Assembly (NCBI GenBank): GCA_002841545.1
Contig: PGZZ01000006.1
Location: 1 to 64,000, forward strand
Reading direction: 5' to 3'
Length of the DNA stretch: 64,000 nt
DNA from: Firmicutes bacterium HGW-Firmicutes-16
GTDB lineage: Bacteria; Bacillota; Clostridia; Oscillospirales; Oscillospiraceae
Part shown: in pieces, positions 1 to 64,000 of the stretch
How the letters are laid out: each line of letters opens with the position of its first letter
Numbering within the stretch: position 1 is the stretch's first letter
Made by a program: the position numbers and the translations under genes
The notes under the pieces: model-generated
Databases searched by the model: none
The model's input: the letters and a program-made list of their open reading frames with translations, nothing else
Told to the model about the DNA's origin: nothing

Positions 1-24
1 CAGCACAGTTTGCGAGGACGACAC

Positions 25-99
25 GGCCCGTTGGTCAAGTGGTCAAGACGGGGGCCTCTCACGCCCCAATCGGGAGTTCGACTCTCCCACGGGTCACCA
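25..99 (+). tRNA. tRNA-Glu (anticodon CTC)
   Basis: A full cloverleaf can be folded. The acceptor arm GGCCCGT (25-31) pairs with ACGGGTC, followed by ACCA at 96-99, so the CCA end is encoded. The anticodon stem GGGGC/GCCCC encloses the loop CTCTCAC, giving anticodon CTC, which reads the glutamate codon GAG. The T-arm has the GTTCGACTC form. It lies just upstream of a 5S rRNA gene, so it is probably part of a small stable-RNA transcription unit. Confidence 0.93.
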
Positions 100-140
100 A
101 GCAATTCAATATGAGTATATGGTTAACAACCATTTACATA

Positions 141-256
<116 letters not shown>

Positions 257-259
257 ACA

Positions 260-290
260 GCAGCTCTGCTCACGCAGAGCTGCATTTTTT
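260..290 (+). terminator. Rho-independent terminator of the 5S unit
   Basis: Ten perfect base pairs (260-269 with 274-283), loop TCAC, then A and six T residues (285-290). It ends the tRNA-Glu/5S transcript. Confidence 0.93.
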
Positions 291-334
291 CTACAAAAAA
301 GCGAAATATTATGTAAATTATTATATAAAACCCA

Positions 335-363
335 TTGCCAACAAATAATTTATTTTATATAAT
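335..363 (+). promoter_or_regulatory. Sigma-A type promoter for the 397 gene
   Basis: TTGCCA at 335-340 and a perfect TATAAT at 358-363 are separated by 17 bases. The start codon of the next gene follows at 397. Confidence 0.7.
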
Positions 364-396
364 GACTACATGAGATTTGTAGAGGTGAGGTTATTT

Positions 397-1041
397 ATGG
401 AACAGGATACTACGGTTTTAATTTCGAATAAATATTCTGAGTATATATCAAAATTACCTGGAGTAATAAATGCAAACGTTGTTTTTTTTGGTGGGGAGGT
501 CGAGGAAATCCATGTTCTTGCCGATACATCGCGTTCACCCAAGCAAATAGTTCGTGATATACAGTCCCTCTTAATGGCGCAATTTCAAAAAGAAGTTGAT
601 CACAGAGTAATAAGTATCGCGCAAATTGACAGTGAACTAAACCCAACGGTTAAGCAGGCTGCGCGTTATGTAATCGATAGCGTAACAGTCGCAAAGAAAA
701 GAGAACAGACCGAGGTCGAGGTGACTCTTTCGATGAATGGAAAGATGTATTTCGGAAAACAGACCTCGCTTAAAGATAACTACGATGTATGGAGAGGGCT
801 TGTGCAGGCCACCTTGAATGCAATTGTACTTGCAGATGGGACTACTAATAAATATACAGTATTGGACGTACGATTTACCGAAATCGCTGGAGAGAGAATG
901 GCGATAGTATGCGTTTCGCTGTCGTCGATCAATAACACAGCCTGCCGCTTTTCGGGAACTGCTTTCTCGCCGGGAGATGATTCGCTGGCGATAGTCAAAG
1001 CCACCTTGAGCGCGCTCAACAGAAAGATCGGCTCATGCTGA
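397..1041 (+). CDS. Conserved protein of unknown function
   Basis: A 214-residue soluble protein. The chosen ATG follows AGGTGAGG at 383-390 with good spacing; an ATG at 370 lacks a ribosome binding site. The N-terminal third (about residues 10-70) has a compact alternating pattern with PGVINANV, GEVEEIHVLAD and SPKQIVRDIQSLL, then HRVISIAQID. This looks like a small ACT/ferredoxin-like alpha-beta domain, judged only from the hydrophobic pattern. A linker and a second alpha-beta half follow (about 85-214). I do not recognise a named family. It has its own promoter and is followed, after about 330 bases, by an HD-GYP protein, so a link to signalling is possible but not shown. Confidence 0.75.
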   Translation: MEQDTTVLISNKYSEYISKLPGVINANVVFFGGEVEEIHVLADTSRSPKQIVRDIQSLLMAQFQKEVDHRVISIAQIDSELNPTVKQAARYVIDSVTVAKKREQTEVEVTLSMNGKMYFGKQTSLKDNYDVWRGLVQATLNAIVLADGTTNKYTVLDVRFTEIAGERMAIVCVSLSSINNTACRFSGTAFSPGDDSLAIVKATLSALNRKIGSC

Positions 1042-1369
1042 TCTTTCACTAAATTTGGAAAGAACGGGTTCGTAGGATTTTAGCGAAGCGGATATAGCCT
1101 GTTTCATTAGCGGAAGAACAGAGTTTTGAAAACGGGGGCTATATCAATGAAGAAATTGTCCTGGATTACCGAGCAAACTTCTCTCGTTTCTATAATTGCC
1201 TCTGGTGGCGCTATGTTTTCCTGGAGATAAGGGTTACGAACCTTTAACGCCATCGCAGAATAATATTTTTTGCGAGATAATGATTCCTTGACTTTCGATT
1301 CTGCGAGCCCGTTTTTTTGTTTAAATGCTTTTGGTTTCGACATTCCTGCAGAGGAAGTGAGAAAGATAT
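1042..1369. other. Intergenic stretch with a 9-bp inverted repeat
   Basis: No convincing gene is seen. GATATAGCC (1091-1099) and GGCTATATC (1137-1145) form a perfect 9-bp inverted repeat with a 37-base spacer, which could be an operator or RNA hairpin. A 27-codon open frame at 1147-1230 has no credible ribosome binding site. The last 20 bases hold the ribosome binding site of the next gene. Confidence 0.4.
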
Positions 1370-2701
1370 ATGAAGCCCTTCGCAAAAGCCTATGTCATTC
1401 TAGAATCTGTTCTTGGGGCCCTGTTGGGCGTCTATTGTACATATACATACATCCTTCAGCTGTCAGGTTCTGACAACCTAAAAAGAGAACTTATGCAGTT
1501 GGTCGTTCTCTTCGTCCTTGCTTATTTGTGCAGATGCTTTCCAATTCATATAAGGCCAGACTTTGCAATTGATATGGCGTTTATAAGCAATGTCGCTATC
1601 TTGCTTTGCAAAGGGCCAATTGTAGCTGCGGCAATAACCTTTGTGAGTTCTCCGTTTGTTGTAGCGAGAGTTCCGAGTGAGAGGAATAAATATTCCCATA
1701 TACTAAACACACCATTTTTGAAATCAGCATTTAACTACGGCAACTTTACGATTTCTGTTTTTATAGGCGGAAAAGCTTTCCTTTTGGCCGGTGGAATAAT
1801 AGGTGATCTCTCACTACCGGGAGTACTGCTGCCTATGGTGGCAATGATACTGGCAATTATGCTAGTGAATAGTTCTCTCTTGATGATGCTGTTTAAGCTT
1901 AATTTGGGTACGAAATTCTTCTCCAACTTGGTTAGAAATGTCTATGAGTTCTACCCCAGCGTCCTAGCCGCTGCGCCTATAGGCTTTTTCATTTCGAAAA
2001 TGATGATTCTTACGGATGGAGAGTATGTTGTCCTTCTTTTCTTGCTGCCGCTGTTTTTGGCAAGATATACATTTTCTTTGTATATCGACGTAAAGCACAA
2101 TTACTATATCATGATTAGAACGCTGACCTATTCACTCGAAGCAAAGGATGAATATACCCGAGGCCATTCGGAGCGTGTCGAGCTTTATGCGAAAGCGCTG
2201 GCAAATGAGCTGCACCTTTCTCACTCAAAGGTTGAAAAAATCGCAGTTGCGGCCTTGCTCCACGATGTCGGTAAAATTGGTATAGACGAAAGTATTCTCA
2301 GAAAACCGGCTCGTCTCACACCTGAAGAACGAGCAATAATTCAGAAGCATCCTGAGATTAGCGTACACATTTTAAAAGAAGTCAAGCTTTCCCCGATTGT
2401 ATTTGAACTAATACTGCACCATCACGAGAGATACGACGGCAAGGGCTATCCGGACGGCATTTGCGGCGAGGATTTACCGATTGAAGTATCAATATTAGGT
2501 GTGGCCGATACATACGACGCTATGACCAGCATCAGACCCTACAGCCCGGGTTCCACGCCGGAGCAGACTAAACAGGTCATTATGGAGGAAAAAGGAAAAC
2601 AGTTTCATCCGAAGGTGGTAGACGCATTCGTCAGGGCGTATGACGAGGGCAAAATGGCGCTTATTGAAAGAGATAATAAGGATCGTTATTTCAGCATATG
2701 A
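1370..2701 (+). CDS. Membrane-anchored HD-GYP domain protein
   Basis: 443 residues. The N-terminal half (about 5-240) is an integral membrane region with about seven hydrophobic segments and no recognised sensor motif. The C-terminal half (about 250-440) is an HD-GYP phosphohydrolase domain with SLEAKDEYTRGHSERV, the HD pair in LLHDVGKIG (H298, D299), HHHERYDGKGYPDG containing the GYP motif (359-361), and VADTYDAMTS. Such domains hydrolyse cyclic di-GMP or related nucleotides at a di- or tri-metal site in the cytoplasm. All main metal ligands appear present, so it is probably active. The start ATG has GAGGAAGTGA upstream at 1351-1360. It is monocistronic, ended by the hairpin at 2745-2782. 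Confidence 0.9.
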   Translation: MKPFAKAYVILESVLGALLGVYCTYTYILQLSGSDNLKRELMQLVVLFVLAYLCRCFPIHIRPDFAIDMAFISNVAILLCKGPIVAAAITFVSSPFVVARVPSERNKYSHILNTPFLKSAFNYGNFTISVFIGGKAFLLAGGIIGDLSLPGVLLPMVAMILAIMLVNSSLLMMLFKLNLGTKFFSNLVRNVYEFYPSVLAAAPIGFFISKMMILTDGEYVVLLFLLPLFLARYTFSLYIDVKHNYYIMIRTLTYSLEAKDEYTRGHSERVELYAKALANELHLSHSKVEKIAVAALLHDVGKIGIDESILRKPARLTPEERAIIQKHPEISVHILKEVKLSPIVFELILHHHERYDGKGYPDGICGEDLPIEVSILGVADTYDAMTSIRPYSPGSTPEQTKQVIMEEKGKQFHPKVVDAFVRAYDEGKMALIERDNKDRYFSI

Positions 2702-2744
2702 TAATCTGGAATCACAGTCTTGTAGTATAATTACCAAAGATAAT

Positions 2745-2782
2745 AAAAGAACACCCTCGCATATATGCGAGGGTGTTCTTTT
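2745..2782. terminator. Bidirectional terminator
   Basis: A perfect 38-base palindrome (AAAAGAACACCCTCGCATA and its complement) between the converging HD-GYP gene and tcdA. The A-run and T-run at the two ends allow termination in both directions. Confidence 0.9.
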
Positions 2783-2790
2783 GGCTTAAT

Positions 2791-3516
2791 TCAAATACTT
2801 GGGGCAGTCTGCTTTGCGAGCGTCATTACAACGTGAGAACAAAGGAGCATGCCCGCTGTCGCCGTAACCCAGACGAGACTTCCGGGGACACTTCTCCTGC
2901 CCGGAGGAGGTTCCTCAGCATCCTCTGGCTTCATGGCGAGCTCATTGCTATAAACAACAGGCAGGTGGTTAATGCCGCGCTTGTGGAGCTCTTTTCTGAC
3001 CACTCTCGCGAGAGGGCAGTTCTTAGTTTTCGAGATATCTGTAATTTGCAGAGCTTCCGCATTCATCTTGTTTCCGGCACCGAGTGCGGATATGATCGGT
3101 ATATTACGGCTAAGCGCGGTCTCAATGAGATCGAGCTTACAAGAGACAAGATCGATGCAGTCAACTATATAATCATAGCTCGTCTCCAAAAACTGATCTC
3201 TGGTATCGGCATCGTACCTTGCTGTTATTGGGGAAACTTTAACCTCAGGGTTAATATCCAGAAGACGGGAAGCCATCGTTTCAGCTTTCGATTTGCCGAG
3301 AGAGGAATAAGTCGCAACGAGCTGGCGGTTAATGTTGCTCTCCCCTACTGAGTCTTGGTCAATCAGTGTGATCTCCCCGATTCCCGAACGGCAGAGCCCC
3401 TCAGCGCACCAGCTTCCGACACCGCCCAGACCGAAAACGGCGACTTTGCTCTTTGAAAGTTTTGCGATTGCCTCGCTCCCAAGCAGCATTTCAGTTCTTA
3501 AAAATCTTTCCGACAT
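2791..3516 (-). CDS. tcdA: tRNA threonylcarbamoyladenosine dehydratase (TcdA/CsdL family)
   Basis: 241 residues, an E1-like (ThiF/MoeB) adenylating enzyme. The nucleotide-binding loop FGLGGVGSWCAEGL is at about 28-41, and the family motif around LIDQDSVGESNINRQ is at about 51-65. Known family members use ATP to cyclise t6A at position 37 of ANN-decoding tRNAs to ct6A. It is shorter than ThiF/MoeB fused forms and has no rhodanese domain, and no ThiS- or MoaD-like gene is nearby, which favours TcdA. The start at 3516 follows an AAGG-type site. It lies downstream of the foldase gene on the same strand but is separated from it by a terminator at 3545-3584. Confidence 0.9.
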   Translation of the reverse strand: MSERFLRTEMLLGSEAIAKLSKSKVAVFGLGGVGSWCAEGLCRSGIGEITLIDQDSVGESNINRQLVATYSSLGKSKAETMASRLLDINPEVKVSPITARYDADTRDQFLETSYDYIVDCIDLVSCKLDLIETALSRNIPIISALGAGNKMNAEALQITDISKTKNCPLARVVRKELHKRGINHLPVVYSNELAMKPEDAEEPPPGRRSVPGSLVWVTATAGMLLCSHVVMTLAKQTAPSI

Positions 3517-3544
3517 GTTGTCCTACCTTTCAAATGAACGTGTC

Positions 3545-3584
3545 AAAAACAGCCGCGGTCCGGAGAAGCTCCGTGCCGCGGCTG
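3545..3584 (-). terminator. Terminator of the foldase gene
   Basis: CAGCCGCGG and CCGCGGCTG arms (3550-3558 and 3576-3584) with an internal GGAG/CTCC pairing, followed on the minus strand by five T residues (3545-3549). It separates the foldase gene from tcdA, so tcdA is expressed by read-through or its own promoter. Confidence 0.85.
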
Positions 3585-3598
3585 AGTCAAATTTAAAG

Positions 3599-5188
3599 CT
3601 ATTTCACCAAAGCAGCGGTGAGACCGGTCTTGATTTCATAATTTGCGAGGAGTGCGTCTTTCCAGGCGGTAAAGTCCTTGGTACGCAACTCATCCTCGGA
3701 CAAAGTATCGCTGTTGGTTATTCCTGTGCCGGAATAATAAATAATGTGATAGCCGCTGTAGCCGTCACTTGATTCGGCGGAAGAAGCAGCGCGCTCGCCG
3801 TAGACTATACCGGTATCGCCAATCTTCCTGTCCTCGGCAAAGCACCAGTCATTAAATTCCGCAACCATCTGACCCTTAGCAATGTTTTCGTAGAGTCCGC
3901 CGGTAGCTTGAGAGCCTGAGTCCTCTGTGCTAGCGGTTGCCAGCTCCGCGAAGCTGTCCTCTGTCGCGTCTCCTGCCTTCCACGAAGTAAGCAGATCCTC
4001 GGCCTTCTGCTTTGCAGTTGCCTTAGCTTCGTCGGTATAAGTGCCGTCCTCGCCTGCAACGGTCTTAATTAGAATGTGGCGTACGTTGGCGGTTTTGTAG
4101 TCCGCGCGCTCGCGGGAGATGAAATAGACCGCATAGTAACCAGAATCTGTTTCGACAACTGTTGTATCGCCCGCCTTGCGGCTTGCGTCCTTCAACCAGT
4201 CGGCATATTTATCATTAAGTGAGCTGCCTTGAGTCGTAGACTCGGTGGCTTCCGCCAGGGTCTGGGCAAGGACTGCCTGCTTGAATTCTTCTTCGGTTGT
4301 AGCGTTCGCAACGATTGAATCCGCTATGCCCTTTGCTATTTCCATTGCGGCAGCTTTAGCGGCGTCAGTGTCGGGAGAAGCAGAGGGAGAGGCAGCGGCA
4401 TCAGGCGAAGCAGATACATCGGCTGAATCTGCGCTGCTGTCATCCTTGACTGAACCATCGACCAAGTACGCAATATACTTATACTGATCAAGGTTGTCCT
4501 TGTTTTCCTCGTAATACGCTTTGAGCTGATCGCCGGTATAAGTGAGGGAATCGTTTTTCTCCGTGGCATAGCTCTGAGCAATGTAGTATTTTTCTACAAG
4601 TGAGCTCACGAGCTTAACAGTGCAGCCCTTGCCGTAAATATAAGCGAGGTAGGCGTCTGCGCTTGTAAATCCAGCGTCAGTATAGCCGGACTGCATACTT
4701 GTAATAGTCGAGTCTAGTGAGGTTTTGTCCTCTTCGCTGAGTTCAAAGCCGTTTTTTATGGCGTCGTCATAAAGTGCGGTCATTTCCTTCATTGAGGCCT
4801 GTGCAGCCTCCTGGAAATACTGAGCCCAAGTCTGGTCTTCGGTGTACTGCTGCGAAGACAGGGATTTTGTTGTGTCAAGTCCGGTGTATTGGAGATAGTC
4901 CCCGTATTGATTTACGAAATTGTTATAGGTGAGATTATAGAAAAAGCTGTACTCCGCGGCTGTATAACCGGTCTCCCCGATTGTTAAAGCGCTTAAGGTG
5001 GTATAGGGCAGATTTGAACTGAATATAAACAAAGCAACTATAAGGACAGCTGCAATGACGCCAACAACGACTTGTCTCCTGTGGCGGCGCTTCTGAGCTC
5101 TCTCGATTTTTTCTTGAGCGATCTGGCGCTTGTCCTTGCCCTCCTCGCGGAGTTGCTGACGTGTTTTCTTTTCCTTCGATGCACTCAT
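3599..5188 (-). CDS. Membrane-anchored parvulin-type peptidyl-prolyl isomerase (PrsA/SurA-like)
   Basis: 529 residues. A basic, charged N-terminal tail (1-37) precedes one hydrophobic segment (about 38-60, VVVGVIAAVLIVALFIF), so the protein is a type II anchor with an outward-facing body. There is no lipobox Cys, unlike Bacillus PrsA. A helical chaperone-like region follows, with a Ser/Ala/Pro/Asp-rich linker at about 245-275. The rotamase domain (about 365-490) begins at VRHILIK and includes SFAELA, TGGLYENI and YSGYHIIYY. The family assists folding of secreted proteins by cis-trans proline isomerisation. The ATG follows AAAAGGATGATC. Its promoter is at 5233-5261, so it is a single-gene unit ended at 3545-3584. 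Confidence 0.88.
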   Translation of the reverse strand: MSASKEKKTRQQLREEGKDKRQIAQEKIERAQKRRHRRQVVVGVIAAVLIVALFIFSSNLPYTTLSALTIGETGYTAAEYSFFYNLTYNNFVNQYGDYLQYTGLDTTKSLSSQQYTEDQTWAQYFQEAAQASMKEMTALYDDAIKNGFELSEEDKTSLDSTITSMQSGYTDAGFTSADAYLAYIYGKGCTVKLVSSLVEKYYIAQSYATEKNDSLTYTGDQLKAYYEENKDNLDQYKYIAYLVDGSVKDDSSADSADVSASPDAAASPSASPDTDAAKAAAMEIAKGIADSIVANATTEEEFKQAVLAQTLAEATESTTQGSSLNDKYADWLKDASRKAGDTTVVETDSGYYAVYFISRERADYKTANVRHILIKTVAGEDGTYTDEAKATAKQKAEDLLTSWKAGDATEDSFAELATASTEDSGSQATGGLYENIAKGQMVAEFNDWCFAEDRKIGDTGIVYGERAASSAESSDGYSGYHIIYYSGTGITNSDTLSEDELRTKDFTAWKDALLANYEIKTGLTAALVK

Positions 5189-5232
5189 TTTATGTGATCA
5201 TCCTTTTCTACTTTAAATATAGACGCTAAGTG

Positions 5233-5261
5233 ATTATAACCCAAATAAATGTCGGTTTCAA
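5233..5261 (-). promoter_or_regulatory. Sigma-A type promoter for the foldase gene
   Basis: On the minus strand TTGAAA (complement of 5256-5261) and a perfect TATAAT (complement of 5233-5238) are 17 bases apart, about 45 bases before the start codon. Confidence 0.75.
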
Positions 5262-5498
5262 GAGTTATTATCTGAAGTGTAAAATGTGGCGTTGCTATCC
5301 GATGATGATATTAGTATTTAAATAGTTTCGTTTCACTGGGAGAAGTAAAAAAGATTTCGACAAAATTATGCAATATTATTTCCAGTTTATTATTGACAAA
5401 TGTATATTAATGTGCATAACCCTGTTGATGATGTTCAAAAGTGGGAGTATTTGTGCGTCACTAGCGGACAAAACGGGAAAAACGGCGATAAACTCAAG

Positions 5499-5527
5499 TT
5501 GTGATACCAGAAAAAATGTGGTAAAAT
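5499..5527 (+). promoter_or_regulatory. Sigma-A type promoter for the NYN gene
   Basis: TTGTGA (5499-5504) and TAAAAT (5522-5527), spacer 17 bases. The leader to the start at 5628 is about 95 bases. The AT-rich remainder of the 440-base intergenic region holds the divergent foldase promoter and no gene that I can see. Confidence 0.65.
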
Positions 5528-5627
5528 AGCAACATACAAAAATAATCAAAGTAAGATACTATTTTTCCATAAGTCACTTAGAGTAACGGCTTTCGCAAAG
5601 GAAGCAAAATTGGAAAGGAAATAACTA

Positions 5628-6434
5628 ATGACAAATCGAGTAAGTGATATCAACAATCCACGGCTCGCAGTTTTGATTGACGCAGATAACGCTCCTCGCG
5701 ACTGCCTGAAAAGCGTCATGGAGGAAGTAGCAATATATGGGACACCGACGATAAAAAGAATATACGGTGATTGGACCAGCCCGAACGTCGGAGGATGGAA
5801 GGGCAGCCTTTTGGAAAATGCTGTTACACCTATCCAGCAGTACGGCTACACGACGGGCAAGAACTCCACCGACTCCGCGATGATAATCGACGCTATGGAC
5901 ATTCTATATTCGGGCAAGACGGATGGCTTTGTCCTCGTTTCGAGCGACAGTGATTTCACAAGGCTAGCGATACGCCTGCGCGAAGCAGGAATGCGAGTGA
6001 TCGGCATCGGTGAGCGTAAGACGCCGAGTCCCTTCATTGTGGCCTGTGACAAGTTTGTCTATATTGAGGTCATACGCGACCGCTACAACAAGGAGAAGGT
6101 GCAGGAACAGGCAAAAGCGGCTGCCATAGCTCCCAAGAAGACAAACGCTAAACCGGCAGTATCCGCTGATAAGGCGTCGGCCAGAATGATTCCGGACAGC
6201 ATCGTGGCTCTTATTGCCGATTCGGTGGCGGACATTGCCGATGACGACGGATTCTGTGACATGAGCTATCTTGGTAACCTGCTCATTAAGAAGCAGCCCG
6301 ACTTTGATTCCCGCAATTTCGGGTTCGGCAAGCTCAGCTCAATGATAAAGGCAATGCCGCGTTTTGAACTGGTTCTCAACCCGACAGCCGATCCGAGCAA
6401 CAGAATAATGTATATAAAGGACAAGGAAGCATAA
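5628..6434 (+). CDS. NYN domain ribonuclease-like protein with C-terminal OST-HTH/LOTUS domain
   Basis: 268 residues. The N-terminal NYN (PIN-like) domain (about 8-155) shows LIDADNAP with the first acidic metal ligands, KNSTDSAMIIDAMDIL, and FVLVSSDSDFTRLA, the usual acidic centre of LabA/DUF88 proteins. A linker rich in Lys and Ala leads to a LOTUS-type winged helix (about 185-268) with MIPDSIVALIADSV, FCDMSYLGNLL and FGFGKLSSMI. The family is predicted to cleave RNA, with the LOTUS part binding RNA (G-rich RNA is reported for this domain); the target here is unknown. A GGAAAGGAAAT site precedes the ATG. The next gene starts two bases after the stop, so the pair is probably one operon. Confidence 0.9.
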   Translation: MTNRVSDINNPRLAVLIDADNAPRDCLKSVMEEVAIYGTPTIKRIYGDWTSPNVGGWKGSLLENAVTPIQQYGYTTGKNSTDSAMIIDAMDILYSGKTDGFVLVSSDSDFTRLAIRLREAGMRVIGIGERKTPSPFIVACDKFVYIEVIRDRYNKEKVQEQAKAAAIAPKKTNAKPAVSADKASARMIPDSIVALIADSVADIADDDGFCDMSYLGNLLIKKQPDFDSRNFGFGKLSSMIKAMPRFELVLNPTADPSNRIMYIKDKEA

Positions 6435-6435
6435 C

Positions 6436-7296
6436 GTGAGCATCACAAATGTCCCGAAAAAATCAAAACATCATGGTCTATTAATTCTTTTTGTAATAAT
6501 CTCGATTATAGCCCTTCTGATTCTGGATAGCCGATATCGCCTTGTGGCAACGGAATATGAACTAAGCTACAGTGATCTTCCGTCAAGCTTTGAAGGTTAT
6601 CGTATCGTCCAGCTTTCAGACCTGCATATGAAGGATTTCGGCGAAAAACTGCCCGAGCTTGTAGCAAAGCAGAAACCGGACATTATAGTATTGACCGGCG
6701 ATTTTCTGAACATGCGCACCAAAGATACTGAGGGCTCTCAGACCGAAAAGCTGCGTCCGATTCTGGAAGGTCTTGCAAAAATCGCGCCCTGCTATTTTGT
6801 AAGTGGCAATCATGAATGGGCCAGCAGGGAAATGAATGAGCTGGCGGATCTTCTAGGCGAGCTCAAAATAAAATACCTGCGAAACGAGTTTGTCCTACTG
6901 GAAAAAGGAGACGAAAGCATTGTACTCGCAGGTGTCGAGGACCCAAATGGACCGGCGGATATGATGAAGCCCGATAAGCTTACGCAAATCATAGCCGAAA
7001 ATTACCCTGATAAATATACGCTTCTCCTTGCCCACAGGAACGATTGGATGACGAAATATCCAAATCTCCCTGTTGATACAATACTCTGCGGCCACGCCCA
7101 CGGCGGCATTGTTCGCCTTCCCTTTGCGGGCGGCGTGGTTGGGACTGAAATGGACTTCTTCCCGAAATATGATGCCGGTGTTTATAATGAGGGCAATTAC
7201 GATATGCTCATGTCCCGAGGCCTTGGCGGCTACTCGATTCCGCCCAGATTTTTAAATAATCCAGAAGTCGTGACCGTCATTCTGAAAAAATCATAA
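6436..7296 (+). CDS. Membrane-anchored metallophosphoesterase (YkuE/YaeI type)
   Basis: 286 residues, GTG start with AAGGACAAGGAAGC upstream. A signal anchor spans about residues 13-31 and the body is predicted outside the membrane. Calcineurin-like motifs are complete: QLSDLH (D62, H64), LTGDF (D89), SGNHEW (N125, H126), LLAHRND and CGHAHGG (about 218-223). Related proteins hydrolyse phosphoester or lipid-linked diphosphate substrates; the substrate cannot be told from sequence. It is translationally coupled to the NYN gene. A paralogue with the same order of motifs and a similar C-terminus is at 15251. Confidence 0.88.
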   Translation: MSITNVPKKSKHHGLLILFVIISIIALLILDSRYRLVATEYELSYSDLPSSFEGYRIVQLSDLHMKDFGEKLPELVAKQKPDIIVLTGDFLNMRTKDTEGSQTEKLRPILEGLAKIAPCYFVSGNHEWASREMNELADLLGELKIKYLRNEFVLLEKGDESIVLAGVEDPNGPADMMKPDKLTQIIAENYPDKYTLLLAHRNDWMTKYPNLPVDTILCGHAHGGIVRLPFAGGVVGTEMDFFPKYDAGVYNEGNYDMLMSRGLGGYSIPPRFLNNPEVVTVILKKS

Positions 7297-7383
7297 ATTT
7301 GTTATTAAAATTTGTGTCATAACCTCACTGTTCCCGCATATATATATAGAGTACGCAAAATCTATATCAAGGGGGGAGTCAAA

Positions 7384-7446
7384 ATGGGGGACGACATTGA
7401 TGATCTCATTTATGGCGACACGGAGACGGTGCCAAGTGAAAGATAA
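7384..7446 (+). CDS. 20-codon acidic mini-protein with its own strong RBS
   Basis: ATG at 7384 is preceded by AAGGGGGGAG, one of the strongest ribosome binding sites in the window, at ideal spacing. The frame reads MGDDIDDLIYGDTETVPSER and stops at 7446. It is very acidic (six Asp/Glu in the first 14 residues). A 16-bp terminator hairpin starts three bases after the stop. I do not recognise the peptide. It is too short for standard gene finders, but the combination of RBS, frame and terminator suggests a true translated small gene, either co-transcribed with the phosphoesterase or from an AT-rich promoter region at 7300-7360. Confidence 0.55.
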   Translation: MGDDIDDLIYGDTETVPSER

Positions 7447-7448
7447 AG

Positions 7449-7492
7449 ATACCCCGAAAAAGAACGTTTTTTCTTTTTCGGGGTATAATTTT
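7449..7492 (+). terminator. Strong terminator after the mini-gene
   Basis: A 16-bp perfect stem (7449-7464 with 7471-7486), loop CGTTTT, then AATTTTTT. It closes the unit 5628-7446 and may also serve the converging DUF554 gene. Confidence 0.92.
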
Positions 7493-7508
7493 TTATGTAT
7501 TTGGGGGT

Positions 7509-8252
7509 TCAGATCGGCAGAGCGGGAAAAATGCTTTTTAGCAGAGCGAAAATAATTGGGAAGAATATTGCTGGAAGTAGATTCCCGACTTTGATTTTTT
7601 TGCCGAACAGCATATTTACGCCGATTGCTACAATCAGAATCGAACCGACGCAGGACATCTGACTGATGAGCGTGTCCGAAAGCAGCGGACGAAGCACTTG
7701 AGAAAGCAAAGTTATGCCACCCTGATATATCAGTACAGGTGCAGCGGATACCGCAACGCCGATTCCGAGCGAGGATGCGAGCAGTACAGAGGTTATTCCA
7801 TCAAGTACCGATTTTGCGAACAATATGGAGAAGTTGCCGTTCAAACCGTCTTCAAGAGAGCCGACGATTGCCATTGCACCGACGCAGAAAAGCATTGAGG
7901 CCGTCACAAAGCCGTCAGTAAAGGTGTTGCCGGCGAGCTTTTTCGGCATCTTGCCCTTAATCCAATCGCCGAGGCGGTCGAGCCGTCGCTCGATATTCAA
8001 CGACTCGCCGACGACCGCGCCGAGAACAAGTGAAAGAACCATCATCATCGTATACTGAGTTGAAAGCGCGCCATTTTCAAATACGAGGAAGCCGGAAAGA
8101 GCTCCGCCGAGTCCGATGAACATGACCGCCAAACCGATAGCTGAAAAAATCGTCTCTTCAAATCGTTTTGCAAGCCCGCCCTTTATTAAAATCCCCACCG
8201 TCGCGCCGAATATGATGGTGAGTGTGTTCACTATCGTTCCAAGACCGTGCAT
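7509..8252 (-). CDS. DUF554 family membrane protein
   Basis: 247 residues from the ATG at 8252; an in-frame ATG at 8261 is too close to its purine-rich stretch, and family members usually begin with an M-x-GLGTIVN pattern as here. The protein has about six to seven hydrophobic segments and the family hallmarks NTLTIIFGATVGILI, LVLGAVVGESLNIE, FVTASMLFCVGAMAIVGSLEDGL and GGITLL. DUF554 (YdfK/YqgA) proteins are widespread inner membrane proteins proposed to be transporters; the substrate is not known. It is monocistronic and convergent with the mini-gene unit. Confidence 0.85.
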   Translation of the reverse strand: MHGLGTIVNTLTIIFGATVGILIKGGLAKRFEETIFSAIGLAVMFIGLGGALSGFLVFENGALSTQYTMMMVLSLVLGAVVGESLNIERRLDRLGDWIKGKMPKKLAGNTFTDGFVTASMLFCVGAMAIVGSLEDGLNGNFSILFAKSVLDGITSVLLASSLGIGVAVSAAPVLIYQGGITLLSQVLRPLLSDTLISQMSCVGSILIVAIGVNMLFGKKIKVGNLLPAIFFPIIFALLKSIFPALPI

Positions 8253-8472
8253 TTTGGTCATCTTCTTTCTTTATGTGTTTACTTTTCTAATTATGTCAGT
8301 TTGCTCCCGGCCTTTCGACAGCAGGCGCATAATAGCGCAAATATATTAAATAATTCAAAATAAAGCACGCATTAAAACAAAAATTGATATTGAGCATACA
8401 AGAGAAAACAGAAGAAAAACGAAGCAAATAGAAGCTACCTGTTAGGTATATATTTTTAAGTGAAAATAGGTG

Positions 8473-8501
8473 TTGACACGACTTTGCGGCTGTGGTATAA
8501 A
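8473..8501 (+). promoter_or_regulatory. Sigma-A type promoter for rplM-rpsI
   Basis: Perfect TTGACA (8473-8478) and TATAAA (8496-8501), spacer 17 bases, about 190 bases before rplM, as expected for a highly expressed ribosomal operon with a long leader. Confidence 0.88.
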
Positions 8502-8506
8502 AATAA

Positions 8507-8690
8507 GGCACCGTCAGGGTTTGCGACGTTTTACAAACCATTCTAACGGTGCGGCAGTCAATTGTCAAAGTATTTTAACGACTTAAATCAAAAAAGTCGC
8601 AAAGATCGGCAAAAGGGGCTCGTTTAGTGCCCGTGTCTGCCGGACAGAATACAGTACACAATATATATTCTACATTATTTGGAGGCAGAA
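8507..8690 (+). promoter_or_regulatory. Structured 5' leader of rplM (likely L13 leader)
   Basis: A first hairpin has outer arm GCACCGT (8508-8514) pairing with ACGGTGC (8546-8552) and inner arm GGTTTG (8518-8523) pairing with CAAACC (8534-8539). A second small hairpin is CGACTT/AAGTCG (8579-8584, 8594-8599). A third is CGGCA/TGCCG (8607-8611, 8638-8642) with inner GGGC/GCCC. Firmicute rplM operons carry a known autoregulatory L13 leader RNA in this place; assignment to that family is by position and presence of structure and was not tested with a covariance model. Confidence 0.6.
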
Positions 8691-8693
8691 AAA

Positions 8694-9122
8694 ATGTCCA
8701 CTTACATGGCAAATGCGGACACCGTTACCCGTAACTGGTATATTCTTGACGCGGCAGACAAGCCCATGGGTAAGACAGCGGCTCTCGCTGCCGATATCCT
8801 TCGCGGCAAGCTCAAGCCCATCTATACACCACACGTCGACTGCGGTGACTTCGTAATCATCATCAACGCAGAAAAGGCAGTTCTAACCGGCAAGAAGCTC
8901 GAGCAGAAGTATTATTACACTCACTCCGGCTATGTCGGCGGACTCAAGGCAGTTCAGTATAAGCGCCTCATGACCGAGAGACCCGATTTCGCAATGAAGC
9001 TCGCCGTCAAGGGCATGCTCCAGAAGAACACGCTCGGCGCAAATCAGCTGACCCGCCTAAAGATCTTTAAGGGCGCGGAACACACCCATCAGGCACAGCA
9101 GCCTGAAAACTGGAATCGCTAA
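8694..9122 (+). CDS. rplM: 50S ribosomal protein L13
   Basis: 142 residues, usual length. L13 hallmarks are RNWYILDAADKPMGKTA at the N-terminus, the HVDCGDFVIIINAEK segment, TGKKLEQKYYYTHSGYVGGLK, and VKGMLQKNTLG near the C-terminus, ending with HxAQQP. It binds 23S rRNA early in large-subunit assembly. The ATG at 8694 follows TTGGAGG; an in-frame codon at 8679 is too far upstream. It forms the standard rplM-rpsI operon with a 15-base gap. Confidence 0.98.
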   Translation: MSTYMANADTVTRNWYILDAADKPMGKTAALAADILRGKLKPIYTPHVDCGDFVIIINAEKAVLTGKKLEQKYYYTHSGYVGGLKAVQYKRLMTERPDFAMKLAVKGMLQKNTLGANQLTRLKIFKGAEHTHQAQQPENWNR

Positions 9123-9137
9123 AGGAGGAGAATGAAT

Positions 9138-9542
9138 ATGTATCAGAGCAAAAAGCCTTACATGTATGGCACCGGCAGAAGAAAGTCCTCCGTGGCAAGA
9201 GTCCATCTGTTTCCGGGCGGCACAGGCAAAATTTCAGTCAACGGACGCGAGATCAATGATTATTTCGGTCTTGACACTCTCAAGTTCATCGTTCGTCAGC
9301 CCCTCGTTACCACCTCCACTGTCGACAAGTTCGATATCGAAGCGACTGTTGTTGGCGGCGGCGTAACTGGGCAGGCAGGCGCCATCCGTCACGGTATTGC
9401 AAGAGCGCTGCTTTTGGTGGACGAGACCTATCGTCCCGCCCTCAAGTCTGCGGGCTTCCTGACCCGTGACCCGAGAATGAAAGAGCGTAAGAAATACGGT
9501 CTCAAAGGCGCACGTCGTGCACCCCAGTTCAGCAAGCGTTAA
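9138..9542 (+). CDS. rpsI: 30S ribosomal protein S9
   Basis: 134 residues. Hallmarks are [15 protein letters not shown] at the N-terminus, INGR-type motif [29 protein letters not shown], and the C-terminal [11 protein letters not shown] tail that reaches the P-site tRNA. AGGAGG lies at 9123-9128, so the ATG at 9138 is favoured over the one at 9132, which is too close. Second gene of the ribosomal operon, closed by the hairpin at 9556. Confidence 0.98.
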
Positions 9543-9555
9543 TCAAGGTTTTTTC

Positions 9556-9590
9556 AAAGAGCATCGTCGAGAGACGGTGCTCTTTTTTTT
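9556..9590 (+). terminator. Terminator of rplM-rpsI
   Basis: A 13-bp stem (9556-9568 with 9573-9585) with one G-T pair, loop GAGA, and eight T residues. The 30-base core recurs at 10370-10399 with one difference. Confidence 0.93.
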
Positions 9591-9685
9591 GTATTCTAAG
9601 TGAAGCATGATATAGCTTCTATAGACTTTACTACTATTATGTGGTATTATGTGGGAGTAAAATTAACGTATTGGAGGAGATTATA

Positions 9686-10216
9686 ATGAATAGCGAAATG
9701 CAACAGATGCTGAGTTTATTGGTAAGTAAGGATGTTTTAGTTTCTATTTATACTGATACTGATGCACCGGATTCATTTACATTGGGTTATCTACTTCAAA
9801 TGGATAACGACAATATTTTGCTCAATATGATAGATTCATTTGGTGAAGAAAATGGATTCTGTACAATAAGATTAAGCGATGTATTTATTTTTGATGGAGA
9901 TAAACTGTATTCTGAAAAAATGCATAAATTGTTTATGATTAAAAAACAACAGAGAAAATATATAGACTTAGATGAATCTCCATTTGCAAGCCTACTAAAG
10001 CATGCTGAGGGCAACAATCAAATTATTGAAGTTAATGAAGATGATAATTATCGAGGATACGTGTCATATTTTTCAAAAGAAACATTAGTTCTTAACTTAG
10101 TTGGCAACTATTGTAATGACTTGGGTACTGCAACTATTGATATGACCAATATTAATACATTGAAGTGCCAAAGTAGATTATTGAAAGATCTAGAATTACT
10201 TTACAACACGAAATAA
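9686..10216 (+). CDS. Unknown AT-rich protein with an apparent internal duplication
   Basis: 176 residues, acidic, no signal peptide or membrane segment. The start follows TTGGAGGAG. Two similar halves can be lined up: GYLLQMDNDNILLNMIDSFG (about 35-54) with GYVSYFSKETLVLNLVGNYC (about 121-140), each followed by a glycine/threonine turn, a segment ending in Ile-x-x-Ile/Phe, and a Leu-rich tail (KLYSEKMHKLF and SRLLKDLELLY). This suggests two copies of a small beta-barrel (SH3- or Sm-like) domain; that fold is an inference from pattern. Base composition is clearly AT-richer than the ribosomal operon beside it. Function unknown. Confidence 0.7.
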   Translation: MNSEMQQMLSLLVSKDVLVSIYTDTDAPDSFTLGYLLQMDNDNILLNMIDSFGEENGFCTIRLSDVFIFDGDKLYSEKMHKLFMIKKQQRKYIDLDESPFASLLKHAEGNNQIIEVNEDDNYRGYVSYFSKETLVLNLVGNYCNDLGTATIDMTNINTLKCQSRLLKDLELLYNTK

Positions 10217-10521
10217 TTGCGCTTGCATTATTTTTTGCCGCGAATCTGTTGCAACAAGGACATGAAAATATTTGTCAAACATAAGATGCTAGATGATACC
10301 TGAGGCTTTTGATCTATACCAAAAGCAATTCCACGTCGGCATGGAACCTCCAAGAGAAAATTTGAACATAAAGAGCATCGTCGAGAGACGATGCTCTTTA
10401 TGTTGTTAATCAGACCTTTATATGATAAAATCTTTCTATCCAAATACTGACAGTGAGGCAAAAGTATTCAATAGTATGTCGGCGCTCCACATATATATTT
10501 TCAATAAGTACGGAGTCACAA
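10217..10521. other. Intergenic region with hairpins
   Basis: Besides the large hairpin at 10366-10403, CTTTTG/CAAAAG arms around 10303-10326 and TTCCACG/CATGGAA arms around 10329-10347 can pair. On the minus strand a 17-codon frame (10342 to 10289) follows a good GGAGG site, but nothing else supports it. No other gene is seen. Confidence 0.35.
10366..10403. repeat. 17-bp perfect hairpin, second copy of the rpsI terminator core
   Basis: ACATAAAGAGCATCGTC (10366-10382) pairs perfectly with 10387-10403 around a GAGA loop. The 30 bases at 10370-10399 match 9556-9585 with a single G to A change that restores a perfect pair. No T-run follows, so it is less clearly a terminator than the first copy. 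Confidence 0.8.
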
Positions 10522-11718
10522 ATGAAATCAAAAGACGTTACAACAAAGACTATGAAAACAAGACTCGCAGCTTTATTACTTATCGCTGCCTTATTTCTGA
10601 CAGGCTGCGGCAATAACGACAGCGGCGAGTCATTAAAACCCGATGCTGATGCGGCTCGGGAAGCAATCGATATTGCGCTGAACTATCGTTCCATACTTGA
10701 AGGTGAGCACAATGACGGGTTTACTACCCTTTCAAGCGATACGATGACCCAAATCATGAATGCGGTTGCCGACATGGGATATGCCGTAATGGAAGCTTCC
10801 GGTGAGCTGGATTTTAAGAATCCGCAGGTGGTTACAGATTTCTTTTCTAAGCTCGAAACTTCGACAAGCGCTCAAATGACTATAATTGAAATATGCTATG
10901 ACGGAGGGCTTATAAGGTCGGACATATCTGTCAAAGACGGCAAGCGCACAATATCTATCACGCGGGTTGCGTGGAAGGATTCAGAACCGGAGATAACATA
11001 TACAATAGAAAGTGATCTCCTTGACTTACGCTATACAGACAATGACTACCTGATTTATAAACGTGATATTCCGGATAATACTGGATGTAACCACGATGGT
11101 TATATAGACCCCACGACTATGATTAGGGTAATCCCGCTTGATGAAAAATGCCTCGAATACTGCGAGAAATATATTTCTATTATAGGATATGAGCGAAATA
11201 ACCTGTTCCTGACCGACTGGACGTCCGAAGATATGAGCGGCGTTGTTATCAATGACTTGTTCACTATGCTGTATCGAGAATCTCACAATCAAGAACTGGC
11301 ACTCTATAACTGCCCATATAATACAGATTTGGAAACAGGATACACGTCCATACCTGCAGAAGACTTTGAACTGCTAATTATGGATTATTTCAATATTACG
11401 GGCGAAAAGCTGAAAATGTGGGCTGTTTATGACGCTGAAAAAGATACATATCCGATAGCAGCCTCCGAAATTTATGACCCGGGTTATTCAGCGCCCCCCG
11501 TACCGGAGGTCATAAGTTACGAAGAAAATGGAGACAGCACATTGACCTTGCAAGTTGATGCCTTATATGCTGAATATGGAACTGACAAAGCTTTTTCGCA
11601 TACCGTTACAATTAAAGTCGAAGAAAACGGGAGCTTTAGGTTTCTTTCAAATAAAATGCATCCGTCTGCTGAGGATACCTTACCGGTTTACAAAAACCCA
11701 TTCTCTTTATACAATTAG
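10522..11718 (+). CDS. Lipoprotein of unknown function (DUF6070-like)
   Basis: 398 residues from the ATG at 10522, which follows CGGAG at good spacing. A short basic leader and hydrophobic stretch (about 12-27) end in the lipobox LTGC, followed by GNNDSGES, so the mature protein should be lipid-anchored outside the membrane. The body has a mixed alpha-beta pattern with no catalytic motif that I can see, for example DADAAREAIDIALNY, SEPEITYTIESD, YESHNQELALYNCPYNT and AVYDAEKDTYPIAASEIYDP. The match to DUF6070 is from memory and moderate at best. It is followed after 19 bases by an alpha/beta hydrolase gene, probably in the same operon. Confidence 0.75.
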   Translation: MKSKDVTTKTMKTRLAALLLIAALFLTGCGNNDSGESLKPDADAAREAIDIALNYRSILEGEHNDGFTTLSSDTMTQIMNAVADMGYAVMEASGELDFKNPQVVTDFFSKLETSTSAQMTIIEICYDGGLIRSDISVKDGKRTISITRVAWKDSEPEITYTIESDLLDLRYTDNDYLIYKRDIPDNTGCNHDGYIDPTTMIRVIPLDEKCLEYCEKYISIIGYERNNLFLTDWTSEDMSGVVINDLFTMLYRESHNQELALYNCPYNTDLETGYTSIPAEDFELLIMDYFNITGEKLKMWAVYDAEKDTYPIAASEIYDPGYSAPPVPEVISYEENGDSTLTLQVDALYAEYGTDKAFSHTVTIKVEENGSFRFLSNKMHPSAEDTLPVYKNPFSLYN

Positions 11719-11737
11719 GTTGGAAATGGAGGACCTA

Positions 11738-12496
11738 ATGATGGACTCAAAGCATATCGAATATCATTTCAAGGCGGAAACATCAGATGCTGTGATAGTC
11801 TTTATTCACGGTATTCAAGGAAGTCCGTTGCAATTTGATTTTATAATAGAAAAGCTGAATGGGGCATATTCAATTGAAAATCTCCTTTTGCCCGGTCATG
11901 GTAAGACAGCAAGTGATTTTAGAAGTAGCACTATGACGCAGTGGCAGAACTACGTTGATGAAAGAGTCGAAAAGCTTCAAAAAGAATACAAGCACATTAT
12001 TTTGGTCGGACATTCAATGGGCGGACTGCTCTCGATACAGTCAGCTGTTTCATATCCTGAACAAATACGTGGGCTATTTTTGATTGCCCTACCACTTAGA
12101 ATCCGTGTAAGCTATCCTTGTATCAAAAATAGTTTATGTGTAGCTTTTAGTAAAAAAGATACTAATGAGATTATCGCCGCGGCCAGAAAGGGAAACAGCA
12201 TTTCAGCTTCTAATCCTTTTGAATATCTGGCAGGCATACCGCGATATATTGAATTACTCAAAAAAAGCAAATCTACACGAGCGCTATTAGAGAAACTACC
12301 ACTGCCAATTGTAATAGTACATTCAGCAAATGATGAACTTGTCAGCAATAAGTCTCTAAACTATGCTAAAGACAAGGACAATATTGAAGTGATAACTGTA
12401 AATGACTCGGGACATTATTATTACTCGCAAGGGGCTCAGGAGAAAATCTCCGATACCCTGGAAGAATTTATTGCAGAGAGCATTGTCAGTTTCTAA
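11738..12496 (+). CDS. Alpha/beta hydrolase (esterase/lysophospholipase-like)
   Basis: 252 residues. Two ATGs in a row (11738, 11741) follow TGGAGG; either may be used. Motifs: FIHGIQGSP (oxyanion region, about 23-30), LLPGHGKT, the nucleophile elbow GHSMGG (Ser93), the acid in HSANDELVS, and the histidine in NDSGHYYY near the C-terminus. This is the monoglyceride-lipase/carboxylesterase type of the fold; substrate unknown. No signal peptide, so cytoplasmic. It sits 19 bases after the lipoprotein gene and converges with thiT. Confidence 0.85.
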   Translation: MMDSKHIEYHFKAETSDAVIVFIHGIQGSPLQFDFIIEKLNGAYSIENLLLPGHGKTASDFRSSTMTQWQNYVDERVEKLQKEYKHIILVGHSMGGLLSIQSAVSYPEQIRGLFLIALPLRIRVSYPCIKNSLCVAFSKKDTNEIIAAARKGNSISASNPFEYLAGIPRYIELLKKSKSTRALLEKLPLPIVIVHSANDELVSNKSLNYAKDKDNIEVITVNDSGHYYYSQGAQEKISDTLEEFIAESIVSF

Positions 12497-12513
12497 TTAA
12501 AGGCATTAAGGAA

Positions 12514-13092
12514 TTACTGAACAATATCCTCGCGCAGCCAGTAGCGTTTGAGCGGCTTATATGAAAGATATGCAACAATTGAAGTAATAAGAATTTCGGG
12601 TATCATATAGGATGCATTATACACCAATGACCAAACCGGTGAAGCCCAGCCCAGTTCGTTAGGGAAAAGTGCTTCCCAAATCAAAACGCCGCTTATGAAG
12701 TGGCACAGGAAACGGCCGGAGAAGGTAACTAGGATTCCTAAAACTATTGCCTTGCGGCGATTGGCTATCAGATTGTTAAAACAAGCGGAAAAGCCAAGGA
12801 CGGTGTATGCCAGTATATAATCGAACACTACAACTCCCGCGGCGCTCAGCGCAGTGGGCGCATATTGAACATTGTTTAAACCAATGAACATTTGAAGCAC
12901 ACTGTATATGAGTGATGAAAATATCCCCCATTTTGTACCGTAGCGCTGTGCTATCATAACCAGGGGAAGCATACTGCAAACTGTTATGCCGCCGCCAAGC
13001 AGCCACGGGCCTTGGAACGTGAACAGAGATAGAACTGTACCGATTGCAATTAACATTGCGCTGTCTGCAATTCGTTTGAGCTTTGTTTTCAT
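12514..13092 (-). CDS. thiT: Thiamine-specific ECF transporter S component ThiT
   Basis: 192 residues with about six membrane helices. It shows the ECF S-component features GTVLSLFTF near the N-terminus, GGGITVCSMLPLVMIAQRYGTKWG and a C-terminal YNASYMIPEIL. ThiT binds thiamine with high affinity and works with the shared EcfA/A'/T module encoded elsewhere. The ATG at 13092 has GGAGGGA at 8 bases. Upstream on the same strand lies a TPP riboswitch, which independently supports a thiamine role. Confidence 0.92.
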   Translation of the reverse strand: MKTKLKRIADSAMLIAIGTVLSLFTFQGPWLLGGGITVCSMLPLVMIAQRYGTKWGIFSSLIYSVLQMFIGLNNVQYAPTALSAAGVVVFDYILAYTVLGFSACFNNLIANRRKAIVLGILVTFSGRFLCHFISGVLIWEALFPNELGWASPVWSLVYNASYMIPEILITSIVAYLSYKPLKRYWLREDIVQ

Positions 13093-13168
13093 AATAATTC
13101 CCTCCAAATATTTGCCGTTGACCTTTTCTGGGGGTCAGGGCTACTGAGATTTTTTGTTAATGTGCAAC

Positions 13169-13203
13169 AAAAAAATCCCGCTATTGCAGGTATTGCAACG
13201 CGG
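13169..13203 (-). terminator. Expression-platform terminator of the TPP riboswitch
   Basis: On the minus strand CCGC (13203-13200) with TTGCA (13198-13194) pairs with TGCAA (13188-13184) and GCGG (13181-13178), followed by ATTTTTTTG. It sits between aptamer and thiT, so ligand binding can switch transcription off. Confidence 0.85.
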
Positions 13204-13204
13204 A

Positions 13205-13320
13205 ACATCAAGGGAATATTCCATTGATTCCTACGCCGGCATTACCCGGATCAGGTTCGAGAGTCCCAAGCACAATAGCTTGATCTCAGCCGACTTGCGT
13301 CAGCACCCCTTGTGTTTCTA
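13205..13320 (-). promoter_or_regulatory. TPP riboswitch (THI element)
   Basis: Read on the minus strand, the aptamer contains ACACAAGGGGTGC, GTCGGCTGAGATC, ACCTGATCCGGGTAATGCCGG and CGTAGGAATCAATGG. These are the signature TPP aptamer blocks in order. ACACAAGGG at the 5' end pairs with CCCTTGATGT at the 3' end to close P1. Located upstream of thiT. Confidence 0.96.
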
Positions 13321-13407
13321 CACAATTTGTATTGTAATATGAAAAGAATATTTTGTCAACGCTGTAATTGTAGTTACGCAATACCATATAAAAGATGTTA
13401 TTTAATA

Positions 13408-13443
13408 GAACAAGACCCGACGCTTTTGCGTTGGGTCTTGTTC
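13408..13443. terminator. Terminator after the XRE-cupin gene
   Basis: A 16-bp stem (13408-13423 with 13428-13443, one G-T pair) around a TTTT loop. The minus-strand cupin regulator gene ends at 13447; the symmetrical A/T ends allow weak action in both directions. Confidence 0.82.
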
Positions 13444-13446
13444 TAA

Positions 13447-13998
13447 TTATGCAGGATAGTAATTTATCAGATACGCTTTCATGGTTTCTTTTCCGCTAGA
13501 ATGGTAGGTGTGCTTTGCCGAGGCAGTGAAGCTGATGGCGTCGTTCTGGTGCAGAACAAAGGTCTCGTCATTTGCCGTGAAGGTCAGCTCGCCCTCCAGC
13601 ACCATAATATATTCTTGTGATTTTTCGGGATGACCTATAGTCGTGTGGCTGTATCCCGCGTCTAGCTCGACTTGGAAAACCTCAAAATTGCGCTGGGGAG
13701 TATTTGCATAGTAACAAAAAAGCCTGTAATGACCGTATTCATCCGGTTGAGCGGCTATTTCAGATTTTGTGACGACACTTGCGGTGTGCTCAGCCTGATC
13801 CATTAATGCGGAATATGGTACCTTAAGCCCGTTTGCAATTTTCCAGATTGTATTTATCGTAGGATTTGTGTCGCCCTTCTCAATCTGACAGAGCATAACC
13901 TTGCTGACTGTTGATAATTCAGCAAGCTGCCCCAGACTGAGGTTTCTTTCCATTCGAAGCCTTTTCAGATTATCGGAAATAATTTGATTAATATCCAT
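13447..13998 (-). CDS. XRE family regulator with C-terminal cupin domain
   Basis: 183 residues from the ATG at 13998, preceded by GGAGGTAC. An N-terminal helix-turn-helix (about 8-62) has NLKRLRMERNLSLGQLAE and SKVMLCQIEKGDTNPTINTIWKIA. A C-terminal cupin barrel (about 95-180) has GHPEKSQEYIMVLEGELTF and QNDAISFTASAKHTYHS. Proteins of this design sense a small metabolite in the cupin and control neighbouring genes. It is divergent from azlCD, and the shared 120-base region holds an inverted repeat (14026-14081), so azlCD is the obvious target. The ligand may be an amino acid, by inference. Confidence 0.9.
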   Translation of the reverse strand: MDINQIISDNLKRLRMERNLSLGQLAELSTVSKVMLCQIEKGDTNPTINTIWKIANGLKVPYSALMDQAEHTASVVTKSEIAAQPDEYGHYRLFCYYANTPQRNFEVFQVELDAGYSHTTIGHPEKSQEYIMVLEGELTFTANDETFVLHQNDAISFTASAKHTYHSSGKETMKAYLINYYPA

Positions 13999-14016
13999 AG
14001 TACCTCCAAAAAGGTG

Positions 14017-14045
14017 TTGACAAATATAGCGAACAATCGTAATAT
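14017..14045 (+). promoter_or_regulatory. Sigma-A type promoter for azlCD
   Basis: Perfect TTGACA (14017-14022) and TAATAT (14040-14045), spacer 17. The left arm of the operator lies inside the spacer, so a bound repressor would block polymerase. Confidence 0.8.
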
Positions 14046-14081
14046 ATATCAAACACAATATAGTTTACAATCGTTCGCTAT
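14026..14081. promoter_or_regulatory. Inverted-repeat operator between the cupin regulator and azlCD
   Basis: ATAGCGAAC (14026-14034) and GTTCGCTAT (14073-14081) are perfect inverted arms; similarity continues inward (AATCGTAA against TTTACAAT). The wide spacing suggests two half-operators that could be bridged, or one site for each divergent promoter. Confidence 0.7.
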
Positions 14082-14119
14082 TATTGTACAACGTGCAGAC
14101 TTGGAGCGCAAGAAGAATT

Positions 14120-14824
14120 ATGAATGAAACAAAAAACAAGAGCTTTCAAAAAGCGTTTTCTGCGGCGTTTCCGCACACTATCCCTGTTCTGACGGGGTTT
14201 CTGGTGCTGGGTATGGCTTACGGAGTGCTGATGCAGACAAAAGGATACGGAACCTTGTGGTCGGTGCTCATGAGCGCGATTGCTTTTTGCGGGAGCATGC
14301 AGTTTGTTGCAATTACGCTCCTAACGGCGGCGTTTAATCCCCTGCAGGCGTTTCTGCTCAGCGTAATGGTCAATGCGCGTCATCTCTTCTACGGCATCTC
14401 CATGCTTGAAAAGTACAAGGGACTCGGAAAAGTGAGAGCTTTTCTGATATATACACTCTGCGACGAAACTTTTTCGATATCCTCTAGCGTCACGCCGCCG
14501 GAAGATATCGACAGGAAGTATTTTTATTTGTCCATATCGCTGCTGGATTATCTCTACTGGGTGCTCGGGACTTTTCTTGGAAGCGTGCTGGGGAATTTCG
14601 TAACGTTCAATACAAAGGGACTGGATTTTGTCCTGACGGCGCTGTTCGTCGTCCTCTTCCTTGAGCAGATGAAGAAAATTGAAAACCGGATATTCGGACT
14701 CATCGGCATTGCATGCACTGTGGTTGCGCTGGTCTTTTTCGGAGCGTCTAATTTGGTCATTCCGGCAATGATTTTAATTCTGCTGGTTTTATTGGGAATG
14801 GGGAGGAAAAAGATATGCTGCTGA
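14120..14824 (+). CDS. azlC: AzlC family branched-chain amino acid exporter, large subunit
   Basis: 234 residues; the ATG at 14120 follows AAGAAGAATT. About seven to eight membrane helices. AzlC hallmarks: AFPHTIPVLTGFLVLGMAYG, IAFCGSMQFVAITLL, VMVNARHLFYGISML, LCDETFSISSS and LGSVLGNFV. With AzlD it exports branched-chain amino acids and their analogues. The gene overlaps azlD by ten bases (ATGCTGCTGA), so translation is coupled. It is controlled from the divergent region at 14017-14081. Confidence 0.92.
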   Translation: MNETKNKSFQKAFSAAFPHTIPVLTGFLVLGMAYGVLMQTKGYGTLWSVLMSAIAFCGSMQFVAITLLTAAFNPLQAFLLSVMVNARHLFYGISMLEKYKGLGKVRAFLIYTLCDETFSISSSVTPPEDIDRKYFYLSISLLDYLYWVLGTFLGSVLGNFVTFNTKGLDFVLTALFVVLFLEQMKKIENRIFGLIGIACTVVALVFFGASNLVIPAMILILLVLLGMGRKKICC

Positions 14825-15150
14825 CGCCGACACAGACGGTTATTATGATACTGGCTATTGCTTTGGGTTCCATGACAACCCGATTTACCCCGTTTTTTCT
14901 CTTCCCTGAACATAAAGAGCCGCCAAAAATCATTACATATTTAGGTCGGGTGCTGCCGCCTGCGATGATGGGACTGCTGGTTGTTTACTGTCTAAAAGGC
15001 GTTTCTCTAAAAACCGCCCCTCACGGTATACCGGAGCTTATCGCGATACTTGTTATAGTGGCGCTTCATAAGTGGAAGAACAATGTGCTGATTAGCATAG
15101 GCGGCGGAACTTTAGTATATATGGTTCTGGTGCAGACAGTATTTCGTTAG
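14815..15150 (+). CDS. azlD: AzlD family branched-chain amino acid exporter, small subunit
   Basis: 111 residues with about four membrane helices. Typical pattern: LGSMTTRFTPFFLFPE, YLGRVLPPAMMGLLVVYCLKG, and HKWKNNVLISIGGGTLVYMVL. It forms the exporter with AzlC. The start lies inside the end of azlC (GGGGAGGAAAAAG just upstream is its ribosome binding site). Confidence 0.92.
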   Translation: MLLTPTQTVIMILAIALGSMTTRFTPFFLFPEHKEPPKIITYLGRVLPPAMMGLLVVYCLKGVSLKTAPHGIPELIAILVIVALHKWKNNVLISIGGGTLVYMVLVQTVFR

Positions 15151-15167
15151 GTCCTAAATACCCAATA

Positions 15168-15196
15168 TTGGATTTTTACTCGGTTTGTGCTATTAT
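15168..15196 (+). promoter_or_regulatory. Sigma-A type promoter for the 15251 phosphoesterase
   Basis: TTGGAT (15168-15173) and TATTAT (15191-15196), spacer 17, about 50 bases before the gene. Confidence 0.6.
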
Positions 15197-15250
15197 GACT
15201 TAACAACTAGAAGTATATAAATATTCCGAGTTTATTAATAGGTGTTTGCT

Positions 15251-16111
15251 ATGAAAACGAAAACTAAGAAAAAATTTATTACTTTGGGTGTCACTGTGGT
15301 GTTTTTAGCCGTATTCAGCGTAGTTGCATTATGGCGGGGGCTGACAGTCAAAGCTTATACGGAAACCACAGATAAAGTTACATCGCCAATACGCATAGCG
15401 GTCATAGCTGATTTACACAGCGTGTTTTATGGCGACAAACAGGAAACGCTTATAAAAGCGATTTATAAGCAAAACCCAGATATACTTTTCCTTGTTGGAG
15501 ATATTGCGGATGATTACAACCCTATTGATGGAACAAAACAGCTTCTCTCTGTAATTGGCACTGAATATCCTTGCTACTATGTTTCAGGCAATCATGAATA
15601 CTGGTCCGGCGAAGTTGATTCTATAAAAGATATGATTCGCTCTTACGGCGTTACGATTCTGGAGGGCGACACAGATATTATTCAGGTAGGCAATCAGAAA
15701 CTAAGGCTTTGCGGGGTCGATGATCCGACTGGCATTGGTGAAAATACATATTTTACAGACAATGATGTTTCGGAAAGCTGGCAGGGACAGTTAGACGCTT
15801 GCAAAGCCGAACTTGGAGATAATATCTACTCCATCCTACTGTCGCACCGACCGGAGCTAACCGAGAACTATAAAGACAGCGGCTTCGATTTGGTTGTGGC
15901 TGGACATGCACATGGAGGACAAGTGAGGATTCCCTTAATACTGAATGGCTTACTGGCACCGAATCAAGGCTGGTTCCCTAAATACGCGGGTGGACGCTAT
16001 GAACTTGGAGAAACAACTATGATTGTAAGCCGTGGACTCCAAAAAGACAAAATACCGCGGATTTTTAATCCGCCGGAACTTGTCATTGTGAACTTAGAAC
16101 CTGAAAGATGA
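15251..16111 (+). CDS. Membrane-anchored metallophosphoesterase (YkuE type)
   Basis: 286 residues from ATG 15251, which AGGTG precedes at 8 bases. A basic tail and one hydrophobic anchor (about 9-30) are followed by the catalytic body with VIADLH, LVGDIADD, SGNHEYW, LLSHRPE and AGHAHGGQ, the full metal-binding set. The C-terminus (IPRIFNPPELVIVNL) resembles that of the protein at 6436 (IPPRFLNNPEVVTVIL), marking them as paralogues. Predicted to act outside the membrane on a phosphoester or lipid diphosphate; substrate unknown. Monocistronic with its own promoter. Confidence 0.88.
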   Translation: MKTKTKKKFITLGVTVVFLAVFSVVALWRGLTVKAYTETTDKVTSPIRIAVIADLHSVFYGDKQETLIKAIYKQNPDILFLVGDIADDYNPIDGTKQLLSVIGTEYPCYYVSGNHEYWSGEVDSIKDMIRSYGVTILEGDTDIIQVGNQKLRLCGVDDPTGIGENTYFTDNDVSESWQGQLDACKAELGDNIYSILLSHRPELTENYKDSGFDLVVAGHAHGGQVRIPLILNGLLAPNQGWFPKYAGGRYELGETTMIVSRGLQKDKIPRIFNPPELVIVNLEPER

Positions 16112-16209
16112 ATTTACTCAAAAGCCTTACGCGGTTGAGAAAAAGTGGACTAAGAAATCAGTAAGTGCTATCATAATCGTAAAGTTTACAAATACCGGAT
16201 AAAGAAGGA

Positions 16210-16788
16210 ATGAAGTTGGAAGCTAATATTGCAATTCGTATGGCGACTAAAACGGACGCAAAAGACATATTAGAAATCTATGCGCCATATGTAACGGACA
16301 CAGCAATTACTTTTGAATATGATGTGCCTTCCGCTCAAGAATTCGCCGAGCGGATAGAACGCACTTTAACTAAATATCCTTTTTTGATTACGATTGAGGA
16401 TAATAGAATCGTCGGTTATGCATATGCTTCGGAATTTAAAGGCAGAGCAGCCTATGACTGGGCGGCTGAAACCACGGTGTATTTGAGGCGCGACTGCCGG
16501 GGTCGAGGACTAGGCAGGATGATGTATTTGTCGCTGGAAGAAATGCTGAAAAAGCAGAATATTCTCAACCTCAATGCCTGTATAGCCTACGCCTCTGTTG
16601 AAGACGAGCATCTGAATAATTCGAGCGCTGTTTTTCATGAGCACATGGGCTACAGAAAAGTCGGACATTTTACAAAGTGCGGCTACAAATTCGGAACTTG
16701 GTACGATGTGATTTGGATGGAAAAAATGATTGGCGAGCATACGGCTGCGCCCAGAGCCGTTATTCCGATTACACAGCTAAATATTTAA
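16210..16788 (+). CDS. GNAT N-acetyltransferase, phosphinothricin acetyltransferase type
   Basis: 192 residues. Features of the Pat/YwnH branch: IRMATKTDAKDILEIYAPYV, TAITFEYDVPSAQEF, GYAYASEFKGRAAYDWAAETTVYL, the acetyl-CoA loop CRGRGLGR, and HEHMGYRKVGHFTKCGYKFGTWYDVIWMEK. It transfers acetyl groups to amines such as phosphinothricin or methionine sulfoximine in known members. The ATG at 16210 almost touches its GAAGGA site; TTG at 16216 is spaced better and may be the true start. No operon partner is evident. Confidence 0.88.
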   Translation: MKLEANIAIRMATKTDAKDILEIYAPYVTDTAITFEYDVPSAQEFAERIERTLTKYPFLITIEDNRIVGYAYASEFKGRAAYDWAAETTVYLRRDCRGRGLGRMMYLSLEEMLKKQNILNLNACIAYASVEDEHLNNSSAVFHEHMGYRKVGHFTKCGYKFGTWYDVIWMEKMIGEHTAAPRAVIPITQLNI

Positions 16789-16914
16789 GCGAGGTGTATA
16801 AATGCGAATGGAGACTGAAGATATATAAAGCGCAGGTCGGCGCACAGCTAGCGATATTAAACAATGCGTCTGGATGCAGAAGTTCGAATTAAAATTAATT
16901 AAAGGAGTATGGCT

Positions 16915-17454
16915 ATGAAAGAAATTGAGAACAGAAGAAGCATAAGAAAGTATACCGACAAAAAGGTTCCAAAAGAGGCGCTGATGCAGGTTTTAGAGAG
17001 CGCGAGAATGGCTCCCTCCGGCAGCAACACCCAGCCTTGGAACTTCATTATCGTTGAATCAGAAGAAATGAAAGAAAAAATAGTGGCTGTCGACAACAAT
17101 CAGAAATGGATGCTGACGGCACCAGTTTTTATTGTGTGTGTTGCGGATATTTGCTGCCGTATTGATTCGAAGCCCGATATGTATATTGATGAAGATAGTC
17201 CCGAACCGGAAGTGAAGCAAATCATCAGAGATACGGCTGTTGCAATCGAACATATCCTGCTCGAGGCCGACCATCTCGGACTTGCGAGCTGCTGGACAGG
17301 TTGGTTTGACCAGAAGGATATGAGACCCACCATGAATATCCCCAATGACAAATATGTTTGCGGCGTTATCACCTTGGGATACGCCGACGAAAACCCGGAA
17401 CAGCGTCCGAGAAGAAAAATGGATGATATGATTAGATATGAAAAATGGGCGTAA
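16915..17454 (+). CDS. Nitroreductase family FMN-dependent oxidoreductase
   Basis: 179 residues. Starts at ATG 16915, 7 bases after AAAGGAG. Typical motifs: ENRRSIRKYTDKKVP for FMN phosphate binding at the N-terminus, ARMAPSGSNTQPWNFI, DTAVAIEHILLEADHLGLASCW and VITLGYADE. The family reduces nitro compounds, quinones or enones with NAD(P)H and works as a dimer. The physiological substrate is unknown. Ended by a strong hairpin at 17521. Confidence 0.9.
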   Translation: MKEIENRRSIRKYTDKKVPKEALMQVLESARMAPSGSNTQPWNFIIVESEEMKEKIVAVDNNQKWMLTAPVFIVCVADICCRIDSKPDMYIDEDSPEPEVKQIIRDTAVAIEHILLEADHLGLASCWTGWFDQKDMRPTMNIPNDKYVCGVITLGYADENPEQRPRRKMDDMIRYEKWA

Positions 17455-17520
17455 TTATATGCTGACCTTGTTTTAGAGATAAGAAACGCAATAATTGTTG
17501 CTCCATGAGATAAAAGTAAT

Positions 17521-17553
17521 AAAAGAGCGCCATCGTAGGATGGCGCTCTTTTT
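17521..17553 (+). terminator. Terminator of the nitroreductase gene
   Basis: AAAAGAGCGCCATC (17521-17534), loop GTAG, and GATGGCGCTCTTTTT (17539-17553). Confidence 0.9.
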
Positions 17554-17625
17554 CGCCAGTATCACTATCGCCCACGCCGACCGTTGAGATAAGATAAATA
17601 ATTATTGATAATAGATAAATAATAG

Positions 17626-17657
17626 TTGACATACGAATATAGGTGTGCTATATTCGT
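17626..17657 (+). promoter_or_regulatory. Promoter with embedded palindrome for the DUF2975/XRE pair
   Basis: Perfect TTGACA (17626-17631) and TATATT (17649-17654), spacer 17. ACGAATATA (17633-17641) and TATATTCGT (17649-17657) are perfect 9-bp inverted arms that cover the spacer and the -10 box, the layout of a repressor operator. The XRE protein at 18253 is the likely ligand (autoregulation). Confidence 0.82.
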
Positions 17658-17703
17658 CACATCGGAAGCGAGAGGCTCAAAATATATTTAGGGGATTAAA
17701 ATT

Positions 17704-18240
17704 ATGAAAAAAGATAAGTCAACCGTTGAAAGAATCAAGTCGACCAGCAGGGTGCTGGCAGTGCTGTTTAAAATCGCGCGAATATTCTGTTTCGTGGGAA
17801 TCGGAGTATTAAGCTCAGGGGTCATTTATATTATGCTTTTCGGAAATGTGGATCTTCTCGTGCTCGGCGGAAAAGTTATTGTACACAGTCCCTATGCAAC
17901 ATTTGGCACCGGCGGATTGGAGAACTGGGAGATCATATTCAAAGTTGTTGCCGGTATCGTTTCGCTCATCTTGTTGGCAATACTGTTTAGGCAAGCGCGC
18001 GATGTCTTTAAAGATATCAGCGTAGACAGCTCGCCGTTTGAAATGAAGCAGGTTAAGCGCATCAGAAAAATTGCGATTTTCTATTTCGTCGTCTCCCTGC
18101 TTGGACTGCAATCCTTCGATTTTTCGTTTTCCTATTCAATGAATTTTGTCGGTATTGTTGGCGCTGTTATGTTCTATTGCATATCACTGATTTTTGAGTA
18201 TGGCTGCGAGCTTCAACAACAGTCAGACGAGACTCTGTAG
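17704..18240 (+). CDS. DUF2975 family membrane protein
   Basis: 178 residues with four hydrophobic segments (about 20-50, 75-100, 115-135, 145-165). Pattern typical of DUF2975: an N-terminal LAVLFKIARIFCFVGIG segment, a polar loop, then SPFEMKQVKRIRKIAIFYF and a final GCELQQQSDETL tail. DUF2975 proteins are commonly encoded next to a small Cro/CI-like regulator, as here. Their function is not established. The XRE gene follows after 12 bases and shares the autoregulated promoter at 17626. Confidence 0.85.
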   Translation: MKKDKSTVERIKSTSRVLAVLFKIARIFCFVGIGVLSSGVIYIMLFGNVDLLVLGGKVIVHSPYATFGTGGLENWEIIFKVVAGIVSLILLAILFRQARDVFKDISVDSSPFEMKQVKRIRKIAIFYFVVSLLGLQSFDFSFSYSMNFVGIVGAVMFYCISLIFEYGCELQQQSDETL

Positions 18241-18252
18241 GGAGCGCGGCAT

Positions 18253-18474
18253 ATGGGGATAATATTGAGACTCGACAGAGTTATGGCCGACCGAAAAATG
18301 AGCCTGAACGAATTGAGCGAAAAAGTCGGAATAAGCAACGTCAATTTATCGAAAATGAAAACGGGAAAAATCAGCGCGATAAGATTCTCGACTCTCGAAG
18401 CAATCTGCGAGGTGCTGAACTGTCAGCCCGGCGATATTTTGGAATATGCTCGGGGTGAAAAGACATCGGAATAG
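18253..18474 (+). CDS. Small XRE (Cro/CI, YozG-like) transcriptional regulator
   Basis: 73 residues, essentially one helix-turn-helix domain: LRLDRVMADRKMSLNELSEKVG, then SNVNLSKMKTGKISAIRFSTLEAICEVLNCQPGDILEY. This is the HTH_26 type often paired with DUF2975. Likely represses the promoter at 17626 with the palindrome in its spacer. The partner membrane protein may modulate it, by inference. Followed by a terminator. Confidence 0.9.
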   Translation: MGIILRLDRVMADRKMSLNELSEKVGISNVNLSKMKTGKISAIRFSTLEAICEVLNCQPGDILEYARGEKTSE

Positions 18475-18505
18475 TTACTGTATAGCCGGATAATAAAATT
18501 GGAAG

Positions 18506-18533
18506 AAGCCTGGCGCCTTGCGTCGGGCTTTTT
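18506..18533 (+). terminator. Terminator of the DUF2975/XRE operon
   Basis: Eleven paired positions (18506-18516 with 18520-18530, two G-T pairs), loop CTT, then a run of T. Confidence 0.82.
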
Positions 18534-18557
18534 CTTAAAATTATTTGCAAAGTTGAC

Positions 18558-18616
18558 TTGACAAATAATGCAAAGCGTACTATGCTAATTATGCAAAGCA
18601 AGCTTAGCATAATATT
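18558..18616 (+). promoter_or_regulatory. Promoter and repeated operator for the second XRE module
   Basis: Perfect TTGACA (18558-18563) and TATGCT (18581-18586), spacer 17. ATGCAAAGC occurs twice (starting near 18569 and 18591) and ATTATGC is repeated in inverted form as GCATAAT, so the promoter overlaps several half-sites. Likely bound by the XRE protein at 18652. Confidence 0.7.
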
Positions 18617-18651
18617 TCATTTGAGGATTTTGAGAACGAAGGTGGAATTAC

Positions 18652-18867
18652 TTGAAAACAAAAATAAAAGAACTTAGAAAGCAGCGAAAGCTGTCGCAGG
18701 AAGAATTGGCTCTTGCGGTGGGAACGACCAGACAGACGATAACCTCGATTGAAGTCGGAAAGTATACTGCGTCACTGACACTGGCATATAAGCTCGCAAA
18801 GTATTTCGGACTGACAATCGAAGAGGTATTTGAATTATCAGAAGTGGAGGATTTTATCAATGAGTGA
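18652..18867 (+). CDS. Small XRE family transcriptional regulator
   Basis: 71 residues, TTG start preceded by AAGGTGG. One helix-turn-helix domain: IKELRKQRKLSQEELA, VGTTRQTITSIEVGKYTASLTLAYKLAKYFG, LTIEEVFEL. This is the compact type usually linked to membrane or toxin genes and autoregulation. Its stop overlaps the start of the membrane protein gene by eight bases. Confidence 0.92.
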   Translation: MKTKIKELRKQRKLSQEELALAVGTTRQTITSIEVGKYTASLTLAYKLAKYFGLTIEEVFELSEVEDFINE

Positions 18868-19315
18868 TTACAGAAAGGTTTTAAAAAGCAGGATTATTAT
18901 CACGGCGGTCTGTGCAGTTTTGTCGATTGCCGCCGTCGTTGGAGGTATGCTTCTCACAAAACAGGCAGAAACAGCTACAAGTACATTTTATGACGGTTTT
19001 GTAAAAGGGTTTCCGCTCGGACTTTTCACAGGCTTTTGCGCACTGGTTTTGTTCTATATCGTGCGTTGCATAAGGGCGATCACAAACGAGGCAGATCTTA
19101 AAAAAATGTACATTTCTGAATACGACGAGCGTAAAAAGGCAATACGCCAGAGTGCGCTTGGTATTAGCTTTTTCTTCACGTCGGGCATACTTGTTGTGGG
19201 CTTGACGGTCGTAAGCTTTTATAATACAATTGCGGCAATGACACTGGCGGCGGTGCTGGTCGTCCACGTGCTTGCAGGAGCAATTTTCAAGCTTTATTAC
19301 TCATTTAAGTATTGA
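18860..19315 (+). CDS. Small four-helix membrane protein paired with XRE regulator
   Basis: 151 residues from ATG 18860, which GTGGAGG precedes; it overlaps the XRE gene by eight bases. Four hydrophobic segments: IIITAVCAVLSIAAVVGGML, LGLFTGFCALVLFYIV, ALGISFFFTSGILVVGL and MTLAAVLVVHVLAGAIF. A cytoplasmic loop between the second and third holds ADLKKMYISEYDERKKAIR, a pattern seen in membrane proteins encoded with XRE regulators in Firmicutes. Function unknown; possibly a membrane partner that titrates the regulator. Confidence 0.8.
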   Translation: MSDYRKVLKSRIIITAVCAVLSIAAVVGGMLLTKQAETATSTFYDGFVKGFPLGLFTGFCALVLFYIVRCIRAITNEADLKKMYISEYDERKKAIRQSALGISFFFTSGILVVGLTVVSFYNTIAAMTLAAVLVVHVLAGAIFKLYYSFKY

Positions 19316-19385
19316 GATGGGACGGCAGCACATATTAAACAAGTGCCGCCGCACTATATAAGCTTACTAATCGAGAGGTTGAGCC

Positions 19386-20036
19386 ATGAGCAAATATAAT
19401 ACGATAATCTGGGATATGGACGGGACTCTTCTCGATACGCTTGACGACCTGACAGACAGTGTTAACGCCGCGATGACGGAGTTCCACCTTCCCGTCAGAA
19501 CAAGAGACGAAATTCGCAGCTTCATAGGTAACGGTATAAACCGGCTGTTGGGGCTGTCGATTCCGGGCGGAAAGCAGAATCCGCAATTCGAAGAGATTTT
19601 GTCATTTTTCAAAATCTGCTACGCGAAAAACTCCAGCAATAAAACCAAGCCGTACATCGGGCTCGATAAGGTGCTGCCTGAGCTTAAAAGCGGCGGCTAC
19701 CGCATGGCGATTGTATCGAACAAGATTGATACGGCCGTAAAGGCTCTGTCGGAGCAATTTTTTAAGAACTTGATGGATGCTGCAATCGGCAATTCGGAGA
19801 ATCTTCGCAGGAAGCCCTCTCCCGACGAGGTGTTCGAAGCCCTGCGTATACTTGGCGCGGAAAAGGAATCGGCTGTATATATAGGAGACACCGAGGTCGA
19901 TATCGAAACCGCCAAAAACGCGGGTATCGACTGCATCAGCGTTTCATGGGGCTATCGTGACAGGCAAGAGCTTCTGGCTCACGGAGCAAGGGCGATTGTC
20001 GACACGCCCGAGGAGCTAGTGGAACTGCTGAAATAA
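19386..20036 (+). CDS. HAD family hydrolase (phosphoglycolate phosphatase-like)
   Basis: 216 residues. Motif I is DMDGTLLDT (Asp10 nucleophile, Asp12), motif II is in MAIVSNK, motif III Lys is in RRKPSPDEVFEALR, and motif IV is YIGDTEVDIETAKNAGID. The helical cap lies between about 15 and 80. It resembles Gph/PgmB-type phosphatases acting on small phosphorylated metabolites; the exact substrate is not determined. GAGAGGTTGAGCC precedes the ATG. Confidence 0.9.
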   Translation: MSKYNTIIWDMDGTLLDTLDDLTDSVNAAMTEFHLPVRTRDEIRSFIGNGINRLLGLSIPGGKQNPQFEEILSFFKICYAKNSSNKTKPYIGLDKVLPELKSGGYRMAIVSNKIDTAVKALSEQFFKNLMDAAIGNSENLRRKPSPDEVFEALRILGAEKESAVYIGDTEVDIETAKNAGIDCISVSWGYRDRQELLAHGARAIVDTPEELVELLK

Positions 20037-20047
20037 TTAATGCTAAC

Positions 20048-20078
20048 GAAGACCCGATGCATAAGCGTCGGGCTTCTT
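20048..20078 (+). terminator. Probable terminator after the HAD gene
   Basis: GAAGACCCGATGC (20048-20060) pairs with GCGTCGGGCTTC (20065-20076) with one bulge. The T-run is weak. Confidence 0.65.
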
Positions 20079-20157
20079 GACGTTATATGGACAATAAGAC
20101 CTCAAAGTGATATAATCACGGGATGGTTTCCCAATATTTGTATTGGCGGTGAAATGA

Positions 20158-20958
20158 ATGACAGAGCATAAAAAAGTCGAATCCTCGAACGGAGTGACAC
20201 ATTACTGGATCGGCAGAAATGAAAACAAGAACGCCGCTTGCATTGTTTTTACTCACGGAGTCACTGCAAACCATATCATGTTTGAAAAGCAAATTGAATT
20301 TTTTTCTAAGGACTATACGGTAATTACATGGGACGTTCCTCTGCATGGCATATCGCGCCCGTATAAGAACTTCTCTTTTGAGAATACAGCCAAAGAGCTG
20401 AAATTGATACTTAAAGTCGAGCAAATCGCAAAGGTCGTGCTCGTAGGTATGTCGTTGGGCGGTTATCCTAGTCAGGAATTCGCATTACGCTATCTCGAAA
20501 TGGTTTTGGGCTTTGTAGCGCTGGACACTACCCCTTACGGGCTTAGGTACTATTCAAAATTTGACCGGTGGTGCGTGAGACAGGTCGAGCCGCTGGCAAA
20601 ATGGTTTCCGGAGAAAACACTCAGAAAAAGCATGGCAAAAGCGGTTTCTAAATCGCAGTATTCGTATGATACTATGGTGAAAATGCTCGAGCCTATGAGC
20701 AAAGCTGAAATAGTTCAGCAAATGGGAATTGCCTATGCCGGTTTTCTGAAGGAGAACAGAGATGCGAATTTTAATTTTCCGGTTTTAATACTCCTCGGTG
20801 AATACGACAAAACGGGGAAGGTCGCGCAGTACAGCAAAGCGTGGGCGAAAAAAGAGGGATACCCTCTTCATATCATTAAAAACGCCTCGCATTTCTCAAA
20901 TGGGGACAATCCCGACTCTGTGAACGGAGAGATTAGTGAGTTTGTCGAGGGACTCTGA
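20158..20958 (+). CDS. Alpha/beta hydrolase
   Basis: 266 residues, cytoplasmic. FTHGVTANH forms the oxyanion region; WDVPLHGISRP is the loop after strand 4; the nucleophile elbow is GMSLGG (Ser99). The acid is probably in LLGEYDKTG and the histidine in NASHFSNGDNP. Closest in layout to general esterase or hydrolase 6-type proteins. The next gene, an MFS transporter, begins 42 bases downstream, so the two may be co-transcribed. Confidence 0.87.
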   Translation: MTEHKKVESSNGVTHYWIGRNENKNAACIVFTHGVTANHIMFEKQIEFFSKDYTVITWDVPLHGISRPYKNFSFENTAKELKLILKVEQIAKVVLVGMSLGGYPSQEFALRYLEMVLGFVALDTTPYGLRYYSKFDRWCVRQVEPLAKWFPEKTLRKSMAKAVSKSQYSYDTMVKMLEPMSKAEIVQQMGIAYAGFLKENRDANFNFPVLILLGEYDKTGKVAQYSKAWAKKEGYPLHIIKNASHFSNGDNPDSVNGEISEFVEGL

Positions 20959-21000
20959 AACACACGGCAAAACGACTGGAGAGATTGGAGTAAACATGTC

Positions 21001-22179
21001 ATGTTTTCGATATTACTGGCTATCATTTACGCGTCCTTCATAAGCCTTGGGCTGCCGGATTCTCTGCTCGGTTCAGCTTGGCCGAGTATGTACGGAGGTC
21101 TTGGTGTCCCAATCTCATATGCGGGTATTATTTCGCTGATAGTCGCGAGCGGGACTATTGTCTCAAGCCTTTTTAGCGACAGACTAATAAGGAAAATTGG
21201 AACCGGAGCAATAACGGCAATTAGCGTAGGCATGACCGCCGCCGCCCTTTTCGGCTTCTCCGTATCCGGCTCGTTTCTGGCTTTGTGTCTATGGGCTATC
21301 CCATACGGACTTGGAGCGGGAAGTGTGGACGCGGCTCTGAATAATTATGTTGCAGTGAATTATGAGTCAAAGCATATGAACTGGCTGCACTGCTTCTGGG
21401 GCGTTGGCGCAACGCTGGGACCATATATCATGGGTTTGTGCCTAACGGGCGGCTCGTGGTCTGACGGCTTTAGAACAATATCCTTCGTTCAGATAGCGCT
21501 GACAGCGATTCTCATTTTTTCGCTGCCGCTCTGGAAGAAAAAACAGTCCGTACAAACGGAAAGCATAGGAAAATCGAAGCCCCTGGGACTTATGGAGCTT
21601 ATCAGAATCCCGGGTGCAAAGCCGGCATTGCTTGCGTTTTTTGGTTACTGCGCGCTGGAAACGACCGCGGGAATGTGGGCGTCAAGCTACATGGTGCTGG
21701 GTAAAGGGATGGATGCTGGAACGGCTGCGAAATGGGCGTCGCTGTTCTACCTCGGAATAACAGCAGGAAGATTTTTAAGCGGATTCATTACCATGAAACT
21801 CGGGGACAGGAGGATGGTGACGCTAGGACAGGTGCTTATAGGACTTGGCATTATAACGCTGTTTCTGCCCTTCGGCAATGTATGCTCACTCATCGGGTTA
21901 ATTCTTGTAGGATCCGGCTGTGCTCCGATCTTTCCGGGTCTGCTCCATGAGACACCTGAGAATTTCAGCGCGGAGTTATCCCAGTCTATAATGGGAATGC
22001 AGATGGCCTGTGCATATATCGGCTCTGCCCTAATGCCGACTCTGTTTGGTGTCGTTGCGGGTCTTGCCGGCATTAAGCTATACCCGGTGTTCCTGCTTGC
22101 CTATGTATTAATAATTGTTTTTGCTGTTGGCAGACTCAATAGGGCGGTCAAAAAGATAGGGGAAGCGCCGGCTGGTTGA
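21001..22179 (+). CDS. MFS transporter
   Basis: 392 residues with about twelve membrane helices. FSDRLIRKIGTG is the loop 2-3 MFS signature (D-R-x-G-x-R-like), and the second half has FITMKLGDRRMVTLG in the matching place. GLGAGSVDAALNNYV and HCFWGVGATLGPYIMG are typical of sugar or drug MFS proteins of the FucP-like group. Substrate unknown. The start ATG is 9 bases after TTGGAG; a nearer ATG at 20996 is out of frame. Confidence 0.88.
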   Translation: MFSILLAIIYASFISLGLPDSLLGSAWPSMYGGLGVPISYAGIISLIVASGTIVSSLFSDRLIRKIGTGAITAISVGMTAAALFGFSVSGSFLALCLWAIPYGLGAGSVDAALNNYVAVNYESKHMNWLHCFWGVGATLGPYIMGLCLTGGSWSDGFRTISFVQIALTAILIFSLPLWKKKQSVQTESIGKSKPLGLMELIRIPGAKPALLAFFGYCALETTAGMWASSYMVLGKGMDAGTAAKWASLFYLGITAGRFLSGFITMKLGDRRMVTLGQVLIGLGIITLFLPFGNVCSLIGLILVGSGCAPIFPGLLHETPENFSAELSQSIMGMQMACAYIGSALMPTLFGVVAGLAGIKLYPVFLLAYVLIIVFAVGRLNRAVKKIGEAPAG

Positions 22180-22220
22180 TTTTTTCCGGACGGTCTTCAC
22201 GGCAAAATAACTTATAATTG

Positions 22221-22256
22221 AAGCCCTGATGCGGATTCACTGCATCAGGGCTTTTG
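22221..22256. terminator. Bidirectional terminator
   Basis: AAGCCCTGATGC (22221-22232) and GCATCAGGGCTT (22242-22253) form 12 perfect pairs between the converging MFS and EamA genes. Confidence 0.88.
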
Positions 22257-22261
22257 AAATT

Positions 22262-23227
22262 TCAATCCACAGAGCTGCCTGCCTGAACCGTTTTCAAATT
22301 GCCGGATCGGCTGTCAATTGCTGAGTCAGTACCAATCAGCAGCATGCAGATTACGATCAGAGCGGCTCCGACCCACTGCTGAAGATCGAGCTTTTCGCCA
22401 AGAACGGTGACAGACAGTAGCGTCGATGTGAACGGCATCATGCCTGAAAAAGCAGCCGCTGTTAATGCGCCGCTTCGGTTGATCCCACCATACCAGCAAA
22501 TGAATGCAAGCGCCGTGACGAACACTCCGTACCAGATAAGCGCTAGCCATTCGACAGTTCCGATAGCGGATAGACGGGTGACCGGATGCTCGAACAAGGC
22601 TGGAATAAGGCATAAGATCAGAGCAAAGGCCGAGACAATCGTGGTCTGCACCAAAGGATGAACAGGCTGAGTGTTGTTTGAAAGCGAACGTAAAGCAAAG
22701 AAACGGGAAAAGGTATTGAACAGTGATTCACATGCGGCAGCGCAGAGCACCAGCATATTACCCCAGAAATGACCGGATGTGAAGCCGCTTCCCGCGCCCA
22801 ACACATTCTGTATGAGGAGTATCCCGGCTACAGTTCCGATGATGCCGAGGAGCTTTTTATAGTTCAGATGTTCCTTTAGCAAAATGACTGCAAGAAGAGC
22901 AGTAATGGCCGGAGTGGCTCCAGTAAGTATGCCGGCTTCGCCCGCTGAAGTTCGTGTCAGCCCCTTGAGAAGAAACATCCGGAATAAGAAAATTCCAAAC
23001 AACGCTTGAACACTCATGAGTAGGTATTCCTTAGCATTAAGGGTGAGCAGGGCGGTAAAAAGCCTTTTTCCGCTAATGGGTATTAAGAACATAAGAGCAA
23101 AAAACAGACTGATGAGCGCAATCGTAAACGTTCCGAGGCTGTCTGAAACAAATCGCGCTGAGACAACACTTGTTCCCGCCAGCGTAAAGGCGAGAAAGAG
23201 ATATAAGGGACCCTTTTGGTTTTTCAT
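22262..23227 (-). CDS. EamA/DMT family transporter
   Basis: 321 residues from ATG 23227, with CGGAGGAAT at good spacing. Ten hydrophobic segments in two EamA repeats: first with LYLFLAFTLAGTSVVSARFV, GLTRTSAGEAGILTGATPAI and LLKEHLNYKKLLGIIGTVAGILL; second with FGNMLVL-type segment and ALTAAAFSGMMPFTSTLLSV, LGEKLDLQQWVGAALIVICML. The family exports metabolites such as amino acids. It is divergent from a MocR regulator, which in many bacteria controls such an exporter. Confidence 0.9.
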   Translation of the reverse strand: MKNQKGPLYLFLAFTLAGTSVVSARFVSDSLGTFTIALISLFFALMFLIPISGKRLFTALLTLNAKEYLLMSVQALFGIFLFRMFLLKGLTRTSAGEAGILTGATPAITALLAVILLKEHLNYKKLLGIIGTVAGILLIQNVLGAGSGFTSGHFWGNMLVLCAAACESLFNTFSRFFALRSLSNNTQPVHPLVQTTIVSAFALILCLIPALFEHPVTRLSAIGTVEWLALIWYGVFVTALAFICWYGGINRSGALTAAAFSGMMPFTSTLLSVTVLGEKLDLQQWVGAALIVICMLLIGTDSAIDSRSGNLKTVQAGSSVD

Positions 23228-23345
23228 ACATATTCCTCCGTAGGACTTTTCTTTTATCAAAAGTAATGCTATGATTCTAACAGCCGAACTGGTATTGGTA
23301 AAGCGCCAGTACAAAGGGAAATATAATAGGCCAGTTGGAGGCAAC

Positions 23346-24746
23346 ATGCTTGGAATTGTAATTAACCGAAATAGTCAGCTTCAGCTTTGGCGTCAAGTCT
23401 ATCAGGCGCTGAAAGAAAATATTCTCAATGGTCAGCTTGAGGCGGACGAAGCGCTCCCGTCCACGAGAGAGCTTGCGAAAGAGCTCTGCGTTTCCAGAAA
23501 CACCGTTAGCGAGGCATATGATATGCTCATTTCGGAGGGCTTTGCAGTTAGCCGTCAAGGAGCTCCCACGCGTGTCGCAGAAGGGCTGTTGATTGGGCGT
23601 GCTGCCGTTCGTGGCGAAGAGGGAGAGAAAAGCTCACCGTCGATAGAAATTGTTGCAGATTTCCATACGGGAAGACCCGATTTACACGAATTCCCGCGCT
23701 ATGTCTGGCAGCAGTTGCTGCACAGGGAGACGGAGGAGCTGCCTCTTGCAGAGTTCGGTTATTCCAGTCCGCAGGGAGACTTGAGGCTTAGAAAAGAAAT
23801 TTCCGCCTGGCTCTACAGAAGCCGCGGCTTATCAGTCTTTTCGGATGACATTTTCATTACTGCGGGAGCGACTCATGCGCTGCATCTGATTGCTGACCTG
23901 CTGTGTACGGATGGACGCGGCATATTCATGGAAGACCCGTGTCACATCGGAATGTATCGCACATTTGAAAACAAGGGATGCAGGATAATCCCCGTTCCTG
24001 TGGATAAGCTCGGGATGAGGACGGATTGCCTGAAGGCTGAATCAAACGCCTGCATGGTCTACGTAACCCCTTCGCATCAGTTCCCGCTCGGGGGGATACT
24101 TCCAGCTTCCCGTCGAGCCGAGATTATCCGTTTTGTGAGAGAAAATGGCATTTACGCCGTGGAGGACGATTATGACAGCGAGTTTCGTTACTGCGGTGAG
24201 CCTGTTGCTCCGCTCATCTCGATGGACGCAGAGAGCGTCATATATGTCGGCACCTTTAGCAAGACGCTTTTTCCGGCGCTCCGAATCGGATATGTGATTC
24301 TGCCGCGAGAGCTTCAAGAAAGATGGATAGCTATCCGCACCTACGCCGATGTTCAAAACCCTCCGTTTGAACAGGCAGCGCTCGGGGAGCTTCTTCGCAC
24401 GCGCAGATTCGATAGGCACGTTCAGAAGATGCGCAGGCTCTACGCACTGCGGAGACAAACGCTTCTAGACGCATTAAAATTAGAATTCGGCGACGGGTTT
24501 GAAGTTTTCGGCGATGCCGCGGGACTGCATGTTGCCGTGAATTTCCCCAAATTCACCTTCGATTCGGGGTTCAAAGAGAAGTGCCTGAAAAACGGAATTT
24601 TCGTAACACCGGTAGAGAATCATTGCATACGAAAAGGCGAGCATCAAAGCATGCTCCTCCTCGGATATGGGCATCTGCGTGCCGAAGAAATAAGAAGCGC
24701 TATTAAGCTTCTGAGCAGTTTTATGAAAGAAACGAGCGGCGAATAA
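23346..24746 (+). CDS. MocR/PdxR-type GntR regulator with aminotransferase domain
   Basis: 466 residues from ATG 23346, preceded by TTGGAGG. A winged helix (about 8-78) has WRQVYQALKENILNGQL, LPSTRELAKELCVSRNTVSEAYDMLISEGF. The rest (about 110-460) is a class I aminotransferase fold with YSSPQGDLRLRKEISAWL, VTPSHQFPLGGILPASRR, AVEDDYDSEFRY and the PLP lysine in GTFSKTLFPALRIGY. MocR proteins use PLP or its amino-acid adduct as signal and control PLP, GABA or transporter genes. The divergent EamA gene is the likely target. ACTGG and CCAGT arms near 23287-23309 in the shared region may be part of the site. Confidence 0.92.
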   Translation: MLGIVINRNSQLQLWRQVYQALKENILNGQLEADEALPSTRELAKELCVSRNTVSEAYDMLISEGFAVSRQGAPTRVAEGLLIGRAAVRGEEGEKSSPSIEIVADFHTGRPDLHEFPRYVWQQLLHRETEELPLAEFGYSSPQGDLRLRKEISAWLYRSRGLSVFSDDIFITAGATHALHLIADLLCTDGRGIFMEDPCHIGMYRTFENKGCRIIPVPVDKLGMRTDCLKAESNACMVYVTPSHQFPLGGILPASRRAEIIRFVRENGIYAVEDDYDSEFRYCGEPVAPLISMDAESVIYVGTFSKTLFPALRIGYVILPRELQERWIAIRTYADVQNPPFEQAALGELLRTRRFDRHVQKMRRLYALRRQTLLDALKLEFGDGFEVFGDAAGLHVAVNFPKFTFDSGFKEKCLKNGIFVTPVENHCIRKGEHQSMLLLGYGHLRAEEIRSAIKLLSSFMKETSGE

Positions 24747-24809
24747 ACTCCACTCAAAACGATTGATGTAAAGAACATGATAACCGGCAGTCAAATTCTT
24801 GCAGTCACC

Positions 24810-24838
24810 TTGCATTAATACATACCAACTAGTATAAT
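24810..24838 (+). promoter_or_regulatory. Sigma-A type promoter for the 24882 phosphoesterase
   Basis: TTGCAT (24810-24815) and perfect TATAAT (24833-24838), spacer 17. Confidence 0.75.
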
Positions 24839-24881
24839 ATGTAAAAAGCAGTCTCACTTTTATTATTAGGGGGATGTCCAG

Positions 24882-26261
24882 ATGGAAACGAAAACCACAA
24901 AAAAGCACACTCTGCGAAATGCGATACTTATCATAATAGCAGCACTTGTTGTCGGCGGAGTGCTTTACAAGGTCATTACCGGCTACATAGATACTCTTCC
25001 CAAATTTGACTACGTCTACGGCGATTATTCTGCTGGAAATCTGGCGGCATACCCCGACACCAGTTTTGCGGTGATGAGCGACATTCATTACTACGACACC
25101 TCGCTCGGAACCTCAGGCGCTGCCTTTGAGGAATGCATGCAGTCCGACCGCAAGCTCCTTAAGGAAAGCTCCGAACTTACTGGAAAGGCCATAGACAAAA
25201 TTTTGACTTCCGGCGTCAAGTTTGTACTTGTGAGCGGAGACCTCACAAAGGATGGTGAGCTCATAAACCACGAACAGGTGGCTTCTCAGCTTCAGCGTCT
25301 TGTGGATGCCGGCATCAAGGTCTTTGTCATACCGGGAAACCACGACGTCAATAACCCCGGAGCGGTGAAATACGTCGGGGACGGGAGTGAACGCGTTGAA
25401 AATGTTTCCGAAGAGGATTTCGCGGATATCTATAAAAACTGCGGCTATAGCGATGCGATTATGCGCGACCCTTCCTCGCTCAGCTATGTTGCCGAGCCTC
25501 AAGATGGACTCTGGATTTTGGCACTCGATAGCTGCGAGTCTGAGAACAACACTCCAGATAAGGAGGAAATCTGGGCGGGCGAGCTAGATCAGGCACAAAT
25601 CGACTGGGTTCAGAGCGTGTTGACTCAGGCGCAGGAGCAAGGCAAGGCAGTCATATTGCTCGAGCACCACGGCGTTGTAGAGCACTGGGAAGGCCAGTCA
25701 AAGCTGCATCCTGACTACCTGCTTAGCGACTATAAATACGACGGCAAGTTCTTCTCGTCCTATGGCGTTCGTCTGGCGTTCACTGGTCACTATCATGCGC
25801 AGGACATCTCGCTTGAGGACAACGGGGATGACGGCTTCATCTACGATACGGAGACGGGTTCACTCATAACTCCGCCCTGCTCCTTCAGGCTCTGCACGAT
25901 CTCAAACAACAGTATCACACTGAATTCAACCTATCTTATAGATGAGTACAGTGCGGAGTTCAAGACCCAGTCAATGGATTTCGTGAAGGATACTATATAT
26001 AACGAAGCCTATAAAACACTGAAGGGCTATTACGTCTCCGATAAAGATGCAGATTATTTAGCAAGCGTCATTGCCTCCGCCTATGTTGCTCATTATGACG
26101 GTAACGAGGGCATTTCGGAGCCTGTAACCGTCGACAAGAGCAGGCTGAACCTTTGGGGAAAACTCATCTATTCGCAGTATGAGTATGTCGTTAAAGGTCT
26201 TGCGAAGGACCTGCCGCCAGACGATGCCGACTGCACCTTCAGCCTTGGCGCGGTAGGATAA
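24882..26261 (+). CDS. Secreted/anchored metallophosphoesterase
   Basis: 459 residues. A basic start and signal anchor (about 11-33) precede an extracellular calcineurin-like domain: FAVMSDIHYYD, LVSGDLTKDGE, IPGNHDVNN, LLEHHGVVEH and AFTGHYHAQDI provide all metal ligands. The C-terminal 120 residues (from about 330) form an extra domain without clear motifs. This is the larger type related to 3',5'-cyclic nucleotide or sphingomyelin-like phosphodiesterases; substrate unknown. It differs in layout from the two YkuE-type proteins in the window. The DUF4180 gene follows after 15 bases. Confidence 0.87.
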   Translation: METKTTKKHTLRNAILIIIAALVVGGVLYKVITGYIDTLPKFDYVYGDYSAGNLAAYPDTSFAVMSDIHYYDTSLGTSGAAFEECMQSDRKLLKESSELTGKAIDKILTSGVKFVLVSGDLTKDGELINHEQVASQLQRLVDAGIKVFVIPGNHDVNNPGAVKYVGDGSERVENVSEEDFADIYKNCGYSDAIMRDPSSLSYVAEPQDGLWILALDSCESENNTPDKEEIWAGELDQAQIDWVQSVLTQAQEQGKAVILLEHHGVVEHWEGQSKLHPDYLLSDYKYDGKFFSSYGVRLAFTGHYHAQDISLEDNGDDGFIYDTETGSLITPPCSFRLCTISNNSITLNSTYLIDEYSAEFKTQSMDFVKDTIYNEAYKTLKGYYVSDKDADYLASVIASAYVAHYDGNEGISEPVTVDKSRLNLWGKLIYSQYEYVVKGLAKDLPPDDADCTFSLGAVG

Positions 26262-26276
26262 CAGGAGAGACTTATA

Positions 26277-26636
26277 ATGAATTTTGAAACGGTTGGCGGG
26301 ATCAAGAACATCGTTCTGGTGCGAAGCGACGAACTGGTTATTACTGACGCGAGCTCTGTGCTTGATCTTATCGCTACGGTCAGCTATGAGACGCACTGCG
26401 ACAGGCTGATTGTTGACAAAGCCGCGATAACCGAGGATTTTTTCAAACTCGGCACCGGAGTAGCAGGTGAGATACTTCAAAAATGCGTGAATTATCGCGT
26501 TAAGCTTGCCATTGTCGGTGATTTTTCAGTGTATACCAGTAAGCCGCTTCGGGACTTCATTTATGAGAGCAACAAGGGCAGAGATATTTTCTTCGTTTCG
26601 ACAATTGAAGAGGCAATAGAAAAACTCGAAAGATGA
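26277..26636 (+). CDS. DUF4180 domain protein
   Basis: 119 residues. Typical DUF4180 pattern: SSVLDLIATVSYE, DRLIVDKAAITEDFFKLGTGVAGEILQKCVNYRVKLAIVGDF-type core and SKPLRDFIYESNKGRDIFFV. Small cytoplasmic alpha-beta protein often found near regulators; function unknown. AACAGGAGAG precedes the ATG. It overlaps or abuts the following cupin gene. Confidence 0.85.
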   Translation: MNFETVGGIKNIVLVRSDELVITDASSVLDLIATVSYETHCDRLIVDKAAITEDFFKLGTGVAGEILQKCVNYRVKLAIVGDFSVYTSKPLRDFIYESNKGRDIFFVSTIEEAIEKLER

Positions 26637-26659
26637 CCATTAGGAAGGAAAACGCGCTT

Positions 26660-27007
26660 ATGCTAAAGAAAATAAACATCAAGGACGAAGTCGAGTCAAC
26701 AGGCGGCCTGTACATCTATAAGAAGGTCGGCGTCCTGAATAGTCACGCGCTTAGCGTCGTGCAGGTGGAAAACCGCACACTGGACTTCCATGTCCATGAG
26801 CTCTCCGACGAGCTGTTTTACGTCATTGAAGGCTCGTTTCAGATCGAGACCGAAGATGGGCTTTTGAGAGTCGACGAGGGCGAATTCGTCATCGTGCCCA
26901 AGGGTACAAAGCACAGGCCTGTGGTCGGAGCGCTTGCGAAGTTTATGATGATCGAGCTTGAGGGCACACTGAATAAAGAAAACAGCGGCAATCTCTACGA
27001 AGAGTAA
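26660..27007 (+). CDS. Cupin domain protein
   Basis: 115 residues, single small beta-barrel. Cupin motif 1 is in FHVHELSDELFYVIEGSF (His, His, Glu) and motif 2 in VPKGTKHRPV (His), so a metal could be bound. AGGAAGGA precedes the ATG at 26660; an ATG at 26633 overlaps the end of the upstream gene and would add nine residues. Probably a sugar- or small-molecule-binding or isomerase protein; exact role unknown. Last gene of a three-gene unit. Confidence 0.85.
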   Translation: MLKKINIKDEVESTGGLYIYKKVGVLNSHALSVVQVENRTLDFHVHELSDELFYVIEGSFQIETEDGLLRVDEGEFVIVPKGTKHRPVVGALAKFMMIELEGTLNKENSGNLYEE

Positions 27008-27066
27008 CAGGGACTAAGAAAAGAACGGAGATAATAGCGACTTGGCTATACACCGCGAATAAAGCA

Positions 27067-27095
27067 AAAGCGCCGCCTCACAGAGACGGTGCTTT
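27067..27095 (+). terminator. Probable terminator after the cupin gene
   Basis: AAAGCGCCGCCTC (27067-27079) and GAGACGGTGCTTT (27083-27095) pair at 12 of 13 positions around ACA; no strong T-run. Confidence 0.6.
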
Positions 27096-27103
27096 AGAAT
27101 ATC

Positions 27104-27475
27104 TTACATAAAAATCCACGTTTGTAACGATCTGTATAGAGCCTTGTAGGTGAGAATAAAAAGGGCCTGTACGATGTGGGCAAATTGACGAAAATTGTGA
27201 ACAATTCCTAAAACGTATTGACATAACTCCGGATTAGTTGTATCTTGTAACCAGAGAAAGGGTGATTCCGATGTGGAGTTTAAGCTCTGATTAGATTCCT
27301 TCTCTTGCGCAGGTTCGACAATATCCAAAAACTTTATATCCCCTGCAGTTCTCACTCTTGTGAGAGAACAAAAGTTCAGGCGGTATTTCACGGCGATCCG
27401 TTTAATGGCTGCCAAGAGCTCAAGTAAAACGGCAAACGGTATGTAGAGCAAGGCTAAAAGTCGGTTCCTGAGCAA
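27104..27475 (-). CDS. Uncertain open frame, unknown product
   Basis: A 123-codon frame on the minus strand that could start at TTG 27475 after TTAAGGA. The predicted N-terminus is hydrophobic (LLALLYIPFAVLLELLAAI), followed by a basic stretch and a polar C-terminal part (NPELCQYVLGIVHNFRQFAHIV). No family is recognised. Nothing else explains this 660-base gap, but the ribosome binding site is weak and it may be non-coding or a gene remnant. Confidence 0.28.
   Translation of the reverse strand: MLRNRLLALLYIPFAVLLELLAAIKRIAVKYRLNFCSLTRVRTAGDIKFLDIVEPAQEKESNQSLNSTSESPFLWLQDTTNPELCQYVLGIVHNFRQFAHIVQALFILTYKALYRSLQTWIFM
27218..27246 (+). promoter_or_regulatory. Sigma-A-like promoter in an otherwise unexplained gap
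   Basis: Perfect TTGACA (27218-27223) and TATCTT (27241-27246), spacer 17. It points rightward into about 280 bases without a gene that end in a strong hairpin (27529-27557), so a small untranslated RNA of roughly 300 bases is possible. Confidence 0.4.
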
Positions 27476-27528
27476 TCCTTAAGAAGCGAGGTAAACCAAC
27501 CCGAATGTCAAAAACTGAACAGACGTAG

Positions 27529-27562
27529 CCCCCTGCATACGTTGGATATGCAGGGGGTTGTG
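27529..27562. terminator. Strong hairpin, probable terminator
   Basis: CCCCCTGCATA (27529-27539) and TATGCAGGGGG (27547-27557) form 11 perfect pairs, followed on the plus strand by TTGTGTTTT. Confidence 0.7.
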
Positions 27563-27668
27563 TTTTCGCGTTTACCGGAGTCGTTATACATCGTCAGCGC
27601 TGCCCTGCTGTATCGCATACAGCGACGGGCGGCACTTCCTCGTCCAGTAGGCGCTTTTCTTATATTAA

Positions 27669-27935
27669 TTAAAATATGTATTTCAGAAGCAGCAGCAGGA
27701 CAACTCCGGGAAGACCCAGAATGCCGGCAACAAGGCAATTGACGAGATTTATGGTTAGGCTGAGCCCAAAGATTGCTCCGAAGAAATTGAGAATAACGAG
27801 TGCTATGAAGCCCCCGACCGCGTTCAGCAGAAGTTTTAGCGCCCATTTGAGCGGGGTTTTAAGTATTTTGAAGAGCAGAACGACCAGAAGTATGCAGATG
27901 ACAACCGCACCGACGGTAAGAAAAGAAAACGGCAT
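27669..27935 (-). CDS. bofA: BofA family protein (pro-sigma-K processing inhibitor-like)
   Basis: 88 residues with three to four hydrophobic stretches. The C-terminal part INLVNCLVAGILGLPGVVLLLLL is the BofA signature (NxxxxxxxxxLGLPGVxLL), and KWALKLLLNAVGGFIALVILN is the middle conserved part. In Bacillus, BofA restrains the SpoIVFB protease that activates sigma-K in the mother cell. Presence suggests a spore-forming lineage. The gene lies 30 bases after yaaL, the usual pair. Confidence 0.9.
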   Translation of the reverse strand: MPFSFLTVGAVVICILLVVLLFKILKTPLKWALKLLLNAVGGFIALVILNFFGAIFGLSLTINLVNCLVAGILGLPGVVLLLLLKYIF

Positions 27936-27965
27936 AGGGGAATCTCCTTGTTATGTAGTGTGCGC

Positions 27966-28181
27966 TCAATAAAACCTGTCGCGGTAATGCTTGAGCGCCG
28001 TGTTGTAACGCGATCGGAGCGCGCTTATCTCGAAGATGCAGGCATCCAGAGCGTCCGGGTCCGATGTGCTGTTGAACTGTGAATAAGCTTCACTTAGGTT
28101 TTCGCGAATGGTACCGATCTCGCAGGCGTAGCGGCTGAGCTCCGCTCTGCGAACTTTTTCGGAACGCTTGTTTTTTGGCAT
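27966..28181 (-). CDS. yaaL: YaaL family protein (DUF2508)
   Basis: 71 residues, charged and helical, with EIGTIRENLSEAYSQFN and a C-terminal ALRSRYNTALKHYR. DUF2508 proteins are typically encoded just before bofA, as here. Function unknown. The ATG has GGGAGGAAAAC upstream. Confidence 0.85.
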   Translation of the reverse strand: MPKNKRSEKVRRAELSRYACEIGTIRENLSEAYSQFNSTSDPDALDACIFEISALRSRYNTALKHYRDRFY

Positions 28182-28378
28182 GTTTTCCTCCCGCCTTGAG
28201 TTTCGGGAGCGGGCACACGATTGAATAGAAGGCTAACCTTCGTTCATATCTATGCGTCAGAGCCGAAACGGATGATTAATCTTTGCACACTTTTGCGCTT
28301 TGAATTATTATCACCGAATCAGACGAAAATTAACCGAAAATCGGGAGAAAGGCTTATCTTTTGACCTTTTTGTATCGC

Positions 28379-28407
28379 TTGCATTTTTGGGTATTGTAGG
28401 ATATACT
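28379..28407 (+). promoter_or_regulatory. Sigma-A type promoter for the topoisomerase operon
   Basis: TTGCAT (28379-28384) and TATACT (28402-28407), spacer 17, 67 bases before the first gene. Confidence 0.65.
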
Positions 28408-28473
28408 AAATGAGTCTGATAATTCGAATTTTTACACAAGATATTGTGATTTCAATAAACTCACGGAGGTTCT

Positions 28474-30462
28474 ATGAAGAAAACCACAACAGCTGAATAT
28501 GGCAACACCAGCATTTCACAGCTCAAGGGAGCGGACAGAGTCCGCAAACGTCCGGCAGTAATTTTTGGCTCGGACGGACTTGAGGGCTGTCAGCATGCGG
28601 TTTTTGAGATACTGTCGAACGCTATCGATGAGGGCCGCGAGGGACACGGTGATATTATAACAGTAACGCGGTATTCTGACAAGTCCATAGAGGTCGAGGA
28701 TTTCGGGCGAGGCTGCCCTGTGGACTGGAACGAGAAGGAAAACCGCTTCAACTGGGAGCTGGTTTTCTGCGAATTGTATGCCGGAGGCAAGTATGCCAAC
28801 GACGAGGGTGAAAACTACGAATTCTCACTCGGATTGAACGGACTAGGCTCCTGTGCAACTCAATACGCCAGTGAATTTTTTGACGCTGTGGTCTATCGAG
28901 ACGGTCAAAAGTATACCCTGCACTTTGAGAAGGGCGAGAACGTCGGCGGACTCAAAAAAGAGCCGGCGGACCGCAAAAAAACCGGTTCGCTTTTCCGCTG
29001 GAGACCTGATCTCGCAGTATTTACGGACATCAGCGTGCCGCGTGAATACTTCACCGAGACTCTGCGCCGTCAGGCTGTCGTGAACGCGGGTATTCTTTTC
29101 CGTTTCCGCTGGCAGAAGGACGACGGGAAGTTCGAAGCAGAGGAATTCAAATACGAAAACGGCATCCTTGATTACGTTAATGAGATTGCGGGCGAGGAAA
29201 CGCTTTCCGTTCCCATTTTCATTGAAACAGAGCGCAGGGGACGCGACCGCGAGGACAAGCCCGAATATAAGGTCAAGCTAACGGCGGCTTTCTGCTTTTC
29301 GAATAAGCTAAACTCGATCGAATATTATCATAACTCCTCTTGGCTGGAGTACGGCGGCGCACCGGAGAAGGCGACGAAGAGTGCCTTCACATACGCTGTT
29401 GATGCATATATAAAAAAAATAGGCAAATACCAAAAAAACGAGAGCAAAATAAGCTTTCAGGACATATCAGATTGCCTCATCCTTGTTACGAACTGCTTTT
29501 CTACGCAGACGTCCTATGAGAACCAGACAAAAAAGGCTATAAACAACAAGTTCATCCAAGACGCGATGACAGACTTTTTCCGCCAGCAGCTCGAGGTCTA
29601 TTTCATCGAACACAAGCAGGAGGCGGACAGAATCGCCGAGCAGGTGCTCATTAACAAGCGCAGCCGTGAGCAGGCGGAAAAAGCGCGCCTCAACATCAAA
29701 AAGAAGCTCTCCGGATCGGTAGACATTTCGAACCGCGTTCAGAAGTTTGTCGACTGCCGTACGAAGGATGTGGACAAGCGTGAGATTTACATCGTCGAGG
29801 GCGATTCAGCTCTGGGCGCCTGCAAGCTCTCGCGCGACGCGGATTTTCAGGGCATCATGCCTGTGCGCGGAAAGATACTCAACTGCCTAAAGGCGGATTA
29901 CGGGAAGATATTCAAGAGTGAAATCATTACCGACCTCATCAAGGTTTTGGGCTGCGGCGTCGAGGTCGAAAAGGGACGCGGCAAGGAGCTGTCGACCTTT
30001 GATCCCGACGGACTGCGATGGAACAAAATTATCATCTGCACCGATGCGGACGTTGACGGCTTCCAGATTCGCACGCTGATACTCACGATGATTTACAGAT
30101 TGATGCCGACGCTTATTAAGGAAGGCTTTGTCTATATCGCGGAGACTCCGCTATATGAAATTGAGACTAAGGACAAGACCTATTTCGCCTATTCCGACCG
30201 CGATAAAGCTGAGATAATGGAAAAGCTGGACGGAAAAAAATGCACTATCAACCGGTCGAAGGGACTTGGCGAGAACGACCCCGAAATGATGTGGCTGACC
30301 ACGATGAATCCCGAAACCCGAAGACTTATTAGGGTAATGCCGGAGGATGCGCAGAGCACCTCGGATCAGTTCGACCTTTTGCTCGGCGATAATCTCGCGG
30401 GGCGCAAGGTTCATATAGCGGAGAACGGCTATAAATACATCGATCTCGCGGACATTTCGTAA
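28474..30462 (+). CDS. Type IIA DNA topoisomerase subunit B, divergent (ParE/GyrB-like)
   Basis: 662 residues. GHKL ATPase: EILSNAIDEG (about 46-55), VEDFGRGCPVD (about 72-82) and SLGLNGLGS in place of the usual GGLHGVGA. A transducer domain follows. TOPRIM: IVEGDSALGACKLSRDADFQ (about 438-457), PVRGKILN, CTDADVDGFQIRTL and SKGLGENDPEMMW. All acidic TOPRIM metal ligands and the ATP-binding Asn/Asp are kept, so activity is expected. Several family-constant positions differ from housekeeping GyrB/ParE. Forms an A2B2 enzyme with the next gene, 20 bases downstream. This second topoisomerase pair is known in Clostridia. Confidence 0.9.
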   Translation: MKKTTTAEYGNTSISQLKGADRVRKRPAVIFGSDGLEGCQHAVFEILSNAIDEGREGHGDIITVTRYSDKSIEVEDFGRGCPVDWNEKENRFNWELVFCELYAGGKYANDEGENYEFSLGLNGLGSCATQYASEFFDAVVYRDGQKYTLHFEKGENVGGLKKEPADRKKTGSLFRWRPDLAVFTDISVPREYFTETLRRQAVVNAGILFRFRWQKDDGKFEAEEFKYENGILDYVNEIAGEETLSVPIFIETERRGRDREDKPEYKVKLTAAFCFSNKLNSIEYYHNSSWLEYGGAPEKATKSAFTYAVDAYIKKIGKYQKNESKISFQDISDCLILVTNCFSTQTSYENQTKKAINNKFIQDAMTDFFRQQLEVYFIEHKQEADRIAEQVLINKRSREQAEKARLNIKKKLSGSVDISNRVQKFVDCRTKDVDKREIYIVEGDSALGACKLSRDADFQGIMPVRGKILNCLKADYGKIFKSEIITDLIKVLGCGVEVEKGRGKELSTFDPDGLRWNKIIICTDADVDGFQIRTLILTMIYRLMPTLIKEGFVYIAETPLYEIETKDKTYFAYSDRDKAEIMEKLDGKKCTINRSKGLGENDPEMMWLTTMNPETRRLIRVMPEDAQSTSDQFDLLLGDNLAGRKVHIAENGYKYIDLADIS

Positions 30463-30482
30463 TGAGAGGATAAGAATACTCT

Positions 30483-32726
30483 ATGTCAAAGAAAAAGCAG
30501 CCGGAAAACAAAAAATCCTCAGTAAATCCGGCAGTCGAAGGACTTCACGCGGAGGTGCTTGAGCAGCCCATCACGGAAACGCTTGAAGTGAACTATATGC
30601 CCTATGCGATGAGCGTTATAGTTTCGCGAGCAATTCCGGAGATTGACGGCTTTAAGCCCTCTCACAGAAAGCTCCTATATACAATGTATAAAATGAATCT
30701 GCTGAACGGCGCGCGTACGAAGAGCGCGAACATCGTCGGTCAGACCATGCGCCTGAATCCACACGGTGACGCCGCGATTTATGAGACGATGGTGCGCCTT
30801 TCCAAGGGTTGCGAAGCCCTGCTCACCCCCTTTGTGGACAGTAAGGGCAACTTCGGTAAAACGTATTCACGCGATATGTCCTATGCGGCCTCTCGATATA
30901 CGGAGGCGAAGCTCTCTGATATCTGCACCGAATTGTTCCGCGATATCGATAAAGATACGGTCGACTTCACAGATAACTATGACGGCAGCACGAAGGAACC
31001 GACGCTCCTTCCCACAACTTACCCAAATGTGCTCGTTTCCGCGAACATGGGCATCGCTGTCGGCATGGCAAGCCAAATCTGTGGCTTCAATTTGAATGAA
31101 GTTTGCGAAACCACCATAAACTACTTAAAAGATCCGAGCTATGACATAATGCAGACGCTTACCGCGCCCGATTTTCCAACCGGCGGCGAGCTTATTTATG
31201 ACCGTTCAGAGATGGAGGAAATTTACCGCACAGGCCGCGGAGGCTTTAAGGTGCGGGCAAAGTGGCGTTACCTGAGGGATGAAAACATCATCGAGATTTA
31301 CGAGATACCCTATACCACGACTGTTGAAGCGATAATGGACAAGGTTGCGGAGCTCGTAAAGTTGGGCAAGATAAAAGAGATAAGCGATATGCGTGACGAG
31401 ACCGACCTCGGAGGTCTTAAGGTCGCCATCGACCTCAAACGCGGCATCGACCCCGATAAGCTCATGCAGAAGCTCATGCGTATGACCCCTCTTTGCGACA
31501 GCTTTTCCTGCAACTTTAACATCCTTATTGCAGGCAATCCGCGAGTCATGGGTGTCCATGATGTGCTGGACGAGTGGACGGCTTGGAGAACGGAATGCGT
31601 GCGTCGCAGAGTCTTTTTTGACCTTGCAAAGAAGCGCGACAAGCTGCATTTGCTCAACGGTCTAAAAAAGATACTTTTGGATATCGACAAGGCCATCGCG
31701 ATTATCCGCAATACCGAGCTTGAGGCGGAGGTTGTTCCGAACCTTATGATTGGCTTCGGAATCGACCGCATACAGGCAGAGTTCGTAGCAGAAATTAGGC
31801 TCCGCAACATCAACAAGGAATATATTTTCAAGCGCGTCGAGGAGACGGCACAGCTCGAAAAGGACATTGCGGACCTTGAGGATATCCTCAATTCTTCGCG
31901 CAGAGTGAAAAAAATCATAATTGATGAGCTTACCGAAATCATCAAGAAGTATCCCACGCCCCGAAAAACGGCTCTCGTATATTCCCACGAGGTCGAGGAG
32001 CCGGACGCGGAGGACGAGATTGAGGATTATCCCGTCACACTGTTTTTATCGCGTGAAGGCTATTTCAAAAAGATAACACCGCTGTCTCTGCGTATGGGCG
32101 GCGAGCAGAAGTATAAGGAAAACGACGGACCCTTCCAGGAATTTGAAGCCGCGAACAGGGACGAGCTCCTTATCTTTACGGACAAGCAACAGGTCTACAA
32201 AGTCCGCCTTTCGGACTTCGAGGATTCAAAGGCCTCGGTGCTGGGAGTATACCTGCCCACACATCTTGAGATGGACGAGGGCGAAACCGTACTTTGCATG
32301 ATAAACCCGGGCGATTACAGCCCGCATATTCTATTTTTCTTCGAAAATGGAAAGGTCGCGCGGCTGGAGCTTTCTGCCTACGCAACCAAAACGAACAGAA
32401 AGCGCCTCACGGGCGCCTATTCCGACAAGAGTCCCGTTGTTGCCATCCTGCCAATAGCGGAGGACAAGGAAGTCGCCGTTCTTTCAACGGAAGGACGCGC
32501 AATGGTCTTCTCGACAGCACTGCTCACGCCGAAAACTTCGCGCACCACAATCGGCGTTTCTCTTATGAATCTAAAGCCGAAATTCAAGGTTGAAAAGGTG
32601 TTGTTCGCGGAAAAAAGCCCAATCAAGAATACAGCGCGATACAGGGCGAGGACGATACCGGTTGCCGGAGCAATTCTGCGCGAAGAAGACAGAGAAGAAA
32701 AACAAATGAGTCTTATCGATGAATGA
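30483..32726 (+). CDS. Type IIA DNA topoisomerase subunit A, divergent (ParC/GyrA-like)
   Basis: 747 residues. The DNA-gate domain has MPYAMSVIVSRAIPEIDGFKPSHRKLLY, the catalytic Tyr139 in ASRYTEAKLS, and NPHGDAAIYET in the quinolone-sensitive region. Here the position of E. coli GyrA Ser83 is Ala97 and Asp87 is Glu101, and the usual HPHGD is NPHGD. A coiled-coil arm (about 380-500) is followed by a C-terminal beta-pinwheel region; no GyrA box was seen, so relaxation/decatenation is more likely than supercoiling. Immediately downstream of the B subunit; the next gene follows after 23 bases. Confidence 0.9.
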   Translation: MSKKKQPENKKSSVNPAVEGLHAEVLEQPITETLEVNYMPYAMSVIVSRAIPEIDGFKPSHRKLLYTMYKMNLLNGARTKSANIVGQTMRLNPHGDAAIYETMVRLSKGCEALLTPFVDSKGNFGKTYSRDMSYAASRYTEAKLSDICTELFRDIDKDTVDFTDNYDGSTKEPTLLPTTYPNVLVSANMGIAVGMASQICGFNLNEVCETTINYLKDPSYDIMQTLTAPDFPTGGELIYDRSEMEEIYRTGRGGFKVRAKWRYLRDENIIEIYEIPYTTTVEAIMDKVAELVKLGKIKEISDMRDETDLGGLKVAIDLKRGIDPDKLMQKLMRMTPLCDSFSCNFNILIAGNPRVMGVHDVLDEWTAWRTECVRRRVFFDLAKKRDKLHLLNGLKKILLDIDKAIAIIRNTELEAEVVPNLMIGFGIDRIQAEFVAEIRLRNINKEYIFKRVEETAQLEKDIADLEDILNSSRRVKKIIIDELTEIIKKYPTPRKTALVYSHEVEEPDAEDEIEDYPVTLFLSREGYFKKITPLSLRMGGEQKYKENDGPFQEFEAANRDELLIFTDKQQVYKVRLSDFEDSKASVLGVYLPTHLEMDEGETVLCMINPGDYSPHILFFFENGKVARLELSAYATKTNRKRLTGAYSDKSPVVAILPIAEDKEVAVLSTEGRAMVFSTALLTPKTSRTTIGVSLMNLKPKFKVEKVLFAEKSPIKNTARYRARTIPVAGAILREEDREEKQMSLIDE

Positions 32727-32749
32727 TTTTTAGAAGAGGTGCTAATGCC

Positions 32750-33622
32750 TTGAAAAAAGAATCCGAATCACTACTTCAAACTGCTCTGAAGATTTTTAAG
32801 ATAATACTGGGCTCCGCAATATTTGCTGTCGGCATCCAGTGGTTCTATTACCCGGCAACCCTCCTTTCGGGAGGCGTCACGGGTGTTTCAATGATGATTA
32901 ACTATCTCACCGGCTTGCCCATCGGCGTAATGATGTTTGCCATGAACATTCCGCTGTTTATAATAGCGTTCAAAAGCTATGGGTGGAGATTTGTTGCGGG
33001 CTCACTTCTCGGAACTTTTGCCTGCTCCTTATTTATCGATCTTCTGGCACTTGTTGATTTCACAATAACCGCGGAACCCTTCCTTGCCGCTATCTACGGC
33101 GGCATCATAACAGGTCTCGGGCTTGGCATCGTCTATACGACAGGCTCGACCACTGGCGGAACCGACATCCTTGCCAAGCTGATACGGGAAAAATATCCGT
33201 ATGTTAACTTTGGCACTATGATACTCGTGTTGGACGCCGTAATAATCGTGGTCTATGCAGTAATATTTCAAAAATATGATAGGGCGATGTATACGGTCAT
33301 CGCGGTTTATATCGCGGCGCGAGTCATCGACCTTGTGCTTTACGGTTCGTCACAGTCCAAGCTCTGCCATATAATCTCTGAATATAGCGATGAGATACAA
33401 AGCGAGATTGTGAAGGAGCTGAACAGGGGTGTGACCGTGCTTCAGGGCAAGGGCGCGTATTCAGGGGCGGACAAGCAGATTTTGCTCTGCGTTGTCAAGA
33501 GACAGCAGATAGTCGAAATTAAAAAAATCGTCAAGAACATCGATAAAAAAGCCTTCGTTATCGTCACTGATACGCGCGACGTCTTCGGCGAGGGCTTTGG
33601 AGACATTTCAATCGACAAATGA
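32750..33622 (+). CDS. YitT family membrane protein
   Basis: 290 residues using TTG 32750, which AGAGGTG precedes; an ATG at 32723 overlaps the previous stop and lacks a site. Five to six membrane helices: ALKIFKIILGSAIFAVGIQWF, LLSGGVTGVSMMINYLTGLPIG, GIITGLGLGIVYTTGSTTGGTDILAKL are family hallmarks. A cytoplasmic C-terminal DUF2179 domain (about 210-290) has GVTVLQGKGAYSG and DTRDVFGEGF. Function unknown; widespread in Firmicutes. Probably in the topoisomerase operon. Confidence 0.9.
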   Translation: MKKESESLLQTALKIFKIILGSAIFAVGIQWFYYPATLLSGGVTGVSMMINYLTGLPIGVMMFAMNIPLFIIAFKSYGWRFVAGSLLGTFACSLFIDLLALVDFTITAEPFLAAIYGGIITGLGLGIVYTTGSTTGGTDILAKLIREKYPYVNFGTMILVLDAVIIVVYAVIFQKYDRAMYTVIAVYIAARVIDLVLYGSSQSKLCHIISEYSDEIQSEIVKELNRGVTVLQGKGAYSGADKQILLCVVKRQQIVEIKKIVKNIDKKAFVIVTDTRDVFGEGFGDISIDK

Positions 33623-33667
33623 AGTCGCGCCGTCACGGTTTGTCGGTGCGCGGAAGGAGCGGGAGGC

Positions 33668-34831
33668 ATGAAAAAAAAGATAATGTCGGCGCTTATCTCG
33701 GTTTCTCTGCTCATTTCGCTTTCAGGCTGCGCCGGGCTCTTCCAAAAAGAATATCTCTCCGTATCGGAATATAAGGACAACGCGCAGAGCGCCTCAAACA
33801 GCGATGTTATGCATATATCCGACTACACGGAGCTCAAGGATGCAGTCATCTCGCTTGTAAACGATCATAAGACCGAGGGCAGACTGAGGTTCACGGATTA
33901 CGACGGTACTATCCAGTCGGACCTTGCGCAGGCGCTTCTGGAGGTCAAAACGGAAAGCGCCCTCGCAAGCTTTGCTGTCAACTACATGTCTTATGACCTC
34001 AGCCGCATCGTTACCTACTATGAAGCTGTGGTTTACATAACATATAAGCGCACACAGAGCGAAATCGACACTATCAAGTATATAACAGGCCGGACTCAGC
34101 TTACCGAGACGCTTGCTCATGCGCTTGACGAGATGGATTCATATATCGCCCTGAGAATAACGAGCTCAACAATAACAGCGGACGAGATTTCATCCGATAT
34201 AAACGCAGCATATACTGAAAACCCCGCAAGCTGTGTAGTTCCTCCGAGAGTGTCGGTCAGAATGCACCCCCAAACAGGGCTTCAGCGCATAATCGAAATT
34301 GAACTCGAATACGGCTGGAAGCTTTCTGAACTTCAGAAAATGAAATCCTCGCTTACCGAGAAAATGCAGAAGATAGTATCTGACGCATCGGATGACAAAA
34401 AAGTGAACTTCGCGCTCAATCTTTATCAGCAGCTAGCACAATTCTGTGCCTATGACCCGACAGGTTCTCTGCGAAGCAATAAGGCGGAGCTTGACTCCGG
34501 ACTTGGTTCAACTGCTTACGGCGCCCTTGTTGAGGGCTACGCGGACAGCAAGGGAATGGCGGCTGCTTACAGCGCTCTTTGCTATGCCGCGGGAATCGAT
34601 TGCACCGTAGTAAACGGTAAGAAGGCAGGCGAGGATCACTCCTGGAACATAACAAAGCTTGACGGGAGCTATTATCACGTTGACGCCACAGGTTATTATA
34701 CTTTGGGCATCACGCATTCCTTTATGCAGAGCGATGAACAAATGAAATCCGGTTATGAATGGGATGCCGTAAGTTATCCCATCTGCAGCGGCGGTGAATC
34801 CTATATCGATATAATAAAAAAGGTTTTTTGA
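33668..34831 (+). CDS. Transglutaminase-like lipoprotein lacking the catalytic Cys
   Basis: 387 residues. Signal peptide with lipobox LSGC (about 18-21). A long helical region leads to a transglutaminase-like core (about 260-355): TAYGALVEGYADSKGMAAAYSALCYAAGIDC, then EDHSWNITKLDG and YHVDATGY. The core His324 and Asp339 are kept, but the residue that is Cys in active members is Ser294. It may therefore be an inactive binding domain or use Ser. Lipid-anchored outside the membrane by prediction. GGAAGGAGCGGGAGG precedes the ATG; it is 45 bases after the YitT gene, likely the operon end. Confidence 0.85.
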   Translation: MKKKIMSALISVSLLISLSGCAGLFQKEYLSVSEYKDNAQSASNSDVMHISDYTELKDAVISLVNDHKTEGRLRFTDYDGTIQSDLAQALLEVKTESALASFAVNYMSYDLSRIVTYYEAVVYITYKRTQSEIDTIKYITGRTQLTETLAHALDEMDSYIALRITSSTITADEISSDINAAYTENPASCVVPPRVSVRMHPQTGLQRIIEIELEYGWKLSELQKMKSSLTEKMQKIVSDASDDKKVNFALNLYQQLAQFCAYDPTGSLRSNKAELDSGLGSTAYGALVEGYADSKGMAAAYSALCYAAGIDCTVVNGKKAGEDHSWNITKLDGSYYHVDATGYYTLGITHSFMQSDEQMKSGYEWDAVSYPICSGGESYIDIIKKVF

Positions 34832-34855
34832 TTATTTTTTCGAAACTGAATAATT

Positions 34856-34893
34856 AAGCGGAGCAGGAGACCAAAATGGTTCCTGCTTCGCTT
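34856..34893. repeat. Long imperfect hairpin without T-run
   Basis: AAGCGGAGCAGGA (34856-34868) pairs with TCCTGCTTCGCTT (34881-34893) with one G-T pair, and ACCA/TGGT extends it. It follows the lipoprotein gene and may protect or end its mRNA. Confidence 0.5.
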
Positions 34894-35047
34894 AGTGTTA
34901 GTTACCAGAAATACGGAACAACCAAAATCTCTGTGCGCCTGAACAAATATTACATTGTGTTTTTATCTTGTACTACCGAAAAAAGATAAAAGATGAGGAA
35001 AGGCTCACGTGTATACCTCGCTTAAGACATATATATATAGAATAAAG

Positions 35048-35078
35048 CTCCTGCCGAACATCGCGGCAGGAGTTTCTT
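35048..35078 (+). terminator. Terminator-like hairpin upstream of the chemoreceptor gene
   Basis: CTCCTGCCG (35048-35056) and CGGCAGGAG (35064-35072) form nine pairs, then TTTCTT. It lies 160 bases before the chemoreceptor gene inside a 400-base gap with no other gene, so it could be an attenuator or the end of a short upstream transcript. Confidence 0.6.
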
Positions 35079-35237
35079 ACAAAAAACGGATAAATTTTTA
35101 CAAAAACACTTTATTTTGTAAATAAATGTCGAATAAATGTAACAATGTGGTTGTTTCATCTGGGGGAGAAATCTTTCGCTGGTAAATCTAAACGATTGCA
35201 TGAAAATGGCTTTATAAGTCAAAATTGAGGTGTAGTT

Positions 35238-37250
35238 ATGGAAAAAAAGAGTACAGTGAAGCTAACTCAAAAAAAGACGCTACGGGTACAGATCATCACA
35301 GCAGTCACAGTATTGGTATCATTGGTTGCCATGGTATCCGGTGCCTTTACCGCGTATTCATCTTACAAAAGTGCGCAAGACTGTCTCACAGAGGCTATGC
35401 CGTCAACAGCGGCAGCGGCAGCAAAAGCGGCTTCAAATGAGCTGAAAAGGTTCTCCTCCTTGGCGCAGACGATGGCCTCAGCAGAAATATTATATAATGA
35501 AGAGGCGCTTCCTGCCGAAAAACAGGCATATCTTAACACTAAGGTAAACGACGAACTTGCGGCAATTAATTATTACTCCGCGGCAGGCATTCTTCCTGCC
35601 AACGGGAAAAGCTACTCATCTACTGATTATTTCCAGGCAGCTATTAAGGGCAATACATACATTTCGTCGCCCGTAACTGACGAAAAAACGGGTGAGCTTG
35701 TCATTTTCGTATCGACACCGGTATGGAGAAATGGAGTCAGCGGCTCATCGGTCGACGGAGTAGTCGGCTTTTTGGTGAAACAGCAGGTACTTAATGCAAT
35801 TGTGGAGAGTACAAAAGTCAGTGCGAACGGAATTGCTTATATAGTTGATAAGGACGGCTATACGATAGCCGACATGGAAGTACAGCTTGTCATCGACAAG
35901 GAAAATATTCCACAAATGGCAGAAAGCAACTCTGCATTTAAATCGCTCGCGGCTATATACAGTAAGGCTAATGCCGGAGAAACTGGATTTGGAAATTATA
36001 AATATAAGGGCGTGAGCAAATTCGTCGCCTATGCTCCGATTGCGGGATCCAACGGCTGGAGCTTCCTTGTCGGCGCACCAGAAAAAGATTTCACAAAGGG
36101 CGTAACAAGCGCAATTATTATAGCAATAATTATTATGCTGGTTTCGATAGGTATTGGATTTTTCATTGCGACGGTAATGACAAAAAGCCTTGAAGTAGCC
36201 CTTGGCGGGGTTATAAAAAGGTTGTCAGAATTTGCCGAGGGAGATGTCACAACGATAATGCCGGATGTAGCGGCTAATTCATATGAGAGCGTCGTTCTAA
36301 GAGAAACCACGAAGAAAATGATTGAAAATACAAGCGCCATTATTCAAGATATTGACAATGTCTTTTCGGATATGTCAAATTCAAACTTTGACTTCAAAGC
36401 AAGAGTACCTGAAAGGTATGTTGGAGATTTTGCGAATATCTTCCACGCCATTAAACGTGTAAGGATGGGGCTTAACTATGCTTTCCACTCCATTGCCGAG
36501 GTCTCTGAGCAGGTCTCCGCAGGCTCTTCACAGGTCAGTTTCAGCTCACAGTCTCTCGCTCAGGGCGCGACAGAGCAAGCCAGCAGCGTTCAGGAACTGT
36601 CTGCTTCAATTGCCGAGGTTTCTCAGCACGTACAACAAAATGCCGAGGATGCAGAAAAGGCAAAGGAGCTTTCCGTTGACGCGGAAAAAATTATGCAGAG
36701 CAGCGTGAGCGATATGGGGCTTGCCCGTCAGGCTATGGATGAGATTTCAGCGACATCCAAGAACATCAGCAAGGTTATTAAAACTATCGATGACATCGCG
36801 TTCCAGACCAACATCCTTGCGCTTAATGCCGCAGTTGAGGCAGCGAGAGCGGGAGCCGCGGGTAAGGGATTTGCCGTTGTGGCGGATGAAGTGCGCAACT
36901 TGTCACAGAAGTCCGCAGAGGCTGCGAAAAACACCACTGCCCTCATCGAAAGCTCTATAGAGGCAGTTGAAAAAGGTACTTCACTTGTTAACAGGACGAG
37001 CGAGGGCTTCTCTGAGGCTGCTGGAAAATCTACAGAAGTCGCGAAACTTGTTGAAGGAATATCCGTGAAGGCACAAGAACAGGCAGCAGCAATTACTCAG
37101 ATTTCATTGGGGATTGAACAGGTGTCTTCAGTTGTTCAGATGAACTCAGCAACAAGCGAGGAGTGTGCAGCGGCAAGTGAAGAGCTCTCCAGTCAGGCGC
37201 AAGTGCTTAAGAGCTTGGTCGAACAGGTTCATCTGGCACCGCAAAAATGA
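35238..37250 (+). CDS. Methyl-accepting chemotaxis protein with extracellular Cache domain
   Basis: 670 residues. TM1 at about 18-40, an extracellular sensor (about 42-288) with the dCache-like pattern [22 protein letters not shown] and [23 protein letters not shown]2 at about 293-316, a HAMP-like linker with an added helical segment (about 330-420), and the signalling domain. The hairpin tip is [40 protein letters not shown] (about 516 onward), which contacts CheA/CheW. C-terminal methylation helices are Ala/Ser/Glu-rich. The ligand is unknown. GAGGTGTAG precedes the ATG. No chemotaxis genes adjoin it. Confidence 0.95.
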
Positions 37251-37284
37251 TGGGGTTACTTGCAAAAGGCTAGAAAAATATATA

Positions 37285-37321
37285 AAAGAACGAAATCGGT
37301 ATTAAACCGATTTCGTTCTTT
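37285..37321. terminator. Bidirectional terminator
   Basis: AAAGAACGAAATCGGT (37285-37300) and its perfect complement at 37306-37321 around ATTAA, between the converging chemoreceptor and galE genes. Confidence 0.92.
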
Positions 37322-37379
37322 TTCGTTCAGAAAGCGTTATATAGCAGTAAGAAATCAGGAACAAAAAAAAACTTCGATA

Positions 37380-38378
37380 CTACCGGTCCTCGTCAAAGCC
37401 GTTTGGATGGGCGCGGTGCCATTTCCACGCGGTTTCGAGGATGGTGTATATACTTTCATAATGGGGCTCCCAACCGAGAACGGTCTTAGCCTTATCGCTG
37501 GACGCAACGAGAACGGCGGGGTCTCCGGCACGTCTCGAGGAAATAACGGTCGGTATCTCATGTCCCACGACTTCTTCGGCCGCCTTGATTACCTCGTTTA
37601 CAGAAAAGCCCACGCCGTTACCAAGGTTGAATACATCGTTTTCGCCGCCTGCTAATAGATATCGCAAAGCTTTGACGTGCGCTTGAGCGAGGTCGCAGAC
37701 ATGAACATAGTCACGAACGCAGGTGCCGTCTTTCGTTTTGTAATCAGTGCCGAAGACCTTAATATCTGCTCTTGTTCCATTCGCGGCCTGCAAAACGATA
37801 GGGATAAGATGCGTTTCGGGGTTGTGATCCTCGCCTATATGTCCGCTCGGATGAGCTCCACAGGCGTTAAAATAACGCAGGGAGGTATATTTTATGCCAT
37901 GGGCAAGGCTCGTCCATTTGAACATCTGCTCCATGGCGAGCTTCGTTCCGCCGTAAGTGTTAGTCGGTTCGGTCGGGTCACTCTCCAGAATAGGAATACG
38001 TTCCGGCTCGCCGTAGGTCGCGGCGGAGGAAGAGAAGACAACTTTTGGTACCCTGTTCGCGACCATACTTGAGAGCAGCACCTGCGTTCCGCCGACATTA
38101 TTTGCGTAGTACTTGAGAGGATCTGTCATGCTCTCGCCGACAAGAGAATAGGCGGCAAAATGCACTACCGCATCAATCTTTTCTATTTTAAAGATGCCGT
38201 CAAGAAAAGCTCTGTCCCTTATATCGCCGACGTAGAGCTTTGCATCAGGGTGAACAGCGCACCTGTGTCCTGTTTCGAGATTATCTGCAATAACGACTTC
38301 AAAACCTTCGTCCATAAGTTCATAGACAGTATGGGAGCCGATATAACCCGCTCCGCCGAGCACCAATATTTTACTCAT
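37380..38378 (-). CDS. galE: UDP-glucose 4-epimerase
   Basis: 332 residues, usual length. NAD-binding GGAGYIGSH (8-16), DNLETGH, VVHFAAYSLVGES, the catalytic SSS (117-119) and YxxxK pair Y142/K146 in NTYGGTKLAME, and RYFNACGAHPSGHIGEDHNPETHLIPI that is highly specific for GalE. It interconverts UDP-glucose and UDP-galactose for surface polysaccharides or galactose use. The ATG is preceded by GGAGGTGTTATT. Monocistronic here; no other Leloir genes are in the window. Confidence 0.97.
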   Translation of the reverse strand: MSKILVLGGAGYIGSHTVYELMDEGFEVVIADNLETGHRCAVHPDAKLYVGDIRDRAFLDGIFKIEKIDAVVHFAAYSLVGESMTDPLKYYANNVGGTQVLLSSMVANRVPKVVFSSSAATYGEPERIPILESDPTEPTNTYGGTKLAMEQMFKWTSLAHGIKYTSLRYFNACGAHPSGHIGEDHNPETHLIPIVLQAANGTRADIKVFGTDYKTKDGTCVRDYVHVCDLAQAHVKALRYLLAGGENDVFNLGNGVGFSVNEVIKAAEEVVGHEIPTVISSRRAGDPAVLVASSDKAKTVLGWEPHYESIYTILETAWKWHRAHPNGFDEDR

Positions 38379-38560
38379 AATAACACCTCCGGTCTTTAGT
38401 TATTTGTAATAGGGTACGGAAAAATGCAGCCAGATTTCTAGATTAAGCAAAACCGAGCCAGTTTCAACTTTATATATGATATCTATTAAGAAGCATTATA
38501 CATCAGCCGTCAAGAGTGTGCAAATATTAGGTGTAGATTTATGAGAAATGCGGCCCCACC

Positions 38561-38589
38561 TTGTACAGACGGCGTTTGTGTGATAAAAT
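38561..38589 (+). promoter_or_regulatory. Sigma-A type promoter for the Crp/Fnr gene
   Basis: TTGTAC (38561-38566) and TAAAAT (38584-38589), spacer 17. Confidence 0.68.
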
Positions 38590-38621
38590 ATGAACAAAGG
38601 TCATCAAGGAGGAATGCTGCT

Positions 38622-39296
38622 ATGCCCATAAACTGCGCCGAGATATTTGCTCGCTACTTTCCCTTCTGGGATAAACTGAGCGAAGGACAGAAGAAGGAGT
38701 TCTGCATCCAGACTTCCTATGCCGAGTATGACAAGGGGCAGAACGTCCATGGCAATACGGGCAACTGCACGGGTGCTATCCTTGTTAAAAACGGCGTTCT
38801 GCGGGCGTATATGCTTTCAGACGAGGGTAAGGAAATCACCCTTTACAGGCTATATCCAGGCGATATTTGTATGCTCTCCGCTTCCTGCGTCCTTCAGTCC
38901 ATCACTTTCGACGTCTTTGTGGATGCCGAAGCTAAAAGCGAGGTCTATATAATCAGTTCCGGGGCCTTCGCGAGGCTGATGGAGGACAATGTCTTCGTTG
39001 AAAACTTTGCACTCAAAGTCGCGACGGAGCGCTTCTCCGAGGTCATGTGGGCGATGCAGCAGATACTTTTTATGAGCTTCGACCGCAGACTTGCTGTGTT
39101 TCTGCTCGACGAAAATGCCAAGGACGGCGGCGACACCATTAAGCTTACGCAAGAGCAGATAGCAAAATATATGGGCTCCGCAAGAGAAGTCGTGTCTCGT
39201 ATGCTGAAGTATTTTTCGACCGAGGGATTGGTTGAGGTTTCCCGCGGGGGAGTGAAAATAATTGATAAAACCCGACTTAAAAAAATAGCCGGATGA
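38622..39296 (+). CDS. Crp/Fnr family transcriptional regulator
   Basis: 224 residues from ATG 38622, preceded by AAGGAGG. An N-terminal cyclic-nucleotide-like barrel (about 15-125) has GAILVKNGVLRAYMLSDEGKEITLYRLYPGDICML, and a C-terminal winged helix (about 150-220) has LTQEQIAKYMGSAREVVSRMLKYF. Four Cys lie in the first 100 residues, but no canonical Fnr iron-sulfur pattern is evident. The convergent neighbour is a thioredoxin gene; such pairing with trxA is common in clostridia and fits a redox role. Confidence 0.9.
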   Translation: MPINCAEIFARYFPFWDKLSEGQKKEFCIQTSYAEYDKGQNVHGNTGNCTGAILVKNGVLRAYMLSDEGKEITLYRLYPGDICMLSASCVLQSITFDVFVDAEAKSEVYIISSGAFARLMEDNVFVENFALKVATERFSEVMWAMQQILFMSFDRRLAVFLLDENAKDGGDTIKLTQEQIAKYMGSAREVVSRMLKYFSTEGLVEVSRGGVKIIDKTRLKKIAG

Positions 39297-39304
39297 ACTC
39301 TCTG

Positions 39305-39350
39305 CATAAGAAGAAGCTGCCGCAAATATTTGCAGCAGCTTCTTCTTATG
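39305..39350. terminator. Bidirectional terminator between the Fnr-like gene and trxA
   Basis: CATAAGAAGAAGCTGC (39305-39320) and its complement at 39335-39350, with an inner GCAAAT/ATTTGC pairing. The stem is over 20 base pairs in total. Confidence 0.9.
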
Positions 39351-39352
39351 TT

Positions 39353-39664
39353 TTACGCATTAAACATGGACATTACCGAGCCTTTCGGCTGGACACCTAG
39401 GGACTTTTTTGCAAGCTTCCCGTCTTTGATAACAATAAGGGTCGGGATACTCATTACCCCGAATCTGCGAGCAAGCTCGGGCTGCTCGTCAACATTGACC
39501 TTGCAAATCTTCTTGTCGCTTACCTCACTCGCGATCTCCTCGATGACCGGGGAGAGCATTCTGCAGGGACCGCACCAAGAGGCCCAAAAATCGATCAGAA
39601 CGGGAACAGGGGACTGCATTACTTCTTTTTCAAAATTATCTGACGTTATAGTTACAACTGACAT
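39353..39664 (-). CDS. trxA: Thioredoxin
   Basis: 103 residues, single thioredoxin fold. Active site WASWCGPCRM with Cys31 and Cys34, the cis-proline loop MSIPTLIVIKDG, and VDEQPELARRFGV. It reduces protein disulfides in the cytoplasm with thioredoxin reductase, which is not encoded here. CAAAGGAGATG precedes the ATG. Confidence 0.97.
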   Translation of the reverse strand: MSVVTITSDNFEKEVMQSPVPVLIDFWASWCGPCRMLSPVIEEIASEVSDKKICKVNVDEQPELARRFGVMSIPTLIVIKDGKLAKKSLGVQPKGSVMSMFNA

Positions 39665-39960
39665 TTTGACATCTCCTTTGAACTTGATTCAAATATTTTC
39701 TTTTCTTTAGCTTAATTATAGCGTTCAGAGCTTAAAACTTCTGTGATTCGGTCACGAAGAGTAATCATATTTGTTGATTTTAGGATGGAAATCGACAAAT
39801 TGTGATAAATGACAAAAAGCACCTCGCAATACCCCGGATTTTCTACACCAGATTACACGCAGACCCGACAAATAGCGACGGCATTCGACCCGTTAAAAAG
39901 GCTATAACTGCACTGTTGGACGAAAGAGTCCGAATCAATTTCGACAAGGAAGTAAAAACT

Positions 39961-40197
39961 ATGCTAAAGTTAAAACTCAGACTGAAAGCCGCTCAAATTG
40001 AACTCAACTGGTGGTTCATTAGAAGAGAGCGGAGGAAGGGAGCGGACTTTCTAAAAAAAGGGCTCTCCCACTCATCCCCGAAAATGCTTAAGCTCAACCG
40101 CCGTTTCTCGAAGCACTGCGCGATGGCAATGAAAGCGCAGAGTAATTATGAACGCTTGGCAAGGCTAAGCGGCTTGGCACCGATAATGCGGGTTTAA
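39961..40197 (+). CDS. Small very basic protein of unknown function
   Basis: 78 residues from ATG 39961, preceded by ACAAGGAAG. Extremely rich in Lys and Arg, predicted helical: MLKLKLRLKAAQIEL, FIRRERRKGADFLKKG, SPKMLKLNRRFSKH, AMKAQSNYERLARL. Similar small basic proteins occur in Oscillospiraceae genomes; nucleic-acid or ribosome binding is possible but unproven. The 295 bases upstream of it contain no other clear gene. Confidence 0.6.
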   Translation: MLKLKLRLKAAQIELNWWFIRRERRKGADFLKKGLSHSSPKMLKLNRRFSKHCAMAMKAQSNYERLARLSGLAPIMRV

Positions 40198-40353
40198 ATA
40201 TAGAAAGAATCGGGAAGTCTCACGCAAAAGCAAATGATAATCGATGTCATCATTTGATGTCCCGACAGGAAGCAGGAAACTTCGCAGAGGGAAGTGGCGG
40301 ATAACTGATTCAAGTCGAATCTCCTCCGGCGACGCCTGTAATCGAATAATAAA

Positions 40354-40383
40354 AACGCCCCAAGGCATATGCCTTGGGGCGTT
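40354..40383 (-). terminator. Terminator of the S-layer gene
   Basis: A perfect 30-base palindrome (AACGCCCCAAGGCAT and complement). On the minus strand it is followed by TTTTTATTATT. Confidence 0.9.
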
Positions 40384-40448
40384 CCGCTATCTAAACGCTA
40401 AGCGCTTTTGATATTTCAGTTGAGCTGCATTGACTTAGTAGTCAAGCA

Positions 40449-42926
40449 TTACACAATGCTGGTGATATACACTGTTGCAGCTTTGCCGGTGGTTGTGTTG
40501 TAAACGATGCTGACATTAACCGTGTCGGTGTCAGCTGCAGAGCAGATACCAGCAGCGTTCATTACTACAGGAGTTGCAGCCTGCTGTGCAGCAGTACGTG
40601 TATCTGCAATTGTAGCGCCGGTAATGTCGATGTCAGTGCCGCCAACCTTGATAAGCGTATTGCTAAAGGTAGATGTAATTGCAGTATCAGCGACAATAGC
40701 GGATGTGCCTGTAGCCTGAGCATAGCCGGAGAGAACATAAGCGCCGGTTGTATCGGACTTACCATAGCCGTAGAAGCTGTTAGCAGCTACTGTGCTGTTT
40801 GTCGCAATACCACCTTCAACAGCAACACCATTCAGGTATGCTTTGTAAATGTTGAATGTTTCATACTTTCCGGTGGAAGAGTTCTTCAGAATGGTTGTTC
40901 CGGTAGCAGTTGCACTCGGGACATAGAGAAGAGATGTGGAATCAATAGTTGCAGCAACGCCATCAACAAGGTAGATTGCGCTTACAACAGAAGTTGCATC
41001 AGTTGCAGAGTTGACTTCAGTTACAGCAACGCTGCCTACAGGGATGGAAGCAACAGCCTGGATTCCTGTCTTGACTGTAGCAGTCTTAGTAGTTGTGTTG
41101 ATGTAAACAACCTTTACGTTTGCAGAGAAGTAGTTGTTGTTGTAGTTTACTGCACTTGCCTGAGTTGCGCTAGACATTGCCTTATCATAAGCGTTGATAA
41201 CACCAGCGGTCTTCAGTGCAATAGTTGAATTTGCAGCAGCAATAGCAGTGCCTACAGGAGCGGCTATAGCAACAGCGTTTGTGAGAGGATAAACGTCATT
41301 TGCGACAACACCGATTGTCTTAAGTCCGGTTGTTGAGCTGCCAGCGCCGGACGCTACGACGTCAACAATAGTACCGTCAGTGAGAACGCCCTTAACCATG
41401 GCTACGATTTTGCCATCTGTTATTGTGTTGTAGCAGTCAAGAACATACATGAAGTTCTTGGCAGCAACGGTAGCGGTCTTAGAATGTACTACATAGCCGT
41501 AAGAATCAAGAACGAGGGTAGCCTGGAGAGAGCCGCTGGGAGCAGCAGTACCAACAGCTGCAGTCTGAGCAGCGCCCATGTCATAGCTCTTGCCATCAAG
41601 ATAGATTGTACCAGTAGAGGTGTTAACTGTGGTGATGTAGCCGGATACAGTGGTGGGCATTGAAACTGCTGCAACAGAATAAGTTACACCGTTCCAGGTG
41701 GGAGTAACAATAACAAGAGTGTCAACAGCCAGATCTTTAACAGCTGCATAAAGCTTGCTGCTGGCGAGATCAGTTATTGTGTAGCTAGCCTGAACAGGAG
41801 CATTGCTGGTTGTTGTCAGGGTTACGGTCTTTGTTGCGGCATTAACAGCAGCAACCTTAGCAATGTCGGTCTTTGTAATAGAAATAGCAGTTACCTTGGT
41901 TGCAATTGTAGGATCAGTAAAGACCTGAACAAGAGTACCGTTGCCAGTCTTTGCAGCCAGAGCAGAAACGCTGTTAATAGCAGAGAGTGCACCTACAGCG
42001 CCTTCGGGCTTGCCATTTTCGACAACATTAGATCTGTCGAGAGTTGCGAAGGAGTAATTCTTAAGCGAAGCAGTAAGAGAACTGATACCTGCTGTGTAGT
42101 TCATATCAGCAGTGGAGGTGAAAGCAGCGGTCTTAGCATAAGAACCGATTTCAACGCCCTTGTTAGTCCATACGAGTGCGGGACGACCAAGAGTGTCAAC
42201 GCCAGTAGCAACAGTCAGATTGGGATAGTAGGTTGCCATGAATACTGCGCCCTGAGCTGCAGCGGAAGCGCCGGTAGTAATGGTTGTGCCGTTTACTACG
42301 ATGCTTGTGCCCTTGGAAGCATAGGAAACGGTCTTAGCCTGGATGAGGTTAAGTGTGTAGAGAGCAGCTTCTTCACGGGTTGCGGCGGCGTTGCCGTTGA
42401 AAGCATCATTGCCAGTAAAGAGCTTATTAGCAAATGCATACTTTGCAACGTTAATGCTCCAAGATGGACCTGTGAACTGCTCAATGCTTGCATCGTAGCC
42501 GAGAGCCACGAGAAGCATCTTAGCAAACTGATAGCCGGTTACATTAGCTGTGGGAGCAAATGTGCCGTCGCCGTTACCAGCAACGATACCCTGCTGTACG
42601 CAGTAAGCAATGCTTCCTGCGGACCAGCGGTCAGCAGCTACGTCAGTGAAAGGAGCTGAGGAAGCCCTGAGAGCGTCTGCAGCGGTTTTGCCCATTGAGA
42701 GGTAGCAAACGAGCTTGGCGGCTTGCTCACGAGTGAGGTTGCCCTGGGGATTGAACGAGCCGGTGTCCATGCCGTTGATCACGCCGAGGCCTGTCATGAC
42801 ATCGACAGCCTCAGTGTACTGGACGCTTGCACTATCGGTGAACGTCGCGGCGGTCGCGATGCCCATAAGCCCGAGGCACATAGCCAGAACGAGTACGAGG
42901 CTAAGAGTTCTGTTGAGAGATTTCAT
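40449..42926 (-). CDS. S-layer homology domain surface protein
   Basis: 825 residues. Signal peptide 1-26 (LSLVLVLAMCLGLMGIATAA). Three SLH repeats follow: FTDSASVQYTEAVDVMTGLG with GSFNPQGNLTREQAAKLV, FTDVAADRWSAGSIAYCVQQG with GTFAPTANVTGYQFAKML, and WSINVAKYAFANKL with NGNAAATREEAALYTL (about 30-200). SLH domains bind pyruvylated cell-wall polymers. The remaining 600 residues are Thr/Ala/Val/Ser-rich, beta-strand-like, typical of an assembling S-layer. Few rare codons, a strong promoter and a long structured leader suggest abundant expression. GGAGGAGTT precedes the ATG. Confidence 0.93.
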   Translation of the reverse strand: MKSLNRTLSLVLVLAMCLGLMGIATAATFTDSASVQYTEAVDVMTGLGVINGMDTGSFNPQGNLTREQAAKLVCYLSMGKTAADALRASSAPFTDVAADRWSAGSIAYCVQQGIVAGNGDGTFAPTANVTGYQFAKMLLVALGYDASIEQFTGPSWSINVAKYAFANKLFTGNDAFNGNAAATREEAALYTLNLIQAKTVSYASKGTSIVVNGTTITTGASAAAQGAVFMATYYPNLTVATGVDTLGRPALVWTNKGVEIGSYAKTAAFTSTADMNYTAGISSLTASLKNYSFATLDRSNVVENGKPEGAVGALSAINSVSALAAKTGNGTLVQVFTDPTIATKVTAISITKTDIAKVAAVNAATKTVTLTTTSNAPVQASYTITDLASSKLYAAVKDLAVDTLVIVTPTWNGVTYSVAAVSMPTTVSGYITTVNTSTGTIYLDGKSYDMGAAQTAAVGTAAPSGSLQATLVLDSYGYVVHSKTATVAAKNFMYVLDCYNTITDGKIVAMVKGVLTDGTIVDVVASGAGSSTTGLKTIGVVANDVYPLTNAVAIAAPVGTAIAAANSTIALKTAGVINAYDKAMSSATQASAVNYNNNYFSANVKVVYINTTTKTATVKTGIQAVASIPVGSVAVTEVNSATDATSVVSAIYLVDGVAATIDSTSLLYVPSATATGTTILKNSSTGKYETFNIYKAYLNGVAVEGGIATNSTVAANSFYGYGKSDTTGAYVLSGYAQATGTSAIVADTAITSTFSNTLIKVGGTDIDITGATIADTRTAAQQAATPVVMNAAGICSAADTDTVNVSIVYNTTTGKAATVYITSIV

Positions 42927-42934
42927 TCTATGAA

Positions 42935-43060
42935 ACTCCTCCTTTGAGTAGTACCCCTTATGGGGCCTAATTTATGTACAACGCTTGATGACTTGGATAT
43001 CCTAGGCTAGCCATCAAGCGGAAGTACCGGGATAATGGGGAAAATGATTTTTACTTCTCC
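42935..43060 (-). promoter_or_regulatory. Long structured 5' leader of the S-layer mRNA
   Basis: About 145 transcribed bases before the start codon. CGCTTGATG (42982-42990) and CATCAAGCG (43012-43020) form a 9-bp stem with further inner pairing (GGATATCC), and CCCCTTATGGGG (42953-42964) forms a short hairpin next to the ribosome binding site. Long stable leaders are known to extend S-layer mRNA half-life. Confidence 0.6.
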
Positions 43061-43071
43061 CTATGGTGGTT

Positions 43072-43100
43072 ATGGTAGCACAGCTTGTTCGAGAGGTCAA
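43072..43100 (-). promoter_or_regulatory. Promoter of the S-layer gene
   Basis: On the minus strand TTGACC (43100-43095) and TACCAT (43077-43072), spacer 17. Confidence 0.6.
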
Positions 43101-43258
43101 CATTACATGGGCTCATGTAACGGAACTGTAATATAGCGCGACAAGTTACGAAGGGACTGACTGCATGTTTTGTCTGGTTACTCAGACGGAGGAATATATC
43201 CTAATGTTCCGAGGTTATTTCCGCCATTTATGCACATTATAGGCATGAGGTGATTAGA

Positions 43259-44722
43259 GTGGAATCAGTTTGGAGTGCATCAGTAGACTTAATGGAACGA
43301 CCCTCATTAAAGGGAGACATCTCGGCGGAAGCCGCGGTAATCGGCGGAGGACTTGCGGGAGTTCTGACAGCGTATTATCTTTCGCAGCGAGGCATTGAGA
43401 CCGTTCTTTTAGAGAGGGACCGTCTGGGCTCCGGTCAGACGAAAAATACGACCGCAAAGGTAACAGCGCAGCATGAGCTTATCTATGACAAGCTCATAAA
43501 GGATGTCGGGATTCATCGAGCGAAGCAGTACGCAGTTGCAAACTCGCAGGCGATTGATGAATACCGCCGTATTATTTCGGATAAGAACATCGATTGTGAT
43601 TTTACCGACTGCTCCGCCTATCTTTATACGACGGAGGACACGATACCGCTGGAGCGAGAGCTTGACGCAGCGCTACAGCTTGGCTTTGAGGCGGAAATTA
43701 CGACACAGACAGAGCTGCCATTTTCCGTTAAGGGTGCGTTGCGGTACGGTGGGCAGGCAAGCTTCAACCCTATGAAATTCCTTGGCGCTGTGTCAGAGAA
43801 GCTCACCGTATATGAGCATACAAAAGTCAAAAAGGTGGAGCAAAACCTTATCACAGCAGATCAAGGAACGGTGAAGGCAAAATATATAGTCTTTGCCACA
43901 CATTTTCCCTTCATTAATATCCCGGGCTATTACTGGGTGAAAATGCATCAGGGACGCAGCTATGTGCTCGCACTGGATAACGCAGCTAGATTTAACGGAA
44001 TCTATCTTGGCATCGATCCGGACGGGCTGTCGTTTCGAAATTACGGCGATTTGACTCTTCTTGGAGGCGGGGGACACCGCACGGGCGAGAACAAGCAGGG
44101 CGGACAATATAAAAAACTGCGTCATGAAGCGAAAAAGCTCTGGCCCGAAAGTCAGGAATTGAGGCATTGGTCAGCACAGGACTGCATGACGCCGGACAGC
44201 GTGCCCTATATCGGCAGGTATTCGCGCTCGCGTCCGGACTGGTATGTCTGCACAGGCTTCGGCAAATGGGGGATGACGAGCTCCATGGTGGCAGCGCAGC
44301 TAATCAGCACTAAAATCGCAGGAGAAAAATTCCCCTGTGCGCCCGTTTTCTCTCCAAAAAGACACACAACGCCGCCTGCCGCAAAATCAATTGGCAAGAA
44401 CGCGCTTAAAGCGGTAAAAGGACTCAGCAAAGATGCGTTTGATTCGCCCAAGGACAATATTAAGGATTTGCCCAACGGTCACGGCGGAGTTGTGGAGTAC
44501 GGCGGTGTAAAGTACGGAGTTTATAAGGACGACGAGGGAAAAAGCTATATTGTGAGTGTCATGTGTCCACACTTGGGCTGCATGCTCGAATGGAATCCCG
44601 ATGAAAAAAGCTGGGACTGTCCCTGTCACGGCTCGCGCTTCGATATATTTGGAAAACTCATCGATAATCCCGCGCAGGAGGATATAAAAAGCTGGACAAG
44701 ACCCTCTGAGGATATGAGCTGA
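43259..44722 (+). CDS. FAD-dependent oxidoreductase fused to a Rieske [2Fe-2S] domain
   Basis: 487 residues from GTG 43259, with GAGGTGA at 43247-43253; another GTG at 43250 overlaps that site. A DAO-type FAD domain (about 20-370) starts with AAVIGGGLAGVLTAYYLSQRGIETVLLERD, and has GSGQTKNTTAKVTAQH and YVCTGFGKWGMTSSM. The C-terminal Rieske domain (about 390-480) has CPHLGC and CPCHGS, which supply the two Cys and two His ligands. Proteins of this build (YhfW-like) pass electrons between flavin and cluster; substrate unknown. Single gene with a strong terminator. Confidence 0.92.
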   Translation: MESVWSASVDLMERPSLKGDISAEAAVIGGGLAGVLTAYYLSQRGIETVLLERDRLGSGQTKNTTAKVTAQHELIYDKLIKDVGIHRAKQYAVANSQAIDEYRRIISDKNIDCDFTDCSAYLYTTEDTIPLERELDAALQLGFEAEITTQTELPFSVKGALRYGGQASFNPMKFLGAVSEKLTVYEHTKVKKVEQNLITADQGTVKAKYIVFATHFPFINIPGYYWVKMHQGRSYVLALDNAARFNGIYLGIDPDGLSFRNYGDLTLLGGGGHRTGENKQGGQYKKLRHEAKKLWPESQELRHWSAQDCMTPDSVPYIGRYSRSRPDWYVCTGFGKWGMTSSMVAAQLISTKIAGEKFPCAPVFSPKRHTTPPAAKSIGKNALKAVKGLSKDAFDSPKDNIKDLPNGHGGVVEYGGVKYGVYKDDEGKSYIVSVMCPHLGCMLEWNPDEKSWDCPCHGSRFDIFGKLIDNPAQEDIKSWTRPSEDMS

Positions 44723-44736
44723 CGGTATTTAATGCG

Positions 44737-44779
44737 ATGACGCTGCGGACCTTAAAAGGTTCGCAGCGTCATTTTTTTG
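44737..44779 (+). terminator. Terminator of the FAD/Rieske gene
   Basis: ATGACGCTGCG (44737-44747) and CGCAGCGTCAT (44762-44772), inner ACCTT/AAGGT, then seven T residues. Confidence 0.92.
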
Positions 44780-44816
44780 CTTGTGATCTGTTATCGCGCC
44801 CAATATGATGAACTCT

Positions 44817-45302
44817 TCAGACATCTCTTGCCATGAGGCATACGGTGAATGGGAGATGCTTAAAAACTTTGATTTCCGTTTCTACAAAACCATAATTCAT
44901 ATACCAGTTCTTAAGTACCTCATTTTCGTTGATAATACCGATAGAGATTCTCTTTCCGCCGCTGCGTCTTACGCATTCAAACACAAAATCTATTATTTCT
45001 CTGCCGTATCCCTTGTGCCGGAACGCAGGGAGCACAGCCAGCTTCTCCATATAGAATGTATCGTCGGCTGCCTTTTCTATTGCGACAAAACCGACAGTGA
45101 CTTTGTCTTCCGTAACGGCAAACATATCGAGCTGCTGGTCATACATTTTGCGTAGCGCGGTAGTATCTATAAATGCGGGGTTTGTGGCGGCGTTTTCTTT
45201 GGTCAGCATCAGGTCATTTGCCACTGTAATAAAAGAATTCCTTATGACCTCAGCGCACTCGTCGAACATTTCTGGCTCAACTTTTTTGAAATCAATGTAC
45301 AT
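44817..45302 (-). CDS. GNAT family N-acetyltransferase
   Basis: 161 residues. Conserved core: VGFVAIEKAADDTFYMEKLAVLPAFRHKGYGREIIDFVFE, with the acetyl-CoA pyrophosphate loop RHKGYG, then NENEVLKNWYMNYGFVE. Acceptor substrate unknown. TTCAGGGAGGTAATAAT precedes the ATG. The neighbouring iron-sulfur gene is on the same strand 21 bases upstream, so this may be the last gene of the PadR/ferredoxin operon. Confidence 0.88.
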   Translation of the reverse strand: MYIDFKKVEPEMFDECAEVIRNSFITVANDLMLTKENAATNPAFIDTTALRKMYDQQLDMFAVTEDKVTVGFVAIEKAADDTFYMEKLAVLPAFRHKGYGREIIDFVFECVRRSGGKRISIGIINENEVLKNWYMNYGFVETEIKVFKHLPFTVCLMARDV

Positions 45303-45323
45303 ATTATTACCTCCCTGAAGTTT

Positions 45324-46028
45324 TCAGCGGCTGATACCGCAGCTTATAGCTTTTTTTGGGCAGCCGTCCACGCATTCGAGACACGAGATGCATTCGGTTG
45401 AGTTCAGATTGCCCGCCTTTACCATCTCGGCGACATTCAAGCTCATAGGACAGTTTTTGCTGCACTTCCCGCAGGAGACACAGGCAGCGCTGTCGGCTTT
45501 CAGCCTGAATCTTGGGATGTGCAGAAGGTCTGCAAGCTTTTCGCCTATGACCATGAAGGGAGCCATCCAGCAAAGACTGTGGCACATACCGCGCTTTCCT
45601 GTCACAAGTGAAAGCACATATATTAAGGTCATAACAAAAAAATACATGATTACCATGGGCAAATCGATTCCAACCATATAAAAGAAATCAGTTTTTAACG
45701 GCCAATGACGAACCCACAAATAGACTATGAACGAAAACCAGACGACCCAGATTATGTGCTTAAAAGCGTTTTTCCATTTGCCGTTCCAGCGCTTGTCGTT
45801 GGAAGTAGATACAAAGTCCTGTATTGCGCCGCCGGGACAAAGCCATCCGCAGAAAAGGCGGCTGCCGACAATGGAGGTGAGAAGCAGGAACCCAAAAACT
45901 ACCGAGCTTCCGTTTAATATGCCTACCGATGCCGATGCAATAATTATGTATGGGGACAAAAAGAAGAATAGAAGTGGAAACAAAAGTGCGGAGAAGGTTA
46001 GTATGCCTTTACGAATTTTTTGTCTCAT
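45324..46028 (-). CDS. Membrane 4Fe-4S protein (NapH/YccM-like)
   Basis: 234 residues from ATG 46028, overlapping the PadR stop by four bases. About four to five membrane helices. CGWLCPGGAIQD is the NapH-type motif; MCHSLCWMAPFM is a second Cys pair. Two ferredoxin clusters at the C-terminus: CVSCGKCSKNCPMS and CISCLECVDGCPKKA. The family moves electrons between quinones or flavoproteins and soluble partners. No terminal reductase is nearby, so the partner is unknown. GAGGCGAG precedes the ATG. Confidence 0.9.
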   Translation of the reverse strand: MRQKIRKGILTFSALLFPLLFFFLSPYIIIASASVGILNGSSVVFGFLLLTSIVGSRLFCGWLCPGGAIQDFVSTSNDKRWNGKWKNAFKHIIWVVWFSFIVYLWVRHWPLKTDFFYMVGIDLPMVIMYFFVMTLIYVLSLVTGKRGMCHSLCWMAPFMVIGEKLADLLHIPRFRLKADSAACVSCGKCSKNCPMSLNVAEMVKAGNLNSTECISCLECVDGCPKKAISCGISR

Positions 46029-46588
46029 TGTTTCTCGCCTCTTTCCGTTATGATTCTTTTTGCGTCCAGAGCCCAATCCCTCATCGCTGAGTAAACGTAT
46101 TTTCCGCAAAGGGCGGTCAACTCGTTGAAGGTGTGGTCTTCTCCCTGCGCTTTGAGAACGTGGAATATTTCAATATAGCCGTCCAATTCACTTACTGTCT
46201 TTTCGTTTCTCTCAATAAAATCATCCAGATGCCCGAGCAGGACTTGAGACTGGGTGTTTGTGCCGAAGGAAATCTTGAGTAGAATCTCATACCTTATTTT
46301 TTCCACGTCGGGAGCTTCCGAGAGCCATTTTTCAAGCTCTGCCCTGCCGGCTTCGGTGATGTTATAAACGATTTGCCCCCGACCGTCGCTGGATTCTAAA
46401 ATGTCTGAGCTGACCGCCAAACCTTCGCTGACAAGGGCTTTAAGCGTGGGATAAATTTGCCCGAAGCTTTCCTGCCAGAAATGGCTGTATTCAAACTCAA
46501 TGGATTTTTTAATTGAATATCCCGTTTGCGGGCAATGTGATAAAAGGCCGAGGATTACATACTTTGTTTTTCCTGTGTTTTCTTTCAT
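46025..46588 (-). CDS. PadR family transcriptional regulator
   Basis: 187 residues from ATG 46588, with GGTGGTG before it. N-terminal winged helix (about 5-85): KYVILGLLSHCPQTGYSIKK, FGQIYPTLKALVSEGLA, GRGQIVYNITEAGRAELEKWL. The C-terminal half is a helical Vir_act_alpha_C-like dimerisation domain. First gene of an operon with the membrane ferredoxin. Two 19-base palindromes just upstream (46598-46640) are its likely autoregulatory sites. Confidence 0.92.
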   Translation of the reverse strand: MKENTGKTKYVILGLLSHCPQTGYSIKKSIEFEYSHFWQESFGQIYPTLKALVSEGLAVSSDILESSDGRGQIVYNITEAGRAELEKWLSEAPDVEKIRYEILLKISFGTNTQSQVLLGHLDDFIERNEKTVSELDGYIEIFHVLKAQGEDHTFNELTALCGKYVYSAMRDWALDAKRIITERGEKQ

Positions 46589-46597
46589 AGCACCACC

Positions 46598-46640
46598 ATG
46601 TATCATTAAGATACATGGATAATATATCATAAAGATATAT
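46598..46640 (-). promoter_or_regulatory. Two tandem PadR-type operators
   Basis: ATGTATC-ATTAA-GATACAT (46598-46616) and ATATATC-ATAAA-GATATAT (46622-46640). The two palindromes share the plan AT[GA]TATC-N5-GATA[CT]AT and have centres 24 bases apart, just upstream of the PadR gene. Confidence 0.85.
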
Positions 46641-46716
46641 ATGTCAAGCTAAAAATAGCAGATAAGCTAAATATAATATTTTGCTTATCTGCTATAAAAG
46701 ATATTTTATGTGTATC

Positions 46717-47109
46717 TCAGACGTTGATTTTAAAACCCAAGTCAACTTCACTCGCAGGCTTGCCGCCGGAAACGCCCCAGTTTTCTAAAGGTGGCTCATT
46801 AATCACTATCAGAATGTCAGTCCCCTTGATAGAAAGAGCCTTTTCCAAATTATCGACTATAGCTTTATATAGTTTCTTTTTAGCCTCAAAGCTTCTGCCC
46901 TGAAAAATCGTCAGCTCAATAAAAATGAAATCATCTGATCTGTTTGATGATATTTCGAAATGATCTTTATCAAGCTCATATAGTCTTTGCATTCTATCGT
47001 AGTCAGGAATTTTCAATGCATCCACCAATGCTTGATGTACTCCATCGAGCAACGCCTTTTTATATTCAGGACTTTTTCCTTGTAGCAATTCAATTCTGAC
47101 GAGTGGCAT
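46717..47109 (-). CDS. Tautomerase family protein
   Basis: 130 residues. Pro2, which becomes the N-terminal catalytic proline after Met removal, starts PLVRIELLQG. FIELTIFQGRSFEAKKKLYKAIVDNL forms the second beta-alpha unit, giving the two-repeat 4-oxalocrotonate tautomerase design. ENWGVSGGKPASEVDLG is the conserved end of the Tautomerase_2 group. Substrate unknown. GGAGGAAATT precedes the ATG. Located 31 bases after the PhzF-like gene on the same strand. Confidence 0.88.
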   Translation of the reverse strand: MPLVRIELLQGKSPEYKKALLDGVHQALVDALKIPDYDRMQRLYELDKDHFEISSNRSDDFIFIELTIFQGRSFEAKKKLYKAIVDNLEKALSIKGTDILIVINEPPLENWGVSGGKPASEVDLGFKINV

Positions 47110-47140
47110 AATTTCCTCCTTGATTTAATACGTTCTGCTT

Positions 47141-48022
47141 TTATAAATAATATTCGCCTTGAATACGAGTAGTTGCACTTCCTCCGAATATAACCTTGTT
47201 ATCATTAAGTGATAATCTTACAGTATTGAATATTCTATCTACCCCGCCTTGCTCGATGGAAATAGCATTTCCGCTCCAAATGCCGTTTTTTAGCATGTAA
47301 TATCCAAATGCACTGTTACCCGAGCCGGTTGCGGGGTCTTCTAAATATCCAAACTTCGGCGCAAAAACTCTTGTGTGTGCGATGCTGTTTTTATCTTTTA
47401 CCTCTAATGAAAAAATTAGAATAATGTCTATTTCGTTATCCACACAGAATTCTTTTATGCTTAGTTCGTCAGGGAAAATATTAATTTCTTCTTCAAGTGT
47501 AGCTATTGGGATAATTAAGGGTCGTAATCCCGCATCAATTATATCAATCGGATAAGTGATGGAAATCGTTTTGCTGTCAATCTGCAAATATTGCGATATA
47601 ATTTGCGAATTTAGAGCCGTACCTAAATGCTTAGGCTGAGGCGCTGAAATGTATATAGCATCTTTCTCTGCAATATCGTTGAAAACTGTTAAGATACCTT
47701 TTTTGTTTGTTTGAATTACTATTTCTTTTTGGCTGAGTAGATTAGGTGTTTCTTTGATAAGGCTATACATACAAGCAATCGTGCCGTGTCCACAAAAATC
47801 TACTTCGCATTCTGACGAAAAGTAAATTAGCATATATTCGAAAGAACCTAATTTGCTGCAAAACACGACCTCGGAAACGAAACCTTTATGTTGCTTAGCA
47901 ATAGTCAGCATTTCCTCATCGGTTAATGTTTGATTATCGTTTAGATAGATACATGCCGCAGGATTACCTAAAGATTTTCCTGACGTAAATGCATCAATTT
48001 TTTTGTAGCAATATCGCTCCAC
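47141..48022 (-). CDS. PhzF family isomerase/epimerase
   Basis: 293 residues, the two-lobed diaminopimelate-epimerase fold. Conserved pieces: KIDAFTSGKSLGNPAAC, the catalytic Glu in FVSEVVFC, CEVDFCGHGTIACMYSL, and VFAPKFGYLEDPATGSGNSAFGYYM. Members isomerise small acids, as PhzF does in phenazine synthesis, but here no phenazine genes are present, so a housekeeping role is likely. AGGCTTAAAGGGTGG precedes the ATG. Followed by the tautomerase, probably one operon. Confidence 0.9.
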   Translation of the reverse strand: MERYCYKKIDAFTSGKSLGNPAACIYLNDNQTLTDEEMLTIAKQHKGFVSEVVFCSKLGSFEYMLIYFSSECEVDFCGHGTIACMYSLIKETPNLLSQKEIVIQTNKKGILTVFNDIAEKDAIYISAPQPKHLGTALNSQIISQYLQIDSKTISITYPIDIIDAGLRPLIIPIATLEEEINIFPDELSIKEFCVDNEIDIILIFSLEVKDKNSIAHTRVFAPKFGYLEDPATGSGNSAFGYYMLKNGIWSGNAISIEQGGVDRIFNTVRLSLNDNKVIFGGSATTRIQGEYYL

Positions 48023-48135
48023 CCTTTAAGCCTCCAAACAATAGATTAGTATCTCCTAGGTTAATTATACTACTGAGTTACTTATACGTCCAGATTGTAT
48101 ATACGCTAATTCTGATTAATATTTAGCATAAAATA

Positions 48136-48189
48136 TTGACAATATCCAATGTTGGATGTATAGTAATGATGTTATCCAACATTGGATAA
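48136..48189 (+). promoter_or_regulatory. PadR promoter with two operators
   Basis: Perfect TTGACA (48136-48141) and TATAGT (48159-48164), spacer 17. ATCCAA-TG-TTGGAT (48144-48157) lies within the spacer. TTATCCAA-CA-TTGGATAA (48172-48189) lies just downstream and overlaps the ribosome binding site region. Both match the third site at 48863. Confidence 0.88.
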
Positions 48190-48202
48190 AGGAGGAGCGC
48201 AT

Positions 48203-48811
48203 TTGGTTCAACTACTTATACTTTATTATCTTAGTTTAAAATCAACACATGGGTACGAGATACAAAAGTTCATACAGCTCAACCACATGGAAGAATGGAA
48301 TAGCATTCAATCCGGCTCAATTTATTACGCTATGAGCAAATTGGAAACAGAGGGGCTTATCAAGCTTGTAGGCAAGGTTGGGGGCAATGAAAAATCCAAA
48401 AAGATTTATGAGATAACCGAAGCAGGACGATATAAGTTATCCGAAATGGCTTTTCATGAGCTTGAAAAACCACTGAGCAATATTTCTTCGGAAAAATTTC
48501 TAATCTACCCAATAATAGCAAATCTAACTAAGCAGGAAATTACTATAACGATTGATAGTCATGTTTCCGACCTTCAAAATAAACTTGTACAAATTAGCGA
48601 ATGGTATGAAAAGAAACAAGGGAAAGTCACAAATATAGAGAAAGCAAGCTTCAAATTGATGAGAGAAACTGTGCAAAACCAAATTGATTGGCATAGGTCG
48701 CTCTTGGACAGTCTTGATGAAACTATTTCAGCGGTTAGCGAAATTACCGCAATTATTAAAATGGTGGACTTTTCAGCTGCTGATGATTGCAAAATGTTTC
48801 ATAATGAATGA
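48203..48811 (+). CDS. PadR family transcriptional regulator
   Basis: 202 residues using TTG 48203, five bases after AAAGGAGGAG; upstream in-frame codons lie inside the operator. N-terminal winged helix (about 1-80): LLILYYLSLKSTHGYEIQKFI, SGSIYYAMSKLETEGLIKLVG, KKIYEITEAGRYKLSE. The C-terminal part is a helical dimerisation domain. Two palindromes in its promoter and one before the next gene suggest it represses both itself and the flavin reductase gene. Confidence 0.9.
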   Translation: MVQLLILYYLSLKSTHGYEIQKFIQLNHMEEWNSIQSGSIYYAMSKLETEGLIKLVGKVGGNEKSKKIYEITEAGRYKLSEMAFHELEKPLSNISSEKFLIYPIIANLTKQEITITIDSHVSDLQNKLVQISEWYEKKQGKVTNIEKASFKLMRETVQNQIDWHRSLLDSLDETISAVSEITAIIKMVDFSAADDCKMFHNE

Positions 48812-48862
48812 AAAATAAAGCAATTCCATACCGCAAAGCGGTATGGAATATTGAAGCAACAG

Positions 48863-48878
48863 TATCCAATGTTGGATA
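48863..48878 (+). promoter_or_regulatory. Third PadR operator, before the flavin reductase gene
   Basis: TATCCAA-TG-TTGGATA, the same plan as the sites at 48144 and 48172, 16 bases before the start codon at 48894 and touching its ribosome binding site. Confidence 0.85.
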
Positions 48879-48893
48879 AGGAAAGGAACAAAA

Positions 48894-49703
48894 ATGAAAA
48901 TAGCAGTTTTGATGGGAAGTCCCCGCAAGAAAGATAGCTACAGCGTCTGCAAAGAGATTGAGAAGCAGTTGAGTTTGTATGGCGATAATATTGAATTCGA
49001 TTATATATTTCTAAATGAATTTAATATTAAGAGTTGCAAGGGATGTTGCCTTTGCTTTCAAAAAAGCGAGAGTGATTGTCCGTGCCGTGAAGATGAATTG
49101 AACAGCATAAAAGAGCGGCTTTTCTCAGCCGCTGGAGTAATTGTGGCAAGTCCTGTCTACGCATATCAAGTTACCGGTCAGCTCAAATGCTTTATCGATA
49201 GAATGTCATATCTGTTTCATAGGCAAGAAATGGTGGGAATCCCAACACTGATCGTTGTTACGACTGATGGCGGTGGCAGCAAGCAAGTATATAGGTATTT
49301 AAAGATGGCTATGTCAGGGTGGGGGATGGATGTTGTTGACAATATTCAAATAGTCTCTCCTTTGTATTTTGAAAACCGTAGCCAGCAAGGAGTATTTGAA
49401 TTTAATGAAAGATATTATAGAAGAATTAACAATAAGCTTATAAAGATTTCAACGAAATTTATTGAGCGCTTGAAATTAGCCGATAGAAAAACACCAACCA
49501 TATATGACATTTTCATGTTCAACTGTCTTAGAAGTAAAACTTATACGTCAAATGCAGATTATGAATATTGGGAGAAAAGAGGCTGGCTTAACAAGGAATA
49601 TTTCTATGAAATAAAACTGAATTTTGTAAAGAGAATATTTGGCAGGTTTATGAAAGTGCTTGTTTGCATGGCAGTCGCACGATACAGAAAGAGAATCAAC
49701 TAA
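48894..49703 (+). CDS. Flavodoxin-like NAD(P)H-dependent oxidoreductase
   Basis: 269 residues. FMN phosphate loop [15 protein letters not shown] at about 8-22, then [23 protein letters not shown], a Cys-rich stretch seen in the NADPH-dependent FMN reductase group with iron-sulfur relatives, and [23 protein letters not shown]. The C-terminal 90 residues are basic and without clear motifs. Probable quinone or xenobiotic reductase. Controlled by the PadR protein upstream, judged from the operator at 48863. GATAAGGAAAGG precedes the ATG. Confidence 0.88.
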
Positions 49704-49783
49704 GCGAAAAACTGATAACAGTATTAACTCTTCAATTCGTATCTTTGCTTCTCCAGGGTATACTAAAGACAGAAGGTGAAAAT

Positions 49784-51823
49784 ATGCAGACAAATAATCG
49801 AACTCCGAATAAATTATCAAACGAAAAATCCCCGTATCTGCTTTCCCATGCATATAACCCCGTTGAATGGTTTCCGTGGAGCGATGAAGCGTTCTCCAAA
49901 GCAAAAGCGGAGGACAAACCCATATTCCTCAGCATCGGATATAGCTGCTGCCACTGGTGTCATGTCATGGCGCACGAGTCCTTCGAGGATGACGAGGTGG
50001 CGGAAAAGCTGAATCGGAGATTTATCTCGGTAAAAGTCGACAGAGAGGAGCGTCCCGACGTGGACGCCGTTTATATGGAGGTCTGTCAGGCGCTTACAGG
50101 CTCGGGCGGCTGGCCCATGACTATCATTATGACGCCGGACAAGAAGCCCTTTTATGCAGCGACCTACCTGCCAAAAAGCTCGCGCCACGGCATGCCGGGG
50201 CTTCTTGAGCTACTGAGCGTCGTTTCGAACAGATGGAATGAGAATCGGGAGGAACTGCTTGAGAGCGGCGAGGAGATTGCGTCTTATATGCAAAGCCGTG
50301 AGTCTGCGGATTCTGGGGAAGGAGCACCCGCAAAGGAGCTAGCGCTTGCCGCGAGAGAAAGCTACTCGCGCAGCTTTGATAAAAAATGGGGAGGTTTCGG
50401 CTCTGCTCCAAAATTTCCGATGGCGCACAACCTAATATTTTTGCTTAGATTATCCGTTCTCGAGAACGATAGTGAAGCGAAGCACATTGCGGAGAGAACG
50501 CTGGAGCAAATGTATCGTGGAGGGATATTCGATCATATCGGCGGCGGCTTTTCGCGATATTCGACCGACCAAAAGTGGCTGATACCGCACTTTGAAAAAA
50601 TGCTCTATGACAACGCTCTGCTAGTCTGGGCCTATACTGAAGCTTTTTTACAGACAAAGCGCCCGTTATATCGAAGCATAGCTCGGAAAACGATAAATTA
50701 CGTCCTCACGGAACTTCGTGATCCCTCCGGCGGTTTCATGTGTGGTCAGGACGCGGACAGCGAGGGTGTTGAAGGAAAGTATTACGCCTTTGCGCTGGCG
50801 GAGATTGAGAATGTACTCGGCAAAGCTGACTCGGAATTGTTTTGCCAGCGCTTTGGGATATCCCAAAGCGGCAATTTCGAAGGAAAAAGTATCCCGAATC
50901 TGCTGAATAACGAAGACTGGGAAACGGAAGACGCTAGAATTGCAGAACTCATTGCTAAACTCTACGATTACCGAATTCACAGGACGAGCCTTAATAAGGA
51001 CGACAAAATACTGACTTCATGGAATGCGCTGATGATAGTGGCACTGGTAAAAGCAGGTTTGATTTTCAAGGATGATGAATATCTTGAAGCCGCCGTCCGA
51101 ACAGGAAAATTCATTTCCGAAAATTTAAAGGGCGGCAACGGTCATCTGAAAATTCGCTGGAAGGAAGGAGAAGCCGCAAGCGAGGGCTTGCTCGATGACT
51201 ATGCGTTTTTTGGACTGGCGCTGCTTTCGCTTTACGAGATTTCTTTTGATGAAACCTATCTTATTGAGGCTACAGAAATTGCCAAAATGATGAACGAGTT
51301 ATTCCTTGATGAGCAAAACGTCGGATATTTCATGTATTCTAGGGATGCGGAACAGCTCATCACAAGACCAAAGCCCACTTATGATGGAGCTATTCCCTCC
51401 GGAAACTCCGCGGCGGCACTTTTGCTCATTAGGCTCGCAAGACTTACTTCTGACGATAAACTAGCAAAGACTGCGGAGAAGCAGCTTGCGTTCGTATCGG
51501 CGGCAGCGAACACTCAACCATCCGCCTATGGACTTTCTCTGATTGCGCTGATGGAGGCGGAATACCCATCGGCGGAGCTTGTATGCGTGTCGGCGGAGAA
51601 CGAAACACCGACTGATCTCAAGGAGTTTATTTCCGACAGACCTTCCGGAAGTCTTTCGGTTTTGCTGAAAACACCAGACAATGCGGAAAAACTTGCAAAA
51701 GCGGCTCCGTTTTCTTCCGAATACCCCATCCCCACAAGCGGAATATTTTATTATCTGTGCCGGGGCAAAACCTGTTTTGAGCCTGTGACTGAACTCAGAA
51801 AAGTGCTAGAGATGCTTTCATAA
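49784..51823 (+). CDS. Thioredoxin-domain/DUF255 protein (YyaL, SPATA20 family)
   Basis: 679 residues from ATG 49784, preceded by AGAAGGTG. N-terminal thioredoxin-like domain (about 10-165) with [45 protein letters not shown] and [13 protein letters not shown]. The remainder is an alpha/alpha barrel (about 190-560): [68 protein letters not shown]. The family is widespread but its reaction is not settled. Not obviously in an operon with the reductase gene, which ends 80 bases upstream. Confidence 0.92.
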
Positions 51824-51889
51824 ACGGTAAAAAACTATCAAAAAAAGCGATTATTAAGGACTATACTACTAGTTTCTGAAAAAGCTTAA

Positions 51890-51919
51890 CCCCTCATTAT
51901 ATGTGAGGGGACTTTTTTA
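51890..51919 (+). terminator. Terminator of the YyaL gene
   Basis: CCCCTCA (51890-51896) and TGAGGGG (51904-51910) with AC and six T residues after. The 190 bases that follow to 52111 hold a small hairpin CGTAGG/CCTACG (52051-52068) and no gene. Confidence 0.8.
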
Positions 51920-52111
51920 TGTCATTAAATCGTGACCTTTACGCCGACTTTCACATATGATGTGTTGAGCGCGGCATACGCGCCCATTCAGAATGGCGCG
52001 AATAGTATTCTCTCAAGAGGATATTGGTTTTACGATATACGAAACTACGTAGGGTGAAACCTACGAGATAGATCGAGTAGAAGGAATTTGGTTAAGGAAA
52101 GGAGGGACTCG

Positions 52112-52546
52112 ATGAATTGTGATAGAAATTGCCCAAACTCTTGCGGCATTTGCCTAAGCGTTCTGGCAGCAGTCGTAGTAGCTACAATAGTAGCGCTTCT
52201 GTTTGCATTTGATTTGATTCCGAGTATCGTTACGGTGCTATGGATTTTGTTCGGCTTCGCAGTGCTAATGCTGATTTTCCTGGTGGTGGGGCTATTTGCC
52301 TCGTCACTGGCTTGGCGCTCAATCTTGGGATGCTGCCTTTGCTGCAACGGCGCTGTTCTTCTTGCGGCAATTATTGGCACGATTATTACGACACTGATTG
52401 CACTTTCAATTACGCTCGTTATAACTTCGATATTCGCCATTGTTTTAATTGCTCTTGCGGCATTTTTCGCAGCTTTGTTAATAATAGAGTTCATTCGGCT
52501 GCTTAGTTGCCTTTTGAACGGAGTTTGCTGCCGTTGTGACGACTAA
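52112..52546 (+). CDS. Small Cys-rich membrane protein of unknown function
   Basis: 144 residues from ATG 52112, after AAGGAGGG. Four hydrophobic segments (about 14-34, 40-62, 72-95, 98-128). Cys cluster at the N-terminus (CDRNCPNSCGIC), in the middle loop (GCCLCCNG) and at the C-terminus (CLLNGVCCRCDD), about 13 Cys in all. The three clusters lie near the membrane ends, so metal binding or disulfides are possible. No family recognised. Its own terminator follows at 52592. Confidence 0.7.
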   Translation: MNCDRNCPNSCGICLSVLAAVVVATIVALLFAFDLIPSIVTVLWILFGFAVLMLIFLVVGLFASSLAWRSILGCCLCCNGAVLLAAIIGTIITTLIALSITLVITSIFAIVLIALAAFFAALLIIEFIRLLSCLLNGVCCRCDD

Positions 52547-52591
52547 TTAGAGTCAAGGCTCTTAAAAGATAAAGATTTTTTGATAAGATAA

Positions 52592-52624
52592 AAGGAACTG
52601 CCGCAAGGTTTGCGGCAGTTCCTT
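52592..52624. terminator. Bidirectional terminator
   Basis: AAGGAACTGCCGCAA (52592-52606) and TTGCGGCAGTTCCTT (52610-52624), 15 perfect pairs around GGT, between converging genes. Confidence 0.92.
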
Positions 52625-52645
52625 ATTATGGCGGCGCTTCTTACG

Positions 52646-53848
52646 TTAACACAACGTTGCGCAAATAGCGTCCGCAAGAGCCTCAAGCTCTGATTCCTGC
52701 ACTTTCTTGAGTGAAGATTTTATTGAAACCGTGGGCTCGACGACGGTCATGTTCTTCATGCCGTTCACAATCTCCCGCATTTGTTTTCCGCTTTGCGCCG
52801 CCCAGGTGCCGTTTTCGATGAAAGCGACAGTGCGGTTTTGGAGAGCGTGTGCCTTAAGTGCGAGCAGCAGAGCTTCCATCGCGGAGAAGATGCCACCGTT
52901 ATAGGTTGAGGACGCGAAAACGATGTGGCTGAAACGGAAGCTGTCCGACACGATGTAAGAGGGGTGCACCGACGAAACGTCGTACATCTGAATATTGCGG
53001 ACGCCCCTGTCCGCGAGCTTCATAGCAATTATTTCGGCGGCGTTCTGAGTGTTACCGTATATTGAGGCGTAGGGGATTATAACGCCCTTTTCCTCAGGCT
53101 CCCACGCTGCCCATTTACTATACTTATCAACATACCAGCCGAGGTTTTTCCGCCAGATAGGACCATGCAGAGGGCAAATCATTCTGATGTCGAGCGGGCA
53201 GACCTTGCTCAGAAGCGCAGAGACCTGAGCGCCGTATTTTCCGACAATGTTCGAATAATAGCGCCTAGCGTCGGGCAGCCAATCAGCTTCAAAATCCATT
53301 TCGTCAGCGAAGATATTACCGCCGAGCGCGCCGAAGGTTCCGAAAGCGTCCGCGGAGAACAGCACCTTTTCATATTCGTCATAGGTAACCATGACCTCCG
53401 GCCAGTGAACCATCGGCGCCATATAAAAGGCGAGAGTATGTGTACCAGTACAGAGCTTTTCACCCTCGCCTACGATTACCGCGTGGGAGTCGACCTCGAA
53501 ATCAAAAAACTGCTTTATCATAGCGAGCGTCTTCGTGTTGACGATGAGTTTCACTTCCGGATAGCGCAAAACCAGTTCGCCGAGTGTTGCGCAGTGGTCA
53601 GGCTCCATGTGGTTGACGACTGCATAATCGAGTTTCCGTTCACCGAGCAGAAACTCAAGGTTTTCAAAAAATAGTCCGCTCACGGCCTTGTCAACCGTAT
53701 CGAGCAGAACGGTTTTCTCATCGTCGATGAAGTAGGAGTTATATGAGATGCCTCTCGGAACCGGGAAGGCGTTTTCAAATTTGGCAAGTCTCCTGTCACT
53801 CGCGCCGATCCAAGTTGTATCGTCCGTCAGTTTTTTGGTGCAGTGCAT
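52646..53848 (-). CDS. FprA family flavodiiron protein
   Basis: 400 residues from ATG 53848, with GGAGGATAAT before it. Metallo-beta-lactamase-like domain (1-250) with the diiron motif VVNHMEPDHCATLGE and CPLHGPIWR. The C-terminal flavodoxin domain (about 255-400) has PYASIYGNTQNAAEIIA and FASSTYNGGIFSAMEALL. The family reduces oxygen to water, or nitric oxide, to protect anaerobes. It overlaps the putative operon with the CoA-binding protein gene, which ends 22 bases upstream. Confidence 0.95.
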   Translation of the reverse strand: MHCTKKLTDDTTWIGASDRRLAKFENAFPVPRGISYNSYFIDDEKTVLLDTVDKAVSGLFFENLEFLLGERKLDYAVVNHMEPDHCATLGELVLRYPEVKLIVNTKTLAMIKQFFDFEVDSHAVIVGEGEKLCTGTHTLAFYMAPMVHWPEVMVTYDEYEKVLFSADAFGTFGALGGNIFADEMDFEADWLPDARRYYSNIVGKYGAQVSALLSKVCPLDIRMICPLHGPIWRKNLGWYVDKYSKWAAWEPEEKGVIIPYASIYGNTQNAAEIIAMKLADRGVRNIQMYDVSSVHPSYIVSDSFRFSHIVFASSTYNGGIFSAMEALLLALKAHALQNRTVAFIENGTWAAQSGKQMREIVNGMKNMTVVEPTVSIKSSLKKVQESELEALADAICATLC

Positions 53849-53870
53849 ATTATCCTCCGTTTTTTTATAT

Positions 53871-54230
53871 CTAGTTATCACAGTAGCGATTCATGCCCAC
53901 GAGCAGGCAATTTTCCAAATAGGGCAGATTATTTTCACGCAGGTATGCGCAGAGCTCTGTGCTATCCGCACCCGGCTGGATGACGATGCACTTGAAAGGC
54001 TTTTCGCATCCTTTTATAAGCTCTAGACCCTTCACTGGATTTATGCAAAGGTCAATAATATCGACATCTTCACCGATTTCATTCAGCGAAGAAAGCTCCT
54101 TGCCGACGCCGTAAACCGTGTAGCCGTTTTCAATCAGGCGGCTTTTGATTTTGCAGGCGTATTTGCCCTCGTTCAGAGTATCGCCGACCACGGCAAAAAC
54201 CTTTTCCTGCATTACATCTTTTAGCTCCAT
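53871..54230 (-). CDS. CoA-binding (YccU-like) protein
   Basis: 119 residues from ATG 54230, after GGAGGATAATT. A single Rossmann-like domain of the YccU/CoA_binding_2 group: VFAVVGDTLNEGKYACKIKSRLIENGYTVYGVG, DIIDLCINPVKGLEL and CIVIQPGADSTELCAYLRENN, ending in CLLVGMNRY. It probably binds CoA or another nucleotide; its function beside an oxygen-detoxifying flavoprotein is unknown. First gene of a likely two-gene unit. Confidence 0.87.
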   Translation of the reverse strand: MELKDVMQEKVFAVVGDTLNEGKYACKIKSRLIENGYTVYGVGKELSSLNEIGEDVDIIDLCINPVKGLELIKGCEKPFKCIVIQPGADSTELCAYLRENNLPYLENCLLVGMNRYCDN

Positions 54231-54308
54231 AATTATCCTCCAAACACCGAGTACCCACATAAGTCGCCATAATTGACAGCTTTCCCCAAGGGCGGTCTTT
54301 TTATTTCT

Positions 54309-55901
54309 CTATTCCTTCTGCAAAAGCAAACGACCCGCGTCGTTTTTGTCAGTGAATGCGCCGTTTTCTACGGCGACGCTGCCGTTCACCATGACAAGGC
54401 TTATGCCAAGCGGTCTTCCCTCGTCCGAGGCTCCGGGACCAATTTCGTTTTTGTCGAAAACCGTGATGTCGGCAAAGTAGCCTTCTTTCAGATAGCCGCG
54501 CTCGGGTATCATGTAACGGTCTGCAGCCATACCGGTCATACGGTGTATCATATCCTTCAAAGCGAGCCCGTTTTCGCGTGCGAGCTTCAAAAACAGCGGC
54601 ATACACATAAAACAGGAGGGGTTCTGCTTGCCTTGTTCCTCAACCCAAGCGTCCGTCATGAAAAGGCAGTTTTCGTCTGCCATGAGCTGCAGAACTATGT
54701 TCTTGGTCAGGTATCTGTGCATGAGGACGCGTCCATTGCCGCCGCTCATCTCCACAAGCTTTATGTAAGCGTCAAGTTCAGACGTGCCCCATTCATCGGC
54801 AATCTGTGTAACTGTTTTTCCGGTGAGCGCTTCCTGCCCTTCCGCAATCCATGTAATGACTATATCGCTGAAATCAAAGCCTAAAACTCTCTTTGTAAGT
54901 CCGATCTCGAAAGCCAGACGGAGCCTTGCAAGCTTGCTGTGCTGTTTTTCTTTGTCAAGTGACAAAAACCATACCGGCAGCACGACGGAGATTACAGATG
55001 CGCCATAGGTCAGCGAATAGGAGTCGTACTTGAAGGAAAGCCCCTCGCCGTTTAGTTTTTTAATAATAGAGAGGGCTTCGCCGACGGTTTTCCAGCTCTT
55101 TTTACCGACGAAAATGAGGTGAGAGTGCTGGAGCTTAACGCCTGTCTCGCGCGCCAGCTGAGCCATCTCGTCCAGAGCACGCAGATTGTGCGCACGGCCT
55201 CCCACTGGGGGAGAATATGAGGTTGAGGAGGCGGAGCACGCCCTGCCGTGAATTGTAAGTATCTTTCCGTGCTTTGCGCAAATTTCCGCGGCACGTTTTA
55301 GCTCGTCATAGGGAGCGTAGCGGTCAGGCTCGTACATGAGCCCCAAGGATATGCCCGCCGCACCGTCCGTTAGTGCCTGCTCGATGATTTCATCGAAGTG
55401 CGTGAGCTCTCCCTCGGTGAGAGCGCGGCTGTCATAACCCGCAATTCCGATTCTGCCGCTCATGTGCCCATAGAGTGGGACGAGGTTCAGCGGTAGGTTT
55501 TTGACGGCTTTTTCAAAGGCGGGAAGTGTGCTGGTGTCGCCCTCGGCATCGCCGATTGAAAAAAGTCCGCTTCCCAGAAGCTTGCGATACTGTGTGTCCG
55601 CATCAAAGCCGAAGGGCGAAAAACCGCAGTTTCCGGTGACCTGCGTTGTTATACCCTGCTCAAGAAATGGTGCAAAAAAGCGGCTGTTATTTTGCCGCGC
55701 GGCAAACCAATCGTTGTGCGAGTGACAGTCGATGAAGCCGGGCGCAACCGCAAGCCCCGTGCAGTCGATGACTCTGTCGGCCTCCGCCTGAATGTCGGCA
55801 CCGATTTTCTTTATCCTGTCGTCCTCGACAAGGATATCCGCAATGTACGGCTCTTTGCCCGAGCCGTCGACAATTTTTCCGTTTTTCAGCAGCGTTTTCA
55901 T
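54309..55901 (-). CDS. N-acyl-D-amino-acid deacylase-like amidohydrolase
   Basis: 530 residues. Amidohydrolase layout: an N-terminal beta-sandwich half (LLKNGKIVDGSGKEPYIADILVEDDRI), then APGFIDCHSHNDW with the first metal His pair, GITTQVTGNCGFSPFG, GAAGISLGLMYEPDRYAPYDEL, a metal His region TIHGRACS, LQHSHLIFVG, and the C-terminal EGYFADITVFDKNEIGP that closes the sandwich. Length and motifs match D-aminoacylases, which split N-acyl-D-amino acids; dihydroorotase-like alternatives are less likely. ATG follows TGAGGTGACCTT. Confidence 0.9.
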   Translation of the reverse strand: MKTLLKNGKIVDGSGKEPYIADILVEDDRIKKIGADIQAEADRVIDCTGLAVAPGFIDCHSHNDWFAARQNNSRFFAPFLEQGITTQVTGNCGFSPFGFDADTQYRKLLGSGLFSIGDAEGDTSTLPAFEKAVKNLPLNLVPLYGHMSGRIGIAGYDSRALTEGELTHFDEIIEQALTDGAAGISLGLMYEPDRYAPYDELKRAAEICAKHGKILTIHGRACSASSTSYSPPVGGRAHNLRALDEMAQLARETGVKLQHSHLIFVGKKSWKTVGEALSIIKKLNGEGLSFKYDSYSLTYGASVISVVLPVWFLSLDKEKQHSKLARLRLAFEIGLTKRVLGFDFSDIVITWIAEGQEALTGKTVTQIADEWGTSELDAYIKLVEMSGGNGRVLMHRYLTKNIVLQLMADENCLFMTDAWVEEQGKQNPSCFMCMPLFLKLARENGLALKDMIHRMTGMAADRYMIPERGYLKEGYFADITVFDKNEIGPGASDEGRPLGISLVMVNGSVAVENGAFTDKNDAGRLLLQKE

Positions 55902-55992
55902 AAGGTCACCTCATAAGTGTTGGTTGATATTAGGATACTACATTTGGCTGAGATTGGGAAGAGGGGAAAGAGGAAATGTGGGGAGAATCACA

Positions 55993-56622
55993 TTAGCTCT
56001 TGATTGAGTTTGACTTTCGAGCGCACATTAACAAAGATACTAAATCATCGTTATTAATGTGCCTCGGATGTATGTGGTTCCCGTTTAATGCACCTAGTAA
56101 GCTGTTGCATATACCAGATGAAAGCTCTAATAAAGAATTCACATCTTGTTGATTGATAGGGTAATCATCTGCAAGACGGGAAGTAGTAGCAAAGTATCTT
56201 TTATCATTGTGTGCGTAATATCTATCTCGGCGCGCCATTAAGCTTTTTATTTGCGAATCTAATTTTTGAATACTCTGTTCCGCAATAACCAATAGAGAAT
56301 TTAAATCATGTACTATTTCATTATCATTCCAAATAATGTAGTACTCATCCGCTGAAAAAAGCACACTATTTTGTCTGCATAGTTTGATTAGTTGAGGAAT
56401 ACATTTATCTTCCCGCTGATCAAAAAGTTTGGTTATTTCCATTAAAAAGCTAGAAATAAGGGAATATCTAGTTATTATGAAAAAAGTGTTCGCTAAACTG
56501 ATTTCTTCATAATATTCGGTGCCTCCATCCATAATTGAGTTATAAGCATCATAATAGTCATTTGCCCAAACAATATGGTGTAAATAATATTCCAGCTCCA
56601 AACCAAGCTCGTTTTTTGTCAT
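55993..56622 (-). CDS. HEPN (AbiU2-like) domain protein
   Basis: 209 residues from ATG 56622, after TGGGGTG; an upstream in-frame extension to 56706 lacks a site. All-helical, with RRDRYYAHNDKRYF near residues 131-144; Arg132-x5-His138 fits the HEPN R-x4-6-H motif of AbiU2-type proteins. HEPN domains are often RNases in toxin or phage-defence systems, but AbiU2-like proteins also occur alone. No antitoxin or defence neighbour is present. The gene is AT-rich compared with its neighbours, which suggests transfer. Confidence 0.6.
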   Translation of the reverse strand: MTKNELGLELEYYLHHIVWANDYYDAYNSIMDGGTEYYEEISLANTFFIITRYSLISSFLMEITKLFDQREDKCIPQLIKLCRQNSVLFSADEYYIIWNDNEIVHDLNSLLVIAEQSIQKLDSQIKSLMARRDRYYAHNDKRYFATTSRLADDYPINQQDVNSLLELSSGICNSLLGALNGNHIHPRHINNDDLVSLLMCARKSNSIKS

Positions 56623-56819
56623 ATAATACACCCCACACAAAATACAATCGAATAAATCTAGAGTCACCTCTGTTCCCACCATAACCCATTGCCTAAAAAC
56701 TGTCAATGTCCAACACCTTTAAAATTAACAAATCGTTGATGAATTATCAAGGACAACAAGCTATTATATATTCAACAGAGCATACTATTTACAGCATGAT
56801 ATCCTAAAAGGAGGAAGCT

Positions 56820-57518
56820 ATGTTTTTCGACATGACATACCTGTACCTTGTCCTGCCCGCGGTGATTTTGGCGATTTGGGCAAGCGCAAGGGTGAAATCG
56901 ACCTTTAAAAAATATGACCGGCAGTTTTCGGCCTCACATATAACGGGCGCACAGGCGGCGCAGAGGGTGCTTTACGCAAACGGACTTACGAACGTCCGCG
57001 TTGAGCGCATCGAGGGCAATCTCACTGACAATTACGACCCGAGGGACAATGTCATCAGGCTCTCGCGGCCCGTTTATGACAGCACTTCCACAGCGGCAAT
57101 CGGCGTTGCCTGCCACGAGGCGGGACACGCTTTGCAGTACGCGCAGGGGTACGCGCCCATCAAGCTTAGGGCTTTCATTATCCCCGCGACGAATATCGGC
57201 TCTAAGCTTGCTATGCCGCTAATAATCATCGGTCTTATTATGAGCTATTATGCGTCATCACTCATAACTGTTGCCTATGCAGGCATCATCTTTTTCGCGG
57301 TTTGTGTGTTTTTTCAGATTGTCACACTGCCTGTGGAATTTAACGCAAGCCACCGTGCGCTAGTCGCAATCGAGGGGCAGGGCATGCTGACGGAAGATGA
57401 GCTTGCGGGCTCTCGCAAGGTGCTGAACGCCGCTGCAATGACCTATGTTGCCGCTCTTGCGGTCTCGATCGCACAGCTTCTGCGATTCCTGATGCTCGTC
57501 AGCAACAGGCGCAGTTGA
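56820..57518 (+). CDS. Zinc metallopeptidase (YugP family)
   Basis: 232 residues. N-terminal anchor (about 5-24), then STAAIGVACHEAGHALQYAQGY with the HExxH zinc site, and four further membrane-like segments to the C-terminus (LAMPLIIIGLIMSYY, AYAGIIFFAVCVFFQIVTLP, EFNASHRALV, YVAALAVSIAQLLRFLML). EFNAS is a family motif. Membrane protease of unknown substrate. AAGGAGGAAGCT precedes the ATG. Confidence 0.92.
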   Translation: MFFDMTYLYLVLPAVILAIWASARVKSTFKKYDRQFSASHITGAQAAQRVLYANGLTNVRVERIEGNLTDNYDPRDNVIRLSRPVYDSTSTAAIGVACHEAGHALQYAQGYAPIKLRAFIIPATNIGSKLAMPLIIIGLIMSYYASSLITVAYAGIIFFAVCVFFQIVTLPVEFNASHRALVAIEGQGMLTEDELAGSRKVLNAAAMTYVAALAVSIAQLLRFLMLVSNRRS

Positions 57519-57524
57519 AACAAA

Positions 57525-57560
57525 AAAGCTTAACAAAACAAGAAAGCTTAACAAAACAAG
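57525..57560 (+). repeat. Tandem 18-base direct repeat
   Basis: AAAGCTTAACAAAACAAG occurs at 57525-57542 and exactly again at 57543-57560. The third unit begins the same way (AAAGC) and merges into the hairpin at 57555-57598. Confidence 0.9.
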
Positions 57561-57598
57561 AAAGCACTGAAAACAAAAGTTTTCAGTGCTTTCTTGTT
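57555..57598. terminator. Bidirectional terminator between the peptidase and dehydratase genes
   Basis: A 20-bp perfect stem (57555-57574 with 57579-57598) around AAAA. Its core GAAAACAAAAGTTTTC is shared with the hairpin at 60906-60935. Confidence 0.9.
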
Positions 57599-57655
57599 CA
57601 AAGCGCGGGGCAGAGTTCCGCGCCTTGAACCGAGAAGAAGGAATATGAGTTGAGA

Positions 57656-58951
57656 CTAGAGTTTAACAACAGTTGTGAGGTATTCGCCGATGGCGTCCTG
57701 AACTTCTTCGGCCGTTTTATAGCGTCCGTCGATGCAGTCAACGTCAATTAACAGAGTCGGCATACCGTAGTTCTGCTGGATGTAATCGGACAGAATCTTT
57801 GTGGAAGCCCAGGTGTGCTTGCAGCCGACGTGTCCGAGGAATACAGAAGCGTTGATGTTGAATTCGTCCATCAGGTACTTGATTCTGTCGCAGTAATAAT
57901 CGACAGGACCGGCAGCGCCGTGAATCATCGGGAGGTTCATCATTTTGACCGCCATGACCTTCAGGCAGTCCTCGAAGTTATCGATGTGTTCATAAATGTC
58001 GGGATGATAGTGACCGAGAACGTCCATGATGCAGATTGCGCCGTATTCACGCTCTAGGTATGTGTAGGCCTTGAGCTGAGTCCAGAGCATATTCTGGAGG
58101 AAGAGCATGCGGTATTTTTCGCCGTTCATGCAGGCGCCCATCTCCATGGCAATCATCATTTCGCCCATCTCGAGCTCTTTCTCGAGGAAAGGAATCATTG
58201 CGGGGTCTGCGGCCATGCCGCTCATGCAGGCGTTTGTGACGAGAAGCATTCCGGGAAGTGGGCAGGGGGTATGCTTTCTCAAATCAGCGATTTTTCCAAT
58301 CAGCTCGTTGGTTCTGTTGGCAATCTCCATGCTGGCCTTGAGTTTGTCCATGTCTAGCTTCTTGCCGGTGAGCTCTTCCATGAAGGTGATGAATTCCTTC
58401 GTCTGCTGGACGAGGTACGCAACGCCGCGCTCGTCTCTGCGGAAAGGCAGGTCGATGTTGAAGGTGGGGCAACCCCACATCTTCGACATGATCGGGTATG
58501 CAATTCTCGAAGAGTCACAGGGCACTGTTGAATAGACAAAAGCGTCCGGCACTACGCCATACTGGTCGGCAAGCAGGGCACCCATTTCGACCTTATCGAT
58601 TGAGCACATGCTCTGGTTTGTCTTTGACTCGCAGAGGTCGACAAACTTGGAGTTCATATCGCCTTTGGGCGCGGTGCTCAGCGGGAGCTGATCCAGATAA
58701 TAGGGCTGGCAGTCGAAAGCGTAGATGATGTCGACAGGCATCGGCCCACCGAAAGCGATAAGCTTCTTGCCGTTCTTGTGAGCATCACGAATTTGACCCC
58801 ACTGTGCAACCTGCAGGTCATATATCCATGCGCTGTCGGGGTCTTTTTCAAGTGTATGTGCAAGCTTGCCTTCGCACTGACCCGCAATGTAATCGGTGGT
58901 ACTTAATTCACCGCTCATGACCTTTAATATTTCAGTATCAACCTTTGCCAT
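57656..58951 (-). CDS. 2-hydroxyacyl-CoA dehydratase subunit (HgdB-like D-component)
   Basis: 431 residues. Pattern of the HGD-D/BcrB family: GKKLIAFGGPMPVDIIYAFDCQPYYLDQL, VVPDAFVYSTVPCDSSRIAYPIM, a helical linker with CPLPGMLLVTNACMSG, HGAAGPVDYYCDRIKYL, FLGHVGCKHTWASTKI and the conserved DVDCIDGRYK. Cys in CDSSR, VGCKH and DCIDGR-like places can ligate the [4Fe-4S] cluster. Such enzymes dehydrate (R)-2-hydroxyacyl-CoA via a radical mechanism and need an ATP-dependent activator, which is not in this window. GGAGGTCTG precedes the ATG. Three bases after the partner gene. Confidence 0.9.
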   Translation of the reverse strand: MAKVDTEILKVMSGELSTTDYIAGQCEGKLAHTLEKDPDSAWIYDLQVAQWGQIRDAHKNGKKLIAFGGPMPVDIIYAFDCQPYYLDQLPLSTAPKGDMNSKFVDLCESKTNQSMCSIDKVEMGALLADQYGVVPDAFVYSTVPCDSSRIAYPIMSKMWGCPTFNIDLPFRRDERGVAYLVQQTKEFITFMEELTGKKLDMDKLKASMEIANRTNELIGKIADLRKHTPCPLPGMLLVTNACMSGMAADPAMIPFLEKELEMGEMMIAMEMGACMNGEKYRMLFLQNMLWTQLKAYTYLEREYGAICIMDVLGHYHPDIYEHIDNFEDCLKVMAVKMMNLPMIHGAAGPVDYYCDRIKYLMDEFNINASVFLGHVGCKHTWASTKILSDYIQQNYGMPTLLIDVDCIDGRYKTAEEVQDAIGEYLTTVVKL

Positions 58952-58954
58952 TTT

Positions 58955-60085
58955 TCAGACCTCCTTCTCAACCATCTCGATGAATGCTTCCGCGCGAATT
59001 TCGAGCTGACCGATGTTTGCCAGCTTCTCTTCACGCTCAAGGTAAAGGATAGGAACTCCAGCATCCTTGAGAGCAGGCTCGAGGTAAGTGTTCTCGCCGC
59101 CCCAGCATTCGCAGTTTTGCATCTTTACATAAAGGAGGCCGTCAACCTTGTAATCTAAAGCTCTGTTCACAATAAGCTTGTGCAGAGCGTCACGGTTATC
59201 AATCATGCGAGGGCATACGATGCGGTCAAGATAATAGCTCGCGATGGAACCGAAAATGTCGGACTTGTCAACCTTGAACTCATCACCGAAGGTCATACTG
59301 CCGAAGCAGAGCGTATCGGCAACGACAAGGCCGCCCTTGTCTTCAATAGCCTTGATATACGCGGGGTTGTCCAGTGCGCTTCCGATAATCATCAGGCGTG
59401 CGCGGTAATCGGTTATGGGCTTTCTACTCGGAACATCAGCAAGGAAGGCCTTCAAAAGATCTATGTATTCCTCAACAGGCATGTTGGTCTCAGCGAGCAT
59501 GATTGTCAGTGCTTCCGCGCCGGTAATCACAGGGTGCTCAGCCTTTTGAAGCTCAAGAACCTGCTTTACAAGTCCGCGTGCTTCGTTATAGATCTCGATG
59601 GACTTCAGAAGCTTCTCATCCGTAAGCTTGTTGCCTGTGAGTTTTTCCAGCTCACCGGCGAGGATTTTGAGCTCTTCCTTGTAATATGCCTTTGTCGTTG
59701 CGCTGTTCATTCGGGGGGCGCCGATTTCGATTAGGGTCTGCTCTTTGCCGATTTTTTTCGAGTATGCCTTCCAGTTGTCATAGACTCTGGCGGCTTGCAT
59801 ACAGCCGTCGGTTGTGACAAGACCGTCAAGGTCATACACGCCGTCGATGAAATACTGAAGGATTGATTTAGCGAAGCTGCAGCTGAAGCTGGACATCCAT
59901 ACTTCCGCCTCATTGTAGTCCTCGCAGCCCGTTGCTCGAAGCCTCACGGGAAGCACGTCTGCCGCGTGAAGAATCTCCTGTGGAACATGGCAGCATACGA
60001 CACCCAGAGCCTTTTTGCCTGCACTTCTCCATGCGACGACTGACTCTTTCGAGATATTTGCGTCAAATAATTTCTTGTAATCCAT
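58955..60085 (-). CDS. 2-hydroxyacyl-CoA dehydratase subunit (second component)
   Basis: 376 residues from ATG 60085, after AAGGAGGAGACGC. Shares the dehydratase fold: KKALGVVCCHVPQEILHAADVLPVRLRATG, SSFSCSFAKSILQYFIDG, LVTTDGCMQAARVYDNW, RLMIIGSALDNPAYIKAIEDKGGLVVADTLCFGS and KMQNCECWGGENTYLEPALKDAGVPILYLERE, with Cys ligands in each half. With the next gene it forms the heterodimeric D-component. The acyl-CoA substrate (glutaryl, lactoyl, phenyllactyl or aromatic) cannot be decided. Divergent from a TetR regulator. Confidence 0.9.
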   Translation of the reverse strand: MDYKKLFDANISKESVVAWRSAGKKALGVVCCHVPQEILHAADVLPVRLRATGCEDYNEAEVWMSSFSCSFAKSILQYFIDGVYDLDGLVTTDGCMQAARVYDNWKAYSKKIGKEQTLIEIGAPRMNSATTKAYYKEELKILAGELEKLTGNKLTDEKLLKSIEIYNEARGLVKQVLELQKAEHPVITGAEALTIMLAETNMPVEEYIDLLKAFLADVPSRKPITDYRARLMIIGSALDNPAYIKAIEDKGGLVVADTLCFGSMTFGDEFKVDKSDIFGSIASYYLDRIVCPRMIDNRDALHKLIVNRALDYKVDGLLYVKMQNCECWGGENTYLEPALKDAGVPILYLEREEKLANIGQLEIRAEAFIEMVEKEV

Positions 60086-60342
60086 GCGTCTCCTCCTTGT
60101 TTTGCTTTGTTTTTTGAATATTAGTCGGTTGAAAGTCCATACGGCTGAACCTGCTGTGCAATAGGAAAACGAAATGCTTTCCTGTGAATTACATGCCAAA
60201 CGCTGTAAATAATCAATAAACAAAGGTCGTTCAATCAATATTTATAATATATTTTATACAATTAAATAATAAAGAAATTATTTTACAGATTCGTCTCGTT
60301 GTAGTACGATAGTGCAAAAGAGTTCCACAAGGAGGAGCGATT

Positions 60343-60894
60343 TTGAAAGAACTGACGAAGGATCACATATTGAGCTCATTTAATCGTCTCCTGAGGGAGT
60401 ACCAGTTTGAGGACATTTCGATAAAGATGATAATTGACGCGAGCGGCGTTTCGAAATCGACATTCTACAGGCATTATCTGGATAAATATGACGTTATGAA
60501 CTACAACTATAAAAAGAAGCTTGACGAATGGGTCAAATCCCAGAACTGCAAGAGCTGGCGGGAGCTTTATCTGCGAATCTTCCGCGCTACGGATTTGGAC
60601 AGAAACAGAGAGAAAAACGCCTTTTCCTACGTCGGGGCGAACTCCTATTCGGCGTTCCTGTACGATTACTCATATGCGATGATTGAGCAGATAACGACAA
60701 AAAGCAGGAAGAAACCGCTGACGAGGGAAGAGCGTTTGCAGCTATCGCTGTTTTGCTACGGCGGGATTGCACTGGACGTCGACTGGATAAATAAGAAGAT
60801 AAGCTGCACGACGGAGGAAATCGCAGAGCAGGTCTATCTTGCAATGCCGGCGACGCTCCGCGACGAGTGGTGCAACTGGCCGGTTGAAAATTAA
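60343..60894 (+). CDS. TetR/AcrR family transcriptional regulator
   Basis: 183 residues, TTG start after AAGGAGGAG. N-terminal helix-turn-helix (about 5-50): TKDHILSSFNRLLREYQFEDISIKMIIDASGVSKSTFYRHYLDKYDVMNYNY. The C-terminal helical ligand domain has no recognised family (DUF-type TetR_C). It is divergent from the two dehydratase genes with a 257-base AT-rich shared region, so it probably controls them in response to their substrate or product. Confidence 0.9.
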   Translation: MKELTKDHILSSFNRLLREYQFEDISIKMIIDASGVSKSTFYRHYLDKYDVMNYNYKKKLDEWVKSQNCKSWRELYLRIFRATDLDRNREKNAFSYVGANSYSAFLYDYSYAMIEQITTKSRKKPLTREERLQLSLFCYGGIALDVDWINKKISCTTEEIAEQVYLAMPATLRDEWCNWPVEN

Positions 60895-60905
60895 AAAACT
60901 CCAGA

Positions 60906-60935
60906 GGGCTGTGAAAACAAAAGTTTTCACAGCCC
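60906..60935 (+). terminator. Terminator of the TetR gene
   Basis: GGGCTGTGAAAAC (60906-60918) and GTTTTCACAGCCC (60923-60935) around AAAA, then TTCTTCTTTT. Confidence 0.88.
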
Positions 60936-60997
60936 TTCTTCTTTTCATTTATCACTGTTCTCAATCTGGAAGCATAGCTTAGTTTGAGGTGATACAA

Positions 60998-61651
60998 ATG
61001 GCACAAAAACACGTTACATGCAAAAAATGTGTGCTTAAGGATAGTTTGATGTATGACGGAGTGACTCTTGTGACATACGCAATTGAGTATCCCAGGTTTT
61101 GCTCTTCCTGTTACAAAGCCTGTTTGATGAAGGTGAACGAGTACTACAAGAACAGGGCACTGGAATACAGGCGGTATTGCGAAACGGAACTGTTTGGTAT
61201 GGCTATCGAACAGTACAAGGGAGATATTGAAAACAACTTTCCGGTGCGGGTGTTCGAGGCTTTATCAACATTCAAGGTCACATATTTATGCTCATGTATA
61301 ATAAGCCTTTATACAGATGAATACGAATTCACTGGCGGAGCGCACGGCAATACGGTAAGAGATTCACAGACATGGAATCTGCAAGATTGCTGTCTATTAG
61401 CGCTGTGGCAATTGGTGTGCTGTCCGCCTGACTACAGGTCCTATATTCTGGCGGCGGTCGAAGAACAAATACGCTGTGAACCCGAGATTTACTTTGAGAA
61501 CTACAAAGAACTGATTTGCGATACTTTCAATGAAGACAGCTTTTACTGTACGCCGAAAAGACTTGTGGTTTATTATCAGCAATATGATATCGCGCCCTAT
61601 TCAAGCGGTATAAGAGAATTCCTCTTACCCTATTCCTGCTGCGTAATATAG
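60998..61651 (+). CDS. Cys-rich DUF3298 domain protein
   Basis: 217 residues from ATG 60998, after TGAGGTGAT. The DUF3298 (RsiV-type, heparinase-II-like) pattern is TDEYEFTGGAHGNTVRDSQTWNL at about 103-125 and a C-terminal YYQQYDIAPYSSGIREFLLPY. Unlike most family members there is no signal peptide or membrane anchor, and about 17 Cys occur (pairs such as CKKC, FCSSC, DCC, VCC, SCC). It may be a cytoplasmic relative. Function unknown. Monocistronic with a following terminator at 61762. Confidence 0.75.
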   Translation: MAQKHVTCKKCVLKDSLMYDGVTLVTYAIEYPRFCSSCYKACLMKVNEYYKNRALEYRRYCETELFGMAIEQYKGDIENNFPVRVFEALSTFKVTYLCSCIISLYTDEYEFTGGAHGNTVRDSQTWNLQDCCLLALWQLVCCPPDYRSYILAAVEEQIRCEPEIYFENYKELICDTFNEDSFYCTPKRLVVYYQQYDIAPYSSGIREFLLPYSCCVI

Positions 61652-61761
61652 CCGCGAAAATGCTGCTGAGTAAAAATGTTGCGGATAGCATAGACCTGAA
61701 ATACATGGACAGCCATACTATAGAGGTCTCCCTCTGAGAATAGCTCAAAACTTCTAAATAA

Positions 61762-61796
61762 AAAAGCCTCGCGACCCTTGGTCGTGGGACTTTTTT
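61762..61796 (+). terminator. Terminator of the DUF3298 gene
   Basis: Fifteen-position stem (61762-61776 with 61780-61794) with one mismatch and two G-T pairs, loop CTT, then T-run. Confidence 0.78.
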
Positions 61797-61873
61797 ATGC
61801 CCAAACGGGAGTAAAACGCCTTAAATTATCAGTCCTCACAATCAGCGGTATCTATATTTATCCAAATCGCGTA

Positions 61874-61902
61874 TTGTAACAAAACGTCCCGGGTGTTATA
61901 GT
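61874..61902 (+). promoter_or_regulatory. Sigma-A type promoter for the MerR operon
   Basis: TTGTAA (61874-61879) and TATAGT (61897-61902), spacer 17. GGTATATTC-type AT-rich repeats lie just downstream. Confidence 0.65.
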
Positions 61903-61987
61903 AAAAAAGTGGGGAGTATAACTATCTACTTTCTGCCAGAATAACGGTATATTCTCAATTTTATAACCATAGTTTGGAGTATGAGAT

Positions 61988-63118
61988 ATGAATCAACGCA
62001 AAAATAACCCTAGTACGGAAGGCCTGCTCAAGATCAGTGAGCTTGCTGCGGCAGCCAATGAGAGCGTTTCGACAGTCAAGTATTACGTCAAGGAAGGGCT
62101 TGTTGAAACCGCCTGCAAAACAGGCAAGAATATGGCATATTACGCACCTGAAAGTGTGGAGCGTGTTAAGCTCATAAGAACGCTTCAGAGTGTGAAATTC
62201 TATCCCCTTGCCGTTATAAAGCATATGCTCAGAAACAAAGCCGCGGGCGACTCCGAGCTCGAGCTTCTCGATACGATAAATAAGGCGGATCAGTCCGATT
62301 ACTATGAGCGCCTACCGCTCACGGAAGCGGTGAAGGAAGCGAAGCTCAAACCGCGTGAGGCTGACGCCATAATTAACTCGGGACTTATTGTCCCTGTCAT
62401 GAGCGGTCACAACCGCATGTGCACCCACGGAGACTGCCGTCTTATGAAACTCGCGAAAAAGCGAATGCTGGCCGGCATTCCGCTTGAGCAGACAATTAAG
62501 ACTTTTTCAATGTATGAAACCCATCTTCGGGATACAACAAAAAAAGACATAGAGTGTCTCGTTCGTGAAAGCATACTCACAAAAGCCCTCAGCACCGAGG
62601 ACATTATGAATATTATCAACGTGTCCGACGAAACACTGGACAGCTTCATCGGCATGAAGCGCTATGCAATGAATGCGTCGCTGGGCGCCGAATATATTGC
62701 AAAGACCGAAAAGCTGCTGCCGCGGCTTGACGCCTTTGGTAAGGGTATAACAGAGATTCTGAAGGCGCTTTCGTATTCCGGAATAGCCGAAAGACTTGGA
62801 AAAGCGCTTTCGGGGCAGGAAGAGCCTGATAAGACTCTTTCGATCTACAGCGAAATTCTCCGAATCGGGGGAACCGGACTATCCAATACGCTATCGGTTC
62901 TCGTCAGAGCGGGCAGTTATTTGAAGGAACCCGCGCCGAGAACAGACAGCGCGGAAATTAACATGGTACACGACGCACTTAGGCTTGGCTTCATGACCTT
63001 CGCGCCCGAGGAGCTTGGCTGTGAGCCCTTAAAGGCTAGAACCGAGTTCGCTCAAAATACGTTGGACAAAACTTTTTCGGAATCCGTTCTGCAACTCATA
63101 CAAAAGCTGCAGGATTAA
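61988..63118 (+). CDS. MerR family regulator with long ligand domain
   Basis: 376 residues. MerR winged helix (about 12-82): LLKISELAAAANESVSTVKYYVKEGLVET, YYAPESVERVKLIRTLQSVKFYPLAVIKHML. The rest is a long helical domain with CTHGDCRLMKLAKKRMLAGIPLEQTIKTF and further amphipathic helices to the C-terminus; it is longer than classical MerR and contains no TipA-like or metal-binding domain that I recognise. GTTTGGAGTATGAG precedes the ATG. First gene of an operon with the SCP2-like and aminotransferase genes, which it probably controls. Confidence 0.88.
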   Translation: MNQRKNNPSTEGLLKISELAAAANESVSTVKYYVKEGLVETACKTGKNMAYYAPESVERVKLIRTLQSVKFYPLAVIKHMLRNKAAGDSELELLDTINKADQSDYYERLPLTEAVKEAKLKPREADAIINSGLIVPVMSGHNRMCTHGDCRLMKLAKKRMLAGIPLEQTIKTFSMYETHLRDTTKKDIECLVRESILTKALSTEDIMNIINVSDETLDSFIGMKRYAMNASLGAEYIAKTEKLLPRLDAFGKGITEILKALSYSGIAERLGKALSGQEEPDKTLSIYSEILRIGGTGLSNTLSVLVRAGSYLKEPAPRTDSAEINMVHDALRLGFMTFAPEELGCEPLKARTEFAQNTLDKTFSESVLQLIQKLQD

Positions 63119-63149
63119 AATAAGTGAGAGAAAACAAGGAGGAAATAGC

Positions 63150-63905
63150 GTGAAAGACCAAAATGCACTGGCATACATCAATATGTTTGCGGTACTCAAA
63201 GACCTGGAGAAACTCTGTGAGTTCGACGAGCGAGCCAAAGAGCTGGCTAGCCCCGCAAAGCCTGTATCCATCAGCTTCAACGTTGGAAATGGACCTCAGG
63301 CGACGTTGTCGTTTGAAAACGGTAAATGCACAATGACTGAGGGACTCGGAGGACAGATTAAGCTAAAGCTCGCCTCCCCCGAAGCATTCAACCAGATGAT
63401 CGACGGCGTCAAAAACCCTCTGCCGTACGGCGGCTTTACAAAGCTCAAATTCCTGATGAACGATTTCAAAGAACTGACGGATATTATGAACAGGTACCTT
63501 CGCGCCGACGAAACTTCGCTCAAGGACAGAAAATTCTTTGAAAAAAGTACAACCATGATGTTTTATCTTATTGCAAGCGCACTTTCCGCAATCGGAAACA
63601 ATGACGAGCTCGGCAAGCTCAGCGCCTCAAAAATCCCCGACGGTTCCATCGCGATGGAAATTGCAGGCGGCCCCTGTGCCGAAATCGTAGTTAAGGGCGG
63701 ACACATGACAACGATTTGCCAAAAGGCGAAAAATCCCCGTGCTTATATGATTTTTGGCGACTTTGATACGGCACGCGGACTCTTTGACGGTACGGTCGAG
63801 TCCATGAGTGCCCTCGCAGTCGGAAAAATTGTCATGAAGGGCTACATTCCCATGATTGATAACCTGAACAGGATATTGTCCCGCGTTGCGGTCTATCTCG
63901 CATAG
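63150..63905 (+). CDS. SCP2-like lipid-binding domain protein
   Basis: 251 residues, GTG start after AAGGAGGAAATA. The N-terminal half has the SCP2 layout (ISFNVGNGPQATLSFENGKCTMTEGLGGQIKLKLASPEAFNQMIDGV) and the C-terminal half repeats a similar plan (MIFGDFDTARGLFDGTVESMSALAVGKIVMKGYIPMIDNL), so it may hold two SCP2-type modules. SCP2 domains carry acyl-CoAs or other lipids. Its exact function here is not known. Second gene of the MerR operon, 31 bases after it and 11 before the aminotransferase. Confidence 0.7.
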   Translation: MKDQNALAYINMFAVLKDLEKLCEFDERAKELASPAKPVSISFNVGNGPQATLSFENGKCTMTEGLGGQIKLKLASPEAFNQMIDGVKNPLPYGGFTKLKFLMNDFKELTDIMNRYLRADETSLKDRKFFEKSTTMMFYLIASALSAIGNNDELGKLSASKIPDGSIAMEIAGGPCAEIVVKGGHMTTICQKAKNPRAYMIFGDFDTARGLFDGTVESMSALAVGKIVMKGYIPMIDNLNRILSRVAVYLA

Positions 63906-63916
63906 GAGGAAAGAAA

Positions 63917-64000
63917 ATGAATACATATACTTATCCAAAGAACGACGAAATGCTGCAGAGAGCTTCGAAGGTAATTCCCGCAGGTGTCTATGGTCATTTG
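63917..64000 (+). CDS. Class III aminotransferase (GSAM-like), 5' end only
   Basis: The gene begins at ATG 63917 after AGGAGGAAAG and is cut by the window edge after 28 codons. The visible part (YTYPKNDEMLQRASKVIPAG) matches the start of glutamate-1-semialdehyde aminomutase/class III aminotransferases, PLP-dependent enzymes. The rest is outside the window, so identity rests on the N-terminus alone. Confidence 0.6.
   Translation, partial: MNTYTYPKNDEMLQRASKVIPAGVYGHL

Follow-up and report, generated by a model that had tools for sequence, protein, structure and literature searches.

A predicted PadR-reductase operon with three copies of one palindrome and a hairpin at a nearly fixed distance from the intergenic operator

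The padR-reductase locus

The window analysed here, by which is meant the whole 64-kb stretch of DNA, contains a padR gene followed on the same strand by a gene for a flavodoxin-fold reductase, and the palindrome ATCCAANNTTGGAT is found in it in three exact copies (Table 1). An earlier note on this DNA had placed ATCCAA-NN-TTGGAT in the padR promoter spacer, just after it, and 16 bases before the reductase gene, and all three copies were located exactly so. The first (operator 1) fits inside the 17-bp spacer between the -35 and -10 hexamers. The second (operator 2) begins 10 bases past the end of the -10; it closely follows the expected start site and is separated by 2 nt from the ribosome-binding site of padR. 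The third (operator 3), contained within the 16-mer TATCCAATGTTGGATA (48863-48878), lies 13 nt past an intercistronic hairpin and ends 16 nt before the ATG of the reductase gene (48894). The most likely start of padR is the TTG at 48203, which is preceded by AGGAGG; the first in-frame TTG (48182), which falls within operator 2, is disfavoured.

Table 1. Features of the padR-reductase locus (positions in the window)
Feature	Position	Strand	Remarks
padR promoter	48136..48164	+	TTGACA 48136-48141, 17-bp spacer, TATAGT 48159-48164; 11/12 consensus match, sigma-A-like
Operator 1	48144..48157	.	ATCCAATGTTGGAT; exact match; occupies padR promoter spacer; counterpart upstream of padR in 55/56 relatives
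Operator 2	48174..48187	.	ATCCAACATTGGAT (flanked: TTATCCAA-CA-TTGGATAA); exact match; 17-nt match to complement of site 3
padR	48203..48811	+	202 aa; TTG start; ribosome-binding site AGGAGG 48190-48195; PF03551, E=5e-14
Intercistronic hairpin	48823..48849	+	12-bp perfect stem, 3-nt loop; no U-tract on + strand
Operator 3	48864..48877	.	ATCCAATGTTGGAT; exact match; gap operator in 55/56 relatives
Reductase gene	48894..49703	+	flavodoxin-fold FMN reductase-like protein, 269 aa; PF03358, E=3.6e-23

Exact sites of this kind are expected from base composition 0.005 times per 64 kb and 0.22 times per genome. In the whole assembly (2.79 Mb in 22 contigs, 96.7% complete), ATCCAA-N2-TTGGAT occurs exactly three times, always at the padR-reductase locus, and the genome scan for more TATCCAA-N2-TTGGATA sites that the earlier note had suggested thus yielded no exact site beyond these. 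With one mismatch allowed, two further places are found elsewhere in the assembly, relative to four for a reversed control pattern, and with up to two mismatches the window holds four sites vs 3.3 expected, a count that is by itself unremarkable. The unusual feature of the sites in the window is therefore their exactness and clustering rather than their number at up to two mismatches; among the 24 perfect 6-N2-6 inverted repeats of the window, ATCCAA-N2-TTGGAT alone recurs. Because there is no fourth exact site in the assembly, a wider regulon in this genome was rejected, and the predicted regulon appears to comprise the padR-reductase operon only.

The padR product matches PF03551 over residues 6-80 with 52.5 bits, relative to a curated cut-off of 27. 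Its best solved relative over most of its length is B. subtilis PadR (5x11 and related entries; E=3.1e-7), in which the two tyrosines that form the helix-turn-helix signature of the family are Y20 and Y42, according to the available text of PMC6457526. These align with Y18 and Y41 here, which are invariant in 18/18 aligned relatives; the same alignment has 27 invariant columns and almost no variation within S37-K46 of the helix-turn-helix. At 202 aa (relatives reach about 240 aa), the protein also has the size and the C-terminal domain of the PadR-1 subfamily, described as about 200 residues with such a domain (available text of PMC6457526). Two other family features are different. By our reading of the alignment, a lysine lies opposite the wing leucine, L65 in the B. 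subtilis numbering (PMC6457526, same text), and the conserved DNA element is TATCCAA-N2-TTGGATA, not the operator of B. subtilis PadR or the ATGT-N8/10-ACAT inverted repeat that is usual in PadR-regulated promoters (available text of PMC3506622). As judged from sequence, membership of the PadR family is carried by the domain and the tyrosines, and not by the wing leucine or the usual operator.

The reductase scores 82 bits with PF03358 (cut-off 24), as a flavodoxin/FMN-reductase domain protein should, and an AlphaFold2 model built on an alignment of 20 homologues (mean pLDDT 89) finds its best PDB folds, by structure comparison, in SP1951 and SsuE-type FMN reductases. The 20 homologues were drawn from the 29 reductase-type loci then known; L031 (frame split), L033 (contig end), L035, L032 and the near-copies L023 and L025-L028 lie outside the alignment. 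Four cysteines, C48-X2-C51-X2-C54-X7-C62, are invariant in all 20 sequences, and their CX2CX2CX7C spacing fits the compact CX2CX2CX5-7C motif published for iron-sulfur flavoproteins (Isf; available text of PMC3164229). The protein is thus not the plain flavin reductase of the earlier note but a flavodoxin-fold protein with four invariant cysteines in the iron-sulfur-flavoprotein pattern. Flavone reductase FLR (7d38) was also matched by profile search (E=6.7e-14 over 108 positions), with its four cysteines aligned with those of the reductase. The words iron, Fe-S and Cys do not occur in the main text of the FLR paper (PMC7862272), so that the cysteines alone do not prove an Fe-S cluster, and a cluster in the reductase is a prediction from the cysteine motif. 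Isf and FLR share the flavodoxin fold with the reductase, and the family described here differs from both in a C-terminal part of about 70-90 residues that is peculiar to it.

Related loci

One scan of genome contigs returned 63 loci, 56 of which (L020-L075) are related over most of PadR; the other seven (L076-L082), which match part of PadR only, chiefly its helix-turn-helix, enter none of the counts. Of the 56, 55 have a site like TATCCAA-N2-TTGGATA no more than 150 nt upstream of padR, the remaining locus (L074) starting at a contig edge, and in 55/56 a matching site follows padR within 400 nt, the exception being L020. In resampled sequence, such sites are found at 0.64 loci upstream (at least 12/14 matches) and 0.04 loci downstream (at least 13/14). 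Gap operators were chosen by a score of at least 13/14, which makes their column conservation partly a matter of construction, and the placement statistic relative to resampled sequence is the fair test. A second upstream site, like operator 2, is present in many relatives.

The gene after padR is of two kinds. In 28/56 loci it encodes a reductase of the window's type (27 by BLAST, and L035, missed by the BLAST step, by its N-terminus; L031 and L033 are likewise counted as reductase-type), and in 28/56 it encodes an ABC ATPase and is followed by further genes (ABC exporter). On a PadR tree of 67 rows (32 reductase-type and 35 ABC-type), the two types fall on the two sides of one branch with support 94/92. 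Among loci fetched later, the ABC-type L106, L107 and L109 lack a gap site at the threshold, and no target gene was recognised at L101 and L137. The earlier note had proposed an autoregulatory PadR loop with the adjacent reductase as its target, and this prediction is well supported by the sites on both sides of padR in 55/56 loci and by the reductase in 28/56.

Several individual loci are worthy of mention. Four loci of Clostridioides difficile (L054, L060, L062 and L065) have the same PadR-operator layout with an ABC transporter downstream, and their operators are partly degenerate, with TATACAA and TATCCAA mixed. In L040 (and its copy L112), a 25-bp perfect inverted repeat in the padR-reductase gap has the operator at its centre. 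Finally, L044, from an assembly of the spirochaete Treponema, holds a reductase-type pair on a very long branch of the PadR tree, which suggests either transfer between phyla or misbinning.

Promoters and the padR-reductase gap

In the aligned padR promoters of the relatives, TTGAC(A/T) and TATAAT frame the operator, although the upstream sites were picked for this alignment with a preference for a preceding TTG, which helps the -35 columns, but not the -10, to look conserved. The best promoter score of padR is 9-12/12 in 29/29 reductase-type loci. In the padR-reductase gap, the best score was no better than that of shuffles (P 0.45 or more) in 27/28 reductase-type loci, using a scan that is limited to sigma-70-type promoters and is weak in AT-rich gaps, where it also found nothing above shuffles (P<0.05) in 28 ABC-type loci. 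The exception is L035, whose gap contains a promoter match of 10/12 (P 0.01).

Alignment of the gaps separates the two types of locus. In 18 aligned reductase-type gaps, the operator carries 1.79 bits vs 0.38 and 0.39 bits for its flanks. In the ABC-type gaps, bases at +20/+21 and +29/+30 relative to the operator are conserved as well, and a -10-like hexamer (at least 5/6) occurs in 32/35 ABC-type loci vs 23 expected; these gaps probably have promoters. After the operator of reductase-type loci, such a hexamer is seen in 9/31 vs 5.8 expected, and the distance from the end of the gap operator to the reductase ATG is 14-27 nt in 24/28 loci. At L020, the nearest relative, padR and the reductase gene are separated by 30 nt that contain no operator and no hairpin, the layout that a plain single operon would have. 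Since there is no recognisable promoter at site 3, transcription of the reductase gene probably starts at the padR promoter and meets a roadblock at site 3; the reductase-type loci would then be operons in which the gap operator acts on elongation.

The intercistronic hairpin

The hairpin stretch before operator 3 is more stable than its shuffles (z -7.3), as is the gap as a whole (z -6.4); the folded gap has two hairpins, and the palindrome itself makes up the second. No Rfam family was matched by 48823-48849 at the gathering score. An ordinary padR terminator was considered and rejected, as the + strand has no U-tract and no + strand terminator was called; the 8 nt past the stem in reductase-type loci contain, on average, 5 A and 2 T. 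Among lineages, the sequence of the hairpin varies while its fold persists.

The distance from the 3' end of the hairpin to the operator is nearly fixed: 10-17 nt in 26/26 reductase-type loci with a hairpin, and 13-15 nt in 21 of them. A hairpin was counted when z < -2. Six of the 32 reductase-type loci are uncounted: one is L020, which has no operator, and in the others no significant hairpin is present. The latter are five of the 31 reductase-type loci with a gap operator (L032, L038, L044, L046 and L053), and the hairpin is therefore not essential. In a set of 15 reductase-type loci with PadR identity <75%, all 15 fall within 10-17 nt, and the standard deviation of the hairpin-to-operator distance is 1.3 nt vs 8.1 for operator-to-ATG and 20.7 for stop-to-hairpin, the latter two each inflated by one outlier. 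None of 20,000 uniform placements, a null that treats loci as independent, was as tight as the observed spacing. At PadR identity <60%, all of 10 loci have a spacing of 12-17 nt.

The ABC-type loci have a median spacing of 14 nt, with 22/28 within 10-17 nt and a standard deviation of 3.2 in 20 non-redundant loci; the hairpin-operator spacing is thus not unique to promoterless loci. Among loci fetched after the spacing hypothesis had been formed, and counted only if they were not copies of earlier ones (L136, for example, is a near-copy of L026), 5/6 new reductase-type loci (3/3 + 2/3) and 6/7 ABC-type loci were within 10-17 nt. L125 breaks the rule at 33 nt, and a longer, branched stem in it ends, by eye, 17 nt off.

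A proposed mechanism and its alternatives

The sequence itself shows three sites, a promoter that encloses the first, a conserved layout and a hairpin with its spacing. From these we infer a scheme of PadR binding, repression, co-transcription, roadblocking, an inducer and an enzyme substrate, in which the locus would be a self-contained, ligand-responsive padR-reductase operon, autorepressed from sites 1 and 2 and roadblocked at site 3. We regard this reading as moderately probable. PadR would bind the TATCCAA-N2-TTGGATA palindrome and, because it would sit at its own promoter (site 1, between -35 and -10) and just past the start point (site 2), it would repress its own gene. The reductase would be transcribed from the padR promoter, and PadR on site 3 would present a roadblock to elongating RNA polymerase in the gap; occasional transcription of padR would renew the sensor and stop short of the reductase until an inducer removes PadR. 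The inducer, probably a small toxic aromatic or electrophile, would free PadR so that both genes are transcribed, and the flavoprotein would then reduce the inducing compound. The phenolics and antibiotics that the earlier note mentioned as signals of many PadR proteins are no more than a guess for this one.

Roadblocks by the repressors LacI, CcpA and CodY, and their release by Mfd, are described in the available text of PMC4132739 and PMC10310618. In another example, polymerase roadblocked by Gln111 halts at a defined position, 14 nt upstream of the EcoRI site (available text of PMC5499547), a figure that belongs to E. coli RNA polymerase and EcoRI and not to PadR. Because the published stop lies 14 nt upstream of the site, a polymerase stalled by PadR at operator 3 would hold the RNA 3' end at about the foot of the hairpin, and the padR message, once released, would carry a protective stem at its end. 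We put forward tentatively, as a possibility that may well prove wrong, a repressor-made 3' end, in which PadR at the promoterless gap operator stops polymerase at the hairpin foot about 14 nt upstream and the RNA is released stem-capped. If so, the repressor would set the end of its own mRNA, keeping the target off while still being renewed, and a fixed hairpin-operator spacing would be a genome-readable signature of roadblock regulation.

The main rival is that the reductase has a promoter of its own, invisible to the scan, at which PadR on site 3 blocks initiation in the ordinary way; this is possible, if on the doubtful side. The ABC-type relatives appear to be built like this, to judge from their conserved bases and their excess of -10-like hexamers, the gap of L035 has its 10/12 match, and the scan sees the sigma-70 type alone. 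Site 3 as an ordinary promoter operator was nevertheless set aside, and kept as a rival on account of the weak scan, because the aligned flanks of the reductase-type gaps have no conserved -35 or -10 pattern, -10-like hexamers past the operator are near expectation, and most operators end so close to the ATG that there is scant room for a downstream -10.

Alternatively, the gap element could work as RNA, the hairpin and palindrome tuning mRNA processing or stability, or translation of the reductase, with site 3 being no PadR operator. The two hairpins of the gap, and the fold that the first retains as its sequence changes across lineages, would be in keeping with such a role, which is nonetheless improbable: the gap palindrome is identical to the copy in the padR spacer, where a role in RNA is impossible and where 55/56 relatives have a site, and selection for a fold alone would not preserve identical bases. 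It is very improbable that the palindrome belongs to a different regulator, padR merely adjoining it. The departure from the usual ATGT/ACAT repeat would be explained, but the site accompanies padR from family to family and with either kind of downstream gene, almost every helix-turn-helix residue from S37 to K46 is invariant in the 18 aligned relatives, and the exact site is nowhere else in this genome.

Comparison with known systems

The roadblock reading would make the padR-reductase locus work like PadR-controlled detoxification operons combined with repressor roadblocks. As in LmrR/LmrCD and other PadR-controlled efflux systems, a PadR-family repressor is predicted here to act on its own gene and on an adjacent detoxification gene, and 28/56 relatives have an ABC transporter downstream of padR. 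Unlike LmrR, a PadR-2 protein of about 100 residues, the PadR described here is longer (202 aa); the operator is TATCCAA-N2-TTGGATA instead of ATGT-N8/10-ACAT (available text of PMC3506622), a flavoprotein is the target, and its operator lies in a gap without a recognisable promoter. In the roadblocks of CcpA and CodY (B. subtilis), PurR, GalR and C.Kpn2I, a DNA-bound regulator downstream of the promoter blocks elongation, as proposed here, and release by Mfd is known for some of them (available text of PMC10310618, PMC4132739 and PMC6237814). The site described here differs in lying between two genes of a putative operon, with a hairpin at a nearly fixed distance upstream. An intergenic operator paired with a fixed-distance hairpin was not found in a non-exhaustive search of the roadblock literature, in the text available for it, and a literature search for PadR with a roadblock or with an FMN reductase found nothing on such a pairing.

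The work provides a defined candidate operator for one group of PadR proteins; its strings were not found by exact-string search of the open-access literature, which most subscription papers lie outside. A further prediction is that many Clostridia have regulons of a single operon, whose target is either an ABC exporter or an iron-sulfur-type flavoprotein. The hairpin-operator spacing is the part of the finding most worth testing. If it reflects roadblocking, elongation control, which is usually found by experiment only, would become searchable in genomes.

Origin and neighbourhood

The segment from 46.4 to 49.8 kb has 34-40% G+C vs 43-57% around it, and the padR-reductase copy itself has 35% vs about 47%. 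PadR of this kind was found in one of 200 genomes of the family, its own, and not in the other 199, and the reductase in one of 11 genomes of the genus, again its own, and not in the other 10. The low G+C and the absence from the searched genus and family genomes make recent horizontal gain of the window's copy likely. A phage or plasmid origin was rejected, as there was no phage record and the 14 plasmid records were all <60% in identity; the single viral-contig match of the pattern scan sits in unrelated coding DNA and was taken as chance.

The low-G+C stretch (46400-49800) holds a tautomerase-like gene, a PhzF-like gene, padR and the reductase gene, and was possibly acquired as a block. A second PadR gene, with PF03551 and a C-terminal Vir_act_alpha_C domain, lies 1.6 kb away on the opposite strand (46025-46630, -). 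Beside its promoter (TTGACA/TATTAT) is the perfect inverted repeat ATGTATC-N5-GATACAT (46598-46616), which fits the usual ATGT/ACAT type, so that two predicted PadR circuits with different operators would stand side by side.
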